A DNA stretch of 64,000 nucleotides from Caldalkalibacillus uzonensis. GTDB taxonomy: Bacteria; Bacillota; Bacilli; Caldalkalibacillales; Caldalkalibacillaceae. The notes under the pieces are model-generated. The model was given only the letters and a program-made list of their open reading frames with translations, was not told the DNA's origin and made no database searches. Below are positions 1 to 64,000 of this stretch, in pieces; the stretch's first letter is position 1, and the number at the start of each line of letters is the position of its first letter. The stretch covers positions 1-64,000 of the forward strand of contig NZ_JAUSUQ010000013.1 in NCBI RefSeq assembly GCF_030814135.1. Reading direction: 5' to 3'. The position numbers and the translations under genes are program-made.

Positions 1-2
1 TG

Positions 3-287
3 AGCGTATTTGCCAAACGGCTCAAAAACGGCCGGAGTTGGGTTGAAAAAGGTGTGAGTGCCATGATCACTGGACTGGTGGCATATCTGGACAACCTGAC
101 TTTGAAAACCCTGTTTGGCCGTATAGAGAAATGGGCCGAAACTAAAGAAGACCAGCACTCACCGAAATATTATCTGGAAAAGATAACAAGTGTGATTGGA
201 GAGGCTACACGGAATAATATCCCCTATCTCAGGGGAAAGAGCCATTTGCCAGTATACTTCGCTTTAAACGGTTTAAGAGGTTTTTAA
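3..287 (+). mobile_element. ISLre2-family transposase, C-terminal fragment (cut by window edge)
   Basis: The frame is open from the left edge and ends at a TAA at 285-287. The visible tail has the features I associate with the C-terminus of UPF0236/ISLre2 transposases: a SVFAKRLK-like stretch, then TLFGRIEKW, YYLEKI and GEATRNNIPYL, ending in a Gly-Phe-rich tail. Only about 94 residues are inside the window, so I cannot tell whether the element is intact. I see no terminal inverted repeat. It lies directly before a conserved two-gene operon, so it may have broken whatever gene originally preceded ydbS. Confidence 0.7.
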
Positions 288-307
288 AAATCGACTATGT
301 TACGCTA

Positions 308-457
308 ATGAGAAACCCTCAGTTTATGAATCCGCTTACAAATTTAAGGGTGAAAAATCTTGCCCACAAATACTTGACTCAGACCGAACTGCCACAAGAG
401 TTGATAAACAAGGGCGTTAGCCTCTATAATGTGAAGGTAAGCTGTCTTGGAGGATGA
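308..457 (+). pseudogene. Possible 3' remnant of an unidentified gene upstream of ydbS
   Basis: A frame open from inside the transposase tail through a TGA at 455-457 would give about 49 residues from an ATG at 308 (starts MRNPQFMNPL, ends NVKVSCLGG). It stops three bases before the ydbS start and contains the ydbS ribosome site, the spacing expected of a translationally coupled upstream gene. No ribosome site precedes the ATG at 308. I do not recognise the family. It may be the tail of a gene cut by the ISLre2 element, or chance open frame. Confidence 0.3.
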
Positions 458-460
458 ACG

Positions 461-964
461 ATGAGACCGGAACCAACCCAACGGATAGATAAGAAAGCCT
501 TGACCGTATGGCGCATCAGCGGCAGCCTGATTGCCGCCCTGTATTGGATAGCAGTCCTTATCTATTATGTGCTTTATGCCTATCTCAGTCTCCCACCACA
601 GTTTTCCTGGCTCTTAGCACCTTGGTTATTGTGGATATTGCTCTTAACAGCCGCTGTGATGAGCATTGTACATATTGGAATAGTTCCCGCGGTGCGCTGG
701 AAACGCTGGAGGTATGAAGTGAACGAGTATGAAATCGATTTGAAGCATGGCGTGCTGGTGGTCAAGCGGACGCTGATTCCCATGATCAGAGTGCAGCATG
801 TGGACACCAAACAAGGTCCCCTTTTGCGCTTTTTCGGCCTGTCCAGTGTCACCATCAACACCGCCGGGGGCTGGCATGAAATCCCCGCTTTGCAAGACTC
901 AGTGGCCGATGCATTGCGGGACAGAATATCTGTCCTGGCCCGGGAGGCGAAAGAAGATGTCTGA
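461..964 (+). CDS. ydbS: YdbS-like membrane protein with bacterial PH domain (bPH2)
   Basis: A 167-residue protein with two hydrophobic segments (roughly residues 17-45 and 50-80) followed by one bPH2 domain (about 85-160, with the Y-x-V-N-E-Y-E-I-D-L and I-P-M-I-R-V-Q-H-V-D signatures typical of YdbS). GGAGG lies just ahead of the ATG. It overlaps the start of the next gene by eight bases, the usual ydbS-ydbT arrangement in Bacillus. In B. subtilis, YdbS and YdbT have been linked to resistance to a secreted amyloliquecidin-type compound; the biochemical role is unknown. Family assignment is strong, function is not. Confidence 0.85.
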   Translation: MRPEPTQRIDKKALTVWRISGSLIAALYWIAVLIYYVLYAYLSLPPQFSWLLAPWLLWILLLTAAVMSIVHIGIVPAVRWKRWRYEVNEYEIDLKHGVLVVKRTLIPMIRVQHVDTKQGPLLRFFGLSSVTINTAGGWHEIPALQDSVADALRDRISVLAREAKEDV

Positions 965-2438
965 CCCCTGCCGCCTCCACCCTGTCACGATCATTTTCCA
1001 AACATTGCGTCTGGTCAAAGAATTGTTTTTCATGCTCATTTTTGTGTTTATCAGCTTGGTCAGCACCGGGGTGAGTCACAAGTTCCTTTTGTTAGTGATC
1101 ACCTTGACCGGGGTTGCCATCATGCTGATCATTGCCGGATCCGTTCTTTATTGGTGGCGGTTCATCTATTACGTTAAAGACGGAGAGTTACGGATTGAAT
1201 ATGGCATACTGATTCGCAAACGGCGTTATATTCCAACAGAACGCATTCAATCCATTAATTTGACTGCTGGCATTATTCACCGCTTGTTGGGACTGACGAA
1301 AGTGGAGATTGATACAGCAACCAGCAGCGAGCATGCAGAAGCAACCTTGGCTGCTGTAGAGTTGTCAGAGGCCAAAAAACTGCAAGCGTTATTATCTGCT
1401 GGCCAACCGGAAACAGATACGGGCCATCAACATACAAGTACAGCAGATTTCTCCAGACCGGAAAGCGGTGTTCACTATCATCTGCCTGTCAAGGATTTGC
1501 TTATTGCTGCGTCTACTTCAGGCAGCTTCGGCGTCCTGTTTTCCATTTTACTTGCTGTCATCTCGCCAATAGATAAATTATTTCCGTCCCTCAACTTGTT
1601 TGATCTGTTGACTGACTTTGTACAATCCAACCTCACACTTATCTTGTATCTGGTTCCGCTGATCGCTTTGGTCTCCTGGCTGGCAGCCATTATCTATACC
1701 GCTGTGAAGTATGCCAATTTCACATTGGTGCGCAGGGATACGGATGTGTATGTCTCCTATGGTTTGTTAGAAAGAAGGGAGTTTACAATCCCACTCAGGA
1801 GAATTCAGGCCATCCGGATAACCGAAAATCCCTTGCGCCAGTTGTTTGGCCTGACAACAGTGTATATTGAATGTGCCGGATACGGTAAAGAGTATGGGGG
1901 ATCACGGATGCTGTATCCCTTACTCCGCCGCCGTGATCTTGAGTCTTTTTTACAAGCGGTTGCACCCCATGACTGGGAGCTGGACACCCATAGGCCTGGC
2001 CAGCTTGGCATCCGACCCGTGCCGAGCCGGGCGTTGTTCCGCTATCAGTTGCGCTTGTGTCTGCCTGTTTTTTTGGTGGTGATCCCGGCTGTCATTTGGC
2101 TGCCTTACGGCTTTCTTGCTTTGCTTATCCTGGGGTTAGCCTCTATGCTTGCTTACTGGCAATATAAAGATGCCGGGTGGATTACATCGGGACCTCTCTT
2201 GGTGCTTCGCTCCCGGTTTTTATCCAAGGTCACGATGTTGATCCCCCAGCGGTGTGTTCAGTCAGCCCACGTAAACCGCTCTTTTTTCCAGCGGCGAAGA
2301 AAGCTCGCTTCGATCGGTGTGCGTGTTCTATCCGGCTTCGATGGGGCATTTTTCTCTGTCAGAGATGTAGATGCGCCAGATGGAGAAGCACTGCTGGACT
2401 GGTGCAAGCCAAAAAGAGCTTCATCTGAAGATCACTAA
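957..2438 (+). CDS. ydbT: YdbT-like membrane protein with repeated bPH2 domains
   Basis: Starting at the ATG at 957, behind GGGAGG, the product has 493 residues, the length I recall for B. subtilis YdbT. A longer open frame begins at 798 inside ydbS and is rejected. Three units alternate paired hydrophobic helices with bPH2 domains: around residues 20-140 (R-Y-I-P-T-E-R-I-Q-S-I), 220-340 (F-T-I-P-L-R-R-I-Q-A-I) and 390-480 (M-L-I-P-Q-R-C-V-Q-S-A). The repeated I-P-x-x-R-I-Q-x-I motif is the family hallmark. It is coupled to ydbS, so the two products probably act as one membrane complex. Confidence 0.85.
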   Translation: MSDPCRLHPVTIIFQTLRLVKELFFMLIFVFISLVSTGVSHKFLLLVITLTGVAIMLIIAGSVLYWWRFIYYVKDGELRIEYGILIRKRRYIPTERIQSINLTAGIIHRLLGLTKVEIDTATSSEHAEATLAAVELSEAKKLQALLSAGQPETDTGHQHTSTADFSRPESGVHYHLPVKDLLIAASTSGSFGVLFSILLAVISPIDKLFPSLNLFDLLTDFVQSNLTLILYLVPLIALVSWLAAIIYTAVKYANFTLVRRDTDVYVSYGLLERREFTIPLRRIQAIRITENPLRQLFGLTTVYIECAGYGKEYGGSRMLYPLLRRRDLESFLQAVAPHDWELDTHRPGQLGIRPVPSRALFRYQLRLCLPVFLVVIPAVIWLPYGFLALLILGLASMLAYWQYKDAGWITSGPLLVLRSRFLSKVTMLIPQRCVQSAHVNRSFFQRRRKLASIGVRVLSGFDGAFFSVRDVDAPDGEALLDWCKPKRASSEDH

Positions 2439-2485
2439 GCATAATACGTTTTCCTGTACAACTCATTCCTTGTAAAAAAACAATG

Positions 2486-2520
2486 AACAGCCCTCCGGAC
2501 AACAGAAGGCTGTTTATTTT
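2486..2520 (+). terminator. Rho-independent terminator after ydbT
   Basis: Arms AACAGCC (2486-2492) and GGCTGTT (2508-2514) are followed by TATTTTTA. It may serve both directions, because a run of A lies on the left side and the M23 lipoprotein gene ends on the opposite strand at 2520. Confidence 0.65.
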
Positions 2521-3668
2521 TAATCTCCAGCATCCGGCAGCTGTTTGGGCTCGTCTTGAAAAATATGCTCCAAAACATAACGCACCTCATCTAAATGATC
2601 TAAGTGCTTCCAAAACAACTCTCCATAAATGAGTAAATCTGCATGGAGATGAAGGCCGCCATACTCATCCCCTTTTACAGCAAAGCTGGTGCCGGAGTTA
2701 CCCACGTAGCCCAGCACATCACCCCGCTTTACTTCCTTGCCTACTTCAATACCCTCCTCAACAGCGGACAAATGGACATAGCGGATCATTACCCCATGAT
2801 CATATTGCACCCAGACGGAACGGCCTCTTAGCTTGTCCAATATATAGGTGGGGGTGTCGCTCAACTGAGCCGCCCAGGACAAATAGCTTTCCCGCTCCTC
2901 CAAGTCCATTTCCACATAGTCATTGTCAGCCCGCACGACAATGCCATCGGCCACTGATAAGACCGGCGTGTCCAAACCAATGTCAATACCTGTCACTCCT
3001 GCATACCAGTCGATCCCTTCATGATAACCGTTCCGGTAAGGCCGGGGAGCACCTGGAAGATGGGATTCCCTGGTACTGATCTGGGCCCCAGGAATGGGAT
3101 TGGACAAAAAGGACAGGTAGTTGATCAGATCATCTGCTGATAAGGCCTTGAGATCAGAAGTGGTTTGACCGTGCTGACTGAAGGTAGCTATTGCTTCATC
3201 ATCCAGCCATAACTGCACCTTCTCATCCGTTTCCAGGAGCTCATATTCTGCCTCCAAAGCTTGTGTCAGAAACGCCGCAGGCAAAAGCACATCCTCATCG
3301 GTAAACAATGGTTCAAGTTCATAAGGCAGATACAACCCATTCCGCTCCACCACAGTAACTTCTTTGATTAGGAAAAAGGGAACGCCAAGGATATCAAGCT
3401 CCACCGTTCCGTTCAGATCATCCACTTCAATGGAGCCTTGGGTGATCTCTGCCAGCTGGCGGGCTGAAATCCACCACTCTCCGTCACGGAGTTCTGCATC
3501 TAACGTCAATGCTTCGCCCCTCTGATGTTCTACCTGTTCTTCCTGCAATTTACGCTCAATTTGCTCAACCGCCTGCTGTTCTGAGCCAGGAGACTGTGCA
3601 CACCCGGCCAGAGCAAGCATGATGACAATAAATGTCGCTGTCCGTAAACGTTTCTGTATTGTAAACAA
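2520..3668 (-). CDS. M23-family (LytM) peptidase lipoprotein
   Basis: A 382-residue exported protein beginning at a TTG behind GGAG. The first 23 residues are a lipoprotein signal ending in the lipobox L-A-G-C. Residues ~50-160 resemble the stalk or copper-amine-oxidase N-like domain seen on cell-wall proteins. The C-terminal half carries LytM zinc-site features: H-x-x-x-D within YHEGIDW, a VADGIVV strand, and H-L-H-A-D. That predicts a peptidoglycan endopeptidase or a catalytically weak relative tethered outside the membrane. It stands alone, tail to tail with ydbT. The family is secure, the cut bond is unknown. Confidence 0.75.
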   Translation of the reverse strand: MFTIQKRLRTATFIVIMLALAGCAQSPGSEQQAVEQIERKLQEEQVEHQRGEALTLDAELRDGEWWISARQLAEITQGSIEVDDLNGTVELDILGVPFFLIKEVTVVERNGLYLPYELEPLFTDEDVLLPAAFLTQALEAEYELLETDEKVQLWLDDEAIATFSQHGQTTSDLKALSADDLINYLSFLSNPIPGAQISTRESHLPGAPRPYRNGYHEGIDWYAGVTGIDIGLDTPVLSVADGIVVRADNDYVEMDLEERESYLSWAAQLSDTPTYILDKLRGRSVWVQYDHGVMIRYVHLSAVEEGIEVGKEVKRGDVLGYVGNSGTSFAVKGDEYGGLHLHADLLIYGELFWKHLDHLDEVRYVLEHIFQDEPKQLPDAGD

Positions 3669-3797
3669 AGGGTCTCCATCCTTTTTATCAGATTGATTCT
3701 ATTATCGATCTATTACTTCCTATTATAAAGGATGGTGTCAGGAAAAACAAAACACCTCTGGTCCTAATTGGGTTACCTTTTGTTACAGCGATCACCT

Positions 3798-4774
3798 TTA
3801 TGCTGATGCCTGATGGTTTCTCTCACTTACCTCTTGGGAACTTTCTACCAAACGCTGAAAGACTTCAGTCCAGGAATGTTGGAGTGCTAACAGCCGAGAA
3901 TTGCGTCCCAGTTGAAGGCGAAGCCCATGTTCGGTTACCAACTTAAGCAGCGCATGTCTGAAAGCACGGACATCACGGGGCGGACATAGGTAACCGTTCT
4001 GCCCTTCTTGAACTAAGTGCTTCACCCCTCCCCCATTGGCCCCGATAACCGGTAATCCTGATGCCATCGCCTCCAAAACGACATTGCCAAAGGTTTCGGT
4101 CGGAGAAGGGAATAAAAACAGATCGCTCGACGCATATAGTTGAGCCAATTCCCTTCCTTGTTTGAAGCCGGCCAGGGTGATGTGTGGGGAATTAACCTGA
4201 CATAAATCGGAATAAAGCGGCCCATCTCCCACGATGATCAGTTGAGTTTGCTTTATAACCGGTTTCGGAAGGCTAAGAAAACTGTGAATGGCGGTCGGCA
4301 CATCTTTTTCCGGAGCAAGCCGTCCAACATATAAAGCCAGAATACGTTTGCCTTGGCCATATTGGTGACGGATGTCAGGGCTATAATGAGCGGGAGAAAA
4401 GAAATAATGGTCGACACCCCGCGGCCATATTTCCAGATTGTTGTGGACTCTGTGGTGAAGTAACTTTTCTTTTGTGCTTTGCGAGGGAACATATACTTTT
4501 TTGGCTGGCCGGTGAAACCAGCGCATGTAATGCCAAATCCACTTTTCCATAAAGGACAGGTTATAATAACGCAGATACTCATCAAAATGGGTGTGATAGG
4601 AGGCAACCAGAGGGATCCCATGTTTGCGGGCATATTGCACACCAAATAATCCGACATTGAAAGGAGTTGCCACGTGAATTAAGGAGGTTCCAAATAAGCG
4701 GTTAACTGTCCCAAGGTTCTGGCCACACCATTGATTTCAGGCGCATAAGTGTCGGAAAAAATGGCCACTCTCAT
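3798..4774 (-). pseudogene. GT4-family glycosyltransferase with internal deletion and frameshift
   Basis: The natural start is the ATG at 4772-4774, giving the classic GT4 N-terminus MRVAIFSDTYAPEINGVART, but this frame hits a stop at 4679-4681 after about 31 codons. A second frame then resumes at L-I-H-V-A-T-P-F-N and runs 290 residues with the expected features: SYHTHFDEYL, the donor-site GRLAPEKD, SPTETFGNVVLEAMASG. Intact relatives carry roughly 60 more residues between these parts. The gene therefore looks internally deleted and frameshifted. Relatives transfer sugars to diacylglycerol or other lipids. PhoP-type boxes lie upstream, and it is divergent from a PAP2 phosphatase. A translated short form from a GTG at 4673 is possible but would lack the N-terminal fold. 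Confidence 0.75.
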
Positions 4775-4820
4775 ACAACTTCCCCCTTCAACATAACATA
4801 ACTCTGTTTTAATCCAACTG

Positions 4821-4859
4821 TATCATAACAGTGTTAATTAACCGTTAAGATGAGGTTAA
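4821..4859 (-). promoter_or_regulatory. PhoP-type boxes and promoter facing the glycosyltransferase
   Basis: Read on the minus strand: TTAACC (4854-4859), TTAACG (4843-4848) and TTAACA (4832-4837), each separated by five bases, an exact 11-bp phase. A -10-like TATGAT (4822-4827) follows. The consensus for B. subtilis PhoP binding is TT(A/T/C)ACA-like hexamers at 11-bp steps. Binding itself is inference. Confidence 0.65.
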
Positions 4860-4876
4860 AAAATGAGGCTTTAGTT

Positions 4877-4919
4877 TTAACATGAGCTTAAAACTGGCTT
4901 AACAAAGTTTAGATAAAAT
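4877..4919 (+). promoter_or_regulatory. PhoP-type boxes and promoter facing the PAP2 gene
   Basis: Read on the plus strand: TTAACA (4877-4882), TTAAAA (4888-4893), TTAACA (4899-4904), then a weaker TAGATA (4910-4915), all in 11-bp phase. A -10-like TAAAAT lies at 4914-4919. There is no good -35, as is typical for PhoP-activated promoters. It mirrors the boxes on the other strand. Confidence 0.65.
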
Positions 4920-4949
4920 GTAGTTAGAAAACTGGAAGGAGGAACGCCG

Positions 4950-5480
4950 ATGGACCGCATGAAGATGTGGTTGGCTGATCAGGATGTGAAATGGTTTGGC
5001 TTTGTTAATCAGCGGCTTCATTGTCAACTCTTGGATATTTTACTTCCTCGTATAACCCACTTGGGGGGTGCTACTGCAACCCTGACCGGGCTGGGACTTA
5101 CCATGATATTATGCTCTGACCCTATCCGCCTGTGGGCGGTTCAAGCCCTTATCGCACTAATTATCAGTCATGTTGCCGTCCAAGTGATCAAGAAAATTGT
5201 TCCCCGGCAACGCCCCTATCTGATATTGCCTGGCACCCGCCTTTGTCCTCATCCGCTCAAGGATTACTCCTTTCCTTCCGGCCACTTCACCGCCAGCTTT
5301 TCCATCGCCAGTGTCTTTGCCCTGCATTCCATTGTACTTGCTTTTCTGGTTGTTCCCCTCGCTGTGGCCATTGCCTTCTCTCGCATGTATTTGGGACTTC
5401 ATTATCCAACGGATTGCCTCGCCGGCGCCGTGCTGGGCACGGTGACAGCCTGCTGTGTCGTGTGGATATCCGGCTTCTAA
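4950..5480 (+). CDS. PAP2-superfamily membrane phosphatase
   Basis: A 176-residue membrane protein with all three PAP2 motifs: K82-x5-R-P (KKIVPRQRP), P-S-G-H at 109-112, and S-R-x5-H-x3-D at 144-155, whose two histidines form the phosphohistidine catalytic pair. Several hydrophobic helices surround them. Family members dephosphorylate undecaprenyl pyrophosphate, phosphatidic acid or phosphatidylglycerol phosphate on the outer face of the membrane; the substrate cannot be read from sequence. GGAGG precedes the ATG. It is divergent from a glycosyltransferase and has phased PhoP-type boxes upstream, so phosphate-starvation induction is likely. A role in lipid remodelling or phosphate release is inferred. 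Confidence 0.82.
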   Translation: MDRMKMWLADQDVKWFGFVNQRLHCQLLDILLPRITHLGGATATLTGLGLTMILCSDPIRLWAVQALIALIISHVAVQVIKKIVPRQRPYLILPGTRLCPHPLKDYSFPSGHFTASFSIASVFALHSIVLAFLVVPLAVAIAFSRMYLGLHYPTDCLAGAVLGTVTACCVVWISGF

Positions 5481-5512
5481 AAGAATAGAACTTTAAGGCT
5501 CATGCCCTCTGC

Positions 5513-5565
5513 GATTAAAAAAACCCTTCGGAAAAAAGTAGACAGCCTTTCAAACCAGAAGGGCT
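5513..5565 (-). terminator. Probable terminator after ylbF (minus strand)
   Basis: On the minus strand CCCTTC pairs with GAAGGG, which is followed by TTTTTTT. An inner pair, AGCC..GGCT, lies within the loop. The long loop lowers confidence. Confidence 0.45.
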
Positions 5566-5623
5566 GCTTGGACCCCGGTGAAAACAAACAACCACCCCAG
5601 AATGGAGTAGCTGTCTTTTAGTT

Positions 5624-6070
5624 TTAATGGTTGCCGCAGCTGCCGCAACCACCACTGCATCCCCCGCCGCCGCATCCCAGCTGGTCGAAGAAAGGATTGC
5701 CGGTGGGGACCTTAATTGTATCGGAAACCGCATAAGCAATTTTCTCACTGATTTCAATCAAAATCGCTTCAAGTTTTCGTTCCGCCTTCTTAAAGTTGGC
5801 CACACTTTCATTTAAGTCCAGCTCACGCTTTAATTGGCGCATTTCCTTTTTGATGCGGTCATAATCTGGATGAAAGCGCCCAAAACGCTCCACCTCTTCA
5901 TATTGTTCCTTCTTCTGAACAAAACGCTTAATTAATTTTTGCGCTTCCTCATCTTGTTGCAAGCGTTGCTTGCAGATGCGGTAATGCTTCACTTCTTCGG
6001 AGCGGAGAATCAGTTGAGTCAGACGGTCAGTCTCCTCAAGGATTTCCGCCAAGTCAAGTGAGGCTATCAT
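5624..6070 (-). CDS. ylbF: YlbF/RicF, subunit of the RicA-RicF-RicT (Y-) complex
   Basis: The ATG at 6070, 11 bases after GGAGG, gives 148 residues, close to B. subtilis YlbF (149). The upstream ATG at 6091 has no ribosome site. The helical body has E-E-V-E-R-F-G-R-F-H-P-D-Y and R-E-L-D-L-N-E-S-V-A-N-F, near identical to RicF. The tail KVPTGNPFFDQLG is followed by a Cys-Gly cluster with at least four cysteines. In B. subtilis, RicF, RicA and RicT form a complex that binds 4Fe-4S clusters, assists RNase Y-dependent mRNA maturation and promotes competence, biofilm formation and sporulation. The cysteine tail fits cluster binding. Confidence 0.9.
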   Translation of the reverse strand: MIASLDLAEILEETDRLTQLILRSEEVKHYRICKQRLQQDEEAQKLIKRFVQKKEQYEEVERFGRFHPDYDRIKKEMRQLKRELDLNESVANFKKAERKLEAILIEISEKIAYAVSDTIKVPTGNPFFDQLGCGGGGCSGGCGSCGNH

Positions 6071-6112
6071 GAGGATCAACACCTCCGTCATACTATTGTA
6101 ACACGTTTTGAT

Positions 6113-8089
6113 TTAAACGGGAAACAACAGTTGGAGGCGGTTTAGCTGGTTGAGTTTATAATATTTTCCTTCCTGGTCATAGACCACCCATTCTCCCTGC
6201 TCCGTACGGCAATCAACAGCTTCAATCGTCACCACTCTGCCCTGGTTATCCTCTATTTTTAACTTTAATTGATGGGTGACAGCCTGCTGCACCATGTCCC
6301 GTTTGGTTGAGGCATGATAAGAGGTGAAATGTTTTTTCCAGGTATCTGGCAGCTGGTTCCAGGCCGGAATGGCATCAGTATAATCAGGAAAAACATTTTC
6401 CACTTTCAGCTGCTGCTGTTTATCCCTGGGAAAGTTAATCAGTTGAGGCTCAAGGGGTTTGAGCGTTTCTCGCCCGTCATGCCCCTTATCGGTGCTGAGC
6501 TGAATCCCCTTTTTGTGCAGGATCTGGGCAATCTCAGGCAGGCTGCCTCCCTTGGCCAGCAACAGATGCGGCGTAACAGCCCTAAGGGTAAATGATTGTA
6601 ACTCAGGCATCTGCAAAATGGCCCGGGCCAGTTCCTGCTCATGAATTTCCAGTACGGTCATTTCCTGCAGGCTCACTTGATTATGCTGTTTCTGCCACAA
6701 TTTAAGTGACGCTTTAAACGTCTCAGGCACCGGTGTGCTGCTGTTCTGTTCAAACCAGCCCAGCCACTCTGTTAATGATCGCTGTACGCTAGCCATACGC
6801 TGTACATAAGCCTGATCCAAACTTAAAACCAGCATCTCCTGCCAGGAATCTAGGGCCAAAATCTCAGTCAGCCGCCACAGATCACGGAAAGGAACCACCT
6901 GGGGCACAAGTACCTCCATGGGGGGTTGTATCCACCATGGACACAGATTTTCATCATGGAGGTGGTAACGCCATACCTTTTCACCTTGAGGTGTTTCGGC
7001 GTAGTCAACCAACCCTAATCCTGCCAGCGGTAAGATCACTTCCTGCTCCAGACGGGTGACGATCTCTCCTGCGGGCGGCAAGGCGTAGTGTCTTTCCCAC
7101 ACTTCAACCGGAGAAAGCAGGTACACCCATTCGGACTGGCCATCTTTTTGTTGATTGAGCAACCGGGCCATATCAACCATATAACGCTGCAACCAGGGAG
7201 ATGAGGGAACGTAATGGCTAAACCAATACTGTAAAAACTGCTCACTCATCTTTTGACGGGAATAGCTCATCCACTGTTCGGCCTGCTCCAGATCCAGCAC
7301 CGCCCCCTGTTCATACCAGCGAATGAGCTTCTCTCTGGTCATGAAATCGAGCAACAGAGCAATATCTTTGGAATATGTTTCCCTGTTGCTGACAGTCAAC
7401 GGACATTCCTCCAGATTCTTCTCACGGTCGGGCAGTCTGTCCTGCCAGGTACGCAAGATCCGCTTATGAATACTTCTACGTTTGGTTAAGGGAAGAGAGG
7501 TGTTTTTCACTTGGCGCCACTCATACATGAGCCAGAACAGGTCTACCAAAACCGAAGGATGAGCGGAGTAGAGGTTGGTCACCGATTCCTGGCAAACTTC
7601 CCAAGCTCTAGTTTGATTAACTTTAAGATATGTTTCATACAGGCTGTATCTGATATCCACCGGCATGTAGTAGGCCACCTCTCCCCATTGGCGGCGCAAG
7701 GTATAGATAACCCCTTTTCTTATCAACCCCGTTAAACCCAGACGAAATAAGTTGGGTTTTAACACATCCTGTTCCTCTTCCACTTGACGATATGTTAAAA
7801 AGTCGTCCCCGATGTGAAACAGAAAGTGATGCACCACCTCCTGCTCATAATGGGAAAGGGAGCGATACAACATGTGGATGGCTTGACCGTCAGACAAGAG
7901 AGCAGCCAGCTGTCTGCGCAAACACTCCTCTTCAGCTCCGTGCTGCTCCTCTTTTATGTTAGTGGAACCCGCCAGCTCTTGCACTATGTTTGCTGTTTCT
8001 ACCGGTGGTGTTAATCCTTTCCATTCGCCCAGGATGTTTTTAATCATCGAACCGGAAAGCGTAGCGATCAAATCCCAAGCCTGTTTCAT
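6113..8089 (-). CDS. Helicase-associated (Helicase_C_3/XPB-Ssl2-like) helical partner protein
   Basis: A 658-residue protein whose ATG overlaps the stop of the XPB-type helicase by four bases, so the two are translationally coupled. It has no Walker motifs. The N-terminal part is helical and winged-helix-like. The region around residues 480-560 (L-E-I-H-E-Q-E-L-A-R-A-I through L-R-A-V-T-P-H-L-L-L) resembles the Helicase_C_3 domain found in proteins paired with bacterial XPB. The C-terminus (V-V-T-I-E-A-V-D-C-R, then W-V-V-Y-D-Q-E-G) resembles a small WYL/SH3-like fold. It probably guides or loads the helicase, much as Bax1 pairs with archaeal XPB. Function is inferred from pairing. Confidence 0.65.
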   Translation of the reverse strand: MKQAWDLIATLSGSMIKNILGEWKGLTPPVETANIVQELAGSTNIKEEQHGAEEECLRRQLAALLSDGQAIHMLYRSLSHYEQEVVHHFLFHIGDDFLTYRQVEEEQDVLKPNLFRLGLTGLIRKGVIYTLRRQWGEVAYYMPVDIRYSLYETYLKVNQTRAWEVCQESVTNLYSAHPSVLVDLFWLMYEWRQVKNTSLPLTKRRSIHKRILRTWQDRLPDREKNLEECPLTVSNRETYSKDIALLLDFMTREKLIRWYEQGAVLDLEQAEQWMSYSRQKMSEQFLQYWFSHYVPSSPWLQRYMVDMARLLNQQKDGQSEWVYLLSPVEVWERHYALPPAGEIVTRLEQEVILPLAGLGLVDYAETPQGEKVWRYHLHDENLCPWWIQPPMEVLVPQVVPFRDLWRLTEILALDSWQEMLVLSLDQAYVQRMASVQRSLTEWLGWFEQNSSTPVPETFKASLKLWQKQHNQVSLQEMTVLEIHEQELARAILQMPELQSFTLRAVTPHLLLAKGGSLPEIAQILHKKGIQLSTDKGHDGRETLKPLEPQLINFPRDKQQQLKVENVFPDYTDAIPAWNQLPDTWKKHFTSYHASTKRDMVQQAVTHQLKLKIEDNQGRVVTIEAVDCRTEQGEWVVYDQEGKYYKLNQLNRLQLLFPV

Positions 8090-9798
8090 ATCCGTACCCC
8101 TTTCCGCTCACAGTCAACCACTTCATAGTGATAACCCTGTTCCACCAAAAATAGCTGGCGCTTCAGCGCATAATCCTGGTCCTTGGTATCTTTGGTGACA
8201 ATATGGTAAAAATAAGCTTTGTTCTCTCCTGGTTTGGGGCGCAAAATACGGCCCAGCCTTTGAGCTTCCTCCTGCCTTGATCCATAAGTGCCGGACACTT
8301 GAATGGCCACGGTGGCATCGGGGAGATCAATGGCAAAGTTAGCCACTTTGGATACGGCCAGAACACGAATCTCTCCCTGCCGGAAGCGTTCATAAAGGCG
8401 GTCCCTTTCTTCCTGCTTCATCTTTCCTGTAATCACTGGTACATTAAGCAAGGTGCCCAATTCTTCCAGCTGGCGGACATATTGGCCGATAATCAGCACC
8501 TGGTCATCCCGGTGCTTGTCCAACACTTCTTGAACAACGGCCACTTTGTTCGGATTCTCCTGGGCGATGCGCATTTTGTGCCGCTCTGGGGCCAAGTGAT
8601 AGGCCTCTTTTAAAAATGGATCCAGACCGACCCTTATTTCGGTACAAGTGGCCTGGGCAATATGCCCCTCTTGTTCAAGATATTTCCAGGGCAAATCATA
8701 GCGTTTGGGTCCAATCAGACTGAACACATCTTCTTCCCGTCCATCTTCTCGCACTAACGTAGCTGTCAGTCCCAGACGGCGGGTAGATTGAAGCTCTGCC
8801 GTGACCCGGAATACAGGGGCTGGCAACAGGTGCACTTCATCATAGATAATTAAGCCCCACCGCCTGTACCTGAAGAGATGCAAATGACCAAAGGACTCGG
8901 TTTGGGCTGGACGGTAGGTGAGCATGTGATAAGTGGTTACCGTCACCGGTTTTAGCTCTTTAACCTGCGACGTATACTCTCCCACTTCATTTTCCGTCAG
9001 TGTGGTTTTTTCTAATATTTCCCTTTTCCATTGCCTGACAGAGGTTGCATTGTTCGTCATTATAAGGGTGGCACATTGCTGCCTGACCAGAGCCGCAATG
9101 CCGATCACCGTCTTTCCAGCTCCGCAAGGAAGCACCAATACGCCTTGACCGCCATAAGCTGAATCAGCACCAAAAAAAGCGTTCACCGCCTCGCGCTGGT
9201 AATCCCGTAATCGAAACGGCGTACCGTCAGGCAAACAGGAAACGAAGGAGCAGGGCAGAGGTTCTCCGTCATCATAACCTGCTTCGTCTTTGACAGGGTG
9301 GCCAAGGCGGATGCACTGTTGTTTAAGCTCTCCCCTCTTGTCAGGTCTGGCAACCACTCCCCACTTCCGTTCATTGCTCCATACCACTGGTCTGGGCTCA
9401 CCAAGGAAACAGGATGATAATGACGGATAATCAACGACCGCCAACAATTCTTCAACTTTGTCAGCCATTAAATATAAATGACCAGCATGGGAGACAAGAA
9501 TCAGCCGTCCATACTTGGCCATATCTTCCCGGATAGATTGTTTTAGATCAGTGGTTAAGGGGAACTTAGCATAATCTTGCAAAAAAGCAATAATAGCTTC
9601 TGCCCGTTGGCCCTGGGCAGCAGCATGCCACAAGGATAAAGATGTGATGCGATAGGTATGTATATAATCTGGGCTCTTGATTAATTCACTAAACAGATGC
9701 AGCTTTTGACGCACTTCTTCAAATTGGGGATGGTTAACTTCCACATAGATGGTACGGTCAGGTTGTATCACAAGTGGCCGGTCAGCAAGATAGTTCAT
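8086..9798 (-). CDS. XPB-type SF2 DNA helicase (DEAD/DEAH family)
   Basis: The start at 9798 (MNYLADRP) follows AAAGGTG; the longer open frame to 9897 has no ribosome site. The product has 570 residues. An N-terminal damage-recognition-like part (1-190) precedes two RecA domains: Walker A P-C-G-A-G-K-T at 224-230, D-E-V-H at 320-323, R-L-G-L-T-A-T-L-V then R-E-D at 350-352, and Q-R-L-G-R-I-L-R-P near 520. The R-E-D element is characteristic of XPB and its archaeal and bacterial kin, which unwind DNA 3' to 5' in repair. It is encoded with its helical partner and divergent from a PrcB-domain gene. Confidence 0.85.
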   Translation of the reverse strand: MNYLADRPLVIQPDRTIYVEVNHPQFEEVRQKLHLFSELIKSPDYIHTYRITSLSLWHAAAQGQRAEAIIAFLQDYAKFPLTTDLKQSIREDMAKYGRLILVSHAGHLYLMADKVEELLAVVDYPSLSSCFLGEPRPVVWSNERKWGVVARPDKRGELKQQCIRLGHPVKDEAGYDDGEPLPCSFVSCLPDGTPFRLRDYQREAVNAFFGADSAYGGQGVLVLPCGAGKTVIGIAALVRQQCATLIMTNNATSVRQWKREILEKTTLTENEVGEYTSQVKELKPVTVTTYHMLTYRPAQTESFGHLHLFRYRRWGLIIYDEVHLLPAPVFRVTAELQSTRRLGLTATLVREDGREEDVFSLIGPKRYDLPWKYLEQEGHIAQATCTEIRVGLDPFLKEAYHLAPERHKMRIAQENPNKVAVVQEVLDKHRDDQVLIIGQYVRQLEELGTLLNVPVITGKMKQEERDRLYERFRQGEIRVLAVSKVANFAIDLPDATVAIQVSGTYGSRQEEAQRLGRILRPKPGENKAYFYHIVTKDTKDQDYALKRQLFLVEQGYHYEVVDCERKGVRI

Positions 9799-9869
9799 TG
9801 TTTTCACCTTTCTATCGATTGCAACATAACGTTTTCTTTTATATAGTTTAAACGAAAGGAGAGAGGGAT

Positions 9870-10196
9870 ATGAACCTTTCAGCCGCTGATTTTCCACACT
9901 GGATTGAAGAAAAACTTGAAGAGATCCGCAAAACAGGAGGCGTACTTACCGTTTCGGACGACACACATACCTACATCCTGCTGGCCACAGGAGAGCGGCC
10001 TACAGGCGGATACAGCATTAAAGTGGTCGATGCCGAAGAGAGGGAGAAAAACGGGAAAGCCTATATACTGATCAAAGCTAAAGAGATCAGGCCGGCTCCG
10101 GATGACTTCGTAATCCAGGTGATTACTTACCCCACTGCCGTCTACCGCCTGCCCAAAACAGATCTTCCGGTTAAAGTAGAATGGGTCAGGTCTTAA
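9870..10196 (+). CDS. PrcB-domain (protease complex subunit PrcB family) protein
   Basis: A 108-residue soluble protein behind AAAGGAGAGAGG. The core V-L-L-A-T-G-E-R-P-T-G-G-Y-like pattern (here I-L-L-A-T-G-E-R-P-T-G-G-Y, ~50-62) and the ending T-Y-P-T-A-V-Y-R-L-P match the PrcB C-terminal domain first named in the Treponema dentilisin complex. No signal peptide is visible, so it is probably cytoplasmic, unlike the Treponema lipoprotein. It is divergent from the XPB-type helicase and ends at a strong terminator. The biochemical role of stand-alone PrcB domains is not established. Confidence 0.7.
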   Translation: MNLSAADFPHWIEEKLEEIRKTGGVLTVSDDTHTYILLATGERPTGGYSIKVVDAEEREKNGKAYILIKAKEIRPAPDDFVIQVITYPTAVYRLPKTDLPVKVEWVRS

Positions 10197-10214
10197 ACCC
10201 CGTTAGTACCAAAA

Positions 10215-10245
10215 GACCCCGGTCATGATATGCCGGGGTTTTTTT
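10215..10245 (+). terminator. Strong Rho-independent terminator after the PrcB-domain gene
   Basis: ACCCCGG (10216-10222) pairs with CCGGGGT (10233-10239) across a ten-base loop, followed by a run of T to 10245. Confidence 0.85.
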
Positions 10246-10285
10246 CTAACACCTTCCTAATCTAAGATTTAATCTGAGATCTTAA

Positions 10286-10954
10286 TTATCCAGAATCTGA
10301 GGATATTGTCTTGGGAAGGTATTTCTGGATCAGCGGCAGGAACGTTCTGGTAGGGATAGCAAAGCCCATACTTTGGTGAGATTGAATAATGATGGCGTTC
10401 ATTCCGATCACCTGGCCTTTGGTATTGAACAAGGGCCCGCCGCTGTTCCCAGGATTTAAGGTGGCATCGGTTTGTAACATGCCTTCATATTCGTTATTGG
10501 CCGTAGATACTGTCCGCTCCTTCCCACTTAATATGCCCATCGTTAATGTATGTTCAAAGCCAAAGGGATTGCCAATGGCAAAAACACGTTCGCCAACATG
10601 GGCATCTTTACAAAAGGTGACCGTAGGCAACTTTTTGGAGGGGTTGATTTTGAGCACAGCCACATCCTTGTCTTGCTGGGCCCAAACCAGCTTGGCCTGA
10701 TAAAGTTCCGGGCGTTTTCCCCATTTGACTTTTGCTGCCCTTATCCCGGCCACCACGTGATAGCAGGTTAAAATATATCCTTTGGGATGAATAATCATGC
10801 CGCTTCCGTAACTAACTTTGCGTTCCTCCCGTTCAGGGAAAAAAAAGTAGGGAGATAAGAGTAAGTCCTCTCTTTCAGGACCGGCTTTCATGCCTTCGAT
10901 GGAGACAATACGATGCTTTAGTTTACGATATAAATCGGCTATCCGGCTACTCAT
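10286..10954 (-). CDS. Soluble HtrA/DegP-like trypsin-fold serine protease without PDZ
   Basis: A 222-residue protein with the full trypsin-type triad of the HtrA family: H66 in T-C-Y-H-V-V-A-G, D97 in K-D-V-A-V-L-K-I, and S171 in N-P-G-N-S-G-G-P-L. The A-I-G-N-P-F-G element is also present. B. subtilis HtrA proteins add a membrane anchor and a PDZ domain; both are absent, and no signal peptide is visible, so it is probably cytoplasmic or released with spores. A 155-residue basic protein of unknown role lies just upstream on the same strand. Substrates are unknown. Confidence 0.8.
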   Translation of the reverse strand: MSSRIADLYRKLKHRIVSIEGMKAGPEREDLLLSPYFFFPEREERKVSYGSGMIIHPKGYILTCYHVVAGIRAAKVKWGKRPELYQAKLVWAQQDKDVAVLKINPSKKLPTVTFCKDAHVGERVFAIGNPFGFEHTLTMGILSGKERTVSTANNEYEGMLQTDATLNPGNSGGPLFNTKGQVIGMNAIIIQSHQSMGFAIPTRTFLPLIQKYLPKTISSDSG

Positions 10955-10969
10955 GTTGGCAACGACTCC

Positions 10970-11437
10970 TTATCGAATAGTCGGCCTTCCCGTTGTCCAG
11001 CCCCCATGATAATCAGGTCGTGTCACCCCGCTCTGAATGGGAGCACGAGGATAGGAATAATATTGGGACCGGTCAGTCCCTGGATGAGGACGGGGATAGG
11101 GATGGGTCACAGGGGCGTGAGTACCGGTTCCACCATGCAATTGCCTGAGCAGCACATTGACCTGCTCTACCACTTGATTGACCTCAGCCAGTTTATGTGC
11201 AAATTTGTTTAAATCTATCTGCCGGGCTAAGCGGGTAAGATGATTAAATAAAATGATATCCGGGGAGATCACACCAGTGTGGTTAATGGGAGAGCCTGCT
11301 TTTCTTTTCTTCGTTCGGTTACGCTGCCCCTGCTGCTCTTTTACTCTCGTGTGGTGCATAAGGCGTGCGTCCCGGTTTCCGCTTCTGTTTGACACATGCT
11401 GCCGGGCCGGGTTGACCCACTTCTTTTGGTTAGCCAT
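10970..11437 (-). CDS. Hypothetical basic, proline/histidine-rich protein
   Basis: The ATG at 11437 sits eight bases after AAGGAG (a GTG at 11446 overlaps the ribosome site), giving 155 residues. The first third is Arg/Lys/Asn/His-rich and strongly basic. A short helical stretch follows near residues 60-95 (L-A-R-Q-I-D-L-N-K-F-A-H-K-L-A-E-V-N-Q-V-V-style heptads). The last third is rich in Pro, Tyr, His and Gly, resembling low-complexity spore-coat proteins. I do not recognise the family. It is 15 bases upstream of the HtrA-like protease, so the two are probably co-transcribed, and it could be a substrate or partner. Confidence 0.6.
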   Translation of the reverse strand: MANQKKWVNPARQHVSNRSGNRDARLMHHTRVKEQQGQRNRTKKRKAGSPINHTGVISPDIILFNHLTRLARQIDLNKFAHKLAEVNQVVEQVNVLLRQLHGGTGTHAPVTHPYPRPHPGTDRSQYYSYPRAPIQSGVTRPDYHGGWTTGRPTIR

Positions 11438-11556
11438 GATGCGCACTCCTTACTGGTATATGCTTGTTAACTAGTATCATCTTATGGAACACCATGCAGA
11501 TATGTTCCATAAACTACTCATGGGTGTAAACACATCATAGAGAGGAATCCGCATCC

Positions 11557-12282
11557 ATGATCATTATCGCGCACAGAGGCTCATCCCAGCTTGCACCGGA
11601 AAATACATTACCTGCGATCAAACAAGCCGTAAGAGATCAGATTGAAGCCATTGAAATTGACGTGCAAATGACAAAAGACAGTCAGGTTATTGTCTTCCAC
11701 GATGAATGGTTAGGCCGCACCACTAATGGGAGCGGATTTGTTTATGATACGCCGTATGCCGAGATTCGCCGATTGGATGCTGGGGAGTGGTTTCATCCTC
11801 GCTTCAAAGGAACCCATGTTCCTCTGCTTGAAGAGGTGCTGCACCTGCTACAAGATCAGCCGGTTACCCTTCATATTGAACTCAAAAATCACTTAATTGA
11901 TTACCCGGGATTGGAACAAAGCGTGATTGACTTGGTCCAGCGTTACCAGATGGACAACAAGGTCATTTTGTCCTCTTTCAGAGTCGATAGTCTGGAAACT
12001 TGCCTCTACATGGCACCTCACATTCGGCGCGGACTGTTATGTTGGGGAACACTGCTGCCCTTTTTTACCACTGATGAATGGCGCCAGCTCGACCTATATT
12101 CCGTTCATCCCCATGTCTCGTTAGTGGGAGAAAATCTGCGCCCCCTTCAGCAAGAAGGGTATTACATTTTCCCCTATGTCGTTGAACGGAAATCCCAACT
12201 AGCGCTGTGCCAACAATATGAGGTGGATGGACTGTTTACCAACTGCCCCCGCCGCATTAAAAAGCTTCTCAAGCAAAACTGA
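11557..12282 (+). CDS. Glycerophosphodiester phosphodiesterase (GDPD)
   Basis: A 241-residue protein with the GDPD catalytic layout: H6-R7-G8, E16-N17-T18, E33-x-D35 in I-E-I-D-V-Q, and H48 in V-F-H-D. It hydrolyses glycerophosphodiesters from phospholipid turnover to glycerol-3-phosphate and an alcohol, using a divalent metal. No signal peptide is visible, so it is cytoplasmic, unlike secreted GlpQ. The ribosome site is AGAGAGG. It stands alone and ends before a bidirectional hairpin shared with the CAP-protein gene. Confidence 0.85.
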   Translation: MIIIAHRGSSQLAPENTLPAIKQAVRDQIEAIEIDVQMTKDSQVIVFHDEWLGRTTNGSGFVYDTPYAEIRRLDAGEWFHPRFKGTHVPLLEEVLHLLQDQPVTLHIELKNHLIDYPGLEQSVIDLVQRYQMDNKVILSSFRVDSLETCLYMAPHIRRGLLCWGTLLPFFTTDEWRQLDLYSVHPHVSLVGENLRPLQQEGYYIFPYVVERKSQLALCQQYEVDGLFTNCPRRIKKLLKQN

Positions 12283-12298
12283 CTTCCAATCGATAAAA

Positions 12299-12323
12299 AC
12301 CTCGGACGATTTATTCCGAGGGT
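12299..12323. terminator. Bidirectional hairpin between GDPD and CAP-protein genes
   Basis: CCTCGGA pairs with TCCGAGG across about ten bases. GTTATTGTTT follows on the plus strand and GTTTTTATCG on the minus strand. It separates two convergent genes. Confidence 0.6.
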
Positions 12324-13471
12324 TATTGTTTGACAAAATTTTGCGTATAGTATTTATCCACCACACCCACTCCCAAATGCGTAAAGGCCGGTTCAACAAT
12401 ATTTTGCCGGTGACCGGGACTATTTAGCCAGCCATGATGAACATCAGCGGCATCCACATAGTTCCAGGCAATGTTTTCTCCTGCTTTGGCAAAGGTGACG
12501 CCTCCACGCTGAAGACGTTCTCCCAGGTCCCCATAATGGGGAGAGTAGTGGTCGAAATAGTTATTTTCCAGCATGTCCTGGCTGTGTCTCCGTGCGACAT
12601 CCGCCACGCCATCATGCCAATCAAAAGGAGTCAATTTGATCATGGTGCGGGTGACGTTAACCATATCAAAAATTTGCCGCTCATTGGCTTGGTCGACGGC
12701 CTGCCGTTCCTGTTCATTTAAGGGAGAAGGTTCAGGCAGTGAACCAACATATTTCAGGGTATAGGGCCGGTGCAACAGGAGGGTCTCCAAATCCATCAAG
12801 CGTATACCAGCAATGCTTTCCCCTCCATGAAGATCTATATACAGCTGTACAGCGAAATCGTCTTCCAGATAAAGAGGCCTCTCCCGTATGTCATCTTCCG
12901 AGAGCACAAACGAATAATAGCCCCATTGATACGTAAACGTATATTCTTCCTGTTCTGACCAAGCTCCTGCCCACTCTTCTCTCTCCTGCCCCACACGCCA
13001 GTCTTTCCATTGCCAGCCGGGGGCATTGGTATAAACGGTATTCACCTGGTTATCTTTTATTCCTATCTGCACATATGCTTCCCAATCATGATTATAAATC
13101 CACCACTCATAACCATAAGCACTGGGATCAATGCGCTCTGGGTTACCCCATTTTTCCCTGACTTCAGCCGCTGTCATCCCCAAGGCCACATACAGTCCGG
13201 GATCAGAGATTGAATAAAAACCTGCCTCCGCGGTATGTTTCTCCGTTGTTTCCTTATTCTGCACAGATTCAACGGGAAGTGTTTCTTCCCGTTCTTCTGC
13301 CGGTATGCGTTGGGGCACTGAAAGGTAATGGTCCACCATTACTGCCGGGAGTTCACGAACCTTATTCCACTTTATCTGCCAGCTGTCAGACCACGTCTCC
13401 CATCCTACCAGCCACAGATGAATCAAACTGCCAACAATCAGGCCCAGCACAATACCCCGCCACAGCTTCAT
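12323..13471 (-). CDS. ylbC: CAP-domain (SCP/PR1) protein, YlbC-like
   Basis: The ATG at 13471 follows AGGAGGAGAG, giving 382 residues; a longer frame to 13504 lacks support. Residues ~5-25 form a signal or anchor helix. The middle (~100-230) matches the CAP-associated N-terminal domain, with W-W-I-Y-N-H-D-W and V-N-T-V-Y-T-N. The C-terminal CAP domain has H-S-Q-D-M, F-D-H-Y-S-P and N-S-P-G-H-R-Q-N-I. This is the architecture of B. subtilis YlbC, an exported protein of unknown activity. Its start overlaps the stop of the preceding gene by four bases, placing it in the same LexA-box operon. Confidence 0.82.
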   Translation of the reverse strand: MKLWRGIVLGLIVGSLIHLWLVGWETWSDSWQIKWNKVRELPAVMVDHYLSVPQRIPAEEREETLPVESVQNKETTEKHTAEAGFYSISDPGLYVALGMTAAEVREKWGNPERIDPSAYGYEWWIYNHDWEAYVQIGIKDNQVNTVYTNAPGWQWKDWRVGQEREEWAGAWSEQEEYTFTYQWGYYSFVLSEDDIRERPLYLEDDFAVQLYIDLHGGESIAGIRLMDLETLLLHRPYTLKYVGSLPEPSPLNEQERQAVDQANERQIFDMVNVTRTMIKLTPFDWHDGVADVARRHSQDMLENNYFDHYSPHYGDLGERLQRGGVTFAKAGENIAWNYVDAADVHHGWLNSPGHRQNIVEPAFTHLGVGVVDKYYTQNFVKQ

Positions 13472-13845
13472 CTCTCTCCTCCTCTCTCTCCAGTCAGGTA
13501 ACAAAACAGCAGCTTTTCACACTCCCCCCGCAGCACATCATTGGTATAGCGATGCTGATACAAGTATCCCCGAAATTTAGTGGTGACCAGCCGGAACGTC
13601 CTTTCCTGCTGTTCGGAAATAATGCATCCGCCCAACTGAGTGATTTGACGGCGCAGTTGATGTATATCTTTTTCCACCTGCTGATGAATCCTCTCTAATA
13701 TCCGGCAGTACAAACGAGATAATTTTAATCTGGAGTGGTGCAGTTCCTTCACTTCCAACGGAATTACTTTTAACAGAATTTGCAAAACGGTATATTGCTT
13801 TAACAACTCCGTAAATAATTGATATTCTTTAGAATTAGTGATCAT
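13468..13845 (-). CDS. Conserved hypothetical protein in the YlbA position
   Basis: A 125-residue, helix-rich, basic, soluble protein. GGAG precedes the ATG. It is translationally coupled (ATGA overlap) to the YlbC-like gene and lies after a CBS-domain gene, matching the ylbA-ylbB-ylbC cluster of B. subtilis in content though rearranged. Similarity to YlbA is my recollection and weaker than the context. No catalytic motif is visible. A promoter carrying a consensus LexA box lies 54-83 bases upstream, so this gene should lead an SOS-controlled operon. Confidence 0.65.
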   Translation of the reverse strand: MITNSKEYQLFTELLKQYTVLQILLKVIPLEVKELHHSRLKLSRLYCRILERIHQQVEKDIHQLRRQITQLGGCIISEQQERTFRLVTTKFRGYLYQHRYTNDVLRGECEKLLFCYLTGERGGER

Positions 13846-13898
13846 ACCGTCAAACTCCGCTTCTGTTATTATTTTTACCCTTTTTTTACGTTACAAAC

Positions 13899-13928
13899 AT
13901 TATATACGAACATATGTTCTTTTTTCAA
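13899..13928 (-). promoter_or_regulatory. SigA promoter with LexA/DinR box in the spacer
   Basis: On the minus strand TTGAAA (13923-13928) and TATAAT (13899-13904) are 18 bases apart. The spacer holds a site at 13907-13920, which on the plus strand reads CGAACATATGTTCT. The Gram-positive SOS consensus is CGAACRNRYGTTYC, so it matches at all but the last position. LexA bound here would occlude RNA polymerase. Start of translation is about 50 bases downstream. Confidence 0.75.
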
Positions 13929-13956
13929 GCAAAAAATGAGTCTGCCAGGCAGACTC
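13929..13956 (-). terminator. Terminator after the CBS-domain gene (minus strand)
   Basis: Nine-base arms GAGTCTGCC (13938-13946) and GGCAGACTC (13948-13956) are followed on the minus strand by ATTTTTTG. It separates the CBS gene from the LexA-box promoter immediately downstream. Confidence 0.8.
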
Positions 13957-13997
13957 AAGTGTGCATTGTGCTAAGGGCAGGAGATAAGGGGACAAAT

Positions 13998-14456
13998 TTA
14001 AGATTCGTATGTGGGAGAGTGGGTATCGGTTTCGCCCCGTCTTTCGGAGATCTCACTCAGGGCAACTTCTGCTTCATCATCATAATTATCACGGACAGCC
14101 AAATCACCCAACGCCACAATCCCTACCAACTTATTGCCCTCCACAACAGGCAAGCGGCGAATTTGGTGTCGGGACATCAGTTCAGCTGCTTCATCTACTG
14201 TGGTGTCAGGACTACAACAAATCACATCGGCGGTCATGATTTCTGTCACTTGGGTGGAATTGGGTTTCCGTTCGGCTACTCCACGAATAACAATATCCCG
14301 GTCCGTTATGACCCCCAGCAGCTGGTCATTGGAAACAACTGGAATAACCCCTACATCCCATGTTTTCATTTTAACAGCTGCTTCATAGATATTGTCTTCA
14401 GGAATACAACAGTTGACCTGACGGGTCATGATATCACTTACCGTTTGTTGGGCCAT
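13998..14456 (-). CDS. ylbB: CBS-domain pair protein, YlbB-like
   Basis: The ATG at 14456 (MAQQTVSDIM) follows AAAGGAGG, giving 152 residues; the longer frame to 14651 is rejected. Two CBS domains fill the protein (about 8-62 and 75-130), with G-V-I-P-V and V-I-T-D-R-D-I-V-I in the first and R-R-L-P-V-V-E-G-N-K-L-V-G-I-V-A in the second. Stand-alone CBS pairs usually bind adenine nucleotides and sense energy or ligand state; the ligand here is unknown. Length and context match B. subtilis YlbB. It is divergent from the YugN-like gene. Confidence 0.8.
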   Translation of the reverse strand: MAQQTVSDIMTRQVNCCIPEDNIYEAAVKMKTWDVGVIPVVSNDQLLGVITDRDIVIRGVAERKPNSTQVTEIMTADVICCSPDTTVDEAAELMSRHQIRRLPVVEGNKLVGIVALGDLAVRDNYDDEAEVALSEISERRGETDTHSPTYES

Positions 14457-14607
14457 GTTATAACCTCCTTTTTTTCCTGCTAAAATCGGTTCAATATTAA
14501 CCTGTCCAAAGTGAAAAAAATCATACATGAAAAAATTAAGCATTTGCATCTTCAAGCCATTCATACTATGATAAATAAAGATGAGACGGGATAAAGGAGG
14601 AATCGTT

Positions 14608-14991
14608 ATGATCATTATGGATACAGGATTGGAAGGCAAGGAAATTGCCATCCGGGACCTGGACGTAGCTATGGAACATGTCGGTTTTGTACGCTGGGCC
14701 TGGGATTATAAACGAGCCACCTATGATTATAAATATGTGGATAGCAAAGATGGAAAAACATACTATATCCGTGTTCCCGCTGAAGTGGTGGAAGGGATTA
14801 TTGAGGACAGCGGCCATGCTATTGTAAAGATCGGTGAACCTTACATCGGGGTCCATACCTTTCCCCATGGTGTCGCCTATGATCATGATTTCCCCAAACA
14901 TGCCTTAAACCGGGCCAAGGAAAAGCTGGCCGAATTAAACAAGCTGCTTAAAGTCAAGGAAGAGAAAGAAGAAGAACATACTGCTCATTAA
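14608..14991 (+). CDS. YugN-like family protein
   Basis: The ATG at 14608 follows AAAGGAGG, giving 127 residues; an in-frame ATG at 14581 lacks a ribosome site. The sequence G-F-V-R-W-A-W-D-Y-K-R-A-T-Y-D-Y-K and the later G-V-A-Y-D-H-D-F-P match YugN-like proteins, small cytoplasmic Bacillus proteins of unknown function. The C-terminus is a charged Lys/Glu helix. Divergent from the CBS gene, and closed by a terminator. Confidence 0.7.
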   Translation: MIIMDTGLEGKEIAIRDLDVAMEHVGFVRWAWDYKRATYDYKYVDSKDGKTYYIRVPAEVVEGIIEDSGHAIVKIGEPYIGVHTFPHGVAYDHDFPKHALNRAKEKLAELNKLLKVKEEKEEEHTAH

Positions 14992-15004
14992 CATGCGTCT
15001 AATC

Positions 15005-15038
15005 AAAAATGACCTCCTGACAAGGAAGGTCATTTTTT
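15005..15038 (+). terminator. Terminator after the YugN-like gene
   Basis: AATGACCT (15008-15015) pairs with AGGTCATT (15027-15034), followed by TTTTGT. A-rich sequence on the left makes it potentially bidirectional. Confidence 0.75.
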
Positions 15039-15112
15039 GTCATGAACCAGGTTAATATTTTAATCCAAGTTTTTGAAAGTTAGACAGGCTCCTTATTGTT
15101 TGAGCATGTGCG

Positions 15113-15490
15113 TCAGCTTTCCTGGTTCTCTTGCTGTTCAGACGGCTTGGCGAAATCGACGCCTTCCACACGGACATTCACTTCGTTAACGTACAAACCG
15201 GTCATATTTTCTACCGCTTCTTTCACGTTACGCTGTACATTGCGGCACACATCATCAATTTTTTGGCCGTACTGGACGATCACTCTCAAATGGATGGCCG
15301 CTTCGTTATTGTTGATGTTTACTTGCACGCCTTTGTGGACCTGTTTACCACTCACCCGTCTGGCAAAGCCTTCCACAATGCCGCCAGACATGCTCGTGAT
15401 CCCTTCTGTATCCAGTGTAGCTATACTGGCTATGACTGCCACAACATCATCCGCAATACGCACAACACCTTTGTCTTTTGTTTCTTCCAT
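15113..15490 (-). CDS. Asp23/Gls24-family protein (YloU-like)
   Basis: The ATG at 15490 follows AAAGGGGTG, giving 125 residues. It has the Asp23 fold signature: G-V-V-R-I-A-D-D-V-V-A-V-I-A at the N-terminus, V-x-I-H-L-R-V-I-V-Q-Y-G-Q-K-I in the middle, and T-G-L-Y-V-N-E-V-N-V-R-V-E-G-V at the end. Members bind membranes through partners or act in envelope stress and fatty-acid kinase pathways. It is a single gene, and the specific role is unknown. Confidence 0.82.
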   Translation of the reverse strand: MEETKDKGVVRIADDVVAVIASIATLDTEGITSMSGGIVEGFARRVSGKQVHKGVQVNINNNEAAIHLRVIVQYGQKIDDVCRNVQRNVKEAVENMTGLYVNEVNVRVEGVDFAKPSEQQENQES

Positions 15491-15573
15491 CTGCTTCACC
15501 CCTTTAGATACTCTATCATCAGTTTATGACCAATAAAACTTTTTTAACAGGCCAGCGAGTCATTTTTTATCAT

Positions 15574-16362
15574 CTACAGGGCTTTAACCATTCCGCCGTC
15601 TACCATGTATGTGGAACCGGTTAAATAGGTGTTGGCCGGTGAGAGCAAGTAGGCAACCAGCTGTCCGAATTCATGGGGTTCACCATACCGCTTTAAGGGG
15701 ATGTCCTGTAAGGATTCTTGCTGTACTTGTTCCAGTGTTTTACCTTCCCGTTCAGCTTTGGCTTGATCCAAGGCCTGGAGACGGTCGGTGGCAATGCGTC
15801 CCGGGCAGACCGTGTTAACCAGGATACCTTTTTCGGCCAATTCGATGGATAAGGTTTTCATCAATCCCTGTACCCCAGCCCGCATGGTGTTGGACAAAAT
15901 CAGCCCAGGGATAGGAACTTTAACAGAAGAGGAGGCAATCGTAATGATCCGCCCACCACTCGTTTCCATCAAGGGCACACTGGCACGGACCAAGCGTACT
16001 ACACTTAACAGGTTGGTTTCAAAGGCACGCTGCCAGTCATCGTCAGCAAAGGATAAAAACGAGCCGGCCGGAGGTCCTCCAGCATTACACACCAAGCCAA
16101 ACAATTCAGTGGTTGCTTTCCTTACCTCTTGAAAAAGACGCTCCACATCTTCGGGCTGTGACACATCAGCCGGAATCGTGATCACCTTCTGCCCTGTTTG
16201 TTGTTCAATGTCACGGGCCGCATCAGCCAAGGCCTGCTCACTACGGCTGGAGATAATGACTCGTGCCCCTTCCTTGGCTAAAGCCAGGGCACTTGCTTTA
16301 CCCAACCCTTTACTGGCGGCTGTCACCAACACTGCTTTGCCATTATAACCTAAATCCATCAT
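15574..16362 (-). CDS. Short-chain dehydrogenase/reductase lacking the usual Tyr/Lys pair
   Basis: A 262-residue SDR with an intact cofactor site, T-A-A-S-K-G-L-G at 14-21, and N-A-G-G at 93-96. Serines at 144-146 occupy the catalytic Ser region. Where classical SDRs have Y-x3-K, I read S157-N-T-M-R161, so both Tyr and Lys are replaced. An SDR subgroup resembling beta-ketoacyl reductase carries such an S-N-x-x-R pattern, and its reaction is unclear. AGGAGG precedes tandem ATG codons (16362 and 16359). It is a single gene, divergent from the YtvI-like gene. Confidence 0.8.
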   Translation of the reverse strand: MMDLGYNGKAVLVTAASKGLGKASALALAKEGARVIISSRSEQALADAARDIEQQTGQKVITIPADVSQPEDVERLFQEVRKATTELFGLVCNAGGPPAGSFLSFADDDWQRAFETNLLSVVRLVRASVPLMETSGGRIITIASSSVKVPIPGLILSNTMRAGVQGLMKTLSIELAEKGILVNTVCPGRIATDRLQALDQAKAEREGKTLEQVQQESLQDIPLKRYGEPHEFGQLVAYLLSPANTYLTGSTYMVDGGMVKAL

Positions 16363-16496
16363 GTTCCCTCCTTTTTATTTTTACCCTCTATCTTATTCGC
16401 CAAACCTGCCCAAAATCCTTGTTAAGGAACGAAATATTGCCCGAGAAGGACTAGAACTGTCCGGCATTAAGTACTATAATGAGGAGGAATGGACTT

Positions 16497-17576
16497 GTGT
16501 CCGCAGAAAGGAGAGCAGCATTGAAAGAGATCATTACACCCAAACGTATCATCATTGCATGTGTGCTCTTGATCAGTGGGTTTATTTTATATCGATACTT
16601 ATCTGTGTTTATGCCCTTGATTCTGGCTTTTGTCACAGCGTTATTGCTGGAGCCGCTGGTGAAACTGGCCCAAAGGACGCTGTACTTAAAGCACCGGCTT
16701 GCAGCAGTCACCCTCGTGTTTATTTTGTTTGTCTGCTTTATTGGTTTAATGTTTTATCTGGGGATTACCAAGCTGGTCAACGAGGCCATGAAGTTTATCG
16801 ACCGTTTGCCCTATTACATTATTGAGGTTACTTTCTTTGTGGAGAATGCCATTGAGCAATTTAACGAAACGATTGCTACCCTCCCCCAACCGCTGGTTGA
16901 AGAAATTGAGAGACAAAGTTTTGTGATTATCAGCAAGGCCAATCAGATCTCAGCCCAAGCCATTTCTGCCGCAGCAGGGTGGGTGCAAGCGATTCCCAAT
17001 CTGATTGTTGTTATTTTGATCTACTTGATTGCCCTGTTTCTGATCAGCAAGGAGCTCCCCAGGTACATTGAGGCATTTTACACCATGTTCAAAGAGGAAA
17101 ATGCCGAAAAAGTCCGGTATATGTTTCAACGCTTGTCCCGCGTGTTTACGGGCTTTTTTAAAGCTCAGTTTTTGGTGAGCATTATTATCTTTATTGTTTC
17201 ATATGTCGGTTTGCTGTTAATCTCGCCCCGCAATGCTTTGTTGATGGCAGTGATCATTTGGATTATCGACTTTATCCCTATTATCGGCTCGATTGTCATT
17301 CTGGCACCGTGGGGCCTGTTTAATCTAATTACAGGAGATACTCATACAGGCATACAATTATTAATTTTGGCCATGGTTCTGTTAACGATCCGCCGCACAG
17401 TAGAACCCAAAGTGATGGGAGATCAAATCGGATTGCCTCCCTTGCCCACGTTGATCGGTATATACTTAGGGTTTTACTTTTTGGGCGTGATTGGCCTGAT
17501 TGCCGGGCCATTACTGATTATCGCCTTTCTCTCTGCCAAGGAAGCAGGAATTATCCGTTTCAATTTCAAAATATGA
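16497..17576 (+). CDS. ytvI: AI-2E-family membrane protein, probably sporulation protein YtvI
   Basis: The best start is GTG at 16497, nine bases after GAGGAGG, giving 359 residues; the ATG at 16479 overlaps the ribosome site. Around eight hydrophobic helices with the AI-2E transporter features are seen, including the I-I-D-F-I-P-I-I-G-S motif near 255 and E-P-K-V-M-G-D-Q-I-G-L-P-P-L-P-T near 305. Length and the R-L-P-Y-Y-I-I-E-style cytoplasmic loop suit YtvI, but this family has several Bacillus paralogues (YueF, YdbI, YrrI), and some members are sodium or lithium:proton antiporters, so the paralogue name is tentative. Confidence 0.7.
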   Translation: MSAERRAALKEIITPKRIIIACVLLISGFILYRYLSVFMPLILAFVTALLLEPLVKLAQRTLYLKHRLAAVTLVFILFVCFIGLMFYLGITKLVNEAMKFIDRLPYYIIEVTFFVENAIEQFNETIATLPQPLVEEIERQSFVIISKANQISAQAISAAAGWVQAIPNLIVVILIYLIALFLISKELPRYIEAFYTMFKEENAEKVRYMFQRLSRVFTGFFKAQFLVSIIIFIVSYVGLLLISPRNALLMAVIIWIIDFIPIIGSIVILAPWGLFNLITGDTHTGIQLLILAMVLLTIRRTVEPKVMGDQIGLPPLPTLIGIYLGFYFLGVIGLIAGPLLIIAFLSAKEAGIIRFNFKI

Positions 17577-17588
17577 CCCAAAACAAAA

Positions 17589-17648
17589 GCCAGCTCTTCT
17601 CTAGCAGCTGCTTGATGACAGCACTGGAGGCAAGCTGGTTTTTTTCTC
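17589..17648 (+). terminator. Possible terminator after the YtvI-like gene
   Basis: CCAGCT near 17591 can pair with AGCTGG near 17633, with the arm followed by TTTTTTTCTC. A smaller AGCAGCTGCT palindrome lies in the long loop. Confidence 0.45.
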
Positions 17649-17687
17649 TGGGAGAACAATTCCTCCACCCTGCATACTATGATCTGG

Positions 17688-18428
17688 CTATTTCCGACTG
17701 GCCGGGAACGACACATATTTAAATCCACTCTTAGCCAGCCAGTATAAAATAAAACTACACACTAACAAAACGGGAGCTTCCATCCATTTCCATTCAGCAC
17801 GATAGTCCCGTAAGTCTGCCGCCGAATAGCCCCACCAAGACAAGCCTATCACCACCAACACAGGCAAGGTTAACAGTTTAAAACTGATCAGCAGTCTGGC
17901 CCACCGCCGGTGCGTCAGCACAGCGATCAAAAAGGCAGTGCTATAAGTAAAGAGATACAAAGTATACAACCCCGGTGCCGAAAGCCATATTGCTGCACCC
18001 ATCATCTGCCCCGCACCCAATATTACGAGCAGCACCAAGAAAGACAGATAAATTCCCGTTAAGCTCAAAACACCAAACCACCATTTGCTGCTCACCACTT
18101 GCCGCCTGGATATGGGCAAGGTCAACAGGAAATCCAGTGTGCGCTCCTTTTTTTCCTTAGTGACCAGCCTCTGTCCAAAGATAAAAATGGCCACTAAGTG
18201 AAAGGGGATGAGGACAGCCAGCCCCCCGTCAGTCAATATATGGAACTGTTCCTGCCAAAACGGCCAAGTGAGCCATGCCTGCCACCGGTGAGGATCATGA
18301 ACTTGGGATAAATGAGTCACTAATGGATAAAAAACTGGAGATAAAAGAAAAAATAAGAACAAACTCAATACAGAAAATTTATGGTTAAGCCATTCCTTGC
18401 GTAACAACAATCTAGACCCATGCTTCAT
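17688..18428 (-). CDS. ABC-2 type transporter permease
   Basis: A 246-residue membrane protein with about six hydrophobic helices. A conserved E-R-T-L-D-F-L-L-T-L-P-I-S-R-R segment near residue 105 is the hallmark of ABC-2 permeases that follow an N-terminal R-K-E-W motif. Its start overlaps the end of the ATPase gene by 17 bases, so both form one unit. Substrate is unknown; such pairs often export drugs, peptides or lipids, or act as sensors. The partner ATPase looks catalytically impaired. Confidence 0.75.
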   Translation of the reverse strand: MKHGSRLLLRKEWLNHKFSVLSLFLFFLLSPVFYPLVTHLSQVHDPHRWQAWLTWPFWQEQFHILTDGGLAVLIPFHLVAIFIFGQRLVTKEKKERTLDFLLTLPISRRQVVSSKWWFGVLSLTGIYLSFLVLLVILGAGQMMGAAIWLSAPGLYTLYLFTYSTAFLIAVLTHRRWARLLISFKLLTLPVLVVIGLSWWGYSAADLRDYRAEWKWMEAPVLLVCSFILYWLAKSGFKYVSFPASRK

Positions 18429-19095
18429 TTCTAAACCCTCTCTTCAGCTCACAGGGCAAGAGCTGCCCTCCCTCCAGACGAAACCCATAATCAGCAATCT
18501 CTTGCAGCTCCTGCTCAGAATGGGTTGTAAAGACCACAGTCGTTCCGTGATTAATCACATCTTGGGACAACAGCTTTAACATGTCCATTTTCTCTGCAGG
18601 GCTGAACCTTTTCGTTGGTCCATCCAAAACAATCAGTTTGGAGCGGGCGGACAAGGCGATGATCACAGACAGCCAGACTTTTTGTTCATGGGGAAGCTGC
18701 TTGATTTTCTTGCCCAGGGAGATATCCAGCCCCTGGATTAAGGAATAGCATCGTTTTTCGTCCCAATGGCGATACAAACGGTGCATCCACTGCAATAATT
18801 CCTTCACTTTGAGCCGGGAATAAAAGGTGCTGTCGTTTAAGATAAAGCTGGCCAACTGCCGGTAAGCAGGGTTGTCTGGTGTGATGTTTTGGTCAAAGAT
18901 ACAAACCTTCCCTTTAGTAGGGCGAATGAGGCCGGCCAAGAGCCGCACCAGTGTGGTTTTGCCAGCACCTGCAGTACCCACAATACCGCAAACACAACCC
19001 TGGGGGACCTCGAGATCAATCTGACGCAAAACATACCGCCCTGAGCGATACTTCTTCGCTACACCATTCAATACGATACAAGGCTGATTGTTCAC
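18412..19095 (-). CDS. Degenerate ABC transporter ATP-binding protein
   Basis: Walker A is intact (G-T-A-G-A-G-K-T-T), but the signature motif is degraded to H-E-Q-K-V-W-L-S where LSGGQ is expected. Walker B reads L-I-V-L-D-G-P-T-K-R, with glycine in place of the catalytic glutamate (the codon is GGA). The H-loop histidine in T-T-H-S-E-Q-E is kept. It could bind ATP but hydrolyse poorly alone. The GTG at 19095 is preferred, 11 bases after GGGAG; an ATG at 19119 has no ribosome site. It pairs with the overlapping ABC-2 permease gene. Confidence 0.72.
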   Translation of the reverse strand: MNNQPCIVLNGVAKKYRSGRYVLRQIDLEVPQGCVCGIVGTAGAGKTTLVRLLAGLIRPTKGKVCIFDQNITPDNPAYRQLASFILNDSTFYSRLKVKELLQWMHRLYRHWDEKRCYSLIQGLDISLGKKIKQLPHEQKVWLSVIIALSARSKLIVLDGPTKRFSPAEKMDMLKLLSQDVINHGTTVVFTTHSEQELQEIADYGFRLEGGQLLPCELKRGFRNEAWV

Positions 19096-19338
19096 TGTCA
19101 GTTTTTCTCCCTCCCGCATCAGTTGAAAAGACAGCCATCAATATTATACGCTTCTTCAAGGATAGAGAAAAGATAAAAATAGCACGCCGAATATAATTTC
19201 TTTTCCGTCTTTCTTGCTCCTGTGCATGTTCTCAATATTAGAGCGGCATTGGCGTTGTGGATAGATGCATGGAGTAAAGAGTAAGTAATTGGGTAACCTA
19301 AACGAGGAGACATCAACACAGATAAAGGGGTGAAATAG

Positions 19339-19467
19339 GTGGAAAAACAAAATCACAAACCAGACCCGACTGATTCACTGGAACAAAAACAAAAAAAAGA
19401 ACAACCATCTGCCAATGTGAACCTGTCAGACAAAAAATTATCCGGTCCCAACCGTCCTTCCACCTAA
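19339..19467 (+). CDS. sspM: Small acid-soluble spore protein SspM-like
   Basis: A 42-residue Lys/Gln/Asn-rich peptide starting at GTG behind AAAGGGG. It ends in D-K-K-L-S-G-P-N-R-P-S-T; from memory B. subtilis SspM (34 residues) ends D-K-K-L-G-G-P-N-R-P-S-T. SspM is a minor, SigG-dependent spore core protein of unknown precise role. No clear SigG promoter could be read upstream. The gene stands alone, convergent with an acidic lipoprotein gene, with a perfect 12-base palindrome between them. Confidence 0.75.
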   Translation: MEKQNHKPDPTDSLEQKQKKEQPSANVNLSDKKLSGPNRPST

Positions 19468-19496
19468 GGCATCACCCTCTCCTGTCAATAACGTGA

Positions 19497-19523
19497 GACG
19501 GCTGCCATCTCATGGCAGCCGTC
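19497..19523. repeat. Perfect 12-bp inverted repeat (likely bidirectional terminator)
   Basis: GACGGCTGCCAT (19497-19508) and ATGGCAGCCGTC (19512-19523) flank a three-base loop between convergent genes. No T run follows on either strand, so it may act as a transcript-end stabiliser or weak terminator. Confidence 0.7.
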
Positions 19524-19563
19524 TGTGGTATGCTTCGTTATTCGTGGTTAGAGATGCAGCCAA

Positions 19564-19809
19564 TTAAGAGTTGCTTTCTTCGCTGTCTTCCTCTTCTTCT
19601 AATTCAGCATCAGTTTCTTCTGCATCTTCTTCGGTTTCGGCTTCAGCATCAGTGTCTTCTGCTTCATCTGTTGTATCTTCTACGTTGCCGTTGGTGTCTT
19701 CAACACCGGGTTGCTCGGCAGGCTCATCTGTGTCTTGAGCAGTACAGCCGACTAAAGCGGCTCCCAGTGCTAAAGCCAGAACCAAAGTAAGCAGTAAGGA
19801 TTTTTTCAT
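19564..19809 (-). CDS. Small, highly acidic lipoprotein
   Basis: The ATG at 19809 follows GGGGG, giving 81 residues. The first ~22 form a lipoprotein signal (M-K-K-S-L-L-L-T-L-V then L-V-G-C). The mature part of about 58 residues is roughly half Asp and Glu with no Lys or Arg, almost certainly disordered, with D-T/E-E repeats. It has no recognised domain. Such a surface polyanion could bind cations or protons at the outer membrane face, which would suit an alkaliphile, but that is inference. It lies downstream of pycA on the same strand, about 140 bases away. Confidence 0.7.
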   Translation of the reverse strand: MKKSLLLTLVLALALGAALVGCTAQDTDEPAEQPGVEDTNGNVEDTTDEAEDTDAEAETEEDAEETDAELEEEEDSEESNS

Positions 19810-19949
19810 TGTCAGATACCCCCTACTCAATTTTTTGTTTAATGTGGTTCCGCTTATAACATTCGGAGTCACGCTTTGTTTGAGGGGGGGTCTCCAAAAA
19901 ATGAGACTTTTTTCCTACATTTAACTTTATACAAGTTTTTACCCAGTGA

Positions 19950-22900
19950 CTAATCCATGACAATCAGCAAATCGCCAGCTGAAATGCTTTCCCCTTCACG
20001 GATGACAATCCGCCCGATTTTGCCATCCCTGGGCGCTTGAATGGTGGTCTCCATTTTCATCGCTTCAGTGACCATGATATGCTCGCCTTTTTTCACTGCT
20101 TCTCCCTCTTTCACCAAGACTTTGACCACGGTACCTGGCATGGTGGCGGCAATATGATTGGGATTGGCGGGGTCAGCCTTTTCTTTGGTCACTACTTGTT
20201 TTTCTGCCGACTGATCGATCACCCGGATTTCACGGGGCTGACCGTTTAATTCAAAATAAATGGTCCGGGTGCCGTCTGCTTGCACCTCACCCACAGAGAC
20301 CAGAGATACAATCAAGGTTTTGCCCTGTTCGATCTCCACAGCCACCTCTTCTCCCAGGCGCATCCCATAGAAGAAGGTGGGCGTATCCAGGACAGAGACA
20401 TCCCCATACTGCTGGCGATGCCGCTCAAACTCCTCAAAGACCTGCGGGTACAGGACATAAGAGAGAATCTCTTCCCTGCTGAAAGAGCGCTCAAATTTTT
20501 CCTCCAGTTCCCGGCCCAGCTGATTAAAATCAATGGGATCAAGCAGTTCACCGGGACGGCAGGTAATAGGCTCTTTCCCCTTTAGGATCACTTGCTGCAA
20601 ACGCTTGGGAAAGCCTTGATACGGCTGGCCTAAATATCCTTTAAAGAAGTGAACAACCGAGTCGGGAAAGTCAATCGATTCTCCCCGTTCGAGCACGTCC
20701 TCCTCGGTTAGGTTGTTCTGCACCATAAACAGGGCCATGTCACCCACCACTTTGGATGAAGGGGTCACCTTGACAATATCTCCAAAAAGCATGTTGACCC
20801 TGCTGTACATCTCTTTCACTTCTTCCCAGCGGTCGGCCAATCCGACAGCTTTGGCCTGCTGCTGCAGGTTGGTATATTGGCCGCCGGGCATTTCATGCTG
20901 GTATACTTCCGTGCTGGTGGACAAAAGACCAGTGTCAAATCCCTGATAGTAACGGCGCACATCTTCCCAGTAGCGGCTCAACTTCTCCAAGTTGGCCAGG
21001 TCCAGAGCCGTGTCCCGCTCTTGGCCACTTAAAGCCGCGACCACAGCGTTCATACTGGGCTGGGACGTCAGGCCGGACATGGAACTGATGGCCACATCAA
21101 CAATATCCACCCCTGCTTCCACCGCTTTAAGATACATGGCTACTCCATTGCCGCTGGTATCATGGGTATGCAGGTGGATGGGGATGCCAACAGCCTCTTT
21201 CAAGGCGGAAATCAAATCATAGGCAGCATACGGTTTCAACAGACCGGCCATGTCTTTAATGCCCAGAATATGGGCACCCGCTTTTTCCAGCTCCTTAGCC
21301 AGGTTGACATAATAGTGCAGGTCATATTTACTCCGGGAGGGATCATGGATATCCCCTGTGTAACAAATGCTGGCTTCGGCTATTTTTCCGTTTTCCCTGA
21401 CTGCTTCAATGGCCAGGGTCATGCCCTCCAGCCAGTTCAGGCTGTCAAAAATGCGGAACACATCAATACCGTTCTCAGCCGACGCTTTGACAAATTCCTT
21501 AATCACGTTATCGGGATAATTGGTGTAGCCCACTGCATTGGCACCGCGCAACAGCATCTGGAACAACACATTGGGCACTTTTTCTCGCAGCTGTCTCAGT
21601 CTCTCCCAGGGATCCTCTTTCAGAAAGCGCATGCTGACGTCAAATGTGGCTCCGCCCCACATCTCCAGGGAGAACAGATTAGGGGCCAGTTTGCCGGTGG
21701 CTTCAGCTACCCGGAGCATGTCATAGGTACGGAAACGGGTGGCATACAAAGACTGGTGGGCATCCCTGAACGTGGTATCGGTCAAGAGCAGCCGCTGTTG
21801 ATCTTTAATCCACTGCACCAGTCCCTCAGGCCCCTGTTGATCCAGAATCTGCTTCGTCCCTTGTGGATAAGGTTCTTTGTAAGACGTGACTGGAATCCGG
21901 GGGTTAGGAAAGTTCGGCTTCTTCTCCACTTTTTCAAAACCAGGAAAGCCGTTGACAATGGTTTCCCCGATAAATTGCAGCAATTTCGTCCCCCTGTCCC
22001 GCCGTTCCGGAAAGACAAACAGCTCAGGTGTGCTATCAACAAAAGAGGTGTCATACTCCCCCCGCAGAAACGCGTCATGCTGGACCACATTTTCCAGGAA
22101 AGGAATATTGGTTTTCACCCCGCGGATGCGGAATTCTTTCAAGTTTCGTAACATCTTGCTGGCAGCTTGTTCGTAAGTGACAGCCCAGGTTGAAATTTTG
22201 ACCAATAATGAGTCATAATGGGGCGAGATCACGGCACCTGGAAAGCCGTTGCCTGCATCGAGGCGTGTGCCAAAACCGCCAGCTGTCCGGTAAGCTAACA
22301 ATTTTCCGGTATCAGGCATAAAGTTATTGGCCGGATCCTCCGTTGTGACGCGGCATTGGATGGCATAGCCCCGGTAGGTAATCTGCTCTTGCTCTGGAAT
22401 GTTAAGCGGTTCCTCATGCAAGGAATGACCGGCCGCAATTAAAATTTGGGATTGGACAATGTCCACACCGGTAATCAATTCTGTAATGGTATGCTCAACT
22501 TGAACCCGCGGATTCACCTCTATAAAGTAAAATTGACCATCTTGGCCTACCAGGAATTCCACTGTTCCCGCGTTAACATAGTTCACCTTTTTCATCAGGC
22601 GTACAGCAGCATCACAAATTTCCTGCCGCAGCTGTTGATCCAAGGCCACGCTGGGGGCCACTTCCACCAGCTTTTGGTAGCGGCGTTGAACGGAACAGTC
22701 CCGCTCAAAAAGATGAACAACATGACCGTGCTGGTCACCTAAGATTTGAACTTCAATGTGTTTGGGTTGCTGAATGTATTTTTCTAAATAAACATCCGCA
22801 TTGCCAAACGATGCTCGTGCTTCGGAGCGTGCCCGCCCGAAAGCCTCTTCAGCTTCTTCCCGACTGTTGACAATGCGCATGCCGCGGCCGCCTCCGCCAG

Positions 22901-23411
22901 ATGCGGCTTTAATAATAAAGGGATAACCGTGTTCTTTGGCAAACAGCAAAACCTCTTGCAAAGCAGAGACCGGCTCTTCTGTACCAGGGATCACCGGCAA
23001 TCCGGCTTCAATGGCTTGTTTTCTGGCCTGGACCTTATCCCCAAACATTTGAATATGCTGCGGCTTAGGACCAATAAATACAATGCCCTCTTCTTCGCAG
23101 CGCCGGGCAAAGGTGGCATTTTCAGACAAGAACCCGTAACCAGGGTGAATGGCATCCACATCATGGCGCTTGGCAATCTCAATGATTCCTTCGATATCTA
23201 AATAAGCTTCAATGGGCCCTTTGCCCTTGCCCACTAGGTAGGCCTCATCCGCTTTAAAGCGGTGCAAACTTGTCCGGTCTTCCTCCGAGTAAATAGCCAC
23301 GGTACGGATATCCAGCTCCGTGCAGGCCCTGAATATACGGATGGCAATTTCCCCGCGGTTGGCCACCAGTATCTTGTTAAAAGGCCTCTCGTTAAGTAGC
23401 GTTTTGTGCAT
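19950..23411 (-). CDS. pycA: Pyruvate carboxylase
   Basis: The ATG at 23411 follows AAAGGAG, giving 1153 residues, close to B. subtilis PycA (1148). Domain order: biotin carboxylase (~1-450, with G-G-G-G-R-G-M-R and F-I-E-V-N-P-R-V-Q-V-E-H), carboxyltransferase (~530-800, with T-T-F-R-D-A-H-Q-S and the H-x-H-D-T metal site), PC/OADA domain (~830-1030), and the C-terminal biotinyl domain with biotin lysine in E-A-M-K-M-E-T. It makes oxaloacetate from pyruvate, bicarbonate and ATP for anaplerosis. The start overlaps the end of ftsW by 20 bases, as in the Bacillus ftsW-pycA pair. Confidence 0.96.
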   Translation of the reverse strand: MHKTLLNERPFNKILVANRGEIAIRIFRACTELDIRTVAIYSEEDRTSLHRFKADEAYLVGKGKGPIEAYLDIEGIIEIAKRHDVDAIHPGYGFLSENATFARRCEEEGIVFIGPKPQHIQMFGDKVQARKQAIEAGLPVIPGTEEPVSALQEVLLFAKEHGYPFIIKAASGGGGRGMRIVNSREEAEEAFGRARSEARASFGNADVYLEKYIQQPKHIEVQILGDQHGHVVHLFERDCSVQRRYQKLVEVAPSVALDQQLRQEICDAAVRLMKKVNYVNAGTVEFLVGQDGQFYFIEVNPRVQVEHTITELITGVDIVQSQILIAAGHSLHEEPLNIPEQEQITYRGYAIQCRVTTEDPANNFMPDTGKLLAYRTAGGFGTRLDAGNGFPGAVISPHYDSLLVKISTWAVTYEQAASKMLRNLKEFRIRGVKTNIPFLENVVQHDAFLRGEYDTSFVDSTPELFVFPERRDRGTKLLQFIGETIVNGFPGFEKVEKKPNFPNPRIPVTSYKEPYPQGTKQILDQQGPEGLVQWIKDQQRLLLTDTTFRDAHQSLYATRFRTYDMLRVAEATGKLAPNLFSLEMWGGATFDVSMRFLKEDPWERLRQLREKVPNVLFQMLLRGANAVGYTNYPDNVIKEFVKASAENGIDVFRIFDSLNWLEGMTLAIEAVRENGKIAEASICYTGDIHDPSRSKYDLHYYVNLAKELEKAGAHILGIKDMAGLLKPYAAYDLISALKEAVGIPIHLHTHDTSGNGVAMYLKAVEAGVDIVDVAISSMSGLTSQPSMNAVVAALSGQERDTALDLANLEKLSRYWEDVRRYYQGFDTGLLSTSTEVYQHEMPGGQYTNLQQQAKAVGLADRWEEVKEMYSRVNMLFGDIVKVTPSSKVVGDMALFMVQNNLTEEDVLERGESIDFPDSVVHFFKGYLGQPYQGFPKRLQQVILKGKEPITCRPGELLDPIDFNQLGRELEEKFERSFSREEILSYVLYPQVFEEFERHRQQYGDVSVLDTPTFFYGMRLGEEVAVEIEQGKTLIVSLVSVGEVQADGTRTIYFELNGQPREIRVIDQSAEKQVVTKEKADPANPNHIAATMPGTVVKVLVKEGEAVKKGEHIMVTEAMKMETTIQAPRDGKIGRIVIREGESISAGDLLIVMD

Positions 23412-24570
23412 GGTCATTCTCCTTTCTTGTGCTCTGTGATGCATGGCGCGATATATTAAGTAAAATCCCTATTGAAATCAGGGTGAGCAACAGGGATGAA
23501 CCACCATAGCTTAACAAGGGCAGGGTTAATCCGGTCACAGGCAAGGAGCCTGAGACAACCCCAATGTTAACTAGAGACTGAATACCAATCATTGCTGAGA
23601 TACCAAGACCCAGCAACATGCCGAACGCATCGGGAGCATGTAAAGAGATAAGAATGCCTCTTAATACTAGGATCAGATAGGCGGCAAGCACCCCAATGAC
23701 GCCCAGCAGTCCAAATTCTTCCGCAATGACGGCAAAGATGAAATCGGTATGGGCCTCCGGAAGATAAAATTGCTTTTGAATACTGTTATTAAAGCCCATA
23801 CCTGTTAACCCGCCATTGCCAATGGCATACAGGGACTGAATCGTATGATAGCCTGTCCCCGTAGGATCTGCCCAAGGGTCTAAAAAGGCAGTCAGCCGTT
23901 TCCAGCGATAGTCCTGGGTCACGGCAAAAACTGAAATCATTGAAAAAGCCATGATGCCAAGGCCAAGCATATGCATGATCCTGGCCCCGGCGCAAAACAA
24001 AATGACAAAGGTAAACAGCATCAAGATAGAAGCCGTGCCCAAGTCCCGTTGCAAGAGGGTCAAACAAAAAAACAGACCCACAATGACGAGAGGAGGCAGA
24101 ACCCCCCGCTTGAAGTGGGAAATATACCCCTGTTTTTTGGAATAAATAGAGGCCAGGTAAATGATTAAACCCAGCTTGACAAATTCGGACGGCTGCAGGG
24201 TTATCACTCTTAAATTAAGCCAGCGTTGGGCCCCCTTCTCCTTCAGGCCAAATCCGGGCACCAGCACCAGCACCATCATAATGAGTAAGACAAGCAACAT
24301 AATCGGTACCAGTTTCTTGTACAAAGAATAAGGAATGTTCATGGTTATGTATAACATAAACAAGCCCAAAAAAGCCCAAACTAATTGTCTTTTTAGAAAA
24401 TAGGCACTGTCCCCATGATCCATCATGAAAGCCATATGGTGGCTAGCGCTGTAGATCATCACCAAACCGAAGCCTAACAAGATCAGGGTCACAATCAGGA
24501 TGGTGAAATCTGGCTGATCCAGCTCAGGCTGTTGTTCAAGGTCTATCCGGGTTTCGCTCATGTTGTTCAC
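23392..24570 (-). CDS. ftsW: FtsW-type lipid II polymerase (SEDS family)
   Basis: A 392-residue, ten-helix SEDS protein. Signatures: L-Q-P-S-E-F-V-K-L after the third helix, R-D-L-G-T-A near 180, the long W-K-R-L-T-A-F-L-D-P-W-A-D-P loop, A-H-T-D-F-I-F-A-V-I-A-E-E-F-G, and P-L-L-S-Y-G-G-S-S near the C-terminus. These proteins are peptidoglycan glycosyltransferases of division or elongation. Synteny with pycA (as in B. subtilis) makes FtsW the best call over RodA or SpoVE. The start is a GTG at 24570 behind GGGAG; an ATG at 24561 is an alternative. Confidence 0.88.
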   Translation of the reverse strand: MNNMSETRIDLEQQPELDQPDFTILIVTLILLGFGLVMIYSASHHMAFMMDHGDSAYFLKRQLVWAFLGLFMLYITMNIPYSLYKKLVPIMLLVLLIMMVLVLVPGFGLKEKGAQRWLNLRVITLQPSEFVKLGLIIYLASIYSKKQGYISHFKRGVLPPLVIVGLFFCLTLLQRDLGTASILMLFTFVILFCAGARIMHMLGLGIMAFSMISVFAVTQDYRWKRLTAFLDPWADPTGTGYHTIQSLYAIGNGGLTGMGFNNSIQKQFYLPEAHTDFIFAVIAEEFGLLGVIGVLAAYLILVLRGILISLHAPDAFGMLLGLGISAMIGIQSLVNIGVVSGSLPVTGLTLPLLSYGGSSLLLTLISIGILLNISRHASQSTRKENDHAQNAT

Positions 24571-24779
24571 AACGCTCCCTTATTTACAACCTCTCATGTA
24601 AAGCTACCCTGCTCTTTTTTCCTGTGTTAGGCTTATTTTATCATAAACAGACCAGGATGGGACAAGACAATCTTATTCTATGTATTCGCTGGGCTGTGTC
24701 CGGTATTGGGGTTGGTGCGTTGTACACGATAGAGTATGGTATAATAGGTGTACGGAAAAGAGACAGCGGGGGATTTTTG

Positions 24780-25277
24780 ATGTATCCAAAAGCGTATGTG
24801 GATTATCTTATCCATTTCCATGCCAGCCGGGACTATTTTGAATGTCATGAGGTTTTGGAAGAATATTGGAAAAGCCAACCTGACCGCGAACCAGTGTGGG
24901 TCGGGCTGATTCAGGTGGCCGTCGCTCTATATCATCACCGCCGGGGCAATTTCAATGGCGCAGCCAAAATGCTGGCCAGTGCCCGGCAAATTTTGGACAG
25001 GGAACAAGGTGCTGTGCAAAAATTGGGCTTAGATCCGTCCGCACTTATAAAGCAATTAACTGAGCAGTTAAATGATATACAAGATCTGAAACCTTATACA
25101 AGCTTTAACTTGCCTATTACAGATCCCCAGCTGCTGCAACACTGCCGGCAGGTGTGCCAGGAGAACAATCTCACCTGGGGAACGAGAAGTGATCCGGACA
25201 ATGCTTTTCTTATTCATAAACATAAGCTGCGTGACCGCAGTGATGTGATCAGGGAACGGGAGTGGCAGAAAGAGTAA
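24780..25277 (+). CDS. ypuF: DUF309-family protein, YpuF-like
   Basis: The ATG at 24780 follows GGGGG, giving 165 residues; the frame extends upstream without support. The motif R-D-Y-F-E-C-H-E-V-L-E-E-Y-W near residue 17 and W-V-G-L-I-Q-V-A-V-A-L-Y-H-H-R-R-G-N-F-like continuation mark DUF309. The conserved acidic and His residues (E, H, E) suggest a helical, possibly metal-binding bundle, but the family's function is unknown. A -10-like TATGGTATAAT lies upstream near 24736. Divergent from ftsW. Confidence 0.8.
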   Translation: MYPKAYVDYLIHFHASRDYFECHEVLEEYWKSQPDREPVWVGLIQVAVALYHHRRGNFNGAAKMLASARQILDREQGAVQKLGLDPSALIKQLTEQLNDIQDLKPYTSFNLPITDPQLLQHCRQVCQENNLTWGTRSDPDNAFLIHKHKLRDRSDVIREREWQKE

Positions 25278-25303
25278 AAAAACAGCAGCGAAACACCATG
25301 TAA

Positions 25304-25333
25304 GAGGAAAAAAAGGGTGCCAAGCCGGCACCC
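25304..25333 (-). terminator. Terminator after acsA (minus strand)
   Basis: GGGTGCC (25315-25321) and GGCACCC (25327-25333) flank a five-base loop. On the minus strand the hairpin is followed by a run of T (complement of the A run at 25308-25314). Confidence 0.85.
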
Positions 25334-25355
25334 CTCTAGTTATTTTTTAGTCTTC

Positions 25356-27095
25356 TTAATCTTCCATTGTGGACAGGTCGCCAGTTGGCAAGCCCAGCTC
25401 CCAAGCTTTTAGCACCCGGCGCATAATCTTGCCGCTCCGCGTTTTAGGCAACTTATCTTTAAATTCGATTTCACGGGGAGCCGCATGGGCAGCCAAGCCG
25501 GTTTTGACGAACTGGCGAATCTCTTCTTTCAGCTCCTCAGAAGGCTCATATCCGGCTCTGAGTGAGATAAAGGCCTTAATAATTTCACCGCGAACAGGAT
25601 CCGGTTTGCCAATCACCCCGGCTTCTGCTACGGCAGGGTGTTCAACAAGCTTGCTTTCCACCTCAAACGGACCTACCCGTTCACCAGCCGTCATAATCAC
25701 ATCATCCACACGTCCCTGGAACCAGAAATAACCATCTTCATCCTTGTATGCAGAATCTCCAGAGATGTACCACCCTTTAAGACGGAAGTACTCATTATAT
25801 TTCTCTTCATTCTTCCAAATCTTTCTCATCATGGATGGCCAGCCCACTTTGATGGCCAGATTGCCCATCTGGTAGGGGGGCAGCGGATTACCTTCATCAT
25901 CAATAATATCAGCTTCAATACCGGGGAATGGTTTACCCATTGACCCGGGTCTCATCTCCATGCAGGGATAGTTACAAATCAGCATGCCACCTGTTTCCGT
26001 CATCCACCAGGTGTCATGGATGCGCAACTTGTATACCTGCAATCCCCAACGGATCACCTCCGGATTAAGCGGCTCACCCACACTTAAAATATGACGCAGG
26101 GAGGATAGATCATAACGTTCTGCCACTGCTTCTCCGGCACCCATCAGCATGCGGAAAGCGGTTGGTGCACTGTACCATACCGTCACTTTATATTTTTCAA
26201 TGGTGTAGTACCAATCTTCCGGACTAAATCGGCCGCCGCGGATGACATTGGTGGCTCCGTTGAGCCAAGGAGCAAAGATACCGTATGATGTTCCGGTGAC
26301 CCAGCCGGGATCTGCTGTACACCAGTACACATCGTCTTCTTTTAAATCAAGCACCCATTTTCCAGTCTGGTAATGTTGCAACATGGCATAGTGAACATGC
26401 AGAACACCCTTGGGCTTTCCAGTGGAACCCGATGTGTAATGTAAAATAAGCGGATCTTCTTTATCCACCCAAACGATGTCAAATGCTGTGGATGCATCTG
26501 CCATCTCCTTATGGTAGTCATGAAGTTGTACAGTCGGATGCTCTTTGTTTAATTGTTCCAGGTCAAGATTGTCCCCAACCAACAGAATATGCTTTAGTGC
26601 AGGCAAATCTTTGCTGGGTACGCGGGGCAGCAGTTCTGGTGTGGTCACTACAGCAACGGCTTCAGAGTTTTCCAGACGGTCTCTGACCGCACCTTCCATG
26701 AATGCTTCAAATAAAGGACCTACAATGGCTCCCAGCTTAATAGCCCCTAGCAAGCTGAAATACAACTCCGGTGAGCGGGGCATGAAAATAAACACCCGGT
26801 CGCCTTTCTTGATGCCCAGTTTGTGCAAAATGTTGGCCGCCTGATTTGATTTCGCTTTCATCTCCTGGAACGTGTATTGTTCATCCCGCTGGGCATCACT
26901 GTAATAAAGGGCCACCTTATCTTTACGTTCCCCTTCAGCATGCCGGTCAATCGCTTCATAAGCCATATTCACTTTGCCTGTTTCATACCAGGAAAACACC
27001 TTTTCTACGTCAGACCAGGAAAAAGTGCGTCTGGCTTCCTCATAATCCTGAAGGTTAAACCCTGTTCCCTGTACTTCAATCGTTTCTGTTTTCAT
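25356..27095 (-). CDS. acsA: Acetyl-CoA synthetase (acetate--CoA ligase)
   Basis: The ATG at 27095 follows GGGGAGGAG, giving 579 residues (B. subtilis AcsA is 572). ANL-family motifs are complete: Y-T-S-G-S-T-G-K-P-K-G for ATP near 235, W-M-T-E-T-G-G near 370, the hinge Y-K-D-E-D-G-Y-F-W-F-Q-G-R then D-D-V-I, and the C-terminal P-K-T-R-S-G-K-I-M-R-R whose lysine is the usual acetylation switch. It activates acetate through acetyl-AMP. No acuABC genes are adjacent. A CcpA-like cre site and a promoter lie upstream. Confidence 0.93.
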   Translation of the reverse strand: MKTETIEVQGTGFNLQDYEEARRTFSWSDVEKVFSWYETGKVNMAYEAIDRHAEGERKDKVALYYSDAQRDEQYTFQEMKAKSNQAANILHKLGIKKGDRVFIFMPRSPELYFSLLGAIKLGAIVGPLFEAFMEGAVRDRLENSEAVAVVTTPELLPRVPSKDLPALKHILLVGDNLDLEQLNKEHPTVQLHDYHKEMADASTAFDIVWVDKEDPLILHYTSGSTGKPKGVLHVHYAMLQHYQTGKWVLDLKEDDVYWCTADPGWVTGTSYGIFAPWLNGATNVIRGGRFSPEDWYYTIEKYKVTVWYSAPTAFRMLMGAGEAVAERYDLSSLRHILSVGEPLNPEVIRWGLQVYKLRIHDTWWMTETGGMLICNYPCMEMRPGSMGKPFPGIEADIIDDEGNPLPPYQMGNLAIKVGWPSMMRKIWKNEEKYNEYFRLKGWYISGDSAYKDEDGYFWFQGRVDDVIMTAGERVGPFEVESKLVEHPAVAEAGVIGKPDPVRGEIIKAFISLRAGYEPSEELKEEIRQFVKTGLAAHAAPREIEFKDKLPKTRSGKIMRRVLKAWELGLPTGDLSTMED

Positions 27096-27430
27096 TGCCA
27101 ACACTCCTCCCCTTGCCATTCTTTTAAGAATAAAGAATATTAATGAACATCCTGCTATATTTAGGATAGACTATAACGAATGTTTTTTCAAATCCCAACA
27201 TTGGTCTTATTGTAAAATGTAAACGCTTCCTTTGGCTACTTATCATTTTATCGATTTTTTTCCCAATTTTTAATGTTTGTGGTCTGAAACGTGATAATGA
27301 AAGTCCCAAATGTTCTCTGGAAAGACCTAACGGTCAGCGCTATTCTAAACGAACTCCATGCCTTCGTTTCCCTATTGCTGCACTATTTGCTATAATGATA
27401 GAGAAAAGGGCTAACCAAGGAGGATGAGGG
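27096..27430. promoter_or_regulatory. acsA: 335-bp intergenic region: acsA promoter with cre-like site and a divergent promoter
   Basis: Minus strand: TTGGGA and TATAGT 17 bases apart (around 27170-27200) form the acsA promoter. TGTAAACGCTTCCT at 27218-27231 resembles the CcpA cre consensus, upstream of that -35. Plus strand: an extended -10, TGCTATAAT ending at 27396, serves the hypothetical gene at 27431. Nothing else coding is visible. Confidence 0.5.
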
Positions 27431-27832
27431 ATGAAGATCTATCACTGTTCAGGTTTTGAATGTGAGAAAGCGTTGCCAACCACAATGGAAGATCAATTTA
27501 ATGAATCGGAAGTCGTCTACGATCATCTTGGTGAAAAACGAACATTAACGGTCACTTATGTGCGTTATTTTGATACATATGTACAAGAAAACAACATCTA
27601 TGATGCTGGACAGACAGGCGTCCCCTTTTACCATCTGGTGGCACTGTTGGTGTTAATGAAGCATCATGGATTTGTTGATGCCCGTCGCCTGTACTATAAC
27701 GACACCAAAAAATTCCTCAAAGCATTTAACCAGGAAGATATTGAGCAGGCCCTCTCCATCTACCGGTCCCTTCAGCAGCCCGAACAACCGGCTGCGGCAA
27801 AGGAGAACCGCTCAGAGCAAACCATGTCTTGA
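27431..27832 (+). CDS. Conserved hypothetical protein
   Basis: A 133-residue soluble protein behind AAGGAGG. The N-terminal half is beta-rich with an R-T-L-T-V-T-Y-V-R-Y-F strand. The middle (F-Y-H-L-V-A-L-L-V-L-M-K-H-H) and the segment after it (R-R-L-Y-Y-N-D-T-K-K-F-L-K-A-F) are helical and amphipathic. The last 20 residues are a charged tail. No catalytic or metal motif is obvious, and I do not recognise the family. It has its own extended -10 promoter and is divergent from acsA. Confidence 0.6.
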   Translation: MKIYHCSGFECEKALPTTMEDQFNESEVVYDHLGEKRTLTVTYVRYFDTYVQENNIYDAGQTGVPFYHLVALLVLMKHHGFVDARRLYYNDTKKFLKAFNQEDIEQALSIYRSLQQPEQPAAAKENRSEQTMS

Positions 27833-27932
27833 ATCAAGGCATGGTTCTTTACGTTTACCGGCAGGAATAAAAAGGGTACATGTATCCTAACAGGTTATAG
27901 CATACTAGGTAGTGACGCAGGAGGTGTACAAG

Positions 27933-28130
27933 ATGTCCAGACGCAATAGAGATGTGGATCATGAAGGACGTGACCGCTACTTCGTTGATATTGACCGGAT
28001 GATTAGCGAAGGTTTAGGCGGCGGAGAAGTGACCATGCAAAACGGATTAATTGAAGAAGCACGGGAATTAAGTGAAGAAGCCAACCAAAATCCCCCGCAA
28101 ACCGCCCCTGATAAGGACAAAGAGAGGTAG
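27933..28130 (+). CDS. Small acidic hypothetical protein
   Basis: The ATG at 27933 follows GGAGGTG, giving 65 residues; an upstream ATG at 27912 lacks a ribosome site. The peptide is hydrophilic: a basic R-R-N-R-D N-terminus, then Y-F-V-D-I-D-R-M-I-S-E-G-L-G-G-G, then a charged tail. Such sequences are common among small Bacillus proteins of unknown, often sporulation-linked, role. It ends in a strong terminator. Confidence 0.65.
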   Translation: MSRRNRDVDHEGRDRYFVDIDRMISEGLGGGEVTMQNGLIEEARELSEEANQNPPQTAPDKDKER

Positions 28131-28154
28131 CCACAAGGCCTGCCTCTCTTTTTT
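28120..28154 (+). terminator. Terminator after the small acidic protein gene
   Basis: AGAGAGG (28121-28127) pairs with CCTCTCT (28143-28149), followed by TTTTTG. It overlaps the stop codon region. Confidence 0.75.
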
Positions 28155-28165
28155 GCCAAAGGTAA

Positions 28166-29359
28166 TCAGGGTTGCAACACGTCTTTAAGCCGTTCAAATG
28201 CCCAATCCACTTCTTCCTTTGTGATAATGAGCGGTGGCGCAAGGCGAATGGTATGTTCATGTGTTTCCTTACACAGCAGACCTTTTTCCTTTAAGGCCTC
28301 ACAATAGGGACGGGCTGGCTCGGTCAGTTCAATGCCAATGAATAATCCCTTGCCGCGGATCTCTTTGATCTTGGGGTTCTTCAGCTCGTGCAATTTGGAC
28401 ATCAAGTACTGTCCCAGTCTCAACGAACGCTCGACCAACTTCTCTTCTGCAATGACTTCCAAAGCGGCAATGGCGCAGGCGCAGCCAAGGGGGTTCCCCC
28501 CAAATGTGGAGCCGTGTGAACCTGGCTCAAATACTCCCAGTACATCCTGATTTGCAGCAACGGCTGAAATCGGGAACACGCCTCCCCCCAAGGCTTTGCC
28601 CATAATATAGATGTCCGGTTTGACCTCTTCCCAGTCGCAAGCAAACATTTTCCCAGTCCGCCCGAAACCGGTTTGAATTTCGTCGGCCACAAACAAGACC
28701 CCATGCTCATCACAGATGCGGCGCACCTCCCGCAAATACCCGTCCGGCGGAATAATAATGCCCGCTTCACCTTGAATAGGCTCCACCAGGAAAGCAGCTG
28801 TATAAGGTGTAATCGCTTGCTTTAGCGCTTCAACATCTCCGTAAGGGATGATTTTAAATCCCGGTGTAAAAGGCCCAAATCCGCGGCGATACTCCGCTTC
28901 GGATGAAAAGGACGTCACTGTGATGGTCCGCCCGTGGAAATTTCCCTCACAAACAATAATTTCTGCCTGGTTCTCCGGAACCTGCTTCACTTGGTAAGCC
29001 CAGCGACGGACCGCTTTAATCGCCGTTTCCACCGCTTCAGCTCCAGTATTCATGGGCAATACCATATTTTTTCCTGTTACAGCAACAATTTTCTCGTAAA
29101 ATTCACCCAAACGGTCATTGTGAAAGGCCCGGGAAGTCAAGGTGACCCGATCCGCCTGCTCTTTGAGTGCCCGAATAATTTTGGGATGACGGTGACCCTG
29201 GTTTAAAGCAGAATAGGCACTCAACATATCCATGTATCGATTACCCTCTGGATCCTGCACCCATACACCTGCTGCTTTAGAGATGACAATAGGTAGAGGC
29301 AAATAGTTGTTTGCACCGTACCGTTCTGTCTGCTCAATAATCTGTTTCGTGCCGCTCAT
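28166..29359 (-). CDS. rocD: Ornithine aminotransferase
   Basis: The ATG at 29359 (MSGTKQ) gives 397 residues (B. subtilis RocD is 401). A class-III PLP aminotransferase: [12 protein letters not shown] for phosphate binding, [24 protein letters not shown], and the Schiff-base lysine in I-M-G-K-A-L-G-G-G. The [11 protein letters not shown] motif favours ornithine over acetylornithine. It converts ornithine plus 2-oxoglutarate to glutamate semialdehyde in arginine breakdown. It stands apart from other roc genes here, and no RocR/AhrC site was recognised. Confidence 0.9.
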
Positions 29360-29505
29360 CTCATTATCCATCCTTTCCGCTGAAGTCAAAAGCACTCCTC
29401 TTTCATATTATAAACTGAAAAAAAAGCTACCCGACACAGGTAGCCCTGTAAATTTATATACTTTTGGCTGTACAGCAAATCCAAAGACGAAAAAGGTCCC
29501 ATCTA

Positions 29506-29802
29506 TCATGAACCCTGGCCATTTTGCTGTTCATACGCTTCATGTAACTGGGCGAGGCGCTGCTCAAGTTCGGAGAGGATCTGTTTTCCGGCTTCTTCGG
29601 AAATAAGCCCTAGGCGGATCGCAAAATCAATTTCACGGGACAGCCCGAACATTTGGGTATCCAACACTTCTTCATACAGGGGACACTGGGGCATGGTTAA
29701 GTGATCCATCTGAACCGAGATCAGCTTTAATATTTTTTCGGCATCTTGTTTAAGTAAAGCCAGGGCCTTTTCCTTGCTTTGTGTAGCCATATCTGTCGAC
29801 AA
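29506..29802 (-). CDS. ylaN: YlaN (UPF0358), iron-homeostasis protein
   Basis: A TTG at 29802, eight bases after GGAGG, places exactly as many residues before the D-A-E-K-I-L-K-L-I motif as in B. subtilis YlaN; an ATG at 29808 is closer to the ribosome site. The 98-residue product keeps [14 protein letters not shown] and [12 protein letters not shown], essentially identical to the family. YlaN is required in low iron and has been reported to bind iron and Fur. Order glsA-ylaN is as in B. subtilis (ylaM-ylaN), but ftsW-pycA lie 5 kb further on. Confidence 0.9.
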
Positions 29803-29880
29803 TGTCATTCCCTCCGTTCCCATGTCCTACTCCTAACCTTAATAATACGCTTTAACCATAAAAATTTCAAGGAAGGAGGG

Positions 29881-30837
29881 TCAAAATATAGAAAGCCCCC
29901 AGGTGGCTGACAAAGATTCCAACAGACGGACACCGGCCACACTGTTGCCTTTATCATCCAAAGCCGGACTGTATATGCCAATTCCCATGCAATGGGGAAC
30001 CGCTCCCATAATGCCCCCTGAAACGCCGCTTTTGGCGGGAATCCCCACCCGTATGGCAAATTCTCCCGATGCATTGTACATGCCGCAGGTAACCATAAAT
30101 GTTTTACATATCTTAGCAATTTGTTCCGGCATGATCGCTTCTCCTGTTTCTGGGTCGCGTCCCCTATTGGCAAAAACCGCTCCAATGCGGGCCACATCCT
30201 GGCAATTCACTTCAATGGCACACTGTTTGAAATAAATATCAAGCACCTCTTCCACATCACCTTCAAGCACATCATACTGCTTCATGAAGTAAGCCAGCGC
30301 CCTGTTAAGGTCGGCTGTTTCTTGTTCCGAGCGGTAAACAGCTTCATTAAAGCCGATTGCGGTATTACCGGCCAAACGCCGTACAAAGCTTAAAATACGT
30401 TCCACCTTTTCTTCCACTGTTCCAGGCAGAAGGGAAGTGACCGCAATCGCCCCGGCATTGATCATTGGGTTGAGGGGCTTGTTAGGCCGCATGATTTCCA
30501 ATTTCATGATCGAATTAAACGGATCACCGGTCGGCTCCATGCCCACTTTCTCAAACACACACGCTTCACCACACTCCATCAGGGCCATGGCCAGGGTAAT
30601 CACTTTAGACATACTTTGCAGGGTGAATCTTTCGTCCACATCCCCTGCCTGCACCTGCTCTCCAGTCAACAAACACAGACTGGCGGCCATGTGTTTAGGA
30701 TTGGCCTTGCTTAAGGCAGGAATGTAGTTAGCTACTTCACCTGTTTGGCCATCCGGGCGGTGCTTCTCAACCAGCTCTTTAAGCTCATGCTCTAGCTCAG
30801 ATACTGAAGTGGTTTCCATCCATTTACACCGTTGCAT
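29881..30837 (-). CDS. glsA: Glutaminase
   Basis: A 318-residue serine-dependent glutaminase of the beta-lactamase-like fold. The catalytic S75-x-x-K78 lies in F-T-L-Q-S-M-S-K-V, and further family blocks are M-R-P-N-K-P-L-N-P-M-I-N-A-G-A-I and V-T-C-G-M-Y-N-A-S-G-E-F-A. It hydrolyses glutamine to glutamate and ammonia in the cytoplasm. GAGGG precedes the ATG. It corresponds to YlaM/GlsA2 of B. subtilis by its neighbours ylaN and ylaL. It and ylaN are 78 bases apart and likely share a transcript. Confidence 0.9.
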   Translation of the reverse strand: MQRCKWMETTSVSELEHELKELVEKHRPDGQTGEVANYIPALSKANPKHMAASLCLLTGEQVQAGDVDERFTLQSMSKVITLAMALMECGEACVFEKVGMEPTGDPFNSIMKLEIMRPNKPLNPMINAGAIAVTSLLPGTVEEKVERILSFVRRLAGNTAIGFNEAVYRSEQETADLNRALAYFMKQYDVLEGDVEEVLDIYFKQCAIEVNCQDVARIGAVFANRGRDPETGEAIMPEQIAKICKTFMVTCGMYNASGEFAIRVGIPAKSGVSGGIMGAVPHCMGIGIYSPALDDKGNSVAGVRLLESLSATWGLSIF

Positions 30838-30998
30838 GCTTGTCCCTCACTTGTCAAGCTGTTTCTTCTATCATGCATAGCATCACCTTCCCGCCAACAA
30901 GTATACTCCCTGTTAAAAGCAGACTCTAAATATGGATTCGTGGCTCAGTTGCCATTATAATGAGAAGGGAGCAAACGATCATAAAGGAGGCAACCATC

Positions 30999-31400
30999 AT
31001 GTCAGCCGTCATTCCCATTAAAGGAGCCACCCAATTTACCATCAATCTGGATCCCAGCGTATGGATTTTTGATGAACGGAAAATTGACCTGAATACTTAT
31101 ATCCAAACCGGGGAAGCAAAGCAGGTTCCCGAACGTGAAACGCACGGCTCCTATGCCGTTCCCTTTGAACCTTTTTTGAATCACGCTGAACCTTTGCCTG
31201 GGGCAAAAGAAGTGGTTTGCCATTTGCAAGACAACCGGACGGTCAACTTGCCACTGGCTGAAGCTAAACAGTGCTACCTTGCCTTTGCTTTAGGCGGGAA
31301 ACCATTGACAGAGGACGGCCCCCTCCATCTGTACTTTGGGCCGGGACGCCATCAGGAGCCTCCATTAAAAAACATAGTCTGCTTTGAGGTAAAAGAATAA
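30999..31400 (+). CDS. ylaL: YlaL-like conserved hypothetical protein
   Basis: The ATG at 30999 follows AAAGGAGG, giving 133 residues. The core L-D-P-S-V-W-I-F-D-E-R-K-I-D-L and the E-D-G-P-L-H-L-Y-F motif near the end resemble B. subtilis YlaL as I recall it, and the position beside glsA-ylaN (ylaM-ylaN) supports this. It is a soluble protein of unknown function. Its last 49 bases overlap the end of the convergent GNAT gene. Confidence 0.65.
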   Translation: MSAVIPIKGATQFTINLDPSVWIFDERKIDLNTYIQTGEAKQVPERETHGSYAVPFEPFLNHAEPLPGAKEVVCHLQDNRTVNLPLAEAKQCYLAFALGGKPLTEDGPLHLYFGPGRHQEPPLKNIVCFEVKE

Positions 31401-32188
31401 CTGTGCCAATCACCAAGGGGTTGAAAAGCGGCCCGTTGATAAAACGGGCTTAATGTGGAATCATGATAATAAAAGCAGACCTGTTTCCCTTTCCTGAGCA
31501 CCATTTGGACCAATCGCTGACCCAAGAGGCTGGCAATGCCCTGTGAGCGGGCTCGCGGGGTCACATACAATCCTCCTAGCAAAACATAGCGGGGACTTTC
31601 TTTCAGACACATCACTGTCCCCACCAGCTGCTTTTGTTCAGCGACAATCACTCTGCCCTGCATAATGGCCTGCCACAGAAGTTGGCCATCCACCTGCTGC
31701 TCTACTTCTGAACCTGAGTAGAGAGACATCAGGCTGACATAATCGGCAGTGACAGCCAGACGCAGTCGAATGTCCTCAGGCACAGGGAGAGGTTGGTTAA
31801 TTAAAGCGGGTGTCAGCTCACTTTGAACCACAAACAGGCTTTTGTCCAGACACCTGGTGTCATAGTGAGCCAGTTGCTTTTTCAGCCAAGCCAGCTGTTG
31901 TTGCTGACCATGTATGATAAAATGGGGAACATAACGCCTGAGAAACATGCCTAACCCTGAGCGCTGCGGTAATGAAGGGTAACAAACCTGGAGCAGTTGG
32001 TCGTGAAGGTAAATAATGCCTTTGGTGCGGCCGTTGTGCACCTCTCTAAACCACCGGTGATCAGGATGGTTCAACCCATATTGGAGCAGGGCATCAAAGG
32101 CGATAATGGACCAAGGCTCCTGATGAGATAAAAGCGTGTATACCGCATGGTAATGGCGGTTATCTAAGGGGACGATGGCGGAACTCAC
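31352..32188 (-). CDS. GNAT-family N-acetyltransferase
   Basis: The GTG at 32188, nine bases after GGGAGG, gives 278 residues. The C-terminal half is a GNAT domain: V-L-L-G-G-L-Y-V-T-P leads into the acetyl-CoA loop R-A-R-S-Q-G-I-A-S-L-L, and F-Y-Q-R-A-A-F-Q-P-L-G follows. The N-terminal half is a divergent, degenerate GNAT-like fold, the layout of two-domain acetyltransferases. The substrate cannot be predicted. It ends inside the convergent ylaL gene. Confidence 0.78.
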   Translation of the reverse strand: MSSAIVPLDNRHYHAVYTLLSHQEPWSIIAFDALLQYGLNHPDHRWFREVHNGRTKGIIYLHDQLLQVCYPSLPQRSGLGMFLRRYVPHFIIHGQQQQLAWLKKQLAHYDTRCLDKSLFVVQSELTPALINQPLPVPEDIRLRLAVTADYVSLMSLYSGSEVEQQVDGQLLWQAIMQGRVIVAEQKQLVGTVMCLKESPRYVLLGGLYVTPRARSQGIASLLGQRLVQMVLRKGKQVCFYYHDSTLSPFYQRAAFQPLGDWHSYSFTSKQTMFFNGGS

Positions 32189-32334
32189 CCTGGCTTTCCT
32201 CCCGCACAATTACTGTTTTGTATACTCATATGCCCGACACTCGACAAACGTCACGCTTATGATAAAATAGAAAAGTGAAGTTAAGTATTGTAACGTACAC
32301 GTATAGTTTGGATAAAAGGAGGACATGAAAAACT

Positions 32335-32505
32335 ATGCTGTTTATTGTCATCACTTCACTTATCACGATTCTATGTCTGTTTGGGTTGATACATACGGTC
32401 AAGGATAAAAATCCTGTCGGTGTGCCCCTTTCCCTCGTTTCCGTACTCGTTTTCGGCTGGTTCAGTATCATGGAGACACTCAAATGGCTGGGTTTTATTG
32501 ATTAA
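32335..32505 (+). CDS. Small membrane protein, DUF2759-like
   Basis: A 56-residue peptide with two hydrophobic helices (about 1-18 and 30-47) separated by a charged T-V-K-D-K-N-P loop. The second helix carries L-V-F-G-W-F-S-I-M-E-T, which resembles Bacillus DUF2759 (YqgW) proteins. GGAGG lies 12 bases upstream of the ATG. It is a single gene with unknown function, closed by a 13-base stem terminator. Confidence 0.6.
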   Translation: MLFIVITSLITILCLFGLIHTVKDKNPVGVPLSLVSVLVFGWFSIMETLKWLGFID

Positions 32506-32551
32506 ACCAACCCCTGCAACTCTTAAGGGTAATTGGTTGATACAGATGTGA

Positions 32552-32590
32552 AAAGGCTTATCTCACCTTACACGGCGAGATAAGCCTTTA
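32552..32590. terminator. Bidirectional terminator
   Basis: Thirteen-base arms AAAGGCTTATCTC (32552-32564) and GAGATAAGCCTTT (32577-32589) flank a 12-base loop between the DUF2759-like gene and queD. Confidence 0.8.
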
Positions 32591-32971
32591 TTCTTCGTAG
32601 CGGGCATAAGCCTCATGTGTTTCCTGCACTTCAACCCATTTGAGACGCGGTTGATTTTTCTTCTGCCGGCACAAGGTCTTGATGTGCTGGTAAAACACTT
32701 CAGCCACCTTCTCCGTAGACGGATTGGCTCCTCCCTGGCCCGGATTAAATTCTGGAAAGTCATTCAGCAGGTGATGATCATATTTTTTCTCCAAGGCATG
32801 TTTTACTTCTCTAAAGTCAATCAGCATGCCATTTTCATCTAACTCCCTGCCCTCTACACAAAAGGTGACTTTATAGTTATGACCATGAATCCTCTCACAT
32901 TTGCCAGCCCCTTTGACTGCGTGGGCACAGGCCATCCAAAAGTGCTTCACCAGTGTATATTTTCCCATCAT
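32588..32971 (-). CDS. queD: 6-carboxy-5,6,7,8-tetrahydropterin synthase (QueD/PTPS family)
   Basis: The ATG at 32971, six bases after GGAG, gives 127 residues. Zinc ligands are H18 (A-C-A-H-A-V) and the pair in I-H-G-H-N-Y. The catalytic Cys is in K-C-E-R-I-H-G-H, and D-H-H-L-L-N plus the C-terminal E-T-x4-A-x-Y are kept. QueD converts dihydroneopterin triphosphate to carboxytetrahydropterin for queuosine in tRNA. Other que genes are not in the window, and a PTPS-like paralogue cannot be excluded. Confidence 0.85.
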   Translation of the reverse strand: MMGKYTLVKHFWMACAHAVKGAGKCERIHGHNYKVTFCVEGRELDENGMLIDFREVKHALEKKYDHHLLNDFPEFNPGQGGANPSTEKVAEVFYQHIKTLCRQKKNQPRLKWVEVQETHEAYARYEE

Positions 32972-33124
32972 CACTCACTCCAATAGTTAGCTTCCTTCCT
33001 GTATGCCCATTATACCAATTTCCGAGCCTGTGTTGAATAGACCCCCTCCTTTAGGCCACACTAAACACAGGCAAACAGCCGGCCCAGCTGGGGCAACTCA
33101 TCCGGGGAAGGAGGCCAGCGAGAG

Positions 33125-33409
33125 ATGTGGATCTGCCCCGTTTGCAACGGATTGGAATCATTAACCTATACCTGTCCCCAGTGCGCCAATCCGGTGGATG
33201 ACCTGGGGAAACTGTCCGACTATGATGAGCCATATAGTCCTTACCGCGAAATAAATGACATGAAATTAAGCAATGGCTACCCTGATCTTGTCCAACACCA
33301 GTGTATCCATTTGTTACACTGTCCCAACTGCAAACAAGAGATGCAGGTGGCTTTAGATGAACGCTACGTGCCTGATTCCCCTGATCAGCTCTCCGAATAT
33401 GCCCCATAG
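33125..33409 (+). CDS. Small zinc-ribbon hypothetical protein
   Basis: A 94-residue protein behind GGAAGGAGG. Three C-P-x-C motifs are present (C-P-V-C at 4-7, C-P-Q-C at 17-20, C-P-N-C near 68), so one complete zinc ribbon in the first 20 residues and a further half-site are likely. The middle is acidic and Tyr/Pro-rich. No enzymatic domain is seen. I do not recognise the family. It is closed by a symmetric 11-base-stem terminator and is convergent with a cold-shock gene. Confidence 0.65.
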   Translation: MWICPVCNGLESLTYTCPQCANPVDDLGKLSDYDEPYSPYREINDMKLSNGYPDLVQHQCIHLLHCPNCKQEMQVALDERYVPDSPDQLSEYAP

Positions 33410-33413
33410 AAAA

Positions 33414-33442
33414 AAGCCTTTGGTCTTTTGAACCAAAGGCTT
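33414..33442. terminator. Symmetric terminator between zinc-ribbon and csp genes
   Basis: AAGCCTTTGGT (33414-33424) pairs perfectly with ACCAAAGGCTT (33432-33442). T-rich sequence follows, with an A run on the left. Confidence 0.7.
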
Positions 33443-33532
33443 GTGTTGCTTTACTCAACTAACATGCTTACCGAATCTATGGACAAAACGTTACTTTCTA
33501 GTGAATAAAGCACGTCTTATATATTATTTTTA

Positions 33533-33733
33533 TTAAAGTTTGACCACATTAGCAGCTTGCGGTCCACGGTCACCCTGAACGATTTCAAATTCTACACGCT
33601 GGCCGCCTTCCAAGGTTTTAAACCCTTCCTCTTGAATGGCGCTGTAGTGTACAAATACGTCATTGCCACCTTCAACCTCGATGAAACCGTACCCCTTTTC
33701 AGAGTTAAACCATTTTACTACACCTTGTTGCAT
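33533..33733 (-). CDS. csp: Cold-shock protein (CspB/CspD-like)
   Basis: A 66-residue single cold-shock domain with RNP1 (K-G-Y-G-F-I-E-V) and RNP2 (D-V-F-V-H-Y), and the canonical G-V-V-K-W-F-N-S-E start. It binds single-stranded RNA and DNA as an RNA chaperone. TTAGGAGG precedes the ATG. Upstream there are about 240 non-coding bases holding two strong hairpins, which may be its regulatory leader or belong to other transcripts. Paralogue identity (CspB, C or D) cannot be resolved. Confidence 0.92.
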
Positions 33734-33807
33734 GCTAAAAATACCTCCTAATTTCCGGCTACTGCCTTAAAATAGTGCTGTCCGGAAGGATGGATGTGTT
33801 CAGATAA

Positions 33808-33866
33808 AAAAACCGTACCTTCAAGAGGGACCTTAAACTTGGAAGTCCTCCCTGACAGGTACGACT
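33808..33866 (-). ncRNA. Structured element: nested stem with T run upstream of csp
   Basis: On the minus strand GTACCT and AGGTAC (plus 33857-33862 and 33815-33820) enclose an inner GAGGAC/GTCCCTC-type stem, and the outer stem is followed by GGTTTTTTT. It has the shape of an intrinsic terminator with an elaborate stem. It could end the DMT operon, attenuate csp, or finish a small RNA. Confidence 0.45.
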
Positions 33867-33909
33867 TACAAATTTACAATCCATCTTTCACCGAACATAT
33901 GGAATTGGA

Positions 33910-33946
33910 CAAATATCGAGGAATGAACCGGTATCCTCAATATTTG
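33910..33946 (-). repeat. Thirteen-base inverted repeat upstream of csp
   Basis: CAAATATcGAGGA (33910-33922) and TCCTCaATATTTG (33934-33946) pair across eleven bases with a single mismatch. It lies between the DMT permease stop and the structured element above. Confidence 0.6.
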
Positions 33947-33976
33947 ATTCCATCTTAGCATTCCCCAATTTATTTG

Positions 33977-34888
33977 TCAAATACTTGAGAGGCGTTTTTT
34001 CTTTCTTTGAATAGCCTGCAAGTTTTTTAACTCACCCAAGACAATGGCCGCAAGAATCATGACGACCCCCACCCATTGCACTGGAGATACTGCCTCAGAT
34101 AAGACGATCCAGGCCATGAAAACCGCAACAGGCAACTCCACCGAACCGATGATGGCAGCCAATCCGCTGCCAATGTATGGCACACCGATTGTAAAGCAAA
34201 TGGTGGGCAAAATGGCTCCAAAAAAGGCCATGATCAGTGCAATATACCATAATCCTTCCCACAGCACGCCTGATGTAAAAAAAGTGGGAGGAAAGATAAG
34301 AAAGATAGCCAGACTAGAGCCGGTAATCATCAGCGGGCTGCGCAGCCAGGGACTGATATTGGTGGCTACTTTACCACTGACGTAAATAAAAGCAGCATAA
34401 GTGAAGGCCGAACACAAGCCCATTGACAAACCAAACCAGGTGAAAACGGATAAATCACCGCTGATCACATTGGCGGCCAACATGGTGCCAAGCAACACCA
34501 GCACCAGGCTGTAATAGGTTTCCTTTGTTGGTTTCCTGCGGTCAAACAGCCATTCATATAGAACGCCGATCCATGTAAATTGGAATAATAGAATAATGGC
34601 AATAGAGGCGGGCAATGTCTGCATTGAAGTATAGTAAAATACGCCTGTTAAGCCTGTAAAGGTGCCCACTCCCATTAAAAGCATCATATTTTTCCAGGAC
34701 AGCCCTCGCCAGGAACGAACTTTAAATAAAGCGATAATCCACAGGATAACAGCACCGGCAAACATCTGACTTCCAGTAATTTCACCAACGTGAAATCCTT
34801 TTTCATACCCAATTTTTACAAATGTGGCCAGTACCCCGTAGCCCGCCGCCCCGATAAAAACGATCAAACTGGCAGTTAAGCGTGACAT
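33977..34888 (-). CDS. DMT-family (EamA) transporter
   Basis: A 303-residue protein with ten hydrophobic helices in two EamA repeats (about 1-140 and 150-290). The repeat signatures A-S-I-A-I-I-L-L-F-Q-F-T-W-I and the C-terminal G-S-V-E-L-P-V-A-V-F-M-A-W-I-V-L-S-E are typical. Its start codon shares one base with the stop of the ABC ATPase gene, so both are translated from one message that begins at a Fur box. The substrate is unknown; export of a metabolite or metal chelate would fit the context. Confidence 0.8.
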   Translation of the reverse strand: MSRLTASLIVFIGAAGYGVLATFVKIGYEKGFHVGEITGSQMFAGAVILWIIALFKVRSWRGLSWKNMMLLMGVGTFTGLTGVFYYTSMQTLPASIAIILLFQFTWIGVLYEWLFDRRKPTKETYYSLVLVLLGTMLAANVISGDLSVFTWFGLSMGLCSAFTYAAFIYVSGKVATNISPWLRSPLMITGSSLAIFLIFPPTFFTSGVLWEGLWYIALIMAFFGAILPTICFTIGVPYIGSGLAAIIGSVELPVAVFMAWIVLSEAVSPVQWVGVVMILAAIVLGELKNLQAIQRKKKRLSSI

Positions 34889-35946
34889 TATTGCTCAACC
34901 AGGGCTACCAGCTCAGGAGCAATGTCGAAGGACACCATCTGGCCACTTTCAATTTCCTGTTCAATCGGTGCATACAGAATCATTGATTCGTAACCACCTT
35001 CGCCTGTTCTAACCTTGACCTGTAGCTCCTGATATTCTCCGCTATAGATCACGTTCTCCACTTCACCACAGTAGCGCCCTTCATCCACCAAACGGCAACC
35101 TTCAGGACGGATCGACAGGATGACTTGATCCAACAACGCTTTCGTTTTTTCGGGTAAACAGACCCTACCAATATGGGTATAAACATGCTTTAAATCATCG
35201 GCCAGTGTGCCGGTAATGATGTTGGTTTTCCCCAGAAATTGAGCCACAAAACAATTCTTCGGACAGCGGTACATTTCACGGGGAGCAGCGACCTGCTGAA
35301 CAACACCTTCATTCATAACCACAACACGGTCAGAAACAGCAAATGCATCTTTTTGGTCATGGGTGACAATAATCGCTGTCGTGTTGGTCTTGCGTAATAT
35401 GTTAGTGACTTCATAGCGCATTTTTTCCCGCAAGCCGGCATCCAGATTGCTAAATGGCTCATCCATCAAGATCACATTCGGCCGGGGAGCCAAAGCCCTG
35501 GCCAATGCCACACGCTGCTGTTGCCCTCCGGAGAGTTGATGGGGATAGCGATCGGCGAATTGACTAAGGCCGACCAATTCCAAAACTTCCTTAGTTCTTT
35601 CTTTCTTCTCTTTTGTTTTCCATTTTCCGAGACCGAACATAACGTTTTTCTCTATAGTCAGGTGGGGAAAGAGAGCATAATCCTGAAATACCATGCCGAT
35701 TCCGCGTTTCTCTGGTGGCAGGGAAAAATGATCGTCATGAACCACTTGCCCTCCAATCGCAATTCGTCCGGAAGAGGGCTGCTCAAATCCGGCAATCATA
35801 CGTAAAGTGGTTGTTTTTCCGCAACCACTGGGTCCTAAAAGCGTAATGATTTCCCCTTGCTCGGTCTCCAAATCAAAGCGGTCAACGGCTGGTTTCAAAG
35901 CATCTCTAAAATGTTTGGTCAATTGTTTGATTTCAATAAAAGCCAT
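34888..35946 (-). CDS. ABC ATPase of the iron(III)/putrescine-type family (FbpC-like)
   Basis: The ATG at 35946, behind GGAGTG, gives 352 residues. The motifs are intact: Walker A G-P-S-G-C-G-K-T, signature L-S-G-G-Q-Q-Q-R, Walker B V-I-L-M-D-E-P-F, H-loop V-T-H-D-Q. A TOBE-like C-terminal domain (~235-350) marks it as an importer ATPase of the FbpC/PotA type. No permease or binding protein is nearby, which is unusual. A Fur-box-like site lies 60 bases upstream and a DMT permease follows. Iron(III) import with a remotely encoded permease is the likeliest role. Confidence 0.8.
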   Translation of the reverse strand: MAFIEIKQLTKHFRDALKPAVDRFDLETEQGEIITLLGPSGCGKTTTLRMIAGFEQPSSGRIAIGGQVVHDDHFSLPPEKRGIGMVFQDYALFPHLTIEKNVMFGLGKWKTKEKKERTKEVLELVGLSQFADRYPHQLSGGQQQRVALARALAPRPNVILMDEPFSNLDAGLREKMRYEVTNILRKTNTTAIIVTHDQKDAFAVSDRVVVMNEGVVQQVAAPREMYRCPKNCFVAQFLGKTNIITGTLADDLKHVYTHIGRVCLPEKTKALLDQVILSIRPEGCRLVDEGRYCGEVENVIYSGEYQELQVKVRTGEGGYESMILYAPIEQEIESGQMVSFDIAPELVALVEQ

Positions 35947-36005
35947 ACCCATCACTCCATCATAAGGCCCATCTGATTCCTTATTTAGAATCATTCTAAA
36001 TAATT

Positions 36006-36024
36006 GATAATGATTTTCATTGTT
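36006..36024 (-). promoter_or_regulatory. Fur-box-like operator upstream of the ABC ATPase operon
   Basis: GATAATGATTTTCATTGTT matches the classical 19-base Fur consensus at about 15 positions, including the full left half. AGAATCATTCTA (35988-35999) next to it offers a second imperfect site. Confidence 0.65.
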
Positions 36025-36133
36025 TAACATCAGTATATTACAGAGCCCTCTTTTACGTCAATGACCATAGTGAAAACGGTTATCGTTATCCGTGGACAAT
36101 TTGTTAAAAGATAGGGGCGGTCAGCATCGCCTC

Positions 36134-36463
36134 TTAGGTCATCCGTGCCGATAAGACTGATTGATCCAGTTCAATATGAAGTTTCACTTTTTGGTTCATG
36201 AAGCTATCCAAAACTTCAAGTAGAGGATATTTTTCTAACAGAAACAACTTTTTCTTTTCATCATACATCAGCTTTCCCGATGTAATCAGCTGCCCTGAAT
36301 CTAACTGGTCATGTTCGTCCGTTATCATTTCAATGGTGATGGTTATTCTTTTCCCGTTCAGAAAATGCAAAATGGAATTAATATTAAAAGTGCCCACCCG
36401 GATTTTAACCGGCTGCCCTTCTTCAAATTGTAAAACTCCTTGCCAAGTTCCCTTTGTCTTCAT
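36134..36463 (-). CDS. Hypothetical protein
   Basis: The ATG at 36463, eight bases after GGGAG, gives 109 residues. The soluble protein looks beta-rich (W-Q-G-V-L-Q-F, I-T-I-T-I-E-M, K-V-K-L-H-I-E-L), with alternating charged and hydrophobic residues. It has no cysteine pair or catalytic motif. I do not recognise the family. It is divergent from the AbgT transporter, and nothing links it firmly to the neighbouring Fur-box operon. Confidence 0.6.
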   Translation of the reverse strand: MKTKGTWQGVLQFEEGQPVKIRVGTFNINSILHFLNGKRITITIEMITDEHDQLDSGQLITSGKLMYDEKKKLFLLEKYPLLEVLDSFMNQKVKLHIELDQSVLSARMT

Positions 36464-36578
36464 TCCGCACACTCCCTTCTCCTCTATTGTAGCTGAATTT
36501 TTAAACAGAGCAACATTATGATACAATAAGTTTTGTTCCCGCTTGCATCTACTAACATCAAGGAGGAGAGGGGATTAA

Positions 36579-38108
36579 ATGATACAACAACGTCGAAGCG
36601 TGGTGCAGCGGTCACTCGATGCCATTGAACAGATGGGGAATAAGCTCCCCCATCCCATCACCCTGTTTTTCATCTTTGCCTTTCTCGTTGTGATTATTTC
36701 AGCCCTGTTTTCGGCCATGGGTATCATGGTGGAAGATCCACGCAATGAAGGGGAAATCCTGACTGTGAAAAATCTGCTGAGCGCCGATGGCATTCAGTAC
36801 ATGTTTACCAGTGCGGTGGACAATTTTACTGGATTTGCTCCCTTAGGCACTGTGCTGGTCACCATGCTAGGAATTGGCATTGCTGAACGTTCAGGCCTGA
36901 TCAGCACCATGTTGCGTGGATTGGTTACCTCTGTTCCCAGACAGCTCTTGACAGCCACATTGGTCTTTGCCGGTATTATGTCCAGTATGGCCGCTGATGC
37001 AGGATATGTAGTTCTTACTCCCCTTGGCGCTGTACTGTTTGCTGCCCTGGGACGGCATCCGCTTGCTGGTTTGGCCGCCGCCTTTGCCGGGGTGTCGGCC
37101 GGGTATAGTGCCAATTTGTTACTCACCTCATTGGACCCCCTGTTGGGATCGTTAACCCAGCAAGCAGCGGCCACTTATGATCAAGCTTACGCTGAAACGA
37201 TCAATCTGGCCATGAATTATTATTTTATGATCGTGTCAGTCTTTGTCCTTACCCTGGTCGGAACGTATGTCACAGACAAGATTGTTGAGCCCCGTTTGGG
37301 GAGTTACGATGGCGGGATTCAGGCAGAAGAAGTGAATAAGCTTAAGCCCGAGGAGAAAAAAGGCTTAATCGGAGCAGGCATTGCCTTTATTGTAACCTGC
37401 GCTGTCTTGGCCTTGCTCATTGTTCCTGAATGGGGGCCATTGAGAGGTCCGGAAGGGGAAATTGTTAATTCACCCTTCTTTATGTCCCTGGTACCGGTTA
37501 TTTTGATTATGTTCCTGGTTCCTGGATTGGTTTATGGCATTATCACTAAAAATATTACAACAGACAAAGATGTGGCCGATCAAATGTCTGACACCATGGC
37601 CACCATGGGCGCCTATATTGTCTTGGCATTTGCCGCTGGCCAGTTTGTAGCTTACTTTAATGAAACGAACATGGGCATTATCCTGGCCATAAGAGGAGCC
37701 GAATTTATTGAATCGACCGGTTTCACCGGGATTCCGCTCATCCTGACTTTTATGGTTGTGGCTGGCTTTATCAATCTGTTTATTGGCAGCGCCTCAGCCA
37801 AGTGGGCCATTATGGCACCTGTCTTTGTTCCCATGATGATGCACCTTGGTTATTCACCAGAACTGACCCAGGCTGCCTACAGAATTGCCGACTCAACCAC
37901 TAACATTATTACGCCCTTGATGCCCTACTTTGCCATTGTGATCGCTTTTGCCCAAAAATACGACAAGAAAGTCGGCATTGGTACATTGATTGCCACCATG
38001 CTGCCCTACTCTATTGCCTTCAGCATTGTATGGGTGGTCATGCTGGTCATCTGGCTGCTGTTGGGCATTGATCTTGGCCCGGGATCACCGATCCACTACA
38101 CCAGGTAA
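36579..38108 (+). CDS. abgT: AbgT-family transporter
   Basis: A 509-residue integral membrane protein, with about a dozen helices, behind AAGGAGGAGAGG. The family features include L-P-H-P-I-T-L-F at the N-terminus, A-D-A-G-Y-V-V-L-T-P-L-G-A near 130, N-L-F-I-G-S-A-S-A-K-W-A near 400, and S-T-T-N-I-I-T-P-L-M-P-Y near 440. Members import p-aminobenzoyl-glutamate or export sulfonamides (MtrF, YdaH). The amidohydrolase genes abgA/B are absent, so export or dipeptide transport remains open. Single gene, closed by a palindrome. Confidence 0.88.
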   Translation: MIQQRRSVVQRSLDAIEQMGNKLPHPITLFFIFAFLVVIISALFSAMGIMVEDPRNEGEILTVKNLLSADGIQYMFTSAVDNFTGFAPLGTVLVTMLGIGIAERSGLISTMLRGLVTSVPRQLLTATLVFAGIMSSMAADAGYVVLTPLGAVLFAALGRHPLAGLAAAFAGVSAGYSANLLLTSLDPLLGSLTQQAAATYDQAYAETINLAMNYYFMIVSVFVLTLVGTYVTDKIVEPRLGSYDGGIQAEEVNKLKPEEKKGLIGAGIAFIVTCAVLALLIVPEWGPLRGPEGEIVNSPFFMSLVPVILIMFLVPGLVYGIITKNITTDKDVADQMSDTMATMGAYIVLAFAAGQFVAYFNETNMGIILAIRGAEFIESTGFTGIPLILTFMVVAGFINLFIGSASAKWAIMAPVFVPMMMHLGYSPELTQAAYRIADSTTNIITPLMPYFAIVIAFAQKYDKKVGIGTLIATMLPYSIAFSIVWVVMLVIWLLLGIDLGPGSPIHYTR

Positions 38109-38154
38109 GAAATTGCACCAAACCTGGATTTTGGCATCAGAACAGAAACGCAGT

Positions 38155-38180
38155 AGAGAGCAGCCCAAGGGCTGCTCTCT
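38155..38180. terminator. Palindrome between abgT and the thi operon tail
   Basis: Twelve-base arms AGAGAGCAGCCC (38155-38166) and GGGCTGCTCTCT (38169-38180), two-base loop. It lies between convergent genes and lacks a T run. Confidence 0.6.
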
Positions 38181-38183
38181 TAC

Positions 38184-38456
38184 TTAAATCTTAAAAGGTG
38201 ACAAATCCAGCAACATGACCACGTAAGCATCATTCATCTCCTCATCATCCTCAATGGTGATCAGCTTATAATCTACTTCCCCTAATCTATGATCACCTTT
38301 GTACAGTATGACACGGGTGGCGTAATCTTCCAACTTAAGGTCATAGCCCAATTTTCTGAGCGTTAACAACAAGGTCTTATCCCAGGCGACCCGCCCTTGT
38401 TCAAACCTCAACTGGTTCCCGTAATTTTCTTCCAGTACATCCATCAGCGTTGTCAT
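38184..38456 (-). CDS. Small hypothetical protein at the end of the thi operon
   Basis: The ATG at 38456 follows GGGAGGG, giving 90 residues. The acidic, soluble protein has a helical first half (M-D-V-L-E-E-N-Y-G-N) and beta-like second half (R-V-I-L-Y-K-G-D-H-R-L-G-E-V-D-Y). I see no known thiamine-related motif. It starts 23 bases after thiD ends on the same strand and without an intervening terminator, so it is probably read from the TPP-controlled message. Confidence 0.6.
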   Translation of the reverse strand: MTTLMDVLEENYGNQLRFEQGRVAWDKTLLLTLRKLGYDLKLEDYATRVILYKGDHRLGEVDYKLITIEDDEEMNDAYVVMLLDLSPFKI

Positions 38457-38478
38457 GAACTGTCCCTCCCAAACAGGA

Positions 38479-39288
38479 CTATGATTCACGAGCTTGTAAT
38501 TGACGGTAAGCACCGTGATGGGTCGGCCCAATGCCTTGACCGACCTCCAAAGCATGCTCAATGGCACATGTAATAAATGCTTTGGCCACCTTAGCAGCTT
38601 CCGGCACCGATTGTCCCTTGGCCAATTCGGCGGCTATGGCAGCGGCAAAGGTGCAACCCGTTCCGTGGGTATGCTTGGTGGCTACCCGCTTGGCCGGCAA
38701 ATAGGTAAAGGACTCACCGTCATAGAGGACATCCGTTGCCTCTTCATTTTGCAGATGGCCGCCCTTTAAAATAACATACTGCACACCCAGCTCATGGATC
38801 TTCCGGGCCGCCTCCTCCATGTCTGGCAACGACCGGATCCCTTTTTCTCCAATCAGCACTTCTGCCTCAGGGATATTAGGCGTAATGACAGTGGCCAGTG
38901 GGATAAGAGCTGTGCGCAAAGCCTCGATTGCCTCCTCTTGAAGCAATGACTGGCCTCCCTTGGCCACCATCACCGGATCCACAACAATGTTATTCACTTG
39001 ATAGTCCTGTAATTTGCCTGCTACCGCTTCAATAATCTCGGCACTAAACAGCATCCCGGTTTTGACCGCATCAACTCCGATGTCACTAAGAACCGCTTCC
39101 AACTGGGCCTCCACCGCCTCAACTGTCTGGGGATAGACGCCATGCACACCTTGGGTGTTCTGGGCTGTCAGGGCTGTTATAACACTCATGCCGTAAGCAC
39201 CTAGTTCTTGAAAAGTTTTCAAATCGGCCTGGATGCCGGCTCCCCCGCCGCTATCTGATCCGGCAATGGTCAGGGCACGATAAACCAT
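38479..39288 (-). CDS. thiD: Hydroxymethylpyrimidine/phosphomethylpyrimidine kinase
   Basis: A 269-residue ribokinase-fold enzyme. The N-terminus A-L-T-I-A-G-S-D-S-G-G-G-A-G-I-Q-A-D-L-K and the ATP-site region H-T-H-G-T-G-C-T-F-A-A-A-I-A with its catalytic C-G loop are diagnostic of ThiD. It makes HMP-PP for joining to the thiazole. Some Bacillus ThiD paralogues act on pyridoxal, but the operon with thiE-S-G-O and a TPP riboswitch settles the role. Confidence 0.93.
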   Translation of the reverse strand: MVYRALTIAGSDSGGGAGIQADLKTFQELGAYGMSVITALTAQNTQGVHGVYPQTVEAVEAQLEAVLSDIGVDAVKTGMLFSAEIIEAVAGKLQDYQVNNIVVDPVMVAKGGQSLLQEEAIEALRTALIPLATVITPNIPEAEVLIGEKGIRSLPDMEEAARKIHELGVQYVILKGGHLQNEEATDVLYDGESFTYLPAKRVATKHTHGTGCTFAAAIAAELAKGQSVPEAAKVAKAFITCAIEHALEVGQGIGPTHHGAYRQLQARES

Positions 39289-39343
39289 CCTCGCTCATCC
39301 TTTCTTGTCAGATTAAAAGTAAACCTGTTCTGTTCAGAGATAT

Positions 39344-40522
39344 CTACTGGAAACGGTGTGGATCAAACATATCTATCTTGACGTTTGGCTGGCGTCCTTC
39401 CACCACATCGGCAATGACCTTGGCTGTTACGGGACTTAACAATATACCGTTGCGGTAATGGCCGCTGGCCACAATCACACTAGGCATGTGACGGAGACGG
39501 CCCAAGAGCGGATACCCATCCTGGGTGGCCGGTCGCAAACCTGCCCAGCGGTGAAAGGGGTCCTTCTCCTTTAAAAAAGGAAAGAGATGACGGCTCCATT
39601 TTACAAGACGGTCTATTCCTTTTTCTGTGGTAGACGTGTCAAAGCCGGCAATATCTTCCGATGCGCCGCACACAATCGTACCGTTGCCTTTGGCTAACAC
39701 ATATCCCTGACTGGAGAAAATAATGTGCTTGATTTTTTCTTGACCTTGCTGGTAAGCACAGATTTGCCCGCGGATTGGAACCACAGGCAGCCGCACATGC
39801 ACATCCCCTTCAAAAAAAGAGGTCCAAGCACCACTGGACAGCACACATTGATCGGTACTGAACATGCCCTTTTGCTCCGTTACCAACAGCACTCCATCCT
39901 GTTCAATGGCTTTAAACCGTACCTCACCAGCTTCCTGGACAAGATTAACACCAAGCTTTTGGCACGCCGTTTGAAGGGCTTTAACATAATCCGGCGCATA
40001 GAGATGGTGTTCATCAGGATAGTACACAGCGGCCACTGCTGCTTTGGTTAAATGGGGTTCCAGGCGGAAGAGCGCTTCGCCGCGTACGATTTCGGCCTGG
40101 ACATGCCAATCCTTTTGCCACTCCAGGCGGCTTTCCAAGGCCAATTCATCTGCTTCATGGAAAGCCAGATGCAAACTGCCCGATTCACTGTATTCAAAAT
40201 CCTGGCCGGAGACGGTTCGCACTTCTTGCTGCCAGTCAGGGTACAGCTTTAAGCTCTGCTGACAAAGAGTGAAAAAATCATCCGGGTCCTCCCCGATTTC
40301 TGAATAGGGGGCCAGCATCCCTGCTGCCGCCCCTGTCGCTTGTCCCCCGCATATTCCTTTTTCCACTACTGTCACCTTAATCCCCCGCTTGGCACATTCA
40401 AAGGCAATACTAAGTCCGATCACACCCCCGCCCACAATCATCAGCGGGGAGTGGGATGAAACGTTAGCCAGAGGAGATGATAATCGTGATCCAGTTTTTG
40501 TGGCTGTTGTCATTGTTTCCAT
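39344..40522 (-). CDS. thiO: Glycine oxidase
   Basis: The ATG at 40522 follows GTGGGG, giving 392 residues. The FAD-binding G-G-G-V-I-G-L-S-I-A-F-E lies near residue 30, later than in most ThiO proteins, because of a Ser/Thr-rich extension of about 25 residues. The core includes A-T-G-A-A-A-G-M-L-A-P and the C-terminal R-N-G-I-L-L-S-P-V-T. ThiO oxidises glycine to the imine that ThiG needs. An earlier start is possible, and the N-terminal extension is unusual. Confidence 0.9.
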   Translation of the reverse strand: METMTTATKTGSRLSSPLANVSSHSPLMIVGGGVIGLSIAFECAKRGIKVTVVEKGICGGQATGAAAGMLAPYSEIGEDPDDFFTLCQQSLKLYPDWQQEVRTVSGQDFEYSESGSLHLAFHEADELALESRLEWQKDWHVQAEIVRGEALFRLEPHLTKAAVAAVYYPDEHHLYAPDYVKALQTACQKLGVNLVQEAGEVRFKAIEQDGVLLVTEQKGMFSTDQCVLSSGAWTSFFEGDVHVRLPVVPIRGQICAYQQGQEKIKHIIFSSQGYVLAKGNGTIVCGASEDIAGFDTSTTEKGIDRLVKWSRHLFPFLKEKDPFHRWAGLRPATQDGYPLLGRLRHMPSVIVASGHYRNGILLSPVTAKVIADVVEGRQPNVKIDMFDPHRFQ

Positions 40523-40559
40523 TTGCTTCCCCACTCTCTTTGTGTGCTGATCAAGGCCC

Positions 40560-41366
40560 CTACTTCAGCATAAAGGTTTGCGGACTGCTGGCTGTGGCAT
40601 ATTTCTTTTTGGGAATTCTTCCGGCCAGGTAAGATAAACGCCCCGCTTCAATCGCTAATTTCATAGCCCGGGCCATCTTAACCGGATCTTTGGCTTTGGC
40701 AACAGGGGTATTCATCAGTACCGCAGCAGCGCCCAATTCCATGGCTTGGGCCACGTCTGCAGCAGAACCTAGACCGGCATCGACAATGATGGGCACATTG
40801 GCCTCTTCAATGATGAGACCCAAGTTATAAGGATTTAAAATACCTAATCCTGTCCCAATCGGCGCCCCTCCCGGCATCACTGCAGCTGCACCTGCTTCTT
40901 CCAGCCGCTTGCACAGCACCGGATCATCTGAAGTGTACGGTAAAACAACAAATCCTTCCTTCACCAGCTGTTCTGTTGCTTTGAGCGTCTGTACCGGATC
41001 GGGCAGGAGTGTTTTTTCGTTGACACTGATCTCCACTTTGATCCAATCTGATAGTCCCGAGGCCCGGGCCAGACGGGCAATTCTGATTGCTTCATCGGCT
41101 GTTTTGGCGCCGCTGGTATTAGGCAGATAGGTAAATGACATCCCTTCCAAATGTTGCAGAATGGCATCTTCATCAGGATACTCTAAATTTACCCGGCGAA
41201 TGGCAAAGGTCAACACCTCTGCCCCCGACGCCTTAATCGCTTCATTCTGGATGTACGGATTGGGAAAGCGGCCGGTGCCAAGGAAAAAACGGGAACGCAA
41301 AGTTTTTCCGGCAATGACCAGCGGATCATTTTTCAACATGGGCTCGATCGATACTTTGTCTGGCAT
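40560..41366 (-). CDS. thiG: Thiazole synthase
   Basis: A 268-residue TIM-barrel protein behind GGAGGAGG. Family blocks: [38 protein letters not shown]-like strand (here I-K-V-E-I-S with the Schiff-base lysine), and [12 protein letters not shown]. ThiG condenses deoxyxylulose phosphate, dehydroglycine and ThiS thiocarboxylate. The gene follows thiS by three bases. Confidence 0.94.
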
Positions 41367-41369
41367 GGT

Positions 41370-41570
41370 CTAACCTCCTCCTACAAAATGAACCAGCTCA
41401 ACTTTGGCTCCAGGCTTCAATTTGTATTGGCCCCACTCGGAGCGATGCACAATGTGACCATCTACTTCGGCTACCACATGGCTTTTGTTTAATTGATAGT
41501 GTTCTATCAATTCCTCGAGGGACTCACATGCCACATTTGTTTCTTTACCGTTCACAATGAGCGTTTTCAC
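41370..41570 (-). CDS. thiS: Sulfur carrier protein ThiS
   Basis: The GTG at 41570, nine bases after GGAA, gives 66 residues, the usual ThiS length; an in-frame GTG at 41579 overlaps the ribosome site. The ubiquitin-like fold ends in H-F-V-G-G-G, whose terminal Gly-Gly is adenylated by ThiF and then carries the sulfur. No thiF is in this operon, but a ThiF/MoeB gene lies at the right edge of the window. Confidence 0.92.
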   Translation of the reverse strand: MKTLIVNGKETNVACESLEELIEHYQLNKSHVVAEVDGHIVHRSEWGQYKLKPGAKVELVHFVGGG

Positions 41571-41631
41571 CGTTCTCACTTCCTTTTAACTCGTGCATGG
41601 ACATGTATACTTGCACTATTAGCCTCATTGC

Positions 41632-42261
41632 TTACTTCCTGACCTGTTTAATCTTGCTGGCAAAGGCACGGGCTGCCCCTTGCACATCCTCCGCTCCGAC
41701 AATGGCACTAACAATGCAAATGCGCTCCGCCCCTGCTTCCAGTACCTGATCCACATTATGCAGCTTGATGCCCCCAATGGCCACAAAAGGAATACGGATA
41801 TGCGCCACGACTTCCCGCACATACTCCAGGCCAACCGGGTCAACGACATCCTCTTTGGTAATGGTTGGGAAGACAGGGCCAACACCTATATAATCAGCCC
41901 CTCCTTCCTCCGCCCGCTTGGCTTCCTCCAACTTGTGAGTGGAGATCCCGATGATTTTATCTGGGCCCAGGATTTTTCGCGCTTCTTCCAATGGCAAATC
42001 ATCTTGGCCCAAATGAACGCCATCTGCATCAACGGCCAAGGCAATGTCTACATGATCGTTGACAATGAAGGGTACATCGTACCGTACACATAAGTCTTTG
42101 AGATGCTTGGCCATATCCAGCAGTTCTCTTTTGGTTTTCTTTTTTTCCCGCAGCTGTACGATGTCAGCTCCACCATTAATTGCCTCTTCAATGACCTCAA
42201 GATAGTTCCGCTCCGGGTAAAATTGTTCTCCTGTAATGACATAGAGTGAAAAGTCTTTCAT
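41632..42261 (-). CDS. thiE: Thiamine-phosphate synthase
   Basis: A 209-residue TIM barrel behind AGGAGG. Motifs: V-Q-L-R-E-K, N-D-H-V-D-I-A, V-H-L-G-Q-D-D-L-P, G-I-S-T-H (phosphate), D-Y-I-G-V-G-P-V-F-P-T, and V-A-I-G-G-I. It joins HMP-PP with thiazole phosphate. First gene after the TPP riboswitch and its terminator. Confidence 0.95.
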   Translation of the reverse strand: MKDFSLYVITGEQFYPERNYLEVIEEAINGGADIVQLREKKKTKRELLDMAKHLKDLCVRYDVPFIVNDHVDIALAVDADGVHLGQDDLPLEEARKILGPDKIIGISTHKLEEAKRAEEGGADYIGVGPVFPTITKEDVVDPVGLEYVREVVAHIRIPFVAIGGIKLHNVDQVLEAGAERICIVSAIVGAEDVQGAARAFASKIKQVRK

Positions 42262-42282
42262 GGTATATACCTCCTAAAAATA

Positions 42283-42418
42283 GAAAAACCACTTTCTGCG
42301 CAAGAAAGTGGAATCAGGCTCAGTCTAACACCAGATTCGACTTCCCTACGCTGGCATGATCCAGATCAGGTCATAAGGGTCTCTCTCAGCCCAAATGGGC
42401 ACCCCTAGCCGAATTTGA
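42283..42418 (-). promoter_or_regulatory. TPP riboswitch (THI element) with terminator
   Basis: On the minus strand the aptamer runs from about 42418 to 42333: a P1 stem ATTCG/CGAAT, the invariant GGGGTGCCC, CTGAGA (in GGGCTGAGAGAGACC), ACCTGATCTGGATCATGCCAGCGTAGGGAA in parts, all THI-box landmarks. It is followed by a terminator with arms CCACTTTCT and AGAAAGTGG (plus 42289-42311) and a T run. TPP binding should stop transcription before thiE. Confidence 0.95.
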
Positions 42419-42537
42419 TACTCATATTCCCTTTTTTCCTTTAGTATAACCATAACCTTTATGAGGACTGATGTCAATCAGTCATTGACGAAACAGACCT
42501 TCTATCGTTAAATTAAGAAGGATAAGGAGGAATCGGC

Positions 42538-43707
42538 ATGTTAAAACAAGACATAAAAAGGGTGACGAGCCCTGTCAACGCACACGCCTTGCTCCCTCGC
42601 AAGCGTGAGATTGACCCGTGGGAGTCGTTGTTTCGCCGGTTGGAACAAGGGACCAACAGCCTGACCAGTGTGGAATTTACCGTGACCAATCTGTGCAACC
42701 TCCGTTGTGAACATTGTGCCGTGGGCGATGTGTTAACAATGAAAGAGGCTGAGGCACGCATTCCTGTGGATGTATTGCTCAAACGCCTGGATGAAGTGGA
42801 AACACTGGATACCCTCAGCATTACTGGCGGGGAACCTATGTATAATAAAGAAATGATTGTTGACTACATTGTACCCTTGCTTCGGTACGCCAAGGAAAGG
42901 GGAGCGCAAACCCAGATCAACTCCAACTTAACCCTGGACTTGGAACGCTATGAGGCTATCTTACCTTATTTAGATGTACTGCATATTTCTTACAACTACC
43001 GCCATGCGAAAGACTTTTACCAGATTGCCTATGTCCATCACACACACCAGGTTTCTTTGGCCCAAGCGGAAAAAACCTTTCAGCGGTTAGTGGATAACAC
43101 CAAAACACTGGCAAAGAAAGGAGTGTTTGTCTCAGCAGAATCGTTGTTAACCCCCTTTACTCGGGATAAAATCGGACAAATTCATCATCTGATCAAAGAG
43201 ATGGGCTGCCAGCGCCACGAAGTACATCCTTTGTACCCCAGCGACTTTGCCCGGGACATGAAGGTGCTTAACTTGGATGAATTAAGAGAGACCTATCACA
43301 GGCTGTTGGATGAACGTGATCCGGACCTGTGGATCTTGTTTGGCACCCTGCCCTTCTATGCTTGCAGTCGAAACGAAGCGGATCTGGCCTTGATTAAACG
43401 CATTTACAGCACACCCAATACAACGGTACGCAATGACCCCGATGGACACAACCGCTTAAACTGTAATATTTTTACCGGGGAAGTGACCGTGACAGACTTT
43501 GGGGATGTCGGTCCACTTGGTCATGTGGAAGAGGACTCCTTTGCTTCCTGTTTTGCACGCTGGCAAGAGCATCCAGCCTTCCAGCCGATCAAATGCTGCT
43601 GTCCCCAAGCCCAGTGCAACGGTCCTAATCTTTTGGTTGCCCACACCTATTACCAAAGGGTTGACTTCCGCCACCGGCGCGGCATAAACCTGGCAGACTC
43701 TATTTGA
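42538..43707 (+). CDS. yfkAB: Radical SAM protein YfkAB
   Basis: A 389-residue radical SAM enzyme behind AAGGAGG. The cluster cysteines are C53-x3-C57-x2-C60 in L-C-N-L-R-C-E-H-C, followed by I-T-G-G-E-P. A second Cys-rich region lies at the C-terminus (K-C-C-C-P-Q-A-Q-C-N-G), consistent with an auxiliary cluster. The V-L-H-I-S-Y-N-Y-R-H-A and C-terminal A-Q-C-N-G-P-N-L-L-V features match Bacillus YfkAB. The reaction is unknown. It is divergent from the thi operon and stands alone. Confidence 0.88.
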   Translation: MLKQDIKRVTSPVNAHALLPRKREIDPWESLFRRLEQGTNSLTSVEFTVTNLCNLRCEHCAVGDVLTMKEAEARIPVDVLLKRLDEVETLDTLSITGGEPMYNKEMIVDYIVPLLRYAKERGAQTQINSNLTLDLERYEAILPYLDVLHISYNYRHAKDFYQIAYVHHTHQVSLAQAEKTFQRLVDNTKTLAKKGVFVSAESLLTPFTRDKIGQIHHLIKEMGCQRHEVHPLYPSDFARDMKVLNLDELRETYHRLLDERDPDLWILFGTLPFYACSRNEADLALIKRIYSTPNTTVRNDPDGHNRLNCNIFTGEVTVTDFGDVGPLGHVEEDSFASCFARWQEHPAFQPIKCCCPQAQCNGPNLLVAHTYYQRVDFRHRRGINLADSI

Positions 43708-43803
43708 GTAATGACTGAAAAACACTTGGCACTTCTGGTTTCTGTGCATGCTATAATATACATAGAAATTAAAGAAGTGAAAATATATAGTAACTGGAGT
43801 TGA

Positions 43804-44670
43804 ATGATGAAACGCTTGGTAGACTACCTGGTTTTAACTGTTGGTTCTGTTATTGTCGCCGCAGGACTGGAATTGATTTTGGCACCCAATGAGCTGGTGG
43901 ATGGGGGGATTACAGCCATTGCCATCATGGTGAATCACATTGGTGATATCCCCATCTGGCTCACATTTATCATGCTTAATATTCCGACACTGATCGTGGC
44001 TGCCAGATATATGGGTCAACGCTTTGTCTACCGGACCCTGTACGCCAACCTGATTACCGGTATTGGCTTATACTGGATGGCTCCGCTTCCCGCCATTACC
44101 TCCTCTGAAGTCCTCATTGTGCTGTATGGCGGCCTGCTGCTTGGCGTTGGCATCGGTTTGGTGGTTAAAGCGGGCGGTGCCATTGACGGCACTGAGATGA
44201 TCGCCATCTGGCTGAACAAGCGTTACCATATCCCCATCAGCACCTTCTTGTTAGGCATTAATGCTATCATTTTATCGGCGGCTGCCTTTGTATTTACCAT
44301 TGAAAAGGCGATGTTCTCAATTGCTGTGTTCTACATTGTCTCCAAAATGATTGACTTTGTGCTGGATGGCCTGAATCAGGGCAAGTCAGTGATGATTATC
44401 TCCGAGAAACCGGATGAAGTGGCCCAAGCCATTATGGACGAATTTGAAATTGGAGTCACCTACTTGTACGGTGAGGGGGGATACACTGGTGATCAACGGA
44501 AAATTGTATACTGCATCACCAACCGCTTTTTGTATCCCAAACTGAAAGAGCTGGTCTTAGCTATTGATGCCAGTGCGGTGATAGAGGCCTCCTACGTGGC
44601 TGAAACCACAGGCGTTAAACAGCCGGTTCCTTTTTCTTTTGACCGCTGGAATCGTGAGGACACGAAGTAA
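43804..44670 (+). CDS. YitT-family membrane protein (DUF161 + DUF2179)
   Basis: A 288-residue protein with five hydrophobic helices (about 1-190) and a soluble C-terminal DUF2179 domain (~205-285). Signatures: L-I-L-A-P-N-E-L-V-D-G-G-I-T-A-I, A-G-G-A-I-D-G-T-E-M-I-A, and G-V-T-Y-L-Y-G-E-G-G-Y-T-G. Bacillus has several paralogues (YitT, YqfU, YvjA and others); role unknown. Tandem ATG codons (43804, 43807) follow GGAG. Confidence 0.85.
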   Translation: MMKRLVDYLVLTVGSVIVAAGLELILAPNELVDGGITAIAIMVNHIGDIPIWLTFIMLNIPTLIVAARYMGQRFVYRTLYANLITGIGLYWMAPLPAITSSEVLIVLYGGLLLGVGIGLVVKAGGAIDGTEMIAIWLNKRYHIPISTFLLGINAIILSAAAFVFTIEKAMFSIAVFYIVSKMIDFVLDGLNQGKSVMIISEKPDEVAQAIMDEFEIGVTYLYGEGGYTGDQRKIVYCITNRFLYPKLKELVLAIDASAVIEASYVAETTGVKQPVPFSFDRWNREDTK

Positions 44671-44675
44671 ATGTT

Positions 44676-44713
44676 AAAGGGCTTGCTCCATCATTGTGTG
44701 GAGCAAGCCCTTT
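44676..44713. terminator. Bidirectional terminator between YitT-family gene and htpX
   Basis: Fifteen-base arms AAAGGGCTTGCTCCA (44676-44690) and TGGAGCAAGCCCTTT (44699-44713), followed by AATTTTA. Confidence 0.85.
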
Positions 44714-44717
44714 AATT

Positions 44718-45608
44718 TTATCTGGCTTCTAAACGGCGGATACGCTCATCTAAGTCAGGGTGGGAAGCAAACAGCTTGGACAAGCTTTGCTTATTGTTAA
44801 TTTTAAGGGTTTGCAACGCTTGCTGGCTGTCATCCACCCGGTTCACATACGCCTTTAATGAAGAGAGAGCATGAATCATTTTGTCCTTTCCTGCCAGATC
44901 AGCCCCACCACGGTCAGCATGGAATTCACGGTAACGGGAGTAAGCCATCACCACGATGCTGCCTAAGATGGAGAATAAAAGCTGGAAAACAATGATGGCA
45001 ATAAAATGGACAACGGGTTGCAAGTCTTCTCTGACAAAGCGAGATGCAGCAAAGGCAATAACCCGTGCCAGGAAGACCACAAAGGTGTTGATGACCCCTT
45101 GCAAGAGTGTCATAGTGACCATATCGCCATTGGCGATGTGAGCCACTTCATGGGCCAGTACTCCTTCTACTGCATCGTCATCCATCGTGTCTAAGAGTCC
45201 CGTAGAAACGGCAACAAGTGACCGTTTTTTGGTCGGACCTGTGGCAAAAGCATTCACCTCAGGAGATTGATAGATACCTACTTCCGGCATGTGAGTTAAG
45301 CCTGCTGCTCTGGACAGGCGGTGCACTTTCTCTACGATCATACGCTCCCGGGGAGAAAGAGGCCCGTCTGGATCCAACACGTGCACGCCCATCATTTTCT
45401 TGGCCATCCAGCGGGACATGGCCAATGACATAAACGCACCTGTAAAACCAACAATAGCACTAAAAATAAGCAAAGACAGAAGATTAATGCCATCGCCAGT
45501 TAGATACCATTCAAAGCCTGTTAAGGTCGTAATAAGAGATAGAACAATACCGATCGTAAGCAAAATCATAATGTTGGTCAAGATGAAGAAGAAAATCCGT
45601 CGAGCCAT
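44718..45608 (-). CDS. htpX: HtpX zinc metalloprotease
   Basis: The ATG at 45608 follows AGGAGG, giving 296 residues. Membrane helices near 5-30 and 40-62 precede the zinc motif H153-E-V-A-H157; the third ligand is the Glu of R-Y-R-E-F-H-A-D. Another helix pair lies after the active site. M48B proteases remove misfolded membrane proteins in quality control. [10 protein letters not shown] before the active site is typical. Single gene, and in Bacillus often repressed by Rok and YkrK; no such gene is nearby. Confidence 0.93.
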
Positions 45609-45722
45609 TCTCATCCTCCTATCCCGTATAAAATTTCCTACTGATTTTCCTACTTCATTATACCCTGTTTATGAACAGGCGAAATCCTGATCAAACTGAA
45701 GTTCACAGATTTGTCACTTTTC

Positions 45723-46490
45723 TTACTTCAGGGGAAAGCCCCGCTTTTCCAAAAATGATTTCATATGGGTGCGGGAGGGGGTAGAGAGCGTTTTGACCAT
45801 CATATCCGACCAAGTATCTTGGCGTTTGCCTTTTGTCCTTTGAATATAGTATTGTTTTACCTCTTGATCATACTGTTTCAAGTCTTCAGCGACTGTATGG
45901 ATATCCGGATAGCCATTCTCAAAATAGACGCAAGATTGGGGAAGCCGGGGCTTTTGCTCCGGATCTTGTGCTGGATATCCTAAACACATGCCAAAAACAG
46001 GATACACTTTTTCCGGCAACTGTAATAACTGAGCAACTTTATCTGGATTGTTGCGGATGCCTCCAATGTACACAACACCCAGCCCATGCGCCTCGGCCGC
46101 AACCGCTGCATTTTGAGCTGCCAGTGCCGCATCCACTGTGGCCACAATAAATTTCTCTGTTGTTTCTAGCGTTTCCGTCACATCCACACCCTTAGACTTG
46201 GTCACATAATTTAACCGGTACAGATCAGCACAAAACACCAGAAAATGAGCACATGTTTCCACATAAGTTTGATTGCCAGCATACTCTGCCAGCTTGCGCT
46301 TCAAATCCTGGTCGGTTACGCCAATGATAGAGTATGCTTGGACATGACTGGATGTGGAGGCCATTTGTGCACAGTGGATAATGCGCTCAATGGTCTCACT
46401 TGGGATCTGATCAGTGGTAAACTTGCGAATGGAACGGTGCCCCTGTAGCAACTGCACAACCTGCTTAGCCTGGTTCGGAATATTTGTCAT
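45723..46490 (-). CDS. NADPH-dependent flavin/nitroreductase (NfrA/YcnD type)
   Basis: The ATG at 46490 follows GAGGTG, giving 255 residues. The FMN-binding start H-R-S-I-R-K-F-T, the S-T-S-S-H-V-Q-A-Y motif, the A-E-A-H-G-L-G-V-V-Y-I-G-G-I-R block, and the C-terminal K-R-G-F match oxygen-insensitive NADPH reductases such as NfrA1 and YcnD. They reduce FMN, nitro compounds or quinones. It follows a hypothetical gene by ten bases and is probably co-transcribed with it. Confidence 0.85.
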   Translation of the reverse strand: MTNIPNQAKQVVQLLQGHRSIRKFTTDQIPSETIERIIHCAQMASTSSHVQAYSIIGVTDQDLKRKLAEYAGNQTYVETCAHFLVFCADLYRLNYVTKSKGVDVTETLETTEKFIVATVDAALAAQNAAVAAEAHGLGVVYIGGIRNNPDKVAQLLQLPEKVYPVFGMCLGYPAQDPEQKPRLPQSCVYFENGYPDIHTVAEDLKQYDQEVKQYYIQRTKGKRQDTWSDMMVKTLSTPSRTHMKSFLEKRGFPLK

Positions 46491-46500
46491 GATACTCACC

Positions 46501-47085
46501 TCATCTCTTTGCTCTCTTGGTCTGATCCGGTTGTTTAGAAGTTGGGCGGTGTTTTAATAAGACTTTACGGTCCTCCAGTAAAAAGTGAACAACCACTTCA
46601 CTCTCTTCTTGATTACCCGTTTCCCTGTGTTGATAAACACGCTGATATAATTCTTCTAGACTGACGAGTGTATCATCAGCCACATAAAAATGGTACTGCT
46701 TTTTTCCGGCTGGGGTCAATGTTTCATGACCAACAATTCCCTGGATGACCAATATTTTTTGATGATGTTGAGACCAAAGGACATAACAAAGGCTTTCCAG
46801 AAGCCGTCTAGTAAGCATAGGCAATTTGTCCGCAAGAATGCTTTGCCCGGAACCAAATCCAAGTCTCTCTTTTGTATATTCAGAACCGAAAATATACAGG
46901 CACATCAGGCCAGTATGCCGATTTTGCGGACGGGTGATATATTGCTGAACCGTTCTGTTAATCACAGATTGGAGCCATTTCCGGCTTGCTTGGTGGTCAA
47001 TTCCAGATCTTCTTCTTTCTTGTAAAACCTGAGTATCATTGGGTTGTAAGCGCTCACATTCCAATGGTTGGTTAAAACACTCCAT
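46501..47085 (-). CDS. Hypothetical protein upstream of the nitroreductase
   Basis: The ATG at 47085 follows AAAAGGAGG, giving 194 residues. It is soluble and basic. The N-terminal helix-rich part is Arg/Gln-rich; the middle has Y-I-F-G-S-E-Y-T-K-E-R-L-G-F-G; a beta-like stretch follows (K-I-L-V-I-Q-G-I-V-G-H-E). I do not recognise the family. Ten bases separate it from the nitroreductase. Confidence 0.6.
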   Translation of the reverse strand: MECFNQPLECERLQPNDTQVLQERRRSGIDHQASRKWLQSVINRTVQQYITRPQNRHTGLMCLYIFGSEYTKERLGFGSGQSILADKLPMLTRRLLESLCYVLWSQHHQKILVIQGIVGHETLTPAGKKQYHFYVADDTLVSLEELYQRVYQHRETGNQEESEVVVHFLLEDRKVLLKHRPTSKQPDQTKRAKR

Positions 47086-47278
47086 TCTCCCTGCCCTCCT
47101 TTTACCCATCTGGACCTGTCAACTATTCTGGATTAATATCTATTTTAGCTCATTTTTAATTAAAATAGGCTTTCATTTGTGACAAATCCTTAACTTATAT
47201 AAGAATGGATTTCATTTCTATAGCCTTAACAAATAGAGAGCATGTATACTACAATAAAATACATAGGAGTGAAGAAAA

Positions 47279-47596
47279 ATGGCTTTCCAATTTAAACTGA
47301 ACGAGCGTCTAGGCATCCACATCCCTATCCTTGAACGGGACTGGGACGACTATTCACTTGCCGAACAAGCACAAATACTAAAGCAATGGGAACATTACCG
47401 CTCCGATATACCTGGCCGGATTAAAGAACTGGAACGCTTGATCGAGCGAAAACAAGAAGCGTTAAACGAGGAAGCGGATTTTGAATGTTCCTGCCGCCTG
47501 AACGACGAGATTGCTGAACTGGCCAGCATTATTAATGATCTTAATATCTGGTTCCGCATTCAGGAAGAAACGCAAACTGAAAAAGCACATCAATAA
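47279..47596 (+). CDS. Hypothetical protein with coiled-coil centre
   Basis: A 105-residue soluble protein behind GGAGTG. Residues ~40-90 form charged heptad-like helices (I-K-E-L-E-R-L-I-E-R-K-Q-E-A-L, then L-N-D-E-I-A-E-L-A-S-I-I-N-D-L). One C-x-C (E-C-S-C-R) sits between the two helices. I do not recognise the family. It lies alone between two minus-strand genes. Confidence 0.6.
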   Translation: MAFQFKLNERLGIHIPILERDWDDYSLAEQAQILKQWEHYRSDIPGRIKELERLIERKQEALNEEADFECSCRLNDEIAELASIINDLNIWFRIQEETQTEKAHQ

Positions 47597-47629
47597 ATAT
47601 TCACCGGCTTATCAGTATTAATCTATGCT

Positions 47630-48160
47630 TTAGCTTTTAGTGGGCAGATGAAATGTGCGGCTTAATTCGGGCACCTGTTGGTAATGATGATCGTAGTAGG
47701 TGAACGCCAGCCGCTTCACCCCACGATCTCCGTCTATATCCAGCAGGATAAAAGTGGGTTTGGAGAACCCCCGTGGCACTTTAAAACTGCCGGGATTAAC
47801 ATATATAATCCCGTCTTCTTCAAAGCACACCGGTTTATGCGTATGTCCAAACAACACAATCTGGGCTTCTGCCTCTTGAGCCCGGTATTTCAGTTGAAGC
47901 AGAGAATAATGCACCTGATATGTATGCCCGTGAGTGATCAAAAAACGAATTCCCTGCCAGTCCAACACTTGATCAAAAGGAACATCGGCATGAAAATCAT
48001 TGTTCCCTTTGACCAGGATCATTTTATTAAAAGGAAACAAATTCTCATCCACACAAAAATCCCCGCAGTGAAACGCCTGGTCAAAGGAAAAAAGTGAAGC
48101 GACCCGCGCTACTTCTTCAGTTAACCCATGGGTATCACTGATGATCAATGCTTTGGTCAC
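47630..48160 (-). CDS. ysnB: YsnB/MJ0936-type metallophosphoesterase
   Basis: A 176-residue calcineurin-fold protein with all metal-site blocks: S-D-T-H-G (8-12), H-C-G-D-F, K-G-N-N-D, T-H-G-H-T, and F-G-H-T-H-K-P. V-N-P-G-S closes the site. It hydrolyses phosphodiesters in vitro in relatives; the natural substrate is unknown. In B. subtilis it follows rdgB (ysnA), which is absent here. Encoded 18 bases from a DUF1128 gene, same strand. Confidence 0.87.
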   Translation of the reverse strand: MTKALIISDTHGLTEEVARVASLFSFDQAFHCGDFCVDENLFPFNKMILVKGNNDFHADVPFDQVLDWQGIRFLITHGHTYQVHYSLLQLKYRAQEAEAQIVLFGHTHKPVCFEEDGIIYVNPGSFKVPRGFSKPTFILLDIDGDRGVKRLAFTYYDHHYQQVPELSRTFHLPTKS

Positions 48161-48178
48161 CCTGCATCCTCCTGATGA

Positions 48179-48421
48179 TTATCTTTTTCTCATTTTCCCT
48201 AGTTCAGTCAGGATTGAATCAAGCTCACTCATGGTAAAATGATTTTTTTTGCGCATTAGTTCATAAAGGTCTAATAAGTCTTCATACTGGTCAGTGTCAA
48301 AACTTTTAGGATTGATCGCAGCAGTATTGACGACATTGACCTTTTTTTTAATCCACTCAATGATATATTCAATATTTTCACGTGAAGCTTCTTCCAACGC
48401 TTCCCTGGGCTTCCCTGTCAC
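48179..48421 (-). CDS. UPF0435/DUF1128 protein (YfkK-like)
   Basis: The sequence ending Y-E-D-L-L-D-L-Y-E-L-M then S-E-L-D-S-I-L-T-E-L-G-K-M-R matches Bacillus YfkK, a small soluble protein of unknown role. The GTG at 48421, seven bases after AAAGGATG, gives 80 residues; a TTG a few codons on has AGGG before it and would give a product nearer to YfkK in length, so the start is uncertain. It precedes ysnB. Confidence 0.72.
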   Translation of the reverse strand: MTGKPREALEEASRENIEYIIEWIKKKVNVVNTAAINPKSFDTDQYEDLLDLYELMRKKNHFTMSELDSILTELGKMRKR

Positions 48422-48472
48422 ATTATAACATCCTTTCTCTGTCACACAGCCTATTTTCTCTAGTATAACAGA

Positions 48473-49306
48473 TCAGGATCCATTACGAAAGCGATGGATA
48501 AAGGATTGGAGACGCTCTGTCTGCGGATTTTCCAGCACTTGTTTAGGTGGCCCTTGCTCAACAATGTAGCCTTGATCCATAAACACTACACGGTCAGCTA
48601 CATCATAAGCAAAATCCATCTCATGGGTAATCAGCATCATGGCCATGTTACCTTCTCTGGCTAAATCTTTAATCACCGCCAATACTTCCCCCACTAATTC
48701 CGGATCCAGAGCCGAAGTTACTTCATCAAACAACATCACTTTGGGTCTCATTACCACTGCTCTGGCAATGGCCACCCTTTGCTGCTGCCCGCCAGACAGC
48801 TGGCTGGGATAAGCATCAAGTTTATCTCCCAGCCCTACCCTTTCCAACATTTCTGTTGCCCGTTTAATCGCTTGGTCCTTTGGAACACCCTGAACATGGA
48901 TAGGCGCTTCGGTACAGTTACGCAGAATGGTCATATGGGGGAACAGATTATACTGCTGAAAAACCATGCCAATGTTGGCACGGACCCGTCTCAAATGTTT
49001 TTGATCGGCAGGAACCAGCTTGCCGTTCACTTCCTTATGCCACAACGGTTCGCCATTGACTTCAATCACCCCGGAAGTGGGTTTCTCCAAGGTCATTAAC
49101 ATACGGGCCACGGTCGTTTTGCCAGAACCGCTGGGCCCGATCAAAGCCACTTTTTCCCCCGGAGCTATATCCATATCAATCTGTTTAAGCACTTCCAAGT
49201 CACCAAAAGATTTACTTACATTCTTGTAGCGGACGATCGGTTCCGGAGTTCCCACCGCAGAAACTTCCATAAGCTGGTGATTCTCCGCTGTAGTTGCAGA
49301 ACTCAT
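48473..49306 (-). CDS. ehuA: Ectoine/hydroxyectoine ABC transporter, ATP-binding protein
   Basis: A 277-residue polar-amino-acid-type ATPase with complete motifs: Walker A G-P-S-G-S-G-K-T-T, signature L-S-G-G-Q-Q-Q-R, Walker B V-M-L-F-D-E-V-T, H-loop I-T-H-E. The longer N-terminus and the segment between Walker A and Q-loop (V-N-G-K-L-V-P-A-D) suit EhuA. Its start overlaps ehuD by four bases. It powers compatible-solute uptake with EhuB, C and D. Confidence 0.85.
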   Translation of the reverse strand: MSSATTAENHQLMEVSAVGTPEPIVRYKNVSKSFGDLEVLKQIDMDIAPGEKVALIGPSGSGKTTVARMLMTLEKPTSGVIEVNGEPLWHKEVNGKLVPADQKHLRRVRANIGMVFQQYNLFPHMTILRNCTEAPIHVQGVPKDQAIKRATEMLERVGLGDKLDAYPSQLSGGQQQRVAIARAVVMRPKVMLFDEVTSALDPELVGEVLAVIKDLAREGNMAMMLITHEMDFAYDVADRVVFMDQGYIVEQGPPKQVLENPQTERLQSFIHRFRNGS

Positions 49307-50022
49307 AATGTCACTTCCTCTCTTGTTACTTTTTTATTCCCACTGGCATAGCGGTTTTTCATCTTCTGCTCCAGCCGTCTGACCAAAAGGGCAGAGGGAT
49401 AGCTCAACAGAAGGAATAGCAAACCTACAATGGTGATCGGTTCAATATAGCGGAAAGATTGTGAACCGATAATAAGGGATACCTGTAACATTTCTACTAC
49501 GGTAATCGCCGCTAATAAAGGTGTCTCTTTAAACATAACGATTAAGTAGTTGCCAAACATGGGCAATACTGGCGGAATAGCCTGGGGCAGGATGACCTTG
49601 GTCCAAGTTTGAACCTTGGAGAAATTAAGGGCCGTACTGGCTTCCCATTGCCCTTTTGGAATTGATTCAATCCCGCTGCGGTATATTTCAGACAAATACG
49701 TACTGTAGTGCACACCCAAGCCGATAACACCCGCCGTAAACGCATCAAGGGTGACACCGATATACGGGATTTGGGGAAAGGCCATATACAGGAAAAACAA
49801 CTGAACCAAAAGCGGGGTGCTGCGAATGAACTCAACAATTCCGGCAACAGTCCAAGCCAAAGGTTTAAATGTTGACCGGCGCGCCAAGGCCCAAGCCAGT
49901 CCCAGAATTAAGGCCAGCATAAATCCCAAAACGGTGGCCGACAGTGTCACCCACATCGCTTGGAAAATAATAGGGAAGACAGCCACTGCATACTCCCAAT
50001 TCCAAATCACTGATGATGTCAT
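49303..50022 (-). CDS. ehuD: Ectoine/hydroxyectoine ABC transporter, permease EhuD
   Basis: A 239-residue permease of the His/Glu/Gln family with five or six helices. It has the coupling E-A-S-T-A-L-N-F near residue 150 and the P-Q-A-I-P-P-V-L-P motif. The N-terminal E-F-I-R-S-T-P-L-L-V-Q-L-F block is typical. It overlaps ehuC and ehuA by four bases each, so the operon is tightly coupled. Confidence 0.85.
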   Translation of the reverse strand: MTSSVIWNWEYAVAVFPIIFQAMWVTLSATVLGFMLALILGLAWALARRSTFKPLAWTVAGIVEFIRSTPLLVQLFFLYMAFPQIPYIGVTLDAFTAGVIGLGVHYSTYLSEIYRSGIESIPKGQWEASTALNFSKVQTWTKVILPQAIPPVLPMFGNYLIVMFKETPLLAAITVVEMLQVSLIIGSQSFRYIEPITIVGLLFLLLSYPSALLVRRLEQKMKNRYASGNKKVTREEVTL

Positions 50023-50717
50023 CGGCTATACCCTCCAAGAGAGGCACGCCGCTCCAGCCAACGGGCAGTTAAGATCAGCGGCAAAGCCAGGATAAAATAG
50101 ATCACGAGAAGCAATAAATACATTTCATACTGGGTTCCTGCCCCACTGGGGATCAAAATCTGTTTAACCATATAGGTAACATCGTTAACCCCAATTAAAA
50201 CAACCAATGCGGTCCCCTTTAACAGCTCAATGGAGATGTTGCCGAATCCCGGCAGCATAATTTTAATCGCTTGCGGCAAAATAACCCGGCGCATGCGTTG
50301 CCAATAGGTCATATTCAGCGCAATGGCAGCTTCCGTTTGTTCCTTGGGAATGGCCAAAACAGAACTGCGCACAATTTCAGAAGCATAGGCTCCATAATTC
50401 ATAGCCAAGGCCATTACTCCGACCATTAAAGCCGGCAGCTCCAGACCAAAAAACGGTAAAACATAAAAGAACCAGAATAATTGAACCAGCAGGGATGTCC
50501 CGCGGAAAAATTCCACATAAGTGATAGTTATGCCCCTGACGATTCCATATTTGGACAGACGTCCAAAACCAGCGACAAAAGCAATAATAAAGGCGAAAAT
50601 AGCAGAATATACTAACAGTTGAACCGTCACACTTACACCTTGTAGTAACAATATCCATGCATCTGTTGAAAGAATGGCAATCACATCCTGTTCTAGTTTA
50701 TGGTTAAAACAGGGCAT
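50019..50717 (-). CDS. ehuC: Ectoine/hydroxyectoine ABC transporter, permease EhuC
   Basis: A permease of the same family, about 232 residues from an ATG at 50717. The R-G-T-S-L-L-V-Q-L-F-W block, E-A-A-I-A-L-N-M coupling helix and P-Q-A-I-K-I-M-L-P motif are present. The ribosome site is weak at every candidate start (50759, 50717, and a GTG at 50684), so the true N-terminus is uncertain. It follows ehuB by some 30 bases. Confidence 0.82.
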   Translation of the reverse strand: MPCFNHKLEQDVIAILSTDAWILLLQGVSVTVQLLVYSAIFAFIIAFVAGFGRLSKYGIVRGITITYVEFFRGTSLLVQLFWFFYVLPFFGLELPALMVGVMALAMNYGAYASEIVRSSVLAIPKEQTEAAIALNMTYWQRMRRVILPQAIKIMLPGFGNISIELLKGTALVVLIGVNDVTYMVKQILIPSGAGTQYEMYLLLLVIYFILALPLILTARWLERRASLGGYSR

Positions 50718-50746
50718 CCCCAGCCAGGATGCCCTTACCCTTTTCC

Positions 50747-51664
50747 TTACTTCCCACAAAGTTCAACTGTTGTCATATCTCCGGGGAGTTCATCTTCAGT
50801 AAAACCAAACTGTTCATAGATCTCTAATAACTCACCGGATTCTTTTAATTGGGCCAGCACCTCATTGTATGCTTCCACAAAGTCCTCGTCTCCTTTACGG
50901 AAAGCAGCAGATCCATACCCTCTGACACTTTCACCGTCAATCACCGGCTGTGTGAAATCTTCCACAATCTCAATGGAATGGTCACCGAATGTGTCCATCA
51001 CTTCACGCAAAGACGGGCCTGTCATGGTGACCGCATCGACACGGCCGGCTTTAAGGGCCTCAACTGCCGAAGGGTTGTCTTCAACATTTTGTATCTGGCT
51101 TTCGTCAATACCCATAGCCGTTAGGTATTGATGTTCAATCGCACCAGTCATAATACCCACAGTGACATCCGGGTTGGCTATGATATCTTCGTAGCTGGTC
51201 AAGTTATGCGGATTTCCAGCTTGAACAGCCAGTGCTTCCCCGATGCTGTATTCAGGTTCGGCAAACAACACTTCCTGGCACCGCTCAGGGGTGATATACA
51301 TGCCCGCTGTAATCACATCAAACCGTCCAGCCTGCAGCCCTGGGATTAAGGAACCAAATTGGGATAGGCTGCCATCTATCTCCTCAATGCCCAGTTCTTG
51401 AAACACACGGCGGGCAATTTCCACGTTTAATCCGGTCAGTTCTCCTGCTTCAGTCGCATAAGCATAAGGGCGTTCGTTGGCAAAACCGACTCGAATAACC
51501 CCTTCTTGCTGTGCTCGCTCCAATGTACTTAGTTCAGACCCTTCTCCACCTGAAGACTCATTGAGATCAACATCTGGTGCCTCAATATCTTCCGGATTAG
51601 CGCCACATGCCGTTATAACAGCAAGAACCAATATCAACATGCCTATTTTTAAGCAAGGTTTCAT
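50747..51664 (-). CDS. ehuB: Ectoine/hydroxyectoine-binding lipoprotein EhuB
   Basis: The ATG at 51664 gives 305 residues. A lipoprotein signal ends at C20 (V-I-T-A-C). The binding fold contains V-G-F-A-N-E-R-P-Y-A-Y, F-G-S-L-I-P-G-L-Q-A-G-R-F-D-V and I-T-P-E-R-C, which I associate specifically with EhuB rather than general amino-acid binders. The acidic linker after the lipidated cysteine suits an outward-facing protein in saline or alkaline media. First gene of ehuBCDA, behind a candidate promoter. Confidence 0.87.
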   Translation of the reverse strand: MKPCLKIGMLILVLAVITACGANPEDIEAPDVDLNESSGGEGSELSTLERAQQEGVIRVGFANERPYAYATEAGELTGLNVEIARRVFQELGIEEIDGSLSQFGSLIPGLQAGRFDVITAGMYITPERCQEVLFAEPEYSIGEALAVQAGNPHNLTSYEDIIANPDVTVGIMTGAIEHQYLTAMGIDESQIQNVEDNPSAVEALKAGRVDAVTMTGPSLREVMDTFGDHSIEIVEDFTQPVIDGESVRGYGSAAFRKGDEDFVEAYNEVLAQLKESGELLEIYEQFGFTEDELPGDMTTVELCGK

Positions 51665-51720
51665 TATGTATGTTTTCCCCCTCTGCTTTATTTTTTTGGC
51701 AATTTTAAGAATCATCATTA

Positions 51721-51750
51721 ATCATAACAGGAACACCTCTCCAGTCACAA
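51721..51750 (-). promoter_or_regulatory. Candidate ehuBCDA promoter
   Basis: On the minus strand TTGTGA (51745-51750) and TATGAT (51721-51726) are 18 bases apart, about 55 bases before the ehuB start. No operator was recognised. The rest of this 266-base gap holds nothing coding that I can see. Confidence 0.45.
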
Positions 51751-51930
51751 ACAGCCCATTTTCTTATATATCTTTCTTTGTCAGTCTCAGTTGTGGTGTG
51801 CTCCAATTAGATACCAAATTCATATAATCCGCCTTATTTCCTTTCATTTCCTCACAAATTCTCCTTAACCAATAGAGATAAAGTGTCTTTATGCCCCCTC
51901 TTGCCATATGATGGGGAAGGAGGGAAAACT

Positions 51931-52881
51931 GTGAGTCCGTTTCATCATTTGTTTGAAGAGCTAATCGTTTTATACATCATGGCCCTGATCGGCTTCTTAG
52001 CAAAAAAGAAAGGGATATGGGACGTAAGTGCTGACAACGTTCTTACCCGTCTGTTGCTGTATATTACTTTACCTGCGCTGATTTTGTACTCGATGGACAT
52101 CCCCTTTTCCAGACATCTGTTGGCCCACGCCGGTTGGCTGTGTCTGCTTTCAGCTTTTGCCCTCATAACAGCTTGCCTTGTCAGCCGTCAGTTGTCCACC
52201 TGCCTTCCGCTGTCTTCCTCCCGTGAGGGTGTGTGGCAGGGCCTTGTGACTTTTGGCAATCAGGGGTTTTTGGGGTACAGCGTCTGTTTTTTGCTGTTCG
52301 GTGAGCAAGGCATTGTTTATGCAGCCATTTTCAACATACCCTACCTGTTTTTCATTTGGACTTACGGTATCTTTATTGTGGCCAGGCATAGCACAATGCT
52401 TAACTGGTCTCAGCTCCTACTTAATCCTGGCGTGCTGGCAACTGCCTTGGGCTTTATGTTTTATTTAACCCCCTTTCACTGGCCCTCTACACTTTCATCT
52501 GTGTTAGAAAGCGTTGGTCTGATGACCATTCCGCTGTCTATGATCATGATTGGCAGCTTCATGGCCAATATGAATAAGCGAGATATGGGGCGGCTTAGTT
52601 TGAACCGTTCCCTGTGGATCGCTTGTGCCCTTAAGTTAGTACTCCTTCCTCTCCTGTTGCTTCCCTTTAGTTTTCTGCCGGTTCCCTTTATACTGGTGAC
52701 CATCGCTTTTATGATCACAGCCATGCCAGCGGCTCCCACCATCTGTTTATACGCCCAGCAATATGGAAAAGACGCAACCTTTGCTGCGGCTGGGGTCACT
52801 CTCAGTACGCTCTTGGCACTGATCACTGTTCCCCTGTTGTATATGCTGGCCCAGTGGGCGGGACAAATGTGGTTTTCTTAA
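51931..52881 (+). CDS. AEC-family (auxin efflux carrier) transporter
   Basis: The GTG at 51931 follows GGAAGGAGGG, giving 316 residues with about ten helices. It has the AEC layout: L-T-R-L-L-L-Y-I-T-L-P-A-L-I-L near 45, G-N-Q-G-F-L-G-Y-S near 110, and the C-terminal T-A-M-P-A-A-P-T. Bacterial members export or exchange organic acids such as malate; substrate unknown. Divergent from ehuB, a single gene. Confidence 0.82.
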   Translation: MSPFHHLFEELIVLYIMALIGFLAKKKGIWDVSADNVLTRLLLYITLPALILYSMDIPFSRHLLAHAGWLCLLSAFALITACLVSRQLSTCLPLSSSREGVWQGLVTFGNQGFLGYSVCFLLFGEQGIVYAAIFNIPYLFFIWTYGIFIVARHSTMLNWSQLLLNPGVLATALGFMFYLTPFHWPSTLSSVLESVGLMTIPLSMIMIGSFMANMNKRDMGRLSLNRSLWIACALKLVLLPLLLLPFSFLPVPFILVTIAFMITAMPAAPTICLYAQQYGKDATFAAAGVTLSTLLALITVPLLYMLAQWAGQMWFS

Positions 52882-52985
52882 GTAAAGTGACAAGCGCCCA
52901 AGCCTTTTCACAACCCGGGAATAAGATATAATGTGACCTGGCAAAAGGGTCGAAACAAAGGAGAACGACGGAAGGAGGAGAGCGC

Positions 52986-53135
52986 ATGTCCTGCTGTGGT
53001 CGTCCTGTTGGTTACGGTCCGGTAGCTGGTTATCCCCCTGTTACCCCGATTGGTGGCGGATTTGCTTTGATTGTGGTGTTGTTTATCCTGTTAATTATCG
53101 TGGGATGCGGTTGTTTCCTCGGGTTTGGCACCTAA
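52986..53135 (+). CDS. YjcZ-family small sporulation peptide
   Basis: A 49-residue peptide with a Cys/Gly/Pro-rich start (M-S-C-C-G-R-P) and a C-terminal helix: G-G-G-F-A-L-I-V-V-L-F-I-L-L-I-I-V, then G-C-G-C. This is the diagnostic signature of the YjcZ/YhcU-type sporulation peptides found widely in Bacillus. GGAAGGAGG precedes the ATG. It is too short for most gene callers. Closed by a strong terminator, convergent with the ferritin-like gene. Confidence 0.8.
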   Translation: MSCCGRPVGYGPVAGYPPVTPIGGGFALIVVLFILLIIVGCGCFLGFGT

Positions 53136-53136
53136 G

Positions 53137-53170
53137 CAAAAAGGCCCCCTCATAAGGGGCTTTTTTTTTA
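53137..53170 (+). terminator. Terminator after the YjcZ-family gene
   Basis: GCCCC (53144-53148) pairs with GGGGC (53156-53160) with flanking A and a run of nine T after it. It overlaps the ferritin-like gene stop. Confidence 0.85.
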
Positions 53171-53839
53171 CGTATTGTCTTGTTCACTTTGATTTGGCAT
53201 CGGTTTTGGGGATGAACCTTGGGACGGCTCCTGAAACGGAACTTGAAGTTGGTCCTCCCTTTTAAACCAAGCACTGGTGAAGTAGAGGAAGCTGAATCGG
53301 GAGGCATGCTCAATCTCGTCTGTCATCGCTCTGAAAAACGTATCCCGAATCTGTATATCATGAGACATGAGCATCATGTCCCGGTAAAATTCATAGGCTT
53401 CCAATTCGGCCAGATAGGCCTTGAATACTCCTTCTTGATACGTTTGAAAGGCAACTGGCTGAATGCGGTAGTGAGGTTGTTGTCCCGTTAAGTCAACATA
53501 CAATTGGATGAAGTCTTGCAAATGGTGCTGTTCATCTTCCAGGGCATGATGGATAAAATCCTGGTGGAGCTGATCAGGAGCCATGCGCTTCAGTCGGGAG
53601 TAAAAGTCAATGGCCTGGGCTTCATCATGGATGGCTTGCAATAGATAATGTAAAATCTGATTAAAGAGGCCTTGAGCAGGAGCATGTGCGGCATTCCAAC
53701 TCATGTGCATGCTGTTCCAACTGGATTGCTGATGGATACCTGGCTGATGGTTCAGGGGGATATGCATCTGCGGGAATGAAGGATATTCTTCAGGATAATA
53801 TTGCTGCAGGTATTTAGGATGAGGGGAATGGTTGTTCAC
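53168..53839 (-). CDS. Ferritin-like (rubrerythrin-fold) protein
   Basis: The GTG at 53839, preceded by AAAGGAGGG, gives 223 residues; the longer open frame to 54040 overlaps glcK's terminator and is rejected. The N-terminal 60 residues are Pro/His/Met/Gln-rich. The helical core has repeated E-x-x-H-type metal sites: H-D-E-A-Q-A-I-D-F-Y, L-E-D-E-Q-H-H, A-E-L-E-A-Y-E-F-Y and D-E-I-E-H-A. A di-iron four-helix bundle is expected. Related Bacillus proteins are spore-associated. No rubredoxin domain is present. Confidence 0.75.
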   Translation of the reverse strand: MNNHSPHPKYLQQYYPEEYPSFPQMHIPLNHQPGIHQQSSWNSMHMSWNAAHAPAQGLFNQILHYLLQAIHDEAQAIDFYSRLKRMAPDQLHQDFIHHALEDEQHHLQDFIQLYVDLTGQQPHYRIQPVAFQTYQEGVFKAYLAELEAYEFYRDMMLMSHDIQIRDTFFRAMTDEIEHASRFSFLYFTSAWFKREDQLQVPFQEPSQGSSPKPMPNQSEQDNT

Positions 53840-53969
53840 TCTTGACCCTCCTTTCCAGCGATTTAACCAGAGAATTGTGACGTCCTCTTGCAATATATTC
53901 ACTCCCGCACCCGCCTGTGCGACTGTCCCGTTCAGCCAGCCCAATTTTTTAAAGACGCCCATCTTCCAA

Positions 53970-54008
53970 TTAAAAAGAGTCCGCGGTATAAGAGCCGTGG
54001 ACTCCTTT
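53970..54008 (-). terminator. Terminator after glcK (minus strand)
   Basis: Ten-base arms (53977-53986 and 53995-54004), GAGTCCGCGG with CCGTGGACTC, contain one G-T pair. On the minus strand TTTTTA follows. Confidence 0.8.
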
Positions 54009-54015
54009 GATCTTT

Positions 54016-54996
54016 TTAAAGTCTTGCGTGAACCAGCCAAGCGGCACCAATCACACCGGCGTCGTTCCCCAATGTTGCCGGTACAATCTCAATCTCTCCT
54101 GTAAGGTGTGTCAAGGCAAATGTTTTGTACGTTTCCCGGATGGGGGAAAACAGAACATCTCCTGCTTGGGAAACCCCACCCCCAATGACGATTTTGGCCG
54201 GATTGAAACTCACCGCATAATTAGCCAGAGCAAGACCAAGGTAATAACCCACTTTATTCAACACGCCTTGGGCCAGTTGGTCTCCCTTTTGGGCCGCCTC
54301 TGCCACATGGCGGGCGGTAAGTCGGCCTGCGGAGCGACAGACAGGCCCTAAGACACTGGTTTCCGCTACAGATGGCCCAGCACTTTGTAACGCTTCGGTG
54401 GCCAACCGGACAATGCCAGTAGCCGAAGCAATGGTTTCCAAACAGCCTGTCTTGCCGCAGTTACAAGGGTGACCACCCTGGGGAACAACTGTCACATGTC
54501 CCATTTCTCCAGCACTCCCCCGGGCTCCATGGTAAATATCGCCGTGGACAATCACCCCTGCTCCCAGTCCGGTGCCCAAGGTAATGCACAGCAGCTCTGT
54601 TTCTCCTTGACCGGCTCCCTGCCACATCTCTCCTAATGCAGCGGTATTGGCATCGTTATCGACCACCACTGGCATATTAAGTAAGCTTTCCAGGCGTTCC
54701 TTTAAGGGATAGTTTTTCCAACCAAGGTTGACCGCTTCATACACAAAGCCTGATGTCAAATCCATAAACGCTGGGGCTCCGATGCCCACCCCTTTGATCC
54801 GTGAGCGGTCCGTCTGCAAGCTCCTTAGGGCCTCGTTGAGCATATCCTCCATTTGTTGAACAACAGCATCTCCGTTCCCAACAGCTGTTGGTTGAGTGGT
54901 TTTATAGACAATGTCTCCCTGTTCTGAGACTACAGCCCCTTTAATAGACGTTCCTCCAAGATCGAGACCGAAATAGTAGTGTGTGTGTGCTGTCAA
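54016..54996 (-). CDS. glcK: Glucokinase (ROK family)
   Basis: A 326-residue ROK-family kinase from a TTG at 54996, behind AAAGGATG. Key elements: D-L-G-G-T-S-I-K-G near residue 11, D-N-D-A-N-T-A-A-L-G-E, G-T-G-L-G-A-G-V-I, E-x-G-H as E-M-G-H-V-T, and the zinc motif C-N-C-G-K-T-G-C-L-E. This matches Bacillus GlcK. It phosphorylates glucose from non-PTS sources, consistent with msmX close by. Confidence 0.92.
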   Translation of the reverse strand: MTAHTHYYFGLDLGGTSIKGAVVSEQGDIVYKTTQPTAVGNGDAVVQQMEDMLNEALRSLQTDRSRIKGVGIGAPAFMDLTSGFVYEAVNLGWKNYPLKERLESLLNMPVVVDNDANTAALGEMWQGAGQGETELLCITLGTGLGAGVIVHGDIYHGARGSAGEMGHVTVVPQGGHPCNCGKTGCLETIASATGIVRLATEALQSAGPSVAETSVLGPVCRSAGRLTARHVAEAAQKGDQLAQGVLNKVGYYLGLALANYAVSFNPAKIVIGGGVSQAGDVLFSPIRETYKTFALTHLTGEIEIVPATLGNDAGVIGAAWLVHARL

Positions 54997-55049
54997 TCTT
55001 CTTCATCCTTTGAGTAAGATTTAAGCATGATTTTGGTACATAACGGCGC

Positions 55050-56141
55050 TTATTTAATACGCTCCTCTGTTTTTACATCGAAGAAGTGCACTTTGTTCAT
55101 ATCAAAGGCCAGTTTCAGGTTTTGACCGTTTTTCACATCTGTTCTGGAGTCAACACGGGCAATGAAGTCATTCCCGGCCAGCTTGCTGTACAGGTAAGTT
55201 TCGGCGCCCATCAATTCGGCCACTTCAATATGGGCATCGATCGCAGATCCTGGTGAGGACTCGATAAACAGCGGCTCATCGTGAATATCTTCGGGACGAA
55301 TCCCCAGGATCACTTCTTTGCCAATGTAATTTTGCAGCTTTTTCATCTTGCCCTCAGGCACGACCAGTTCTTGTTCTCCAACGATAAACTTGCCATTTTC
55401 TAGACGGCCGTTAATAAAGTTCATGGCCGGGGAACCAATGAAGCCGCCAACGAACACATTGTTGGGGTAATCATACACCTCTTTAGGAGCACCCACCTGC
55501 TGGATCACGCCGTCCTTCATGACCACAATCCGTGTGGCCATGGTCATCGCTTCGGTCTGGTCGTGGGTAACATAAACAATGGTCGTTTTCAGGCGTTGAT
55601 GCAGTTTGGTCAATTCAGCACGCATTTGTACACGCAGTTTGGCATCCAGGTTGGACAACGGTTCATCCATGAGGAACACCTGCGGTTCCCGGACAATGGC
55701 CCGTCCCAAGGCCACACGCTGCCGCTGCCCGCCGGACAGTTCCTTGGGTTTGCGCTCCAGCAAATGTTCAATGCCCAAAATTTTAGCCGCTTCATGTACC
55801 CGTTTTTTAATTTCGTCCTTCTTAAACTTGCGCAGTTTTAAACCAAAAGCCATGTTATCATACACATTCATATGCGGGTACAAGGCATAATTTTGAAAGA
55901 CCATGGCAATATCCCGGTCTTTGGGGGGAACATCGTTAACCAGCCGGTCTCCAATATAGAGCTCTCCTTCAGAAATTTCCTCCAAACCGGCAATCATGCG
56001 CAAGGTGGTTGATTTGCCGCAACCGGAAGGCCCGACAAGGACAATAAACTCTCTGTCCTCAATTTCCAAGTGAAAGTCTTTCACTGCTGTCACTTCATCA
56101 CTGTAACGTTTGTAAATATGATGCAGACGAATACCTGCCAT
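55050..56141 (-). CDS. msmX: Multi-sugar ABC transporter ATPase MsmX
   Basis: A 363-residue CUT1-family ATPase with Walker A G-P-S-G-C-G-K-S-T (37-45), signature L-S-G-G-Q-R-Q-R, Walker B V-F-L-M-D-E-P-L, and a C-terminal regulatory TOBE domain that carries L-G-I-R-P-E-D-I. GGGAGG precedes the ATG. In B. subtilis MsmX serves several oligosaccharide importers (maltodextrin, arabinan, galactan), which explains the lack of permease genes here. Confidence 0.92.
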   Translation of the reverse strand: MAGIRLHHIYKRYSDEVTAVKDFHLEIEDREFIVLVGPSGCGKSTTLRMIAGLEEISEGELYIGDRLVNDVPPKDRDIAMVFQNYALYPHMNVYDNMAFGLKLRKFKKDEIKKRVHEAAKILGIEHLLERKPKELSGGQRQRVALGRAIVREPQVFLMDEPLSNLDAKLRVQMRAELTKLHQRLKTTIVYVTHDQTEAMTMATRIVVMKDGVIQQVGAPKEVYDYPNNVFVGGFIGSPAMNFINGRLENGKFIVGEQELVVPEGKMKKLQNYIGKEVILGIRPEDIHDEPLFIESSPGSAIDAHIEVAELMGAETYLYSKLAGNDFIARVDSRTDVKNGQNLKLAFDMNKVHFFDVKTEERIK

Positions 56142-56257
56142 TTCATTTCCTCCCTTGACTCATCTTAACTCCTATTGTAGATGATCAGGGCTGGGAAAAC
56201 TATGTGGCAGAGTGCCAGAATTTTTTCCTCATTGTTTGTAAAAACTGCCCAAACAGG

Positions 56258-57223
56258 CTAGTCCAACCGGGATAAAGCCAGCAAGGCAAAATAGAGGCAA
56301 GCCGCTTGTTCAAAGTGCCGGATATCGATGCCCGTTTTTTCAATAAACTTATCCAGACGGTATTGCATGCTGTTACGATGAATGTACATCCTTTTGGCCG
56401 TCTCCGACACATTGAGGTTTTGTTCGAGAAACATGCGGATGGTACGGATCAGTTCCTGATCATCCCGGACAGGCCCGATCAGCTTGTCCACCATTTGCTC
56501 CCTTTCCTGCTGGGGAAGGGACTCCAGTAACAAATAAGGAATCAGCAGATGATAATGAAGGATTTTTTCCTTAACTTGGTAATGAAGAGCAAGATTCAAA
56601 TAACACAGCTCTTGCTCCACATGATCTTTCAGTGAGGTGGGCATCTTATACATTTCGCCGAGGTAACAAACACAGTCCAGCATACATTCGGCACGTATGG
56701 TATCCAGGATGCCTCCCACCAACTCGGGCAACGCCGGCTTGTATTGATCATAGCCGGGAATCACCCACACAAACGTCTCTTGATCATAGGGAACCAGGAT
56801 GCTTTTCTGTTCCAGGATGCCTTCCACAATCTGTTTGAACAGGGGGTAAAGCTCCTCAGTGTTCTGTCCGGTTTTAAAATAAACATGTCCAAAAAGGGTA
56901 TTTGGCGGATAGTTTAATTTGTCCCATTGCTCATCCCAGCAACGTGGGTCATGTGTCATAAATGATTGCCAGTACAAAGCTTCATCGGCCTCTTCACAAA
57001 TAGACAAAGCGGGCTGTCTCGTCACCAGCGCCTCTATTAATTGTTGACTCTTTTCGTCCAGTACTGATTGAGGGAGGCCAATCAAGCCTAACGTGTGTTC
57101 CCCATCTGTGACAGGAAAATAAGCAAATTCGGCGCGCTGTTCTTCACCGCTGACAACCACGTTTTGCTTTCCATAGATCTTAACGAGTGTGTGGTACAGC
57201 CATGTTTGTTTCAGGTGTTCCAT
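56258..57223 (-). CDS. PucR-type helix-turn-helix regulator
   Basis: The ATG at 57223 is eight bases after GGAG, giving 321 residues. The C-terminal 60 residues match the PucR HTH: F-L-E-Q-N-L-N-V-S-E-T-A-K-R-M-Y-I-H-R-N-S-M-Q-Y-R-style helix then R-L-D-K-F-I-E-K-T-G. The N-terminal part is a divergent sensor. B. subtilis yxkF next to msmX is the likely counterpart. It may control msmX or sugar use. Confidence 0.78.
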   Translation of the reverse strand: MEHLKQTWLYHTLVKIYGKQNVVVSGEEQRAEFAYFPVTDGEHTLGLIGLPQSVLDEKSQQLIEALVTRQPALSICEEADEALYWQSFMTHDPRCWDEQWDKLNYPPNTLFGHVYFKTGQNTEELYPLFKQIVEGILEQKSILVPYDQETFVWVIPGYDQYKPALPELVGGILDTIRAECMLDCVCYLGEMYKMPTSLKDHVEQELCYLNLALHYQVKEKILHYHLLIPYLLLESLPQQEREQMVDKLIGPVRDDQELIRTIRMFLEQNLNVSETAKRMYIHRNSMQYRLDKFIEKTGIDIRHFEQAACLYFALLALSRLD

Positions 57224-57269
57224 TCCGATCACTCCGTCTGTTCGTCTCCCCTTAATTATAGCATGCTAA

Positions 57270-57785
57270 TTACAGCATTCTAATCAATCCGAGCAGTATG
57301 AGCGCCACACTGGCCAGATAAGGAGAAAAAAGTTGCAGACGCCAATTGGACCACCGTTGTTGGCCCAACATCATTCCCCCAACCATACTTCCCAATAGCA
57401 ACAGAGAGAAGATGACGGCCAACACAGCCCCGCTGCCCTGAGAGAGGCCGTAAGACAGACCAAGTAACCCCGCATCTAATTGAACAGCCACTGTAAAGAG
57501 GAGCAAATCTTTCCCACCTGGGTACAGAGGTGGTTGTAAGCTAATCATGATGCCAATCACCATGAGGGCCAAACCAATCACAACTTCAAAAAAACGGATG
57601 GAAAGAAAATCTCGTAACCATTGCCCGATAAAAGAAAAAGAAAGGGTGATTAAAAAAACGGATATAATAATAGCCACTAGATGATACCAGACAACAACCA
57701 CACGGCGAGTGGCAAACCCAAACCCGGCTATTGCGCCGGTCAGTGCCGTCAACAAACATAGCATGGTCCATTTGATCAGCTCCAT
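57270..57785 (-). CDS. MntP/YtaF-like (DUF204) membrane protein
   Basis: The ATG at 57785 follows GGGAGGG, giving 171 residues with five or six helices. The central V-Q-L-D-A-G-L-L-G-L-S-Y-G-L is reminiscent of the D-A-x-x-V-G motif of MntP and of YtaF; a matching acidic pair in the first helix is missing (G-A-I-A-G-F-G). That weakens a manganese-export call. It lies beside the PucR regulator on the same strand. Confidence 0.5.
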   Translation of the reverse strand: MELIKWTMLCLLTALTGAIAGFGFATRRVVVVWYHLVAIIISVFLITLSFSFIGQWLRDFLSIRFFEVVIGLALMVIGIMISLQPPLYPGGKDLLLFTVAVQLDAGLLGLSYGLSQGSGAVLAVIFSLLLLGSMVGGMMLGQQRWSNWRLQLFSPYLASVALILLGLIRML

Positions 57786-57908
57786 GGCGTTCCCTCCCAT
57801 TGTCATTGTATGTCCCAAGCGTCACAATCATGTAACAATATAGGAAGGCAACGGACAGCGGAGCATGATAAAATAAGCATAAAATGGGCAGAAGGAGGAT
57901 ATCGGCCT

Positions 57909-58563
57909 GTGGTCTATTTATGGTTTTTAACAACATTTATTGCTTTAGTGCTTACCATTATGCTGGTCAATAAAGCAAGCAGGCACTTTTCTTGGCACTA
58001 CATACCCTGGATTTTAGCTTTTTCCTTTTTCTCCTTTAGCGCATTTGCTAGCTGGACGGCCCATTTAACAGGTTGGACCCCCTGGCTGTACAAAGGATGG
58101 TATGTGGTCGGCGCTGTACTGGTGGCTTTGATGGGCCTGGGGCAAATGCTGTTTCTGAAGCTAAATAAATCGGCGCTCCTGTTTAGCGTATACATTGGAC
58201 TGTGTTTCATCTGGTTTGTCTGGTCCATTCTCTCCTCTCCAGTTGATCATCAGCTGCTTGCCACGCAAGCGGAAATTGGGGGAGCCGCCTTACCCGCTGA
58301 GGTGCGGCTATTCTCACCTTTGAACCATCCCTGGCAGCCTGGCTTTAATCGGTGGAGCCTTGTACAGCGCCATTCGCCATAAGAGCAAAACAGGATGGCT
58401 GATTGGTGCAGGAGCTCTGGTTTTGGCCAGCGGAGGGACACTTGTCCGTTTTGATATGCATTTGGCGCTGCCTGTGGCTAATTTGCTCGGCATTTTCATG
58501 ATTTTTCTAGGTACCAACACTACCGTGGTCGTCTCCCGTTCCGTCTCTGTTTCCAATGCTTAA
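57909..58563 (+). pseudogene. Polytopic membrane protein with a single-base frameshift
   Basis: The first frame starts at a GTG at 57909, ten bases after GGAGG, and reads about 130 residues with four helices (T-F-I-A-L-V-L-T-I-M-L-V through W-F-V-W-S-I-L). Near 58322 it leaves the membrane pattern and ends at 58382. Moving by one base at CTTTGAACC restores a coherent frame (T-I-P-G-S-L-A-L-I-G-G-A-L-Y) with two more helices to a TAA at 58563. One extra A explains it. The family is unknown. Sequencing error and true mutation are equally possible. Confidence 0.6.
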
Positions 58564-58641
58564 CCCCTTGTTATGATAATCCCTGATTCTGTACAAGCTA
58601 AGGAAAAAGGAGTTATTGCATCTGCAGGAAGGAGTCGTCCC

Positions 58642-59565
58642 ATGAAAACAAAAGCGGCGTTCTTCGTCTTCCTCCTCGTCATCCTTGTACCGAGTCAGGG
58701 GCTTTTTCTCTCCTACTCTCCTGTTAACATGTTCACCACCCAAGCCAAAACAAAACAGGAATTTCCGGCTCATCCAATCAGTCAAGAGATCCGGTTTGTC
58801 GAACACCAGAACACATTCTCCATGCAAAAAGTGAAAAAGGAACATTACACTCTGCGGTTAATGGTTCAGGCCAAGACCAACATGCATGTTGACCGGCTCC
58901 AAGACCTGACCCTCCTGTTTATCAATGGCACGCTTACTGACTTTTTCGTCAACAACGTGCAAAAAAAAGATACGTTGGAAACAACCCATGAGCTAGGCGG
59001 AAGTCAATCCGTCAAATACGAAGTAATCACCTACCATTACGCAGAGCACAATCAGAACGGGGAAGAGGTTAGCCAGAACGCCATAAGTTATGATCAGGTC
59101 TATCTTTTAAGCTCGGCCCTCTCCACACCATCGTTGTTCCGGGAACCAACAACTAATACTCAAAAGCAGTGGCAAAGGATTTTGGATCATGCGATTAAGC
59201 AACAGAAAAAATATGAACAAAAACAGTTGCTTGAAAAATTCAAATTAAATGAGCATGATTATTTGATCTACACCCTTGATGAGCTGGCTGTCTACACCAA
59301 TGACCATTTGCCCACTTTCTCGGCCCACCAGACAAAAGAGGTGCTTGGCCAGATATGGAAGCACCTCTACATGCATTATGTACTGGGTCATGTTCAAGAC
59401 AAACGGTACCCTATCGATACAAGGGGAAGCCATATGCCGCTCGTGGCCATTGCCCGTGATCACTCCCATTTCCACCTGTTATTTCGGACCCGCGGCGGTG
59501 ATGAACACAAAATAACGCAGCCCTTAATGTCACAATTACGCACTCATGCTGCTGACATAAGATGA
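58642..59565 (+). CDS. Exported hypothetical protein
   Basis: The ATG at 58642 follows AGGAAGGAG, giving 307 residues. Residues 5-25 (A-F-F-V-F-L-L-V-I-L-V-P-S) form a signal peptide. The rest is hydrophilic with long Lys/Gln/His stretches (K-Q-Q-K-K-Y-E-Q-K-Q) and a C-terminal I-A-R-D-H-S-H-F-H-L-L-F that could bind metal. I do not recognise the family. It follows the frameshifted membrane gene by 80 bases. Its end overlaps the rhomboid gene by 30 bases. Confidence 0.65.
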   Translation: MKTKAAFFVFLLVILVPSQGLFLSYSPVNMFTTQAKTKQEFPAHPISQEIRFVEHQNTFSMQKVKKEHYTLRLMVQAKTNMHVDRLQDLTLLFINGTLTDFFVNNVQKKDTLETTHELGGSQSVKYEVITYHYAEHNQNGEEVSQNAISYDQVYLLSSALSTPSLFREPTTNTQKQWQRILDHAIKQQKKYEQKQLLEKFKLNEHDYLIYTLDELAVYTNDHLPTFSAHQTKEVLGQIWKHLYMHYVLGHVQDKRYPIDTRGSHMPLVAIARDHSHFHLLFRTRGGDEHKITQPLMSQLRTHAADIR

Positions 59566-61269
59566 GCCGTCCTGTTCCCGCAAAATTTGCTCATACAACT
59601 CCTCCAGCTTTTCATCCCTGATCCCCCGTTGATAGGCCCGCTCAATCACCTCAACGGCGAAGGCGTACTCATTCTGTTCTTTATATACCAATGCCAAGTT
59701 ATAGTAAGCTTCCATCATATCTGGATCACGGGAGATGGCTTCCTGTAAATTGACTCGTCCTTCATCATATTTTTCCAGCATCAGCTGGGCATAAGAGAGG
59801 TGAAAATATAGTTCGGCCTGATCAGCCCCCTTGTCCTTGGCCAGCAGCAATGTTTCCTCTGCTTTCTCATACTGCTCTTGATAATTATAAATTGCCCCCA
59901 GTTGAACATACACTTCAGGGCGGTTCAGACCCATCTCCATGGCACGCTCAATGTGGAATAAAGCGTCCTCTACCTTTTCTTCATTAAGGAGCACTTCCGC
60001 TTGAACCAAATGATACATAGGCGAATCCAAAGGCTGGTTGAAGCCAACGTTAAGCAGGACAAACAAGGCCAGACCTGAGGCAAGAGCAGTGACAGCCCGT
60101 TCCCGCCAATGTCTCTCCCCGGGAAGATTCACCATGGCTGCCGCCAAGAAACCGCCCACCAAGCCCCCAATGTGACCGTAGTTATCAATCATGGGGATGA
60201 CAAACCCGATGGCCAGGTTAAAGATTAAAATAAAAATAATATCCATCCCGATCGTACGGAAAAATAAGTCGCGCCGTTTGAGCCCGAAGTACAAAAGCGC
60301 GCCGAAACAGCCAAAAATGGCACCCGAAGCGCCGGCAGCCAAGTTTGGGGTAAAGGCAAAGCTGGCTGCCGTTCCGGAAATACCGGCAAACAAATAAATC
60401 CACAAGAAGCGGGGCGTGCCAAAGATACGCTCGACGGCCCCTCCCAAAAAGTACAGTGCCAGGCTGTTAAACATCAGATGCCAGATGCCAATATGTAAAA
60501 ACATGGGTGTCACCAGACGCCAATACTCCCCCTCAATAATCAAGGGATTCCATTTTGCCCCATAAGTGATTAATGTTTGGGGATCCGTGCTGGAGCCAAC
60601 CCATTCCAAAAACATAAACATGCCGATATTAACGATTAAAAACAACATGGTCAAGTAAGGCTTACCGTATCGGAAAACCCGGTTGAACGCCTCTTCCTGC
60701 CTTTTCTCTTCCGCCTTGATCATGTCTTGTAACTCAAGTGCGGTGTGAAACTGAGCCAGGCGATTGATCTTGGGTAAAAGGGCTTCTGTTTCAATATTTA
60801 CCTCTGTTAAGTCAAGACCTTCTGCCCTTAGCTCAGGATAAGGCCAGCCCTCTTCCTGAACATGGATAAATTGGACCGACAGCCGGCTGCGTTTATCATC
60901 CACACTGTTCATGTCCTGAATATGCTCTGGCAAGAGCAGCTTTTGGCCATGGGGAAATACATACAAGGCGGTCACCTGTAATGAGCGTGCCCGCAGCCGC
61001 TTGCGAAACAAAGGAATGTGGTCAGCCAGCTGGCGCAAGTCGCGGCTCAAGTCGGACGGACCGCTGGTATCGACAGCCTGAATACGAAGCAATTGGTAGT
61101 CCCGTGCCTTATTACGCACCAGCCAGTATTCAGGCAAAGGTTGATTAAAAAAATCGGTAAAACGGTACTGTTTCCCAGGAAAAGGGTTCTCCAGTTTTTG
61201 AAAATTGTGATTACACATGAGGACTAATGTCAGTCCATAGAGCCAACGATCTCGAAGGTCTATATTCAC
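59536..61269 (-). CDS. gluP: Rhomboid protease with TPR domain (GluP/YqgP)
   Basis: A 577-residue protein from a GTG at 61269. A soluble N-terminal domain (1-195) precedes the rhomboid core (~200-400), with serine S315 in G-A-S-G and catalytic H366 in N-Y-G-H-I-G-G. The H-x-x-x-N-site is H-L-M-F-N near 264-268. The C-terminal 160 residues are TPR repeats (E-K-A-E-E-T-L-L-L-A, Y-Y-N-L-A-L-V-Y). GluP cleaves membrane proteins, such as the magnesium transporter MgtE, in quality control with FtsH. Confidence 0.93.
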   Translation of the reverse strand: MNIDLRDRWLYGLTLVLMCNHNFQKLENPFPGKQYRFTDFFNQPLPEYWLVRNKARDYQLLRIQAVDTSGPSDLSRDLRQLADHIPLFRKRLRARSLQVTALYVFPHGQKLLLPEHIQDMNSVDDKRSRLSVQFIHVQEEGWPYPELRAEGLDLTEVNIETEALLPKINRLAQFHTALELQDMIKAEEKRQEEAFNRVFRYGKPYLTMLFLIVNIGMFMFLEWVGSSTDPQTLITYGAKWNPLIIEGEYWRLVTPMFLHIGIWHLMFNSLALYFLGGAVERIFGTPRFLWIYLFAGISGTAASFAFTPNLAAGASGAIFGCFGALLYFGLKRRDLFFRTIGMDIIFILIFNLAIGFVIPMIDNYGHIGGLVGGFLAAAMVNLPGERHWRERAVTALASGLALFVLLNVGFNQPLDSPMYHLVQAEVLLNEEKVEDALFHIERAMEMGLNRPEVYVQLGAIYNYQEQYEKAEETLLLAKDKGADQAELYFHLSYAQLMLEKYDEGRVNLQEAISRDPDMMEAYYNLALVYKEQNEYAFAVEVIERAYQRGIRDEKLEELYEQILREQDGSSYVSSMSA

Positions 61270-61316
61270 GCCATGTTCCCTTCTTTCCCACTTATCATTG
61301 TTTGGCGCCAGCCAGA

Positions 61317-62054
61317 CTAGCGCAGGAGCTCCTGAATGAACTGGTAAAACTGATATAAATGCTGAAACTCAGCCAGGGGCTGATGAGATGTGGTCCGTGG
61401 TCTGTTTTGTGTGTTAAGATACACCGCTTGCCACCCCGCTTCCAGGGCACCAATAACATCATGCTCCCAGGTATCGCCAATAAACAGGGCGGCTTCAGCA
61501 GGACAGCAGGTTCCTCGTACAAGTTTGAAAAAAGCGGGGTCTGGTTTGGCTAACCCAATTTCCTCTGATATGTATATGTGTTGATCAGGAATATAACGCT
61601 CCAAACCTAACTTAAGACACTTTTTGCGCTGGATATGGGCATGCCCATTGGTAATAATCCCCAGTTCAAAGCGATGATCTGCTAATAATTGTAACAATGG
61701 ATATAGCCCCGGAAAAGGCTGGACATAACCAAGGACACGATCGTAAGCACTAGCGTGAAACTGATCAGCTTCCTCCGGGGTGCACGGAAGGTGAAAGTGA
61801 CGCATGGTTTCCATATAGCGCTTGCGCCGGTAATCCCTCTGACTTATATGTTTGTTCTGATAATCTTCCCAGTAGACGTCACTGAAATATTTGAACACTT
61901 CAAACCAGTCGTCCAAAGGCACATCAGGGACTGAGAGATGGGCTTCTTTCCAGTGATCAACCAGTTCCAGATAAGTATCTCTGATGGCATGCTGAAAAGC
62001 ATATTCGTAGCTAAACAATGTGTTGTCCAGGTCAAAATAAATTTTTTGCCACAT
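61317..62054 (-). CDS. HAD-superfamily phosphatase (YjjG-like)
   Basis: The ATG at 62054 follows AAAGGGG, giving 245 residues. HAD motifs: I (F-D-L-D-N-T-L, D8 and D10), II (I-T-N-G), III (K before P-D-P), and IV (F-I-G-D-T-W-E-H-D-V). A helical cap lies between I and II, so subfamily IA. YjjG-type enzymes act on nucleotides or small phosphates; substrate unknown. Ends 48 bases before the rhomboid start, same strand. Confidence 0.85.
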   Translation of the reverse strand: MWQKIYFDLDNTLFSYEYAFQHAIRDTYLELVDHWKEAHLSVPDVPLDDWFEVFKYFSDVYWEDYQNKHISQRDYRRKRYMETMRHFHLPCTPEEADQFHASAYDRVLGYVQPFPGLYPLLQLLADHRFELGIITNGHAHIQRKKCLKLGLERYIPDQHIYISEEIGLAKPDPAFFKLVRGTCCPAEAALFIGDTWEHDVIGALEAGWQAVYLNTQNRPRTTSHQPLAEFQHLYQFYQFIQELLR

Positions 62055-62196
62055 GCCCCATTCCCCTTTATCCACACTATGGTTATTATAGCAGCAATAA
62101 AAAAGCAAAACAAAAGGAACCTGCTCTCACATGCCACATGGAAAGCAGGGCCCTCCTCTTACTTGCAGAGAAACGTGCTGTGAGCATGGTAAAGGG

Positions 62197-62424
62197 TTAG
62201 TGAAGTTTAGGATGACTTTTAGAGGCCAAGGCGGATGGCAGCAATCTGTCTCTGATAAACGGCACGGAGAGCAGTGTGTTCAAAGCAAAGGACATCATCA
62301 CCTTATTGCGAAGCAGACGAGTTAACATGAAGCGCCGCAAACCCGGAACTAGAAAAACGGTCAACCCCAATATCACCATGATCAACAGTTTTAGCTTTGA
62401 TTGATCGGTCTGTTTGTCATGCAA
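62197..62424 (-). CDS. Small single-helix membrane protein
   Basis: A 75-residue peptide from a TTG at 62424, six bases after GGAGGG. One hydrophobic helix (~13-28, L-L-I-M-V-I-L-G-L-T-V-F-L-V-P) precedes a basic R-R-F-M-L-T-R-L-L-R stretch and an amphipathic segment. I do not recognise the family. It precedes the HAD gene on the same strand by 142 bases. Confidence 0.55.
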   Translation of the reverse strand: MHDKQTDQSKLKLLIMVILGLTVFLVPGLRRFMLTRLLRNKVMMSFALNTLLSVPFIRDRLLPSALASKSHPKLH

Positions 62425-62501
62425 ATGGGACCCTCCCTCTTCCTGATTTTTTATATAGTCTCCCCAGCTAAACCCAAAATATTTTTGGTCTATATGAATA
62501 A

Positions 62502-62519
62502 AACTCGCCGTTCGGCGAG
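62502..62519 (-). terminator. Terminator after the Spx-like gene
   Basis: CTCGCCG (62504-62510) pairs with CGGCGAG (62513-62519) and TTTTATT follows on the minus strand. Confidence 0.75.
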
Positions 62520-62522
62520 CCT

Positions 62523-62921
62523 CTAGGAACAGACCACGGGCTTAAGATTCTCTTTGGCCTGTTTCAGTTTGAACTTTTTGATAAATCCGGTATACTCTTC
62601 TTTATTATAGCCCACAATCAATTGCTCATCTGTGATCAATAAAGGCCGTCGTAAAATCCCGGGGTGTTGAACGGCCAAATTAATCCATTCATTGAGAGAC
62701 AAGTCATCCAGTTCAAAGGGGAGGTTCTTCACATCCTGACTTCGCTTCGATGTAATTTCTGTTGTGCCATTGGTTGTATATGTCAAGATGTGTAACAACT
62801 CTTCCTTGGTCAGGGGGTCCGTACTCATATTTTTTTCTGCAAACGGAATTTGATGCTCATTTAACATGTCACGTGCTTTACGGCAGGATGTGCAACTGGA
62901 AAATGTGTAAAGTTGGATCAC
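62523..62921 (-). CDS. Spx/ArsC-family regulator (Spx or MgsR-like)
   Basis: A 132-residue protein from GTG at 62921, behind AGGTGG. It has the redox switch C10-T-S-C13, K-A-R-D-M-L-N-E-H, the T-T-N-G-T-T-E-I-T-S-K-R-S block, and R-R-P-L-L-I-T then V-G-Y-N. Spx-type proteins bind the RNA polymerase alpha C-terminal domain and mediate thiol-stress responses. Compared with Spx the mid region is more divergent, and the C-terminus (K-L-K-Q-A-K-E-N-L) differs, so this may be a paralogue. It could also be an MgsR. Confidence 0.75.
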   Translation of the reverse strand: MIQLYTFSSCTSCRKARDMLNEHQIPFAEKNMSTDPLTKEELLHILTYTTNGTTEITSKRSQDVKNLPFELDDLSLNEWINLAVQHPGILRRPLLITDEQLIVGYNKEEYTGFIKKFKLKQAKENLKPVVCS

Positions 62922-63047
62922 CGTTCCACCTTCTTTATCCTAAAATAATATGGATTGGCACTAACTTTTATTTATTATTGTATCATAGAATATTAGTTAA
63001 AAATAGAACAGATTTATGAATGTTGTCAAATTTTAACGCTCAGTCTA

Positions 63048-63086
63048 AACAAAAAAACTCTCGGGTCAAAAATATGTGCCCGAGAG
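63048..63086 (-). terminator. Terminator after the ThiF/MoeB gene
   Basis: CTCTCGGG (63058-63065) pairs with CCCGAGAG (63079-63086). On the minus strand TTTTTTTG follows. Confidence 0.85.
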
Positions 63087-63120
63087 AAATAATGCATATC
63101 CAGTTACGCCAAATCTATGG

Positions 63121-64000
63121 TTACATGCCAATATATCTGGCATAAACGGCTTTGGCTCGGTTTACATCCTCCGTGCCTTGCACGAGTACACGCCCATCAG
63201 TGAATAACACCAGGCGCAATCCATCTACTTCTGCCCGTAACAGGAACGGGGTTAATTGCACTGTGCCCACTCGCTCCAAACGCTTTTTCCACTCGGTTAA
63301 GTCCCACTCACGCTTGGTGGCAGGCGTGATTTGTACCGTATCCCGGCCGCAGAGGGATGTCATTTGACGTTCCCCTTTAATCTCTAGGGCTGGATATTCT
63401 TTCTTCTGACAGGTCTGGCAAGCCGTTTTGGGCTGGTTCAATTTGATTTCATGGCTAAAGCCATGCCACAGATCAAAGCTGAGCAAAGTGGTGCGCAAGG
63501 CTTCTTTTTTACCCACCAGGATTTTAAGAGCTTCTGTCGCTTGATAGGAAGCAATGATATCGACGACCGGCGCAAGCACACCGCTGGTGTCGCATGTCTC
63601 ACCAGTGCCTTCTCCTTCATTGATCAGACATCTCAAGCAAGGGGTTTGGCCGGGAATAAACGTGGCTTGCATGCCCCGTGCCGCCACCACACCACCGTAC
63701 ACATAAGGAATGCCGTGTTTAAAGGCGTAATCATTGATTAAAAAGCGGGTTTGGAAATTGTCTGTGCCATCTAGAATTAGATCCACCTGGCCGGCCACCT
63801 CGTCAATATTGGCCGCCGTTAAATCTCCTACAATCCCTTCAATGTGAATCTCTGAATTAATATGTTTCAGTTTCCGCTCGGCAGCGACCGCCTTGGGCAG
63901 ACTTTCCTGTGCATCCTGCTCATCAAACAACATTTGGCGCTGCAGGTTGCTTGGCTCCACAAAATCCCGGTCAATAAAGCGCACATGCCCAACTCCGGCC
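63121..64000 (-). CDS. ThiF/MoeB-type adenylyltransferase (5' end outside window)
   Basis: The frame is open to the right edge, so the N-terminal Gly-rich ATP motif is outside. Visible blocks: F-I-D-R-D-F-V-E-P-S-N-L-Q-R-Q, I-L-D-G-T-D-N-F-Q-T-R, zinc pairs C-L-R-C and C-Q-T-C, and the catalytic-loop C in G-E-T-C-D-T-S-G-V. An extra domain of about 80 residues follows the second CxxC, without a rhodanese Cys. It activates the C-terminal glycine of ThiS or MoaD by adenylation. With thiS present but no other thiF in view, ThiS is a candidate partner. Confidence 0.85.
   Translation of the reverse strand, partial: AGVGHVRFIDRDFVEPSNLQRQMLFDEQDAQESLPKAVAAERKLKHINSEIHIEGIVGDLTAANIDEVAGQVDLILDGTDNFQTRFLINDYAFKHGIPYVYGGVVAARGMQATFIPGQTPCLRCLINEGEGTGETCDTSGVLAPVVDIIASYQATEALKILVGKKEALRTTLLSFDLWHGFSHEIKLNQPKTACQTCQKKEYPALEIKGERQMTSLCGRDTVQITPATKREWDLTEWKKRLERVGTVQLTPFLLRAEVDGLRLVLFTDGRVLVQGTEDVNRAKAVYARYIGM

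Follow-up and report, generated by a model that had tools for sequence, protein, structure and literature searches.

The window analysed here is a 64-kb stretch of DNA from Caldalkalibacillus uzonensis. It contains a membrane phosphatase of the PAP2 superfamily and, transcribed away from it, a glycosyltransferase gene of the GT4 type that is split in two. The region between the genes holds two outward-facing arrays of PhoP-type boxes, each followed by a −10 element (coordinates are those of the window):

3798..4673, minus strand: remainder of the GT4 frame, 291 aa from a GTG (PF00534, 1.9e-33), free of stops and missing most of the N-terminal domain
4679..4774, minus strand: 5′ fragment of the GT4 gene, MRVAIFSDTYAPEINGVARTLGQLTAYLEPP, with its ATG start at 4774-4772 and 31 codons followed by a stop
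4817..4822, minus strand (read 4822-4817): −10 element TACAGT of the GT4 promoter, 9 bp past the last box
4832..4859, minus strand: PhoP-type box array towards GT4, TTAACC 4859-4854, TTAACG 4848-4843 and TTAACA 4837-4832, in 11-bp steps
4877..4904, plus strand: PhoP-type box array towards PAP2, TTAACA 4877-4882, TTAAAA 4888-4893 and TTAACA 4899-4904, in 11-bp steps
4914..4919, plus strand: −10 element TAAAAT of the PAP2 promoter, 9 bp past the last box (offset +15 from the start of that box)
4950..5480, plus strand: PAP2-superfamily membrane phosphatase, 176 aa (PF01569, 1.6e-20)

Nearby, positions 5624-6091 of the minus strand encode a YlbF/YmcA-family protein with a Cys/Gly-rich tail, CGGGGCSGGCGSCGNH, that is weakly similar to the halo-CC-star protein HcsL.

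The phosphatase and the disrupted glycosyltransferase

The PAP2 gene is intact. All three catalytic motifs of the superfamily (KX6RP, PSGH and SRX5HX3D) are present, as KKIVPRQRP, PSGH and SRMYLGLHYPTD, on a helical PAP2 fold whose predicted model has a pLDDT of 94.7 and whose closest solved folds are LpxE and PgpB, the PAP2-type phosphatidylglycerophosphate phosphatase of B. subtilis. Undecaprenyl-diphosphatase models are the top matches to the sequence, below their cut-off and about as good as any other model.

The initial annotation had described the pair as a GT4 transferase and a lipid-type phosphatase. This description holds for the phosphatase and for the family of the transferase, but it overlooked that the transferase gene is broken: compared with relatives, the gene lacks about 166 bp and carries a frameshift, and its N-terminal domain is short of about 57 residues. 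The complete two-domain GT-B fold, which relatives encode in a single frame, is not encoded by the window gene. The remaining 291 codons retain the E-x7-E motif (ETFGNVVLE) and all residues that are invariant in relatives and, because these conserved residues are kept, we propose that the loss is either recent or an assembly error. We place an assembly error, which would leave the gene intact in the organism and is compatible with our preferred explanation below, slightly short of an even chance. It would account for the stop-free, conserved remainder beside an intact promoter and an intact PAP2 gene in a draft genome of 53 contigs, whereas the missing segment was not found elsewhere in the assembly and the terminal branch of the window GT4 is long in the tree (0.78 versus a median of 0.43). 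A genome of the same genus (G001) lacks the GT4/PAP2 pair, so it provides no copy for dating the disruption. Since GT4 is disrupted in the assembly, only PAP2 is intact, and the pathway discussed below may not run in this organism.

Two back-to-back promoters of fixed geometry

Arrays were scored with a box model based on the B. subtilis consensus, with weights not fitted to these data. Among three-box arrays on both strands of the window, the two intergenic arrays rank first and second (scores 25.1 and 20.7), and the highest-scoring array outside the PAP2/GT4 intergenic region reaches 15.1. Markov-1 shuffles of the intergenic region attain either score about once per 1000. Coordinates, shuffles and ranking together bear out the earlier description of three hexamers per strand, all separated by exact 11-bp steps. 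Its further claim that each array leads to a −10-like hexamer is likewise borne out by TAAAAT and TACAGT, with a 9-bp spacer in both cases. For the GT4 promoter, TATGAT at 4827-4822, which overlaps TACAGT, was also considered as the −10 element and is less likely, as the 9-bp spacer seen in relatives and in the Pho promoters of the genome itself favours TACAGT. A weaker array lies on the plus strand of the window at 263-290 (score 15.1, with a 10-bp first step), upstream of bacterial PH-domain genes; a −10 element was looked for at +15 and is absent there.

Both intergenic promoters have the form of PhoP-activated promoters of B. subtilis, in which at least two TT(A/T)ACA-like direct repeats at steps of about 11 bp stand directly upstream of the −10 element at a fixed distance. 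There are three repeats per direction here, and the 9-bp spacer matches that of relatives. Unlike the B. subtilis promoters, the window has its two arrays back to back with a constant separation between them.

The initial annotation had suggested that related genomes be searched for the same boxes, and the arrangement is kept there. Our sample comprised 80 named loci with 108 upstream regions, which are not independent of each other, and yielded 67 distinct arrays upstream of genes of this family. When repeat steps of 7-16 bp were compared across the 108 regions, only 11 bp was clearly enriched, with mean best scores of 9.8, 14.3 and 14.2 versus 3-6, and up to 9.5, at other steps. A TANNNT hexamer follows at +15 from the start of the last box, corresponding to the 9-bp spacer, in 37 of the 67 arrays and at +26, one box further, in another 21, with counts of 0-5 at other offsets. 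An array combined with a −10 element occurs in 52 of the 108 regions, against approximately 0.25 expected from shuffles. In the same relatives, promoters of neighbouring genes including infC, trmB, metK, pckA, a GT28 and a UDP-glucose dehydrogenase had no excess of 11-bp steps.

The two promoters are also constrained relative to each other. Their −10 elements are 92 bp apart in the window and 90-94 bp apart in nine, window included, of the 13 distinct regions between divergent GT4 and PAP2 genes in which both sides had an array that could be scored; uniform placement predicts 0.3, although the range was set after the data had been seen and the species are related, so that a probability computed from these counts is not to be taken literally. 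In two further divergent regions the separation is 82-83 bp, which is one helical turn less. The near-constant distance persists despite intergenic lengths that vary from 158 to 498 bp, and spans Evansella, Anaerobacillus, Salipaludibacillus and Paenibacillus.

Pho-type sites in the genome and the probable regulator

The genome encodes phoP and phoR in the gene order icd-mdh-phoP-phoR-polA-mutM, which is also their order in B. subtilis. A genome-wide pattern search allowing up to two mismatches returned 46 sites and the reversed control another 46, and individual matches therefore mean little. The best sites, mostly arrays of at least four boxes, precede genes for a Na/Pi cotransporter, PstS, alkaline phosphatase, ugp-type permeases, Wzz and PgsB (names read from the translations, except for pstS, which passed its family cut-off). 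The genome thus carries matching sites before classical Pho genes together with phoPR. The pstS site, which is on the contig of the window at a distance of 84 kb, shares the core TTAAAActggcTTAA with the PAP2-side array.

Several of these sites are of interest in their own right. The strongest Pho-type site examined in the genome has at least four near-perfect TTAACA boxes before the Na/Pi cotransporter-like gene (L139, G000:C2:277398-277447). Arrays before Wzz/CpsD-type genes (L144, G000:C7:188943-188981) and PgsB-type capsule genes (L142, G000:C4:30087-30114) suggest that capsule or polyglutamate could be under phosphate control. A strong four-box array on the minus strand with a −10 element at the right distance (L140, G000:C7:193714-193763) has no obvious protein gene downstream within the stretch read, and possibly serves an RNA or a missed gene.

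Putative PhoP control of both promoters, as the initial annotation had supposed, is well supported by the same-form Pho sites across the genome, the presence of phoPR, and the conservation of boxes, spacing and divergent geometry. Two other origins of the boxes have to be weighed against it. That they are a chance arrangement would draw on the AT-rich composition of the intergenic region, and is scarcely credible given the shuffles, the step test, the reversed-sequence and neighbouring-gene controls, and the fixed 9-bp and 90-94-bp spacings, which refute it. Binding by another response regulator of the same family is the second proposal, as the boxes of WalR (YycF) are also 11 bp apart and the genome has a walR-like locus (L172). 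WalR boxes have the form TGTWAH-N5-TGTWAH with G as the second base, whereas 94% of the 67 arrays have T and 0% have G at the second box position, and arrays of the same form stand before pstS, alkaline phosphatase and ugp genes; we consider such a regulator very improbable.

Gene context and a proposed lipid-remodelling module

A PAP2 homologue adjoins GT4 in about half of the 80 named loci (32 have no adjacent PAP2). The two genes are divergent in Evansella, Anaerobacillus, Halalkalibacter, Salipaludibacillus and Paenibacillus, and form a PAP2-GT4 operon in Alkalihalobacillus, Fictibacillus, Rossellomorea and others. A UDP-glucose dehydrogenase gene is next to or near GT4 in 16 loci, several of them without PAP2, and a GT28 resembling diglucosyl-DAG synthase occurs in 19, directly after PAP2 in Paenibacillus. 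In a distant relative (L009, 414-1226 and 1414-2667, minus strand), a UppP-like undecaprenyl-diphosphatase gene follows GT4 in place of PAP2.

The window GT4 belongs to a strongly supported tree group with copies from Evansella, Halalkalibacter, Caldalkalibacillus and Salipaludibacillus. Its nearest relative whose named neighbour belongs to a known pathway, L010, is probably SqdX, since it adjoins UDP-sulfoquinovose synthase. Searches of solved structures returned the generic GT4 folds BshA, MshA and PimA, which do not fix the substrate.

Our best explanation, which we consider probable as a whole, is that the two arrays between the genes form one PhoP operator, back to back and bidirectional, and that PAP2 and GT4, in their intact form, act in lipid remodelling. 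Under phosphate starvation, phosphorylated PhoP would bind both arrays, whose boxes are phased at 11 bp and face outwards, and, together with the housekeeping RNA polymerase, would activate transcription from both −10 elements, each a fixed 9 bp past its last box. This would co-induce the PAP2 lipid phosphatase and GT4 in the intact, ancestral arrangement. PAP2 could then dephosphorylate phosphatidic acid or phosphatidylglycerol phosphate, yielding diacylglycerol or spare phosphate, and GT4, as a member of the SqdX-like branch, could add glucuronic acid or glucose from a UDP-sugar to diacylglycerol, the sugar perhaps being glucuronic acid where UDP-glucose dehydrogenase is linked. The resulting glycolipid would take the place of phospholipid. 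From the sequence we infer PhoP binding, induction, the PAP2 substrate, the GT4 donor and acceptor, and the lipid swap itself. The swap from phospholipid to glycolipid had been put forward by the initial annotation; gene context in relatives (UDP-glucose dehydrogenase, the diglucosyl-DAG-synthase homologue and sulfoquinovose synthase) argues for it and makes a lipid-remodelling role of the intact module plausible, whereas the broken GT4 of the window counts against it.

An alternative accepts the sites as true PhoP sites and has the pair make a wall or capsule polymer, with PAP2 recycling undecaprenyl pyrophosphate and GT4 using UDP-glucuronate to build a phosphate-free polymer such as teichuronic acid. 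The tua operon for teichuronic acid in B. subtilis is a ready parallel, being Pho-controlled and using UDP-glucuronate and a GT4 (TuaC), but the window GT4 falls outside the TuaC group and its pair has no polymer-export genes beside it. TuaC membership was rejected for these glycosyltransferases because the TuaC model scores 64-84 bits on them, far below the 133-181 bits of lipid-glycosyltransferase models such as GlcN-PG synthase, and because true TuaC, its relatives and other GT4s branch outside their group, in a tree whose deep support is weak. The TuaD-type dehydrogenase by GT4 in 16 loci, the undecaprenyl-diphosphatase models that come first among the sub-threshold PAP2 matches, the UppP-like gene of L009 and the Pho sites before Wzz and PgsB elsewhere in the genome all fit a wall polymer; the diglucosyl-DAG-synthase homologue that adjoins PAP2 in 19 loci does not, and the surroundings of the pair in relatives show no recurrent polymerase or flippase. 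We regard the polymer as unlikely, if by no means negligible, and favour lipid remodelling.

The replacement of phospholipid by glycolipid has already been worked out in Proteobacteria (PlcP-Agt) and cyanobacteria. The PlcP-Agt pair performs phosphate-starvation lipid remodelling in Agrobacterium (Agt) and SAR11 (GTcp) (PMC3972451, PMC8231724), and resembles our system in linking a phosphate-regulated lipid hydrolase or phosphatase gene to a GT4 with UDP-glucuronate or UDP-glucose as likely donors. It differs in that the window and its relatives use PAP2 (PF01569) where PlcP is a metallophosphoesterase, in the Gram-positive host, and in putative control by PhoP instead of PhoB. In GTcp, an aspartate replaces the signature glutamate of E-x7-E (PMC8231724), whereas the motif of the window GT4 keeps the glutamate. 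Synthesis of sulfolipid, a phosphorus-sparing glycolipid, by SqdB-SqdX occurs in Bacillus coahuilensis (PMC4744853). The nearest named relatives of the window GT4 adjoin SqdB, whereas GT4 genes of the window family adjoin PAP2, UDP-glucose dehydrogenase or GT28, and SqdB is neither next to GT4 in the window nor a recurrent neighbour in close relatives. The system would best be classed with Pho-controlled phospholipid-to-glycolipid remodelling, as a variant that is Gram-positive and uses PAP2.

We know of no PAP2-GT4 pair among the Pho genes of B. subtilis. The initial annotation had supposed that no Pho operon of exactly this pair is described, and the literature searched, which covered few subscription journals, contained no description of the pair in a Pho regulon; nor, SqdX of B. 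coahuilensis apart, did the papers searched hold a gene set for phosphate-starvation lipid replacement in Bacillales. We see an even chance that a module for membrane remodelling under PhoP control, so far undescribed, is common to Bacillaceae and Paenibacillaceae. In it, a PAP2 phosphatase in the role of PlcP and an SqdX-like GT4 that makes glucosyl- or glucuronosyl-diacylglycerol would be induced together from a bidirectional operator whose −10 elements keep a fixed distance of 90-94 bp, or one helical turn less. Some lineages would have gained UDP-glucose dehydrogenase or a second DAG glycosyltransferase as well. For finding members of the Pho regulon in these genomes, boxes in 11-bp steps with 9 bp between the last box and the −10 element are a sharp criterion, and the phosphatase and lipid-type glycosyltransferase under a rigid, conserved Pho-type promoter that faces both ways are a concrete candidate, testable in several cultivable, non-pathogenic species.
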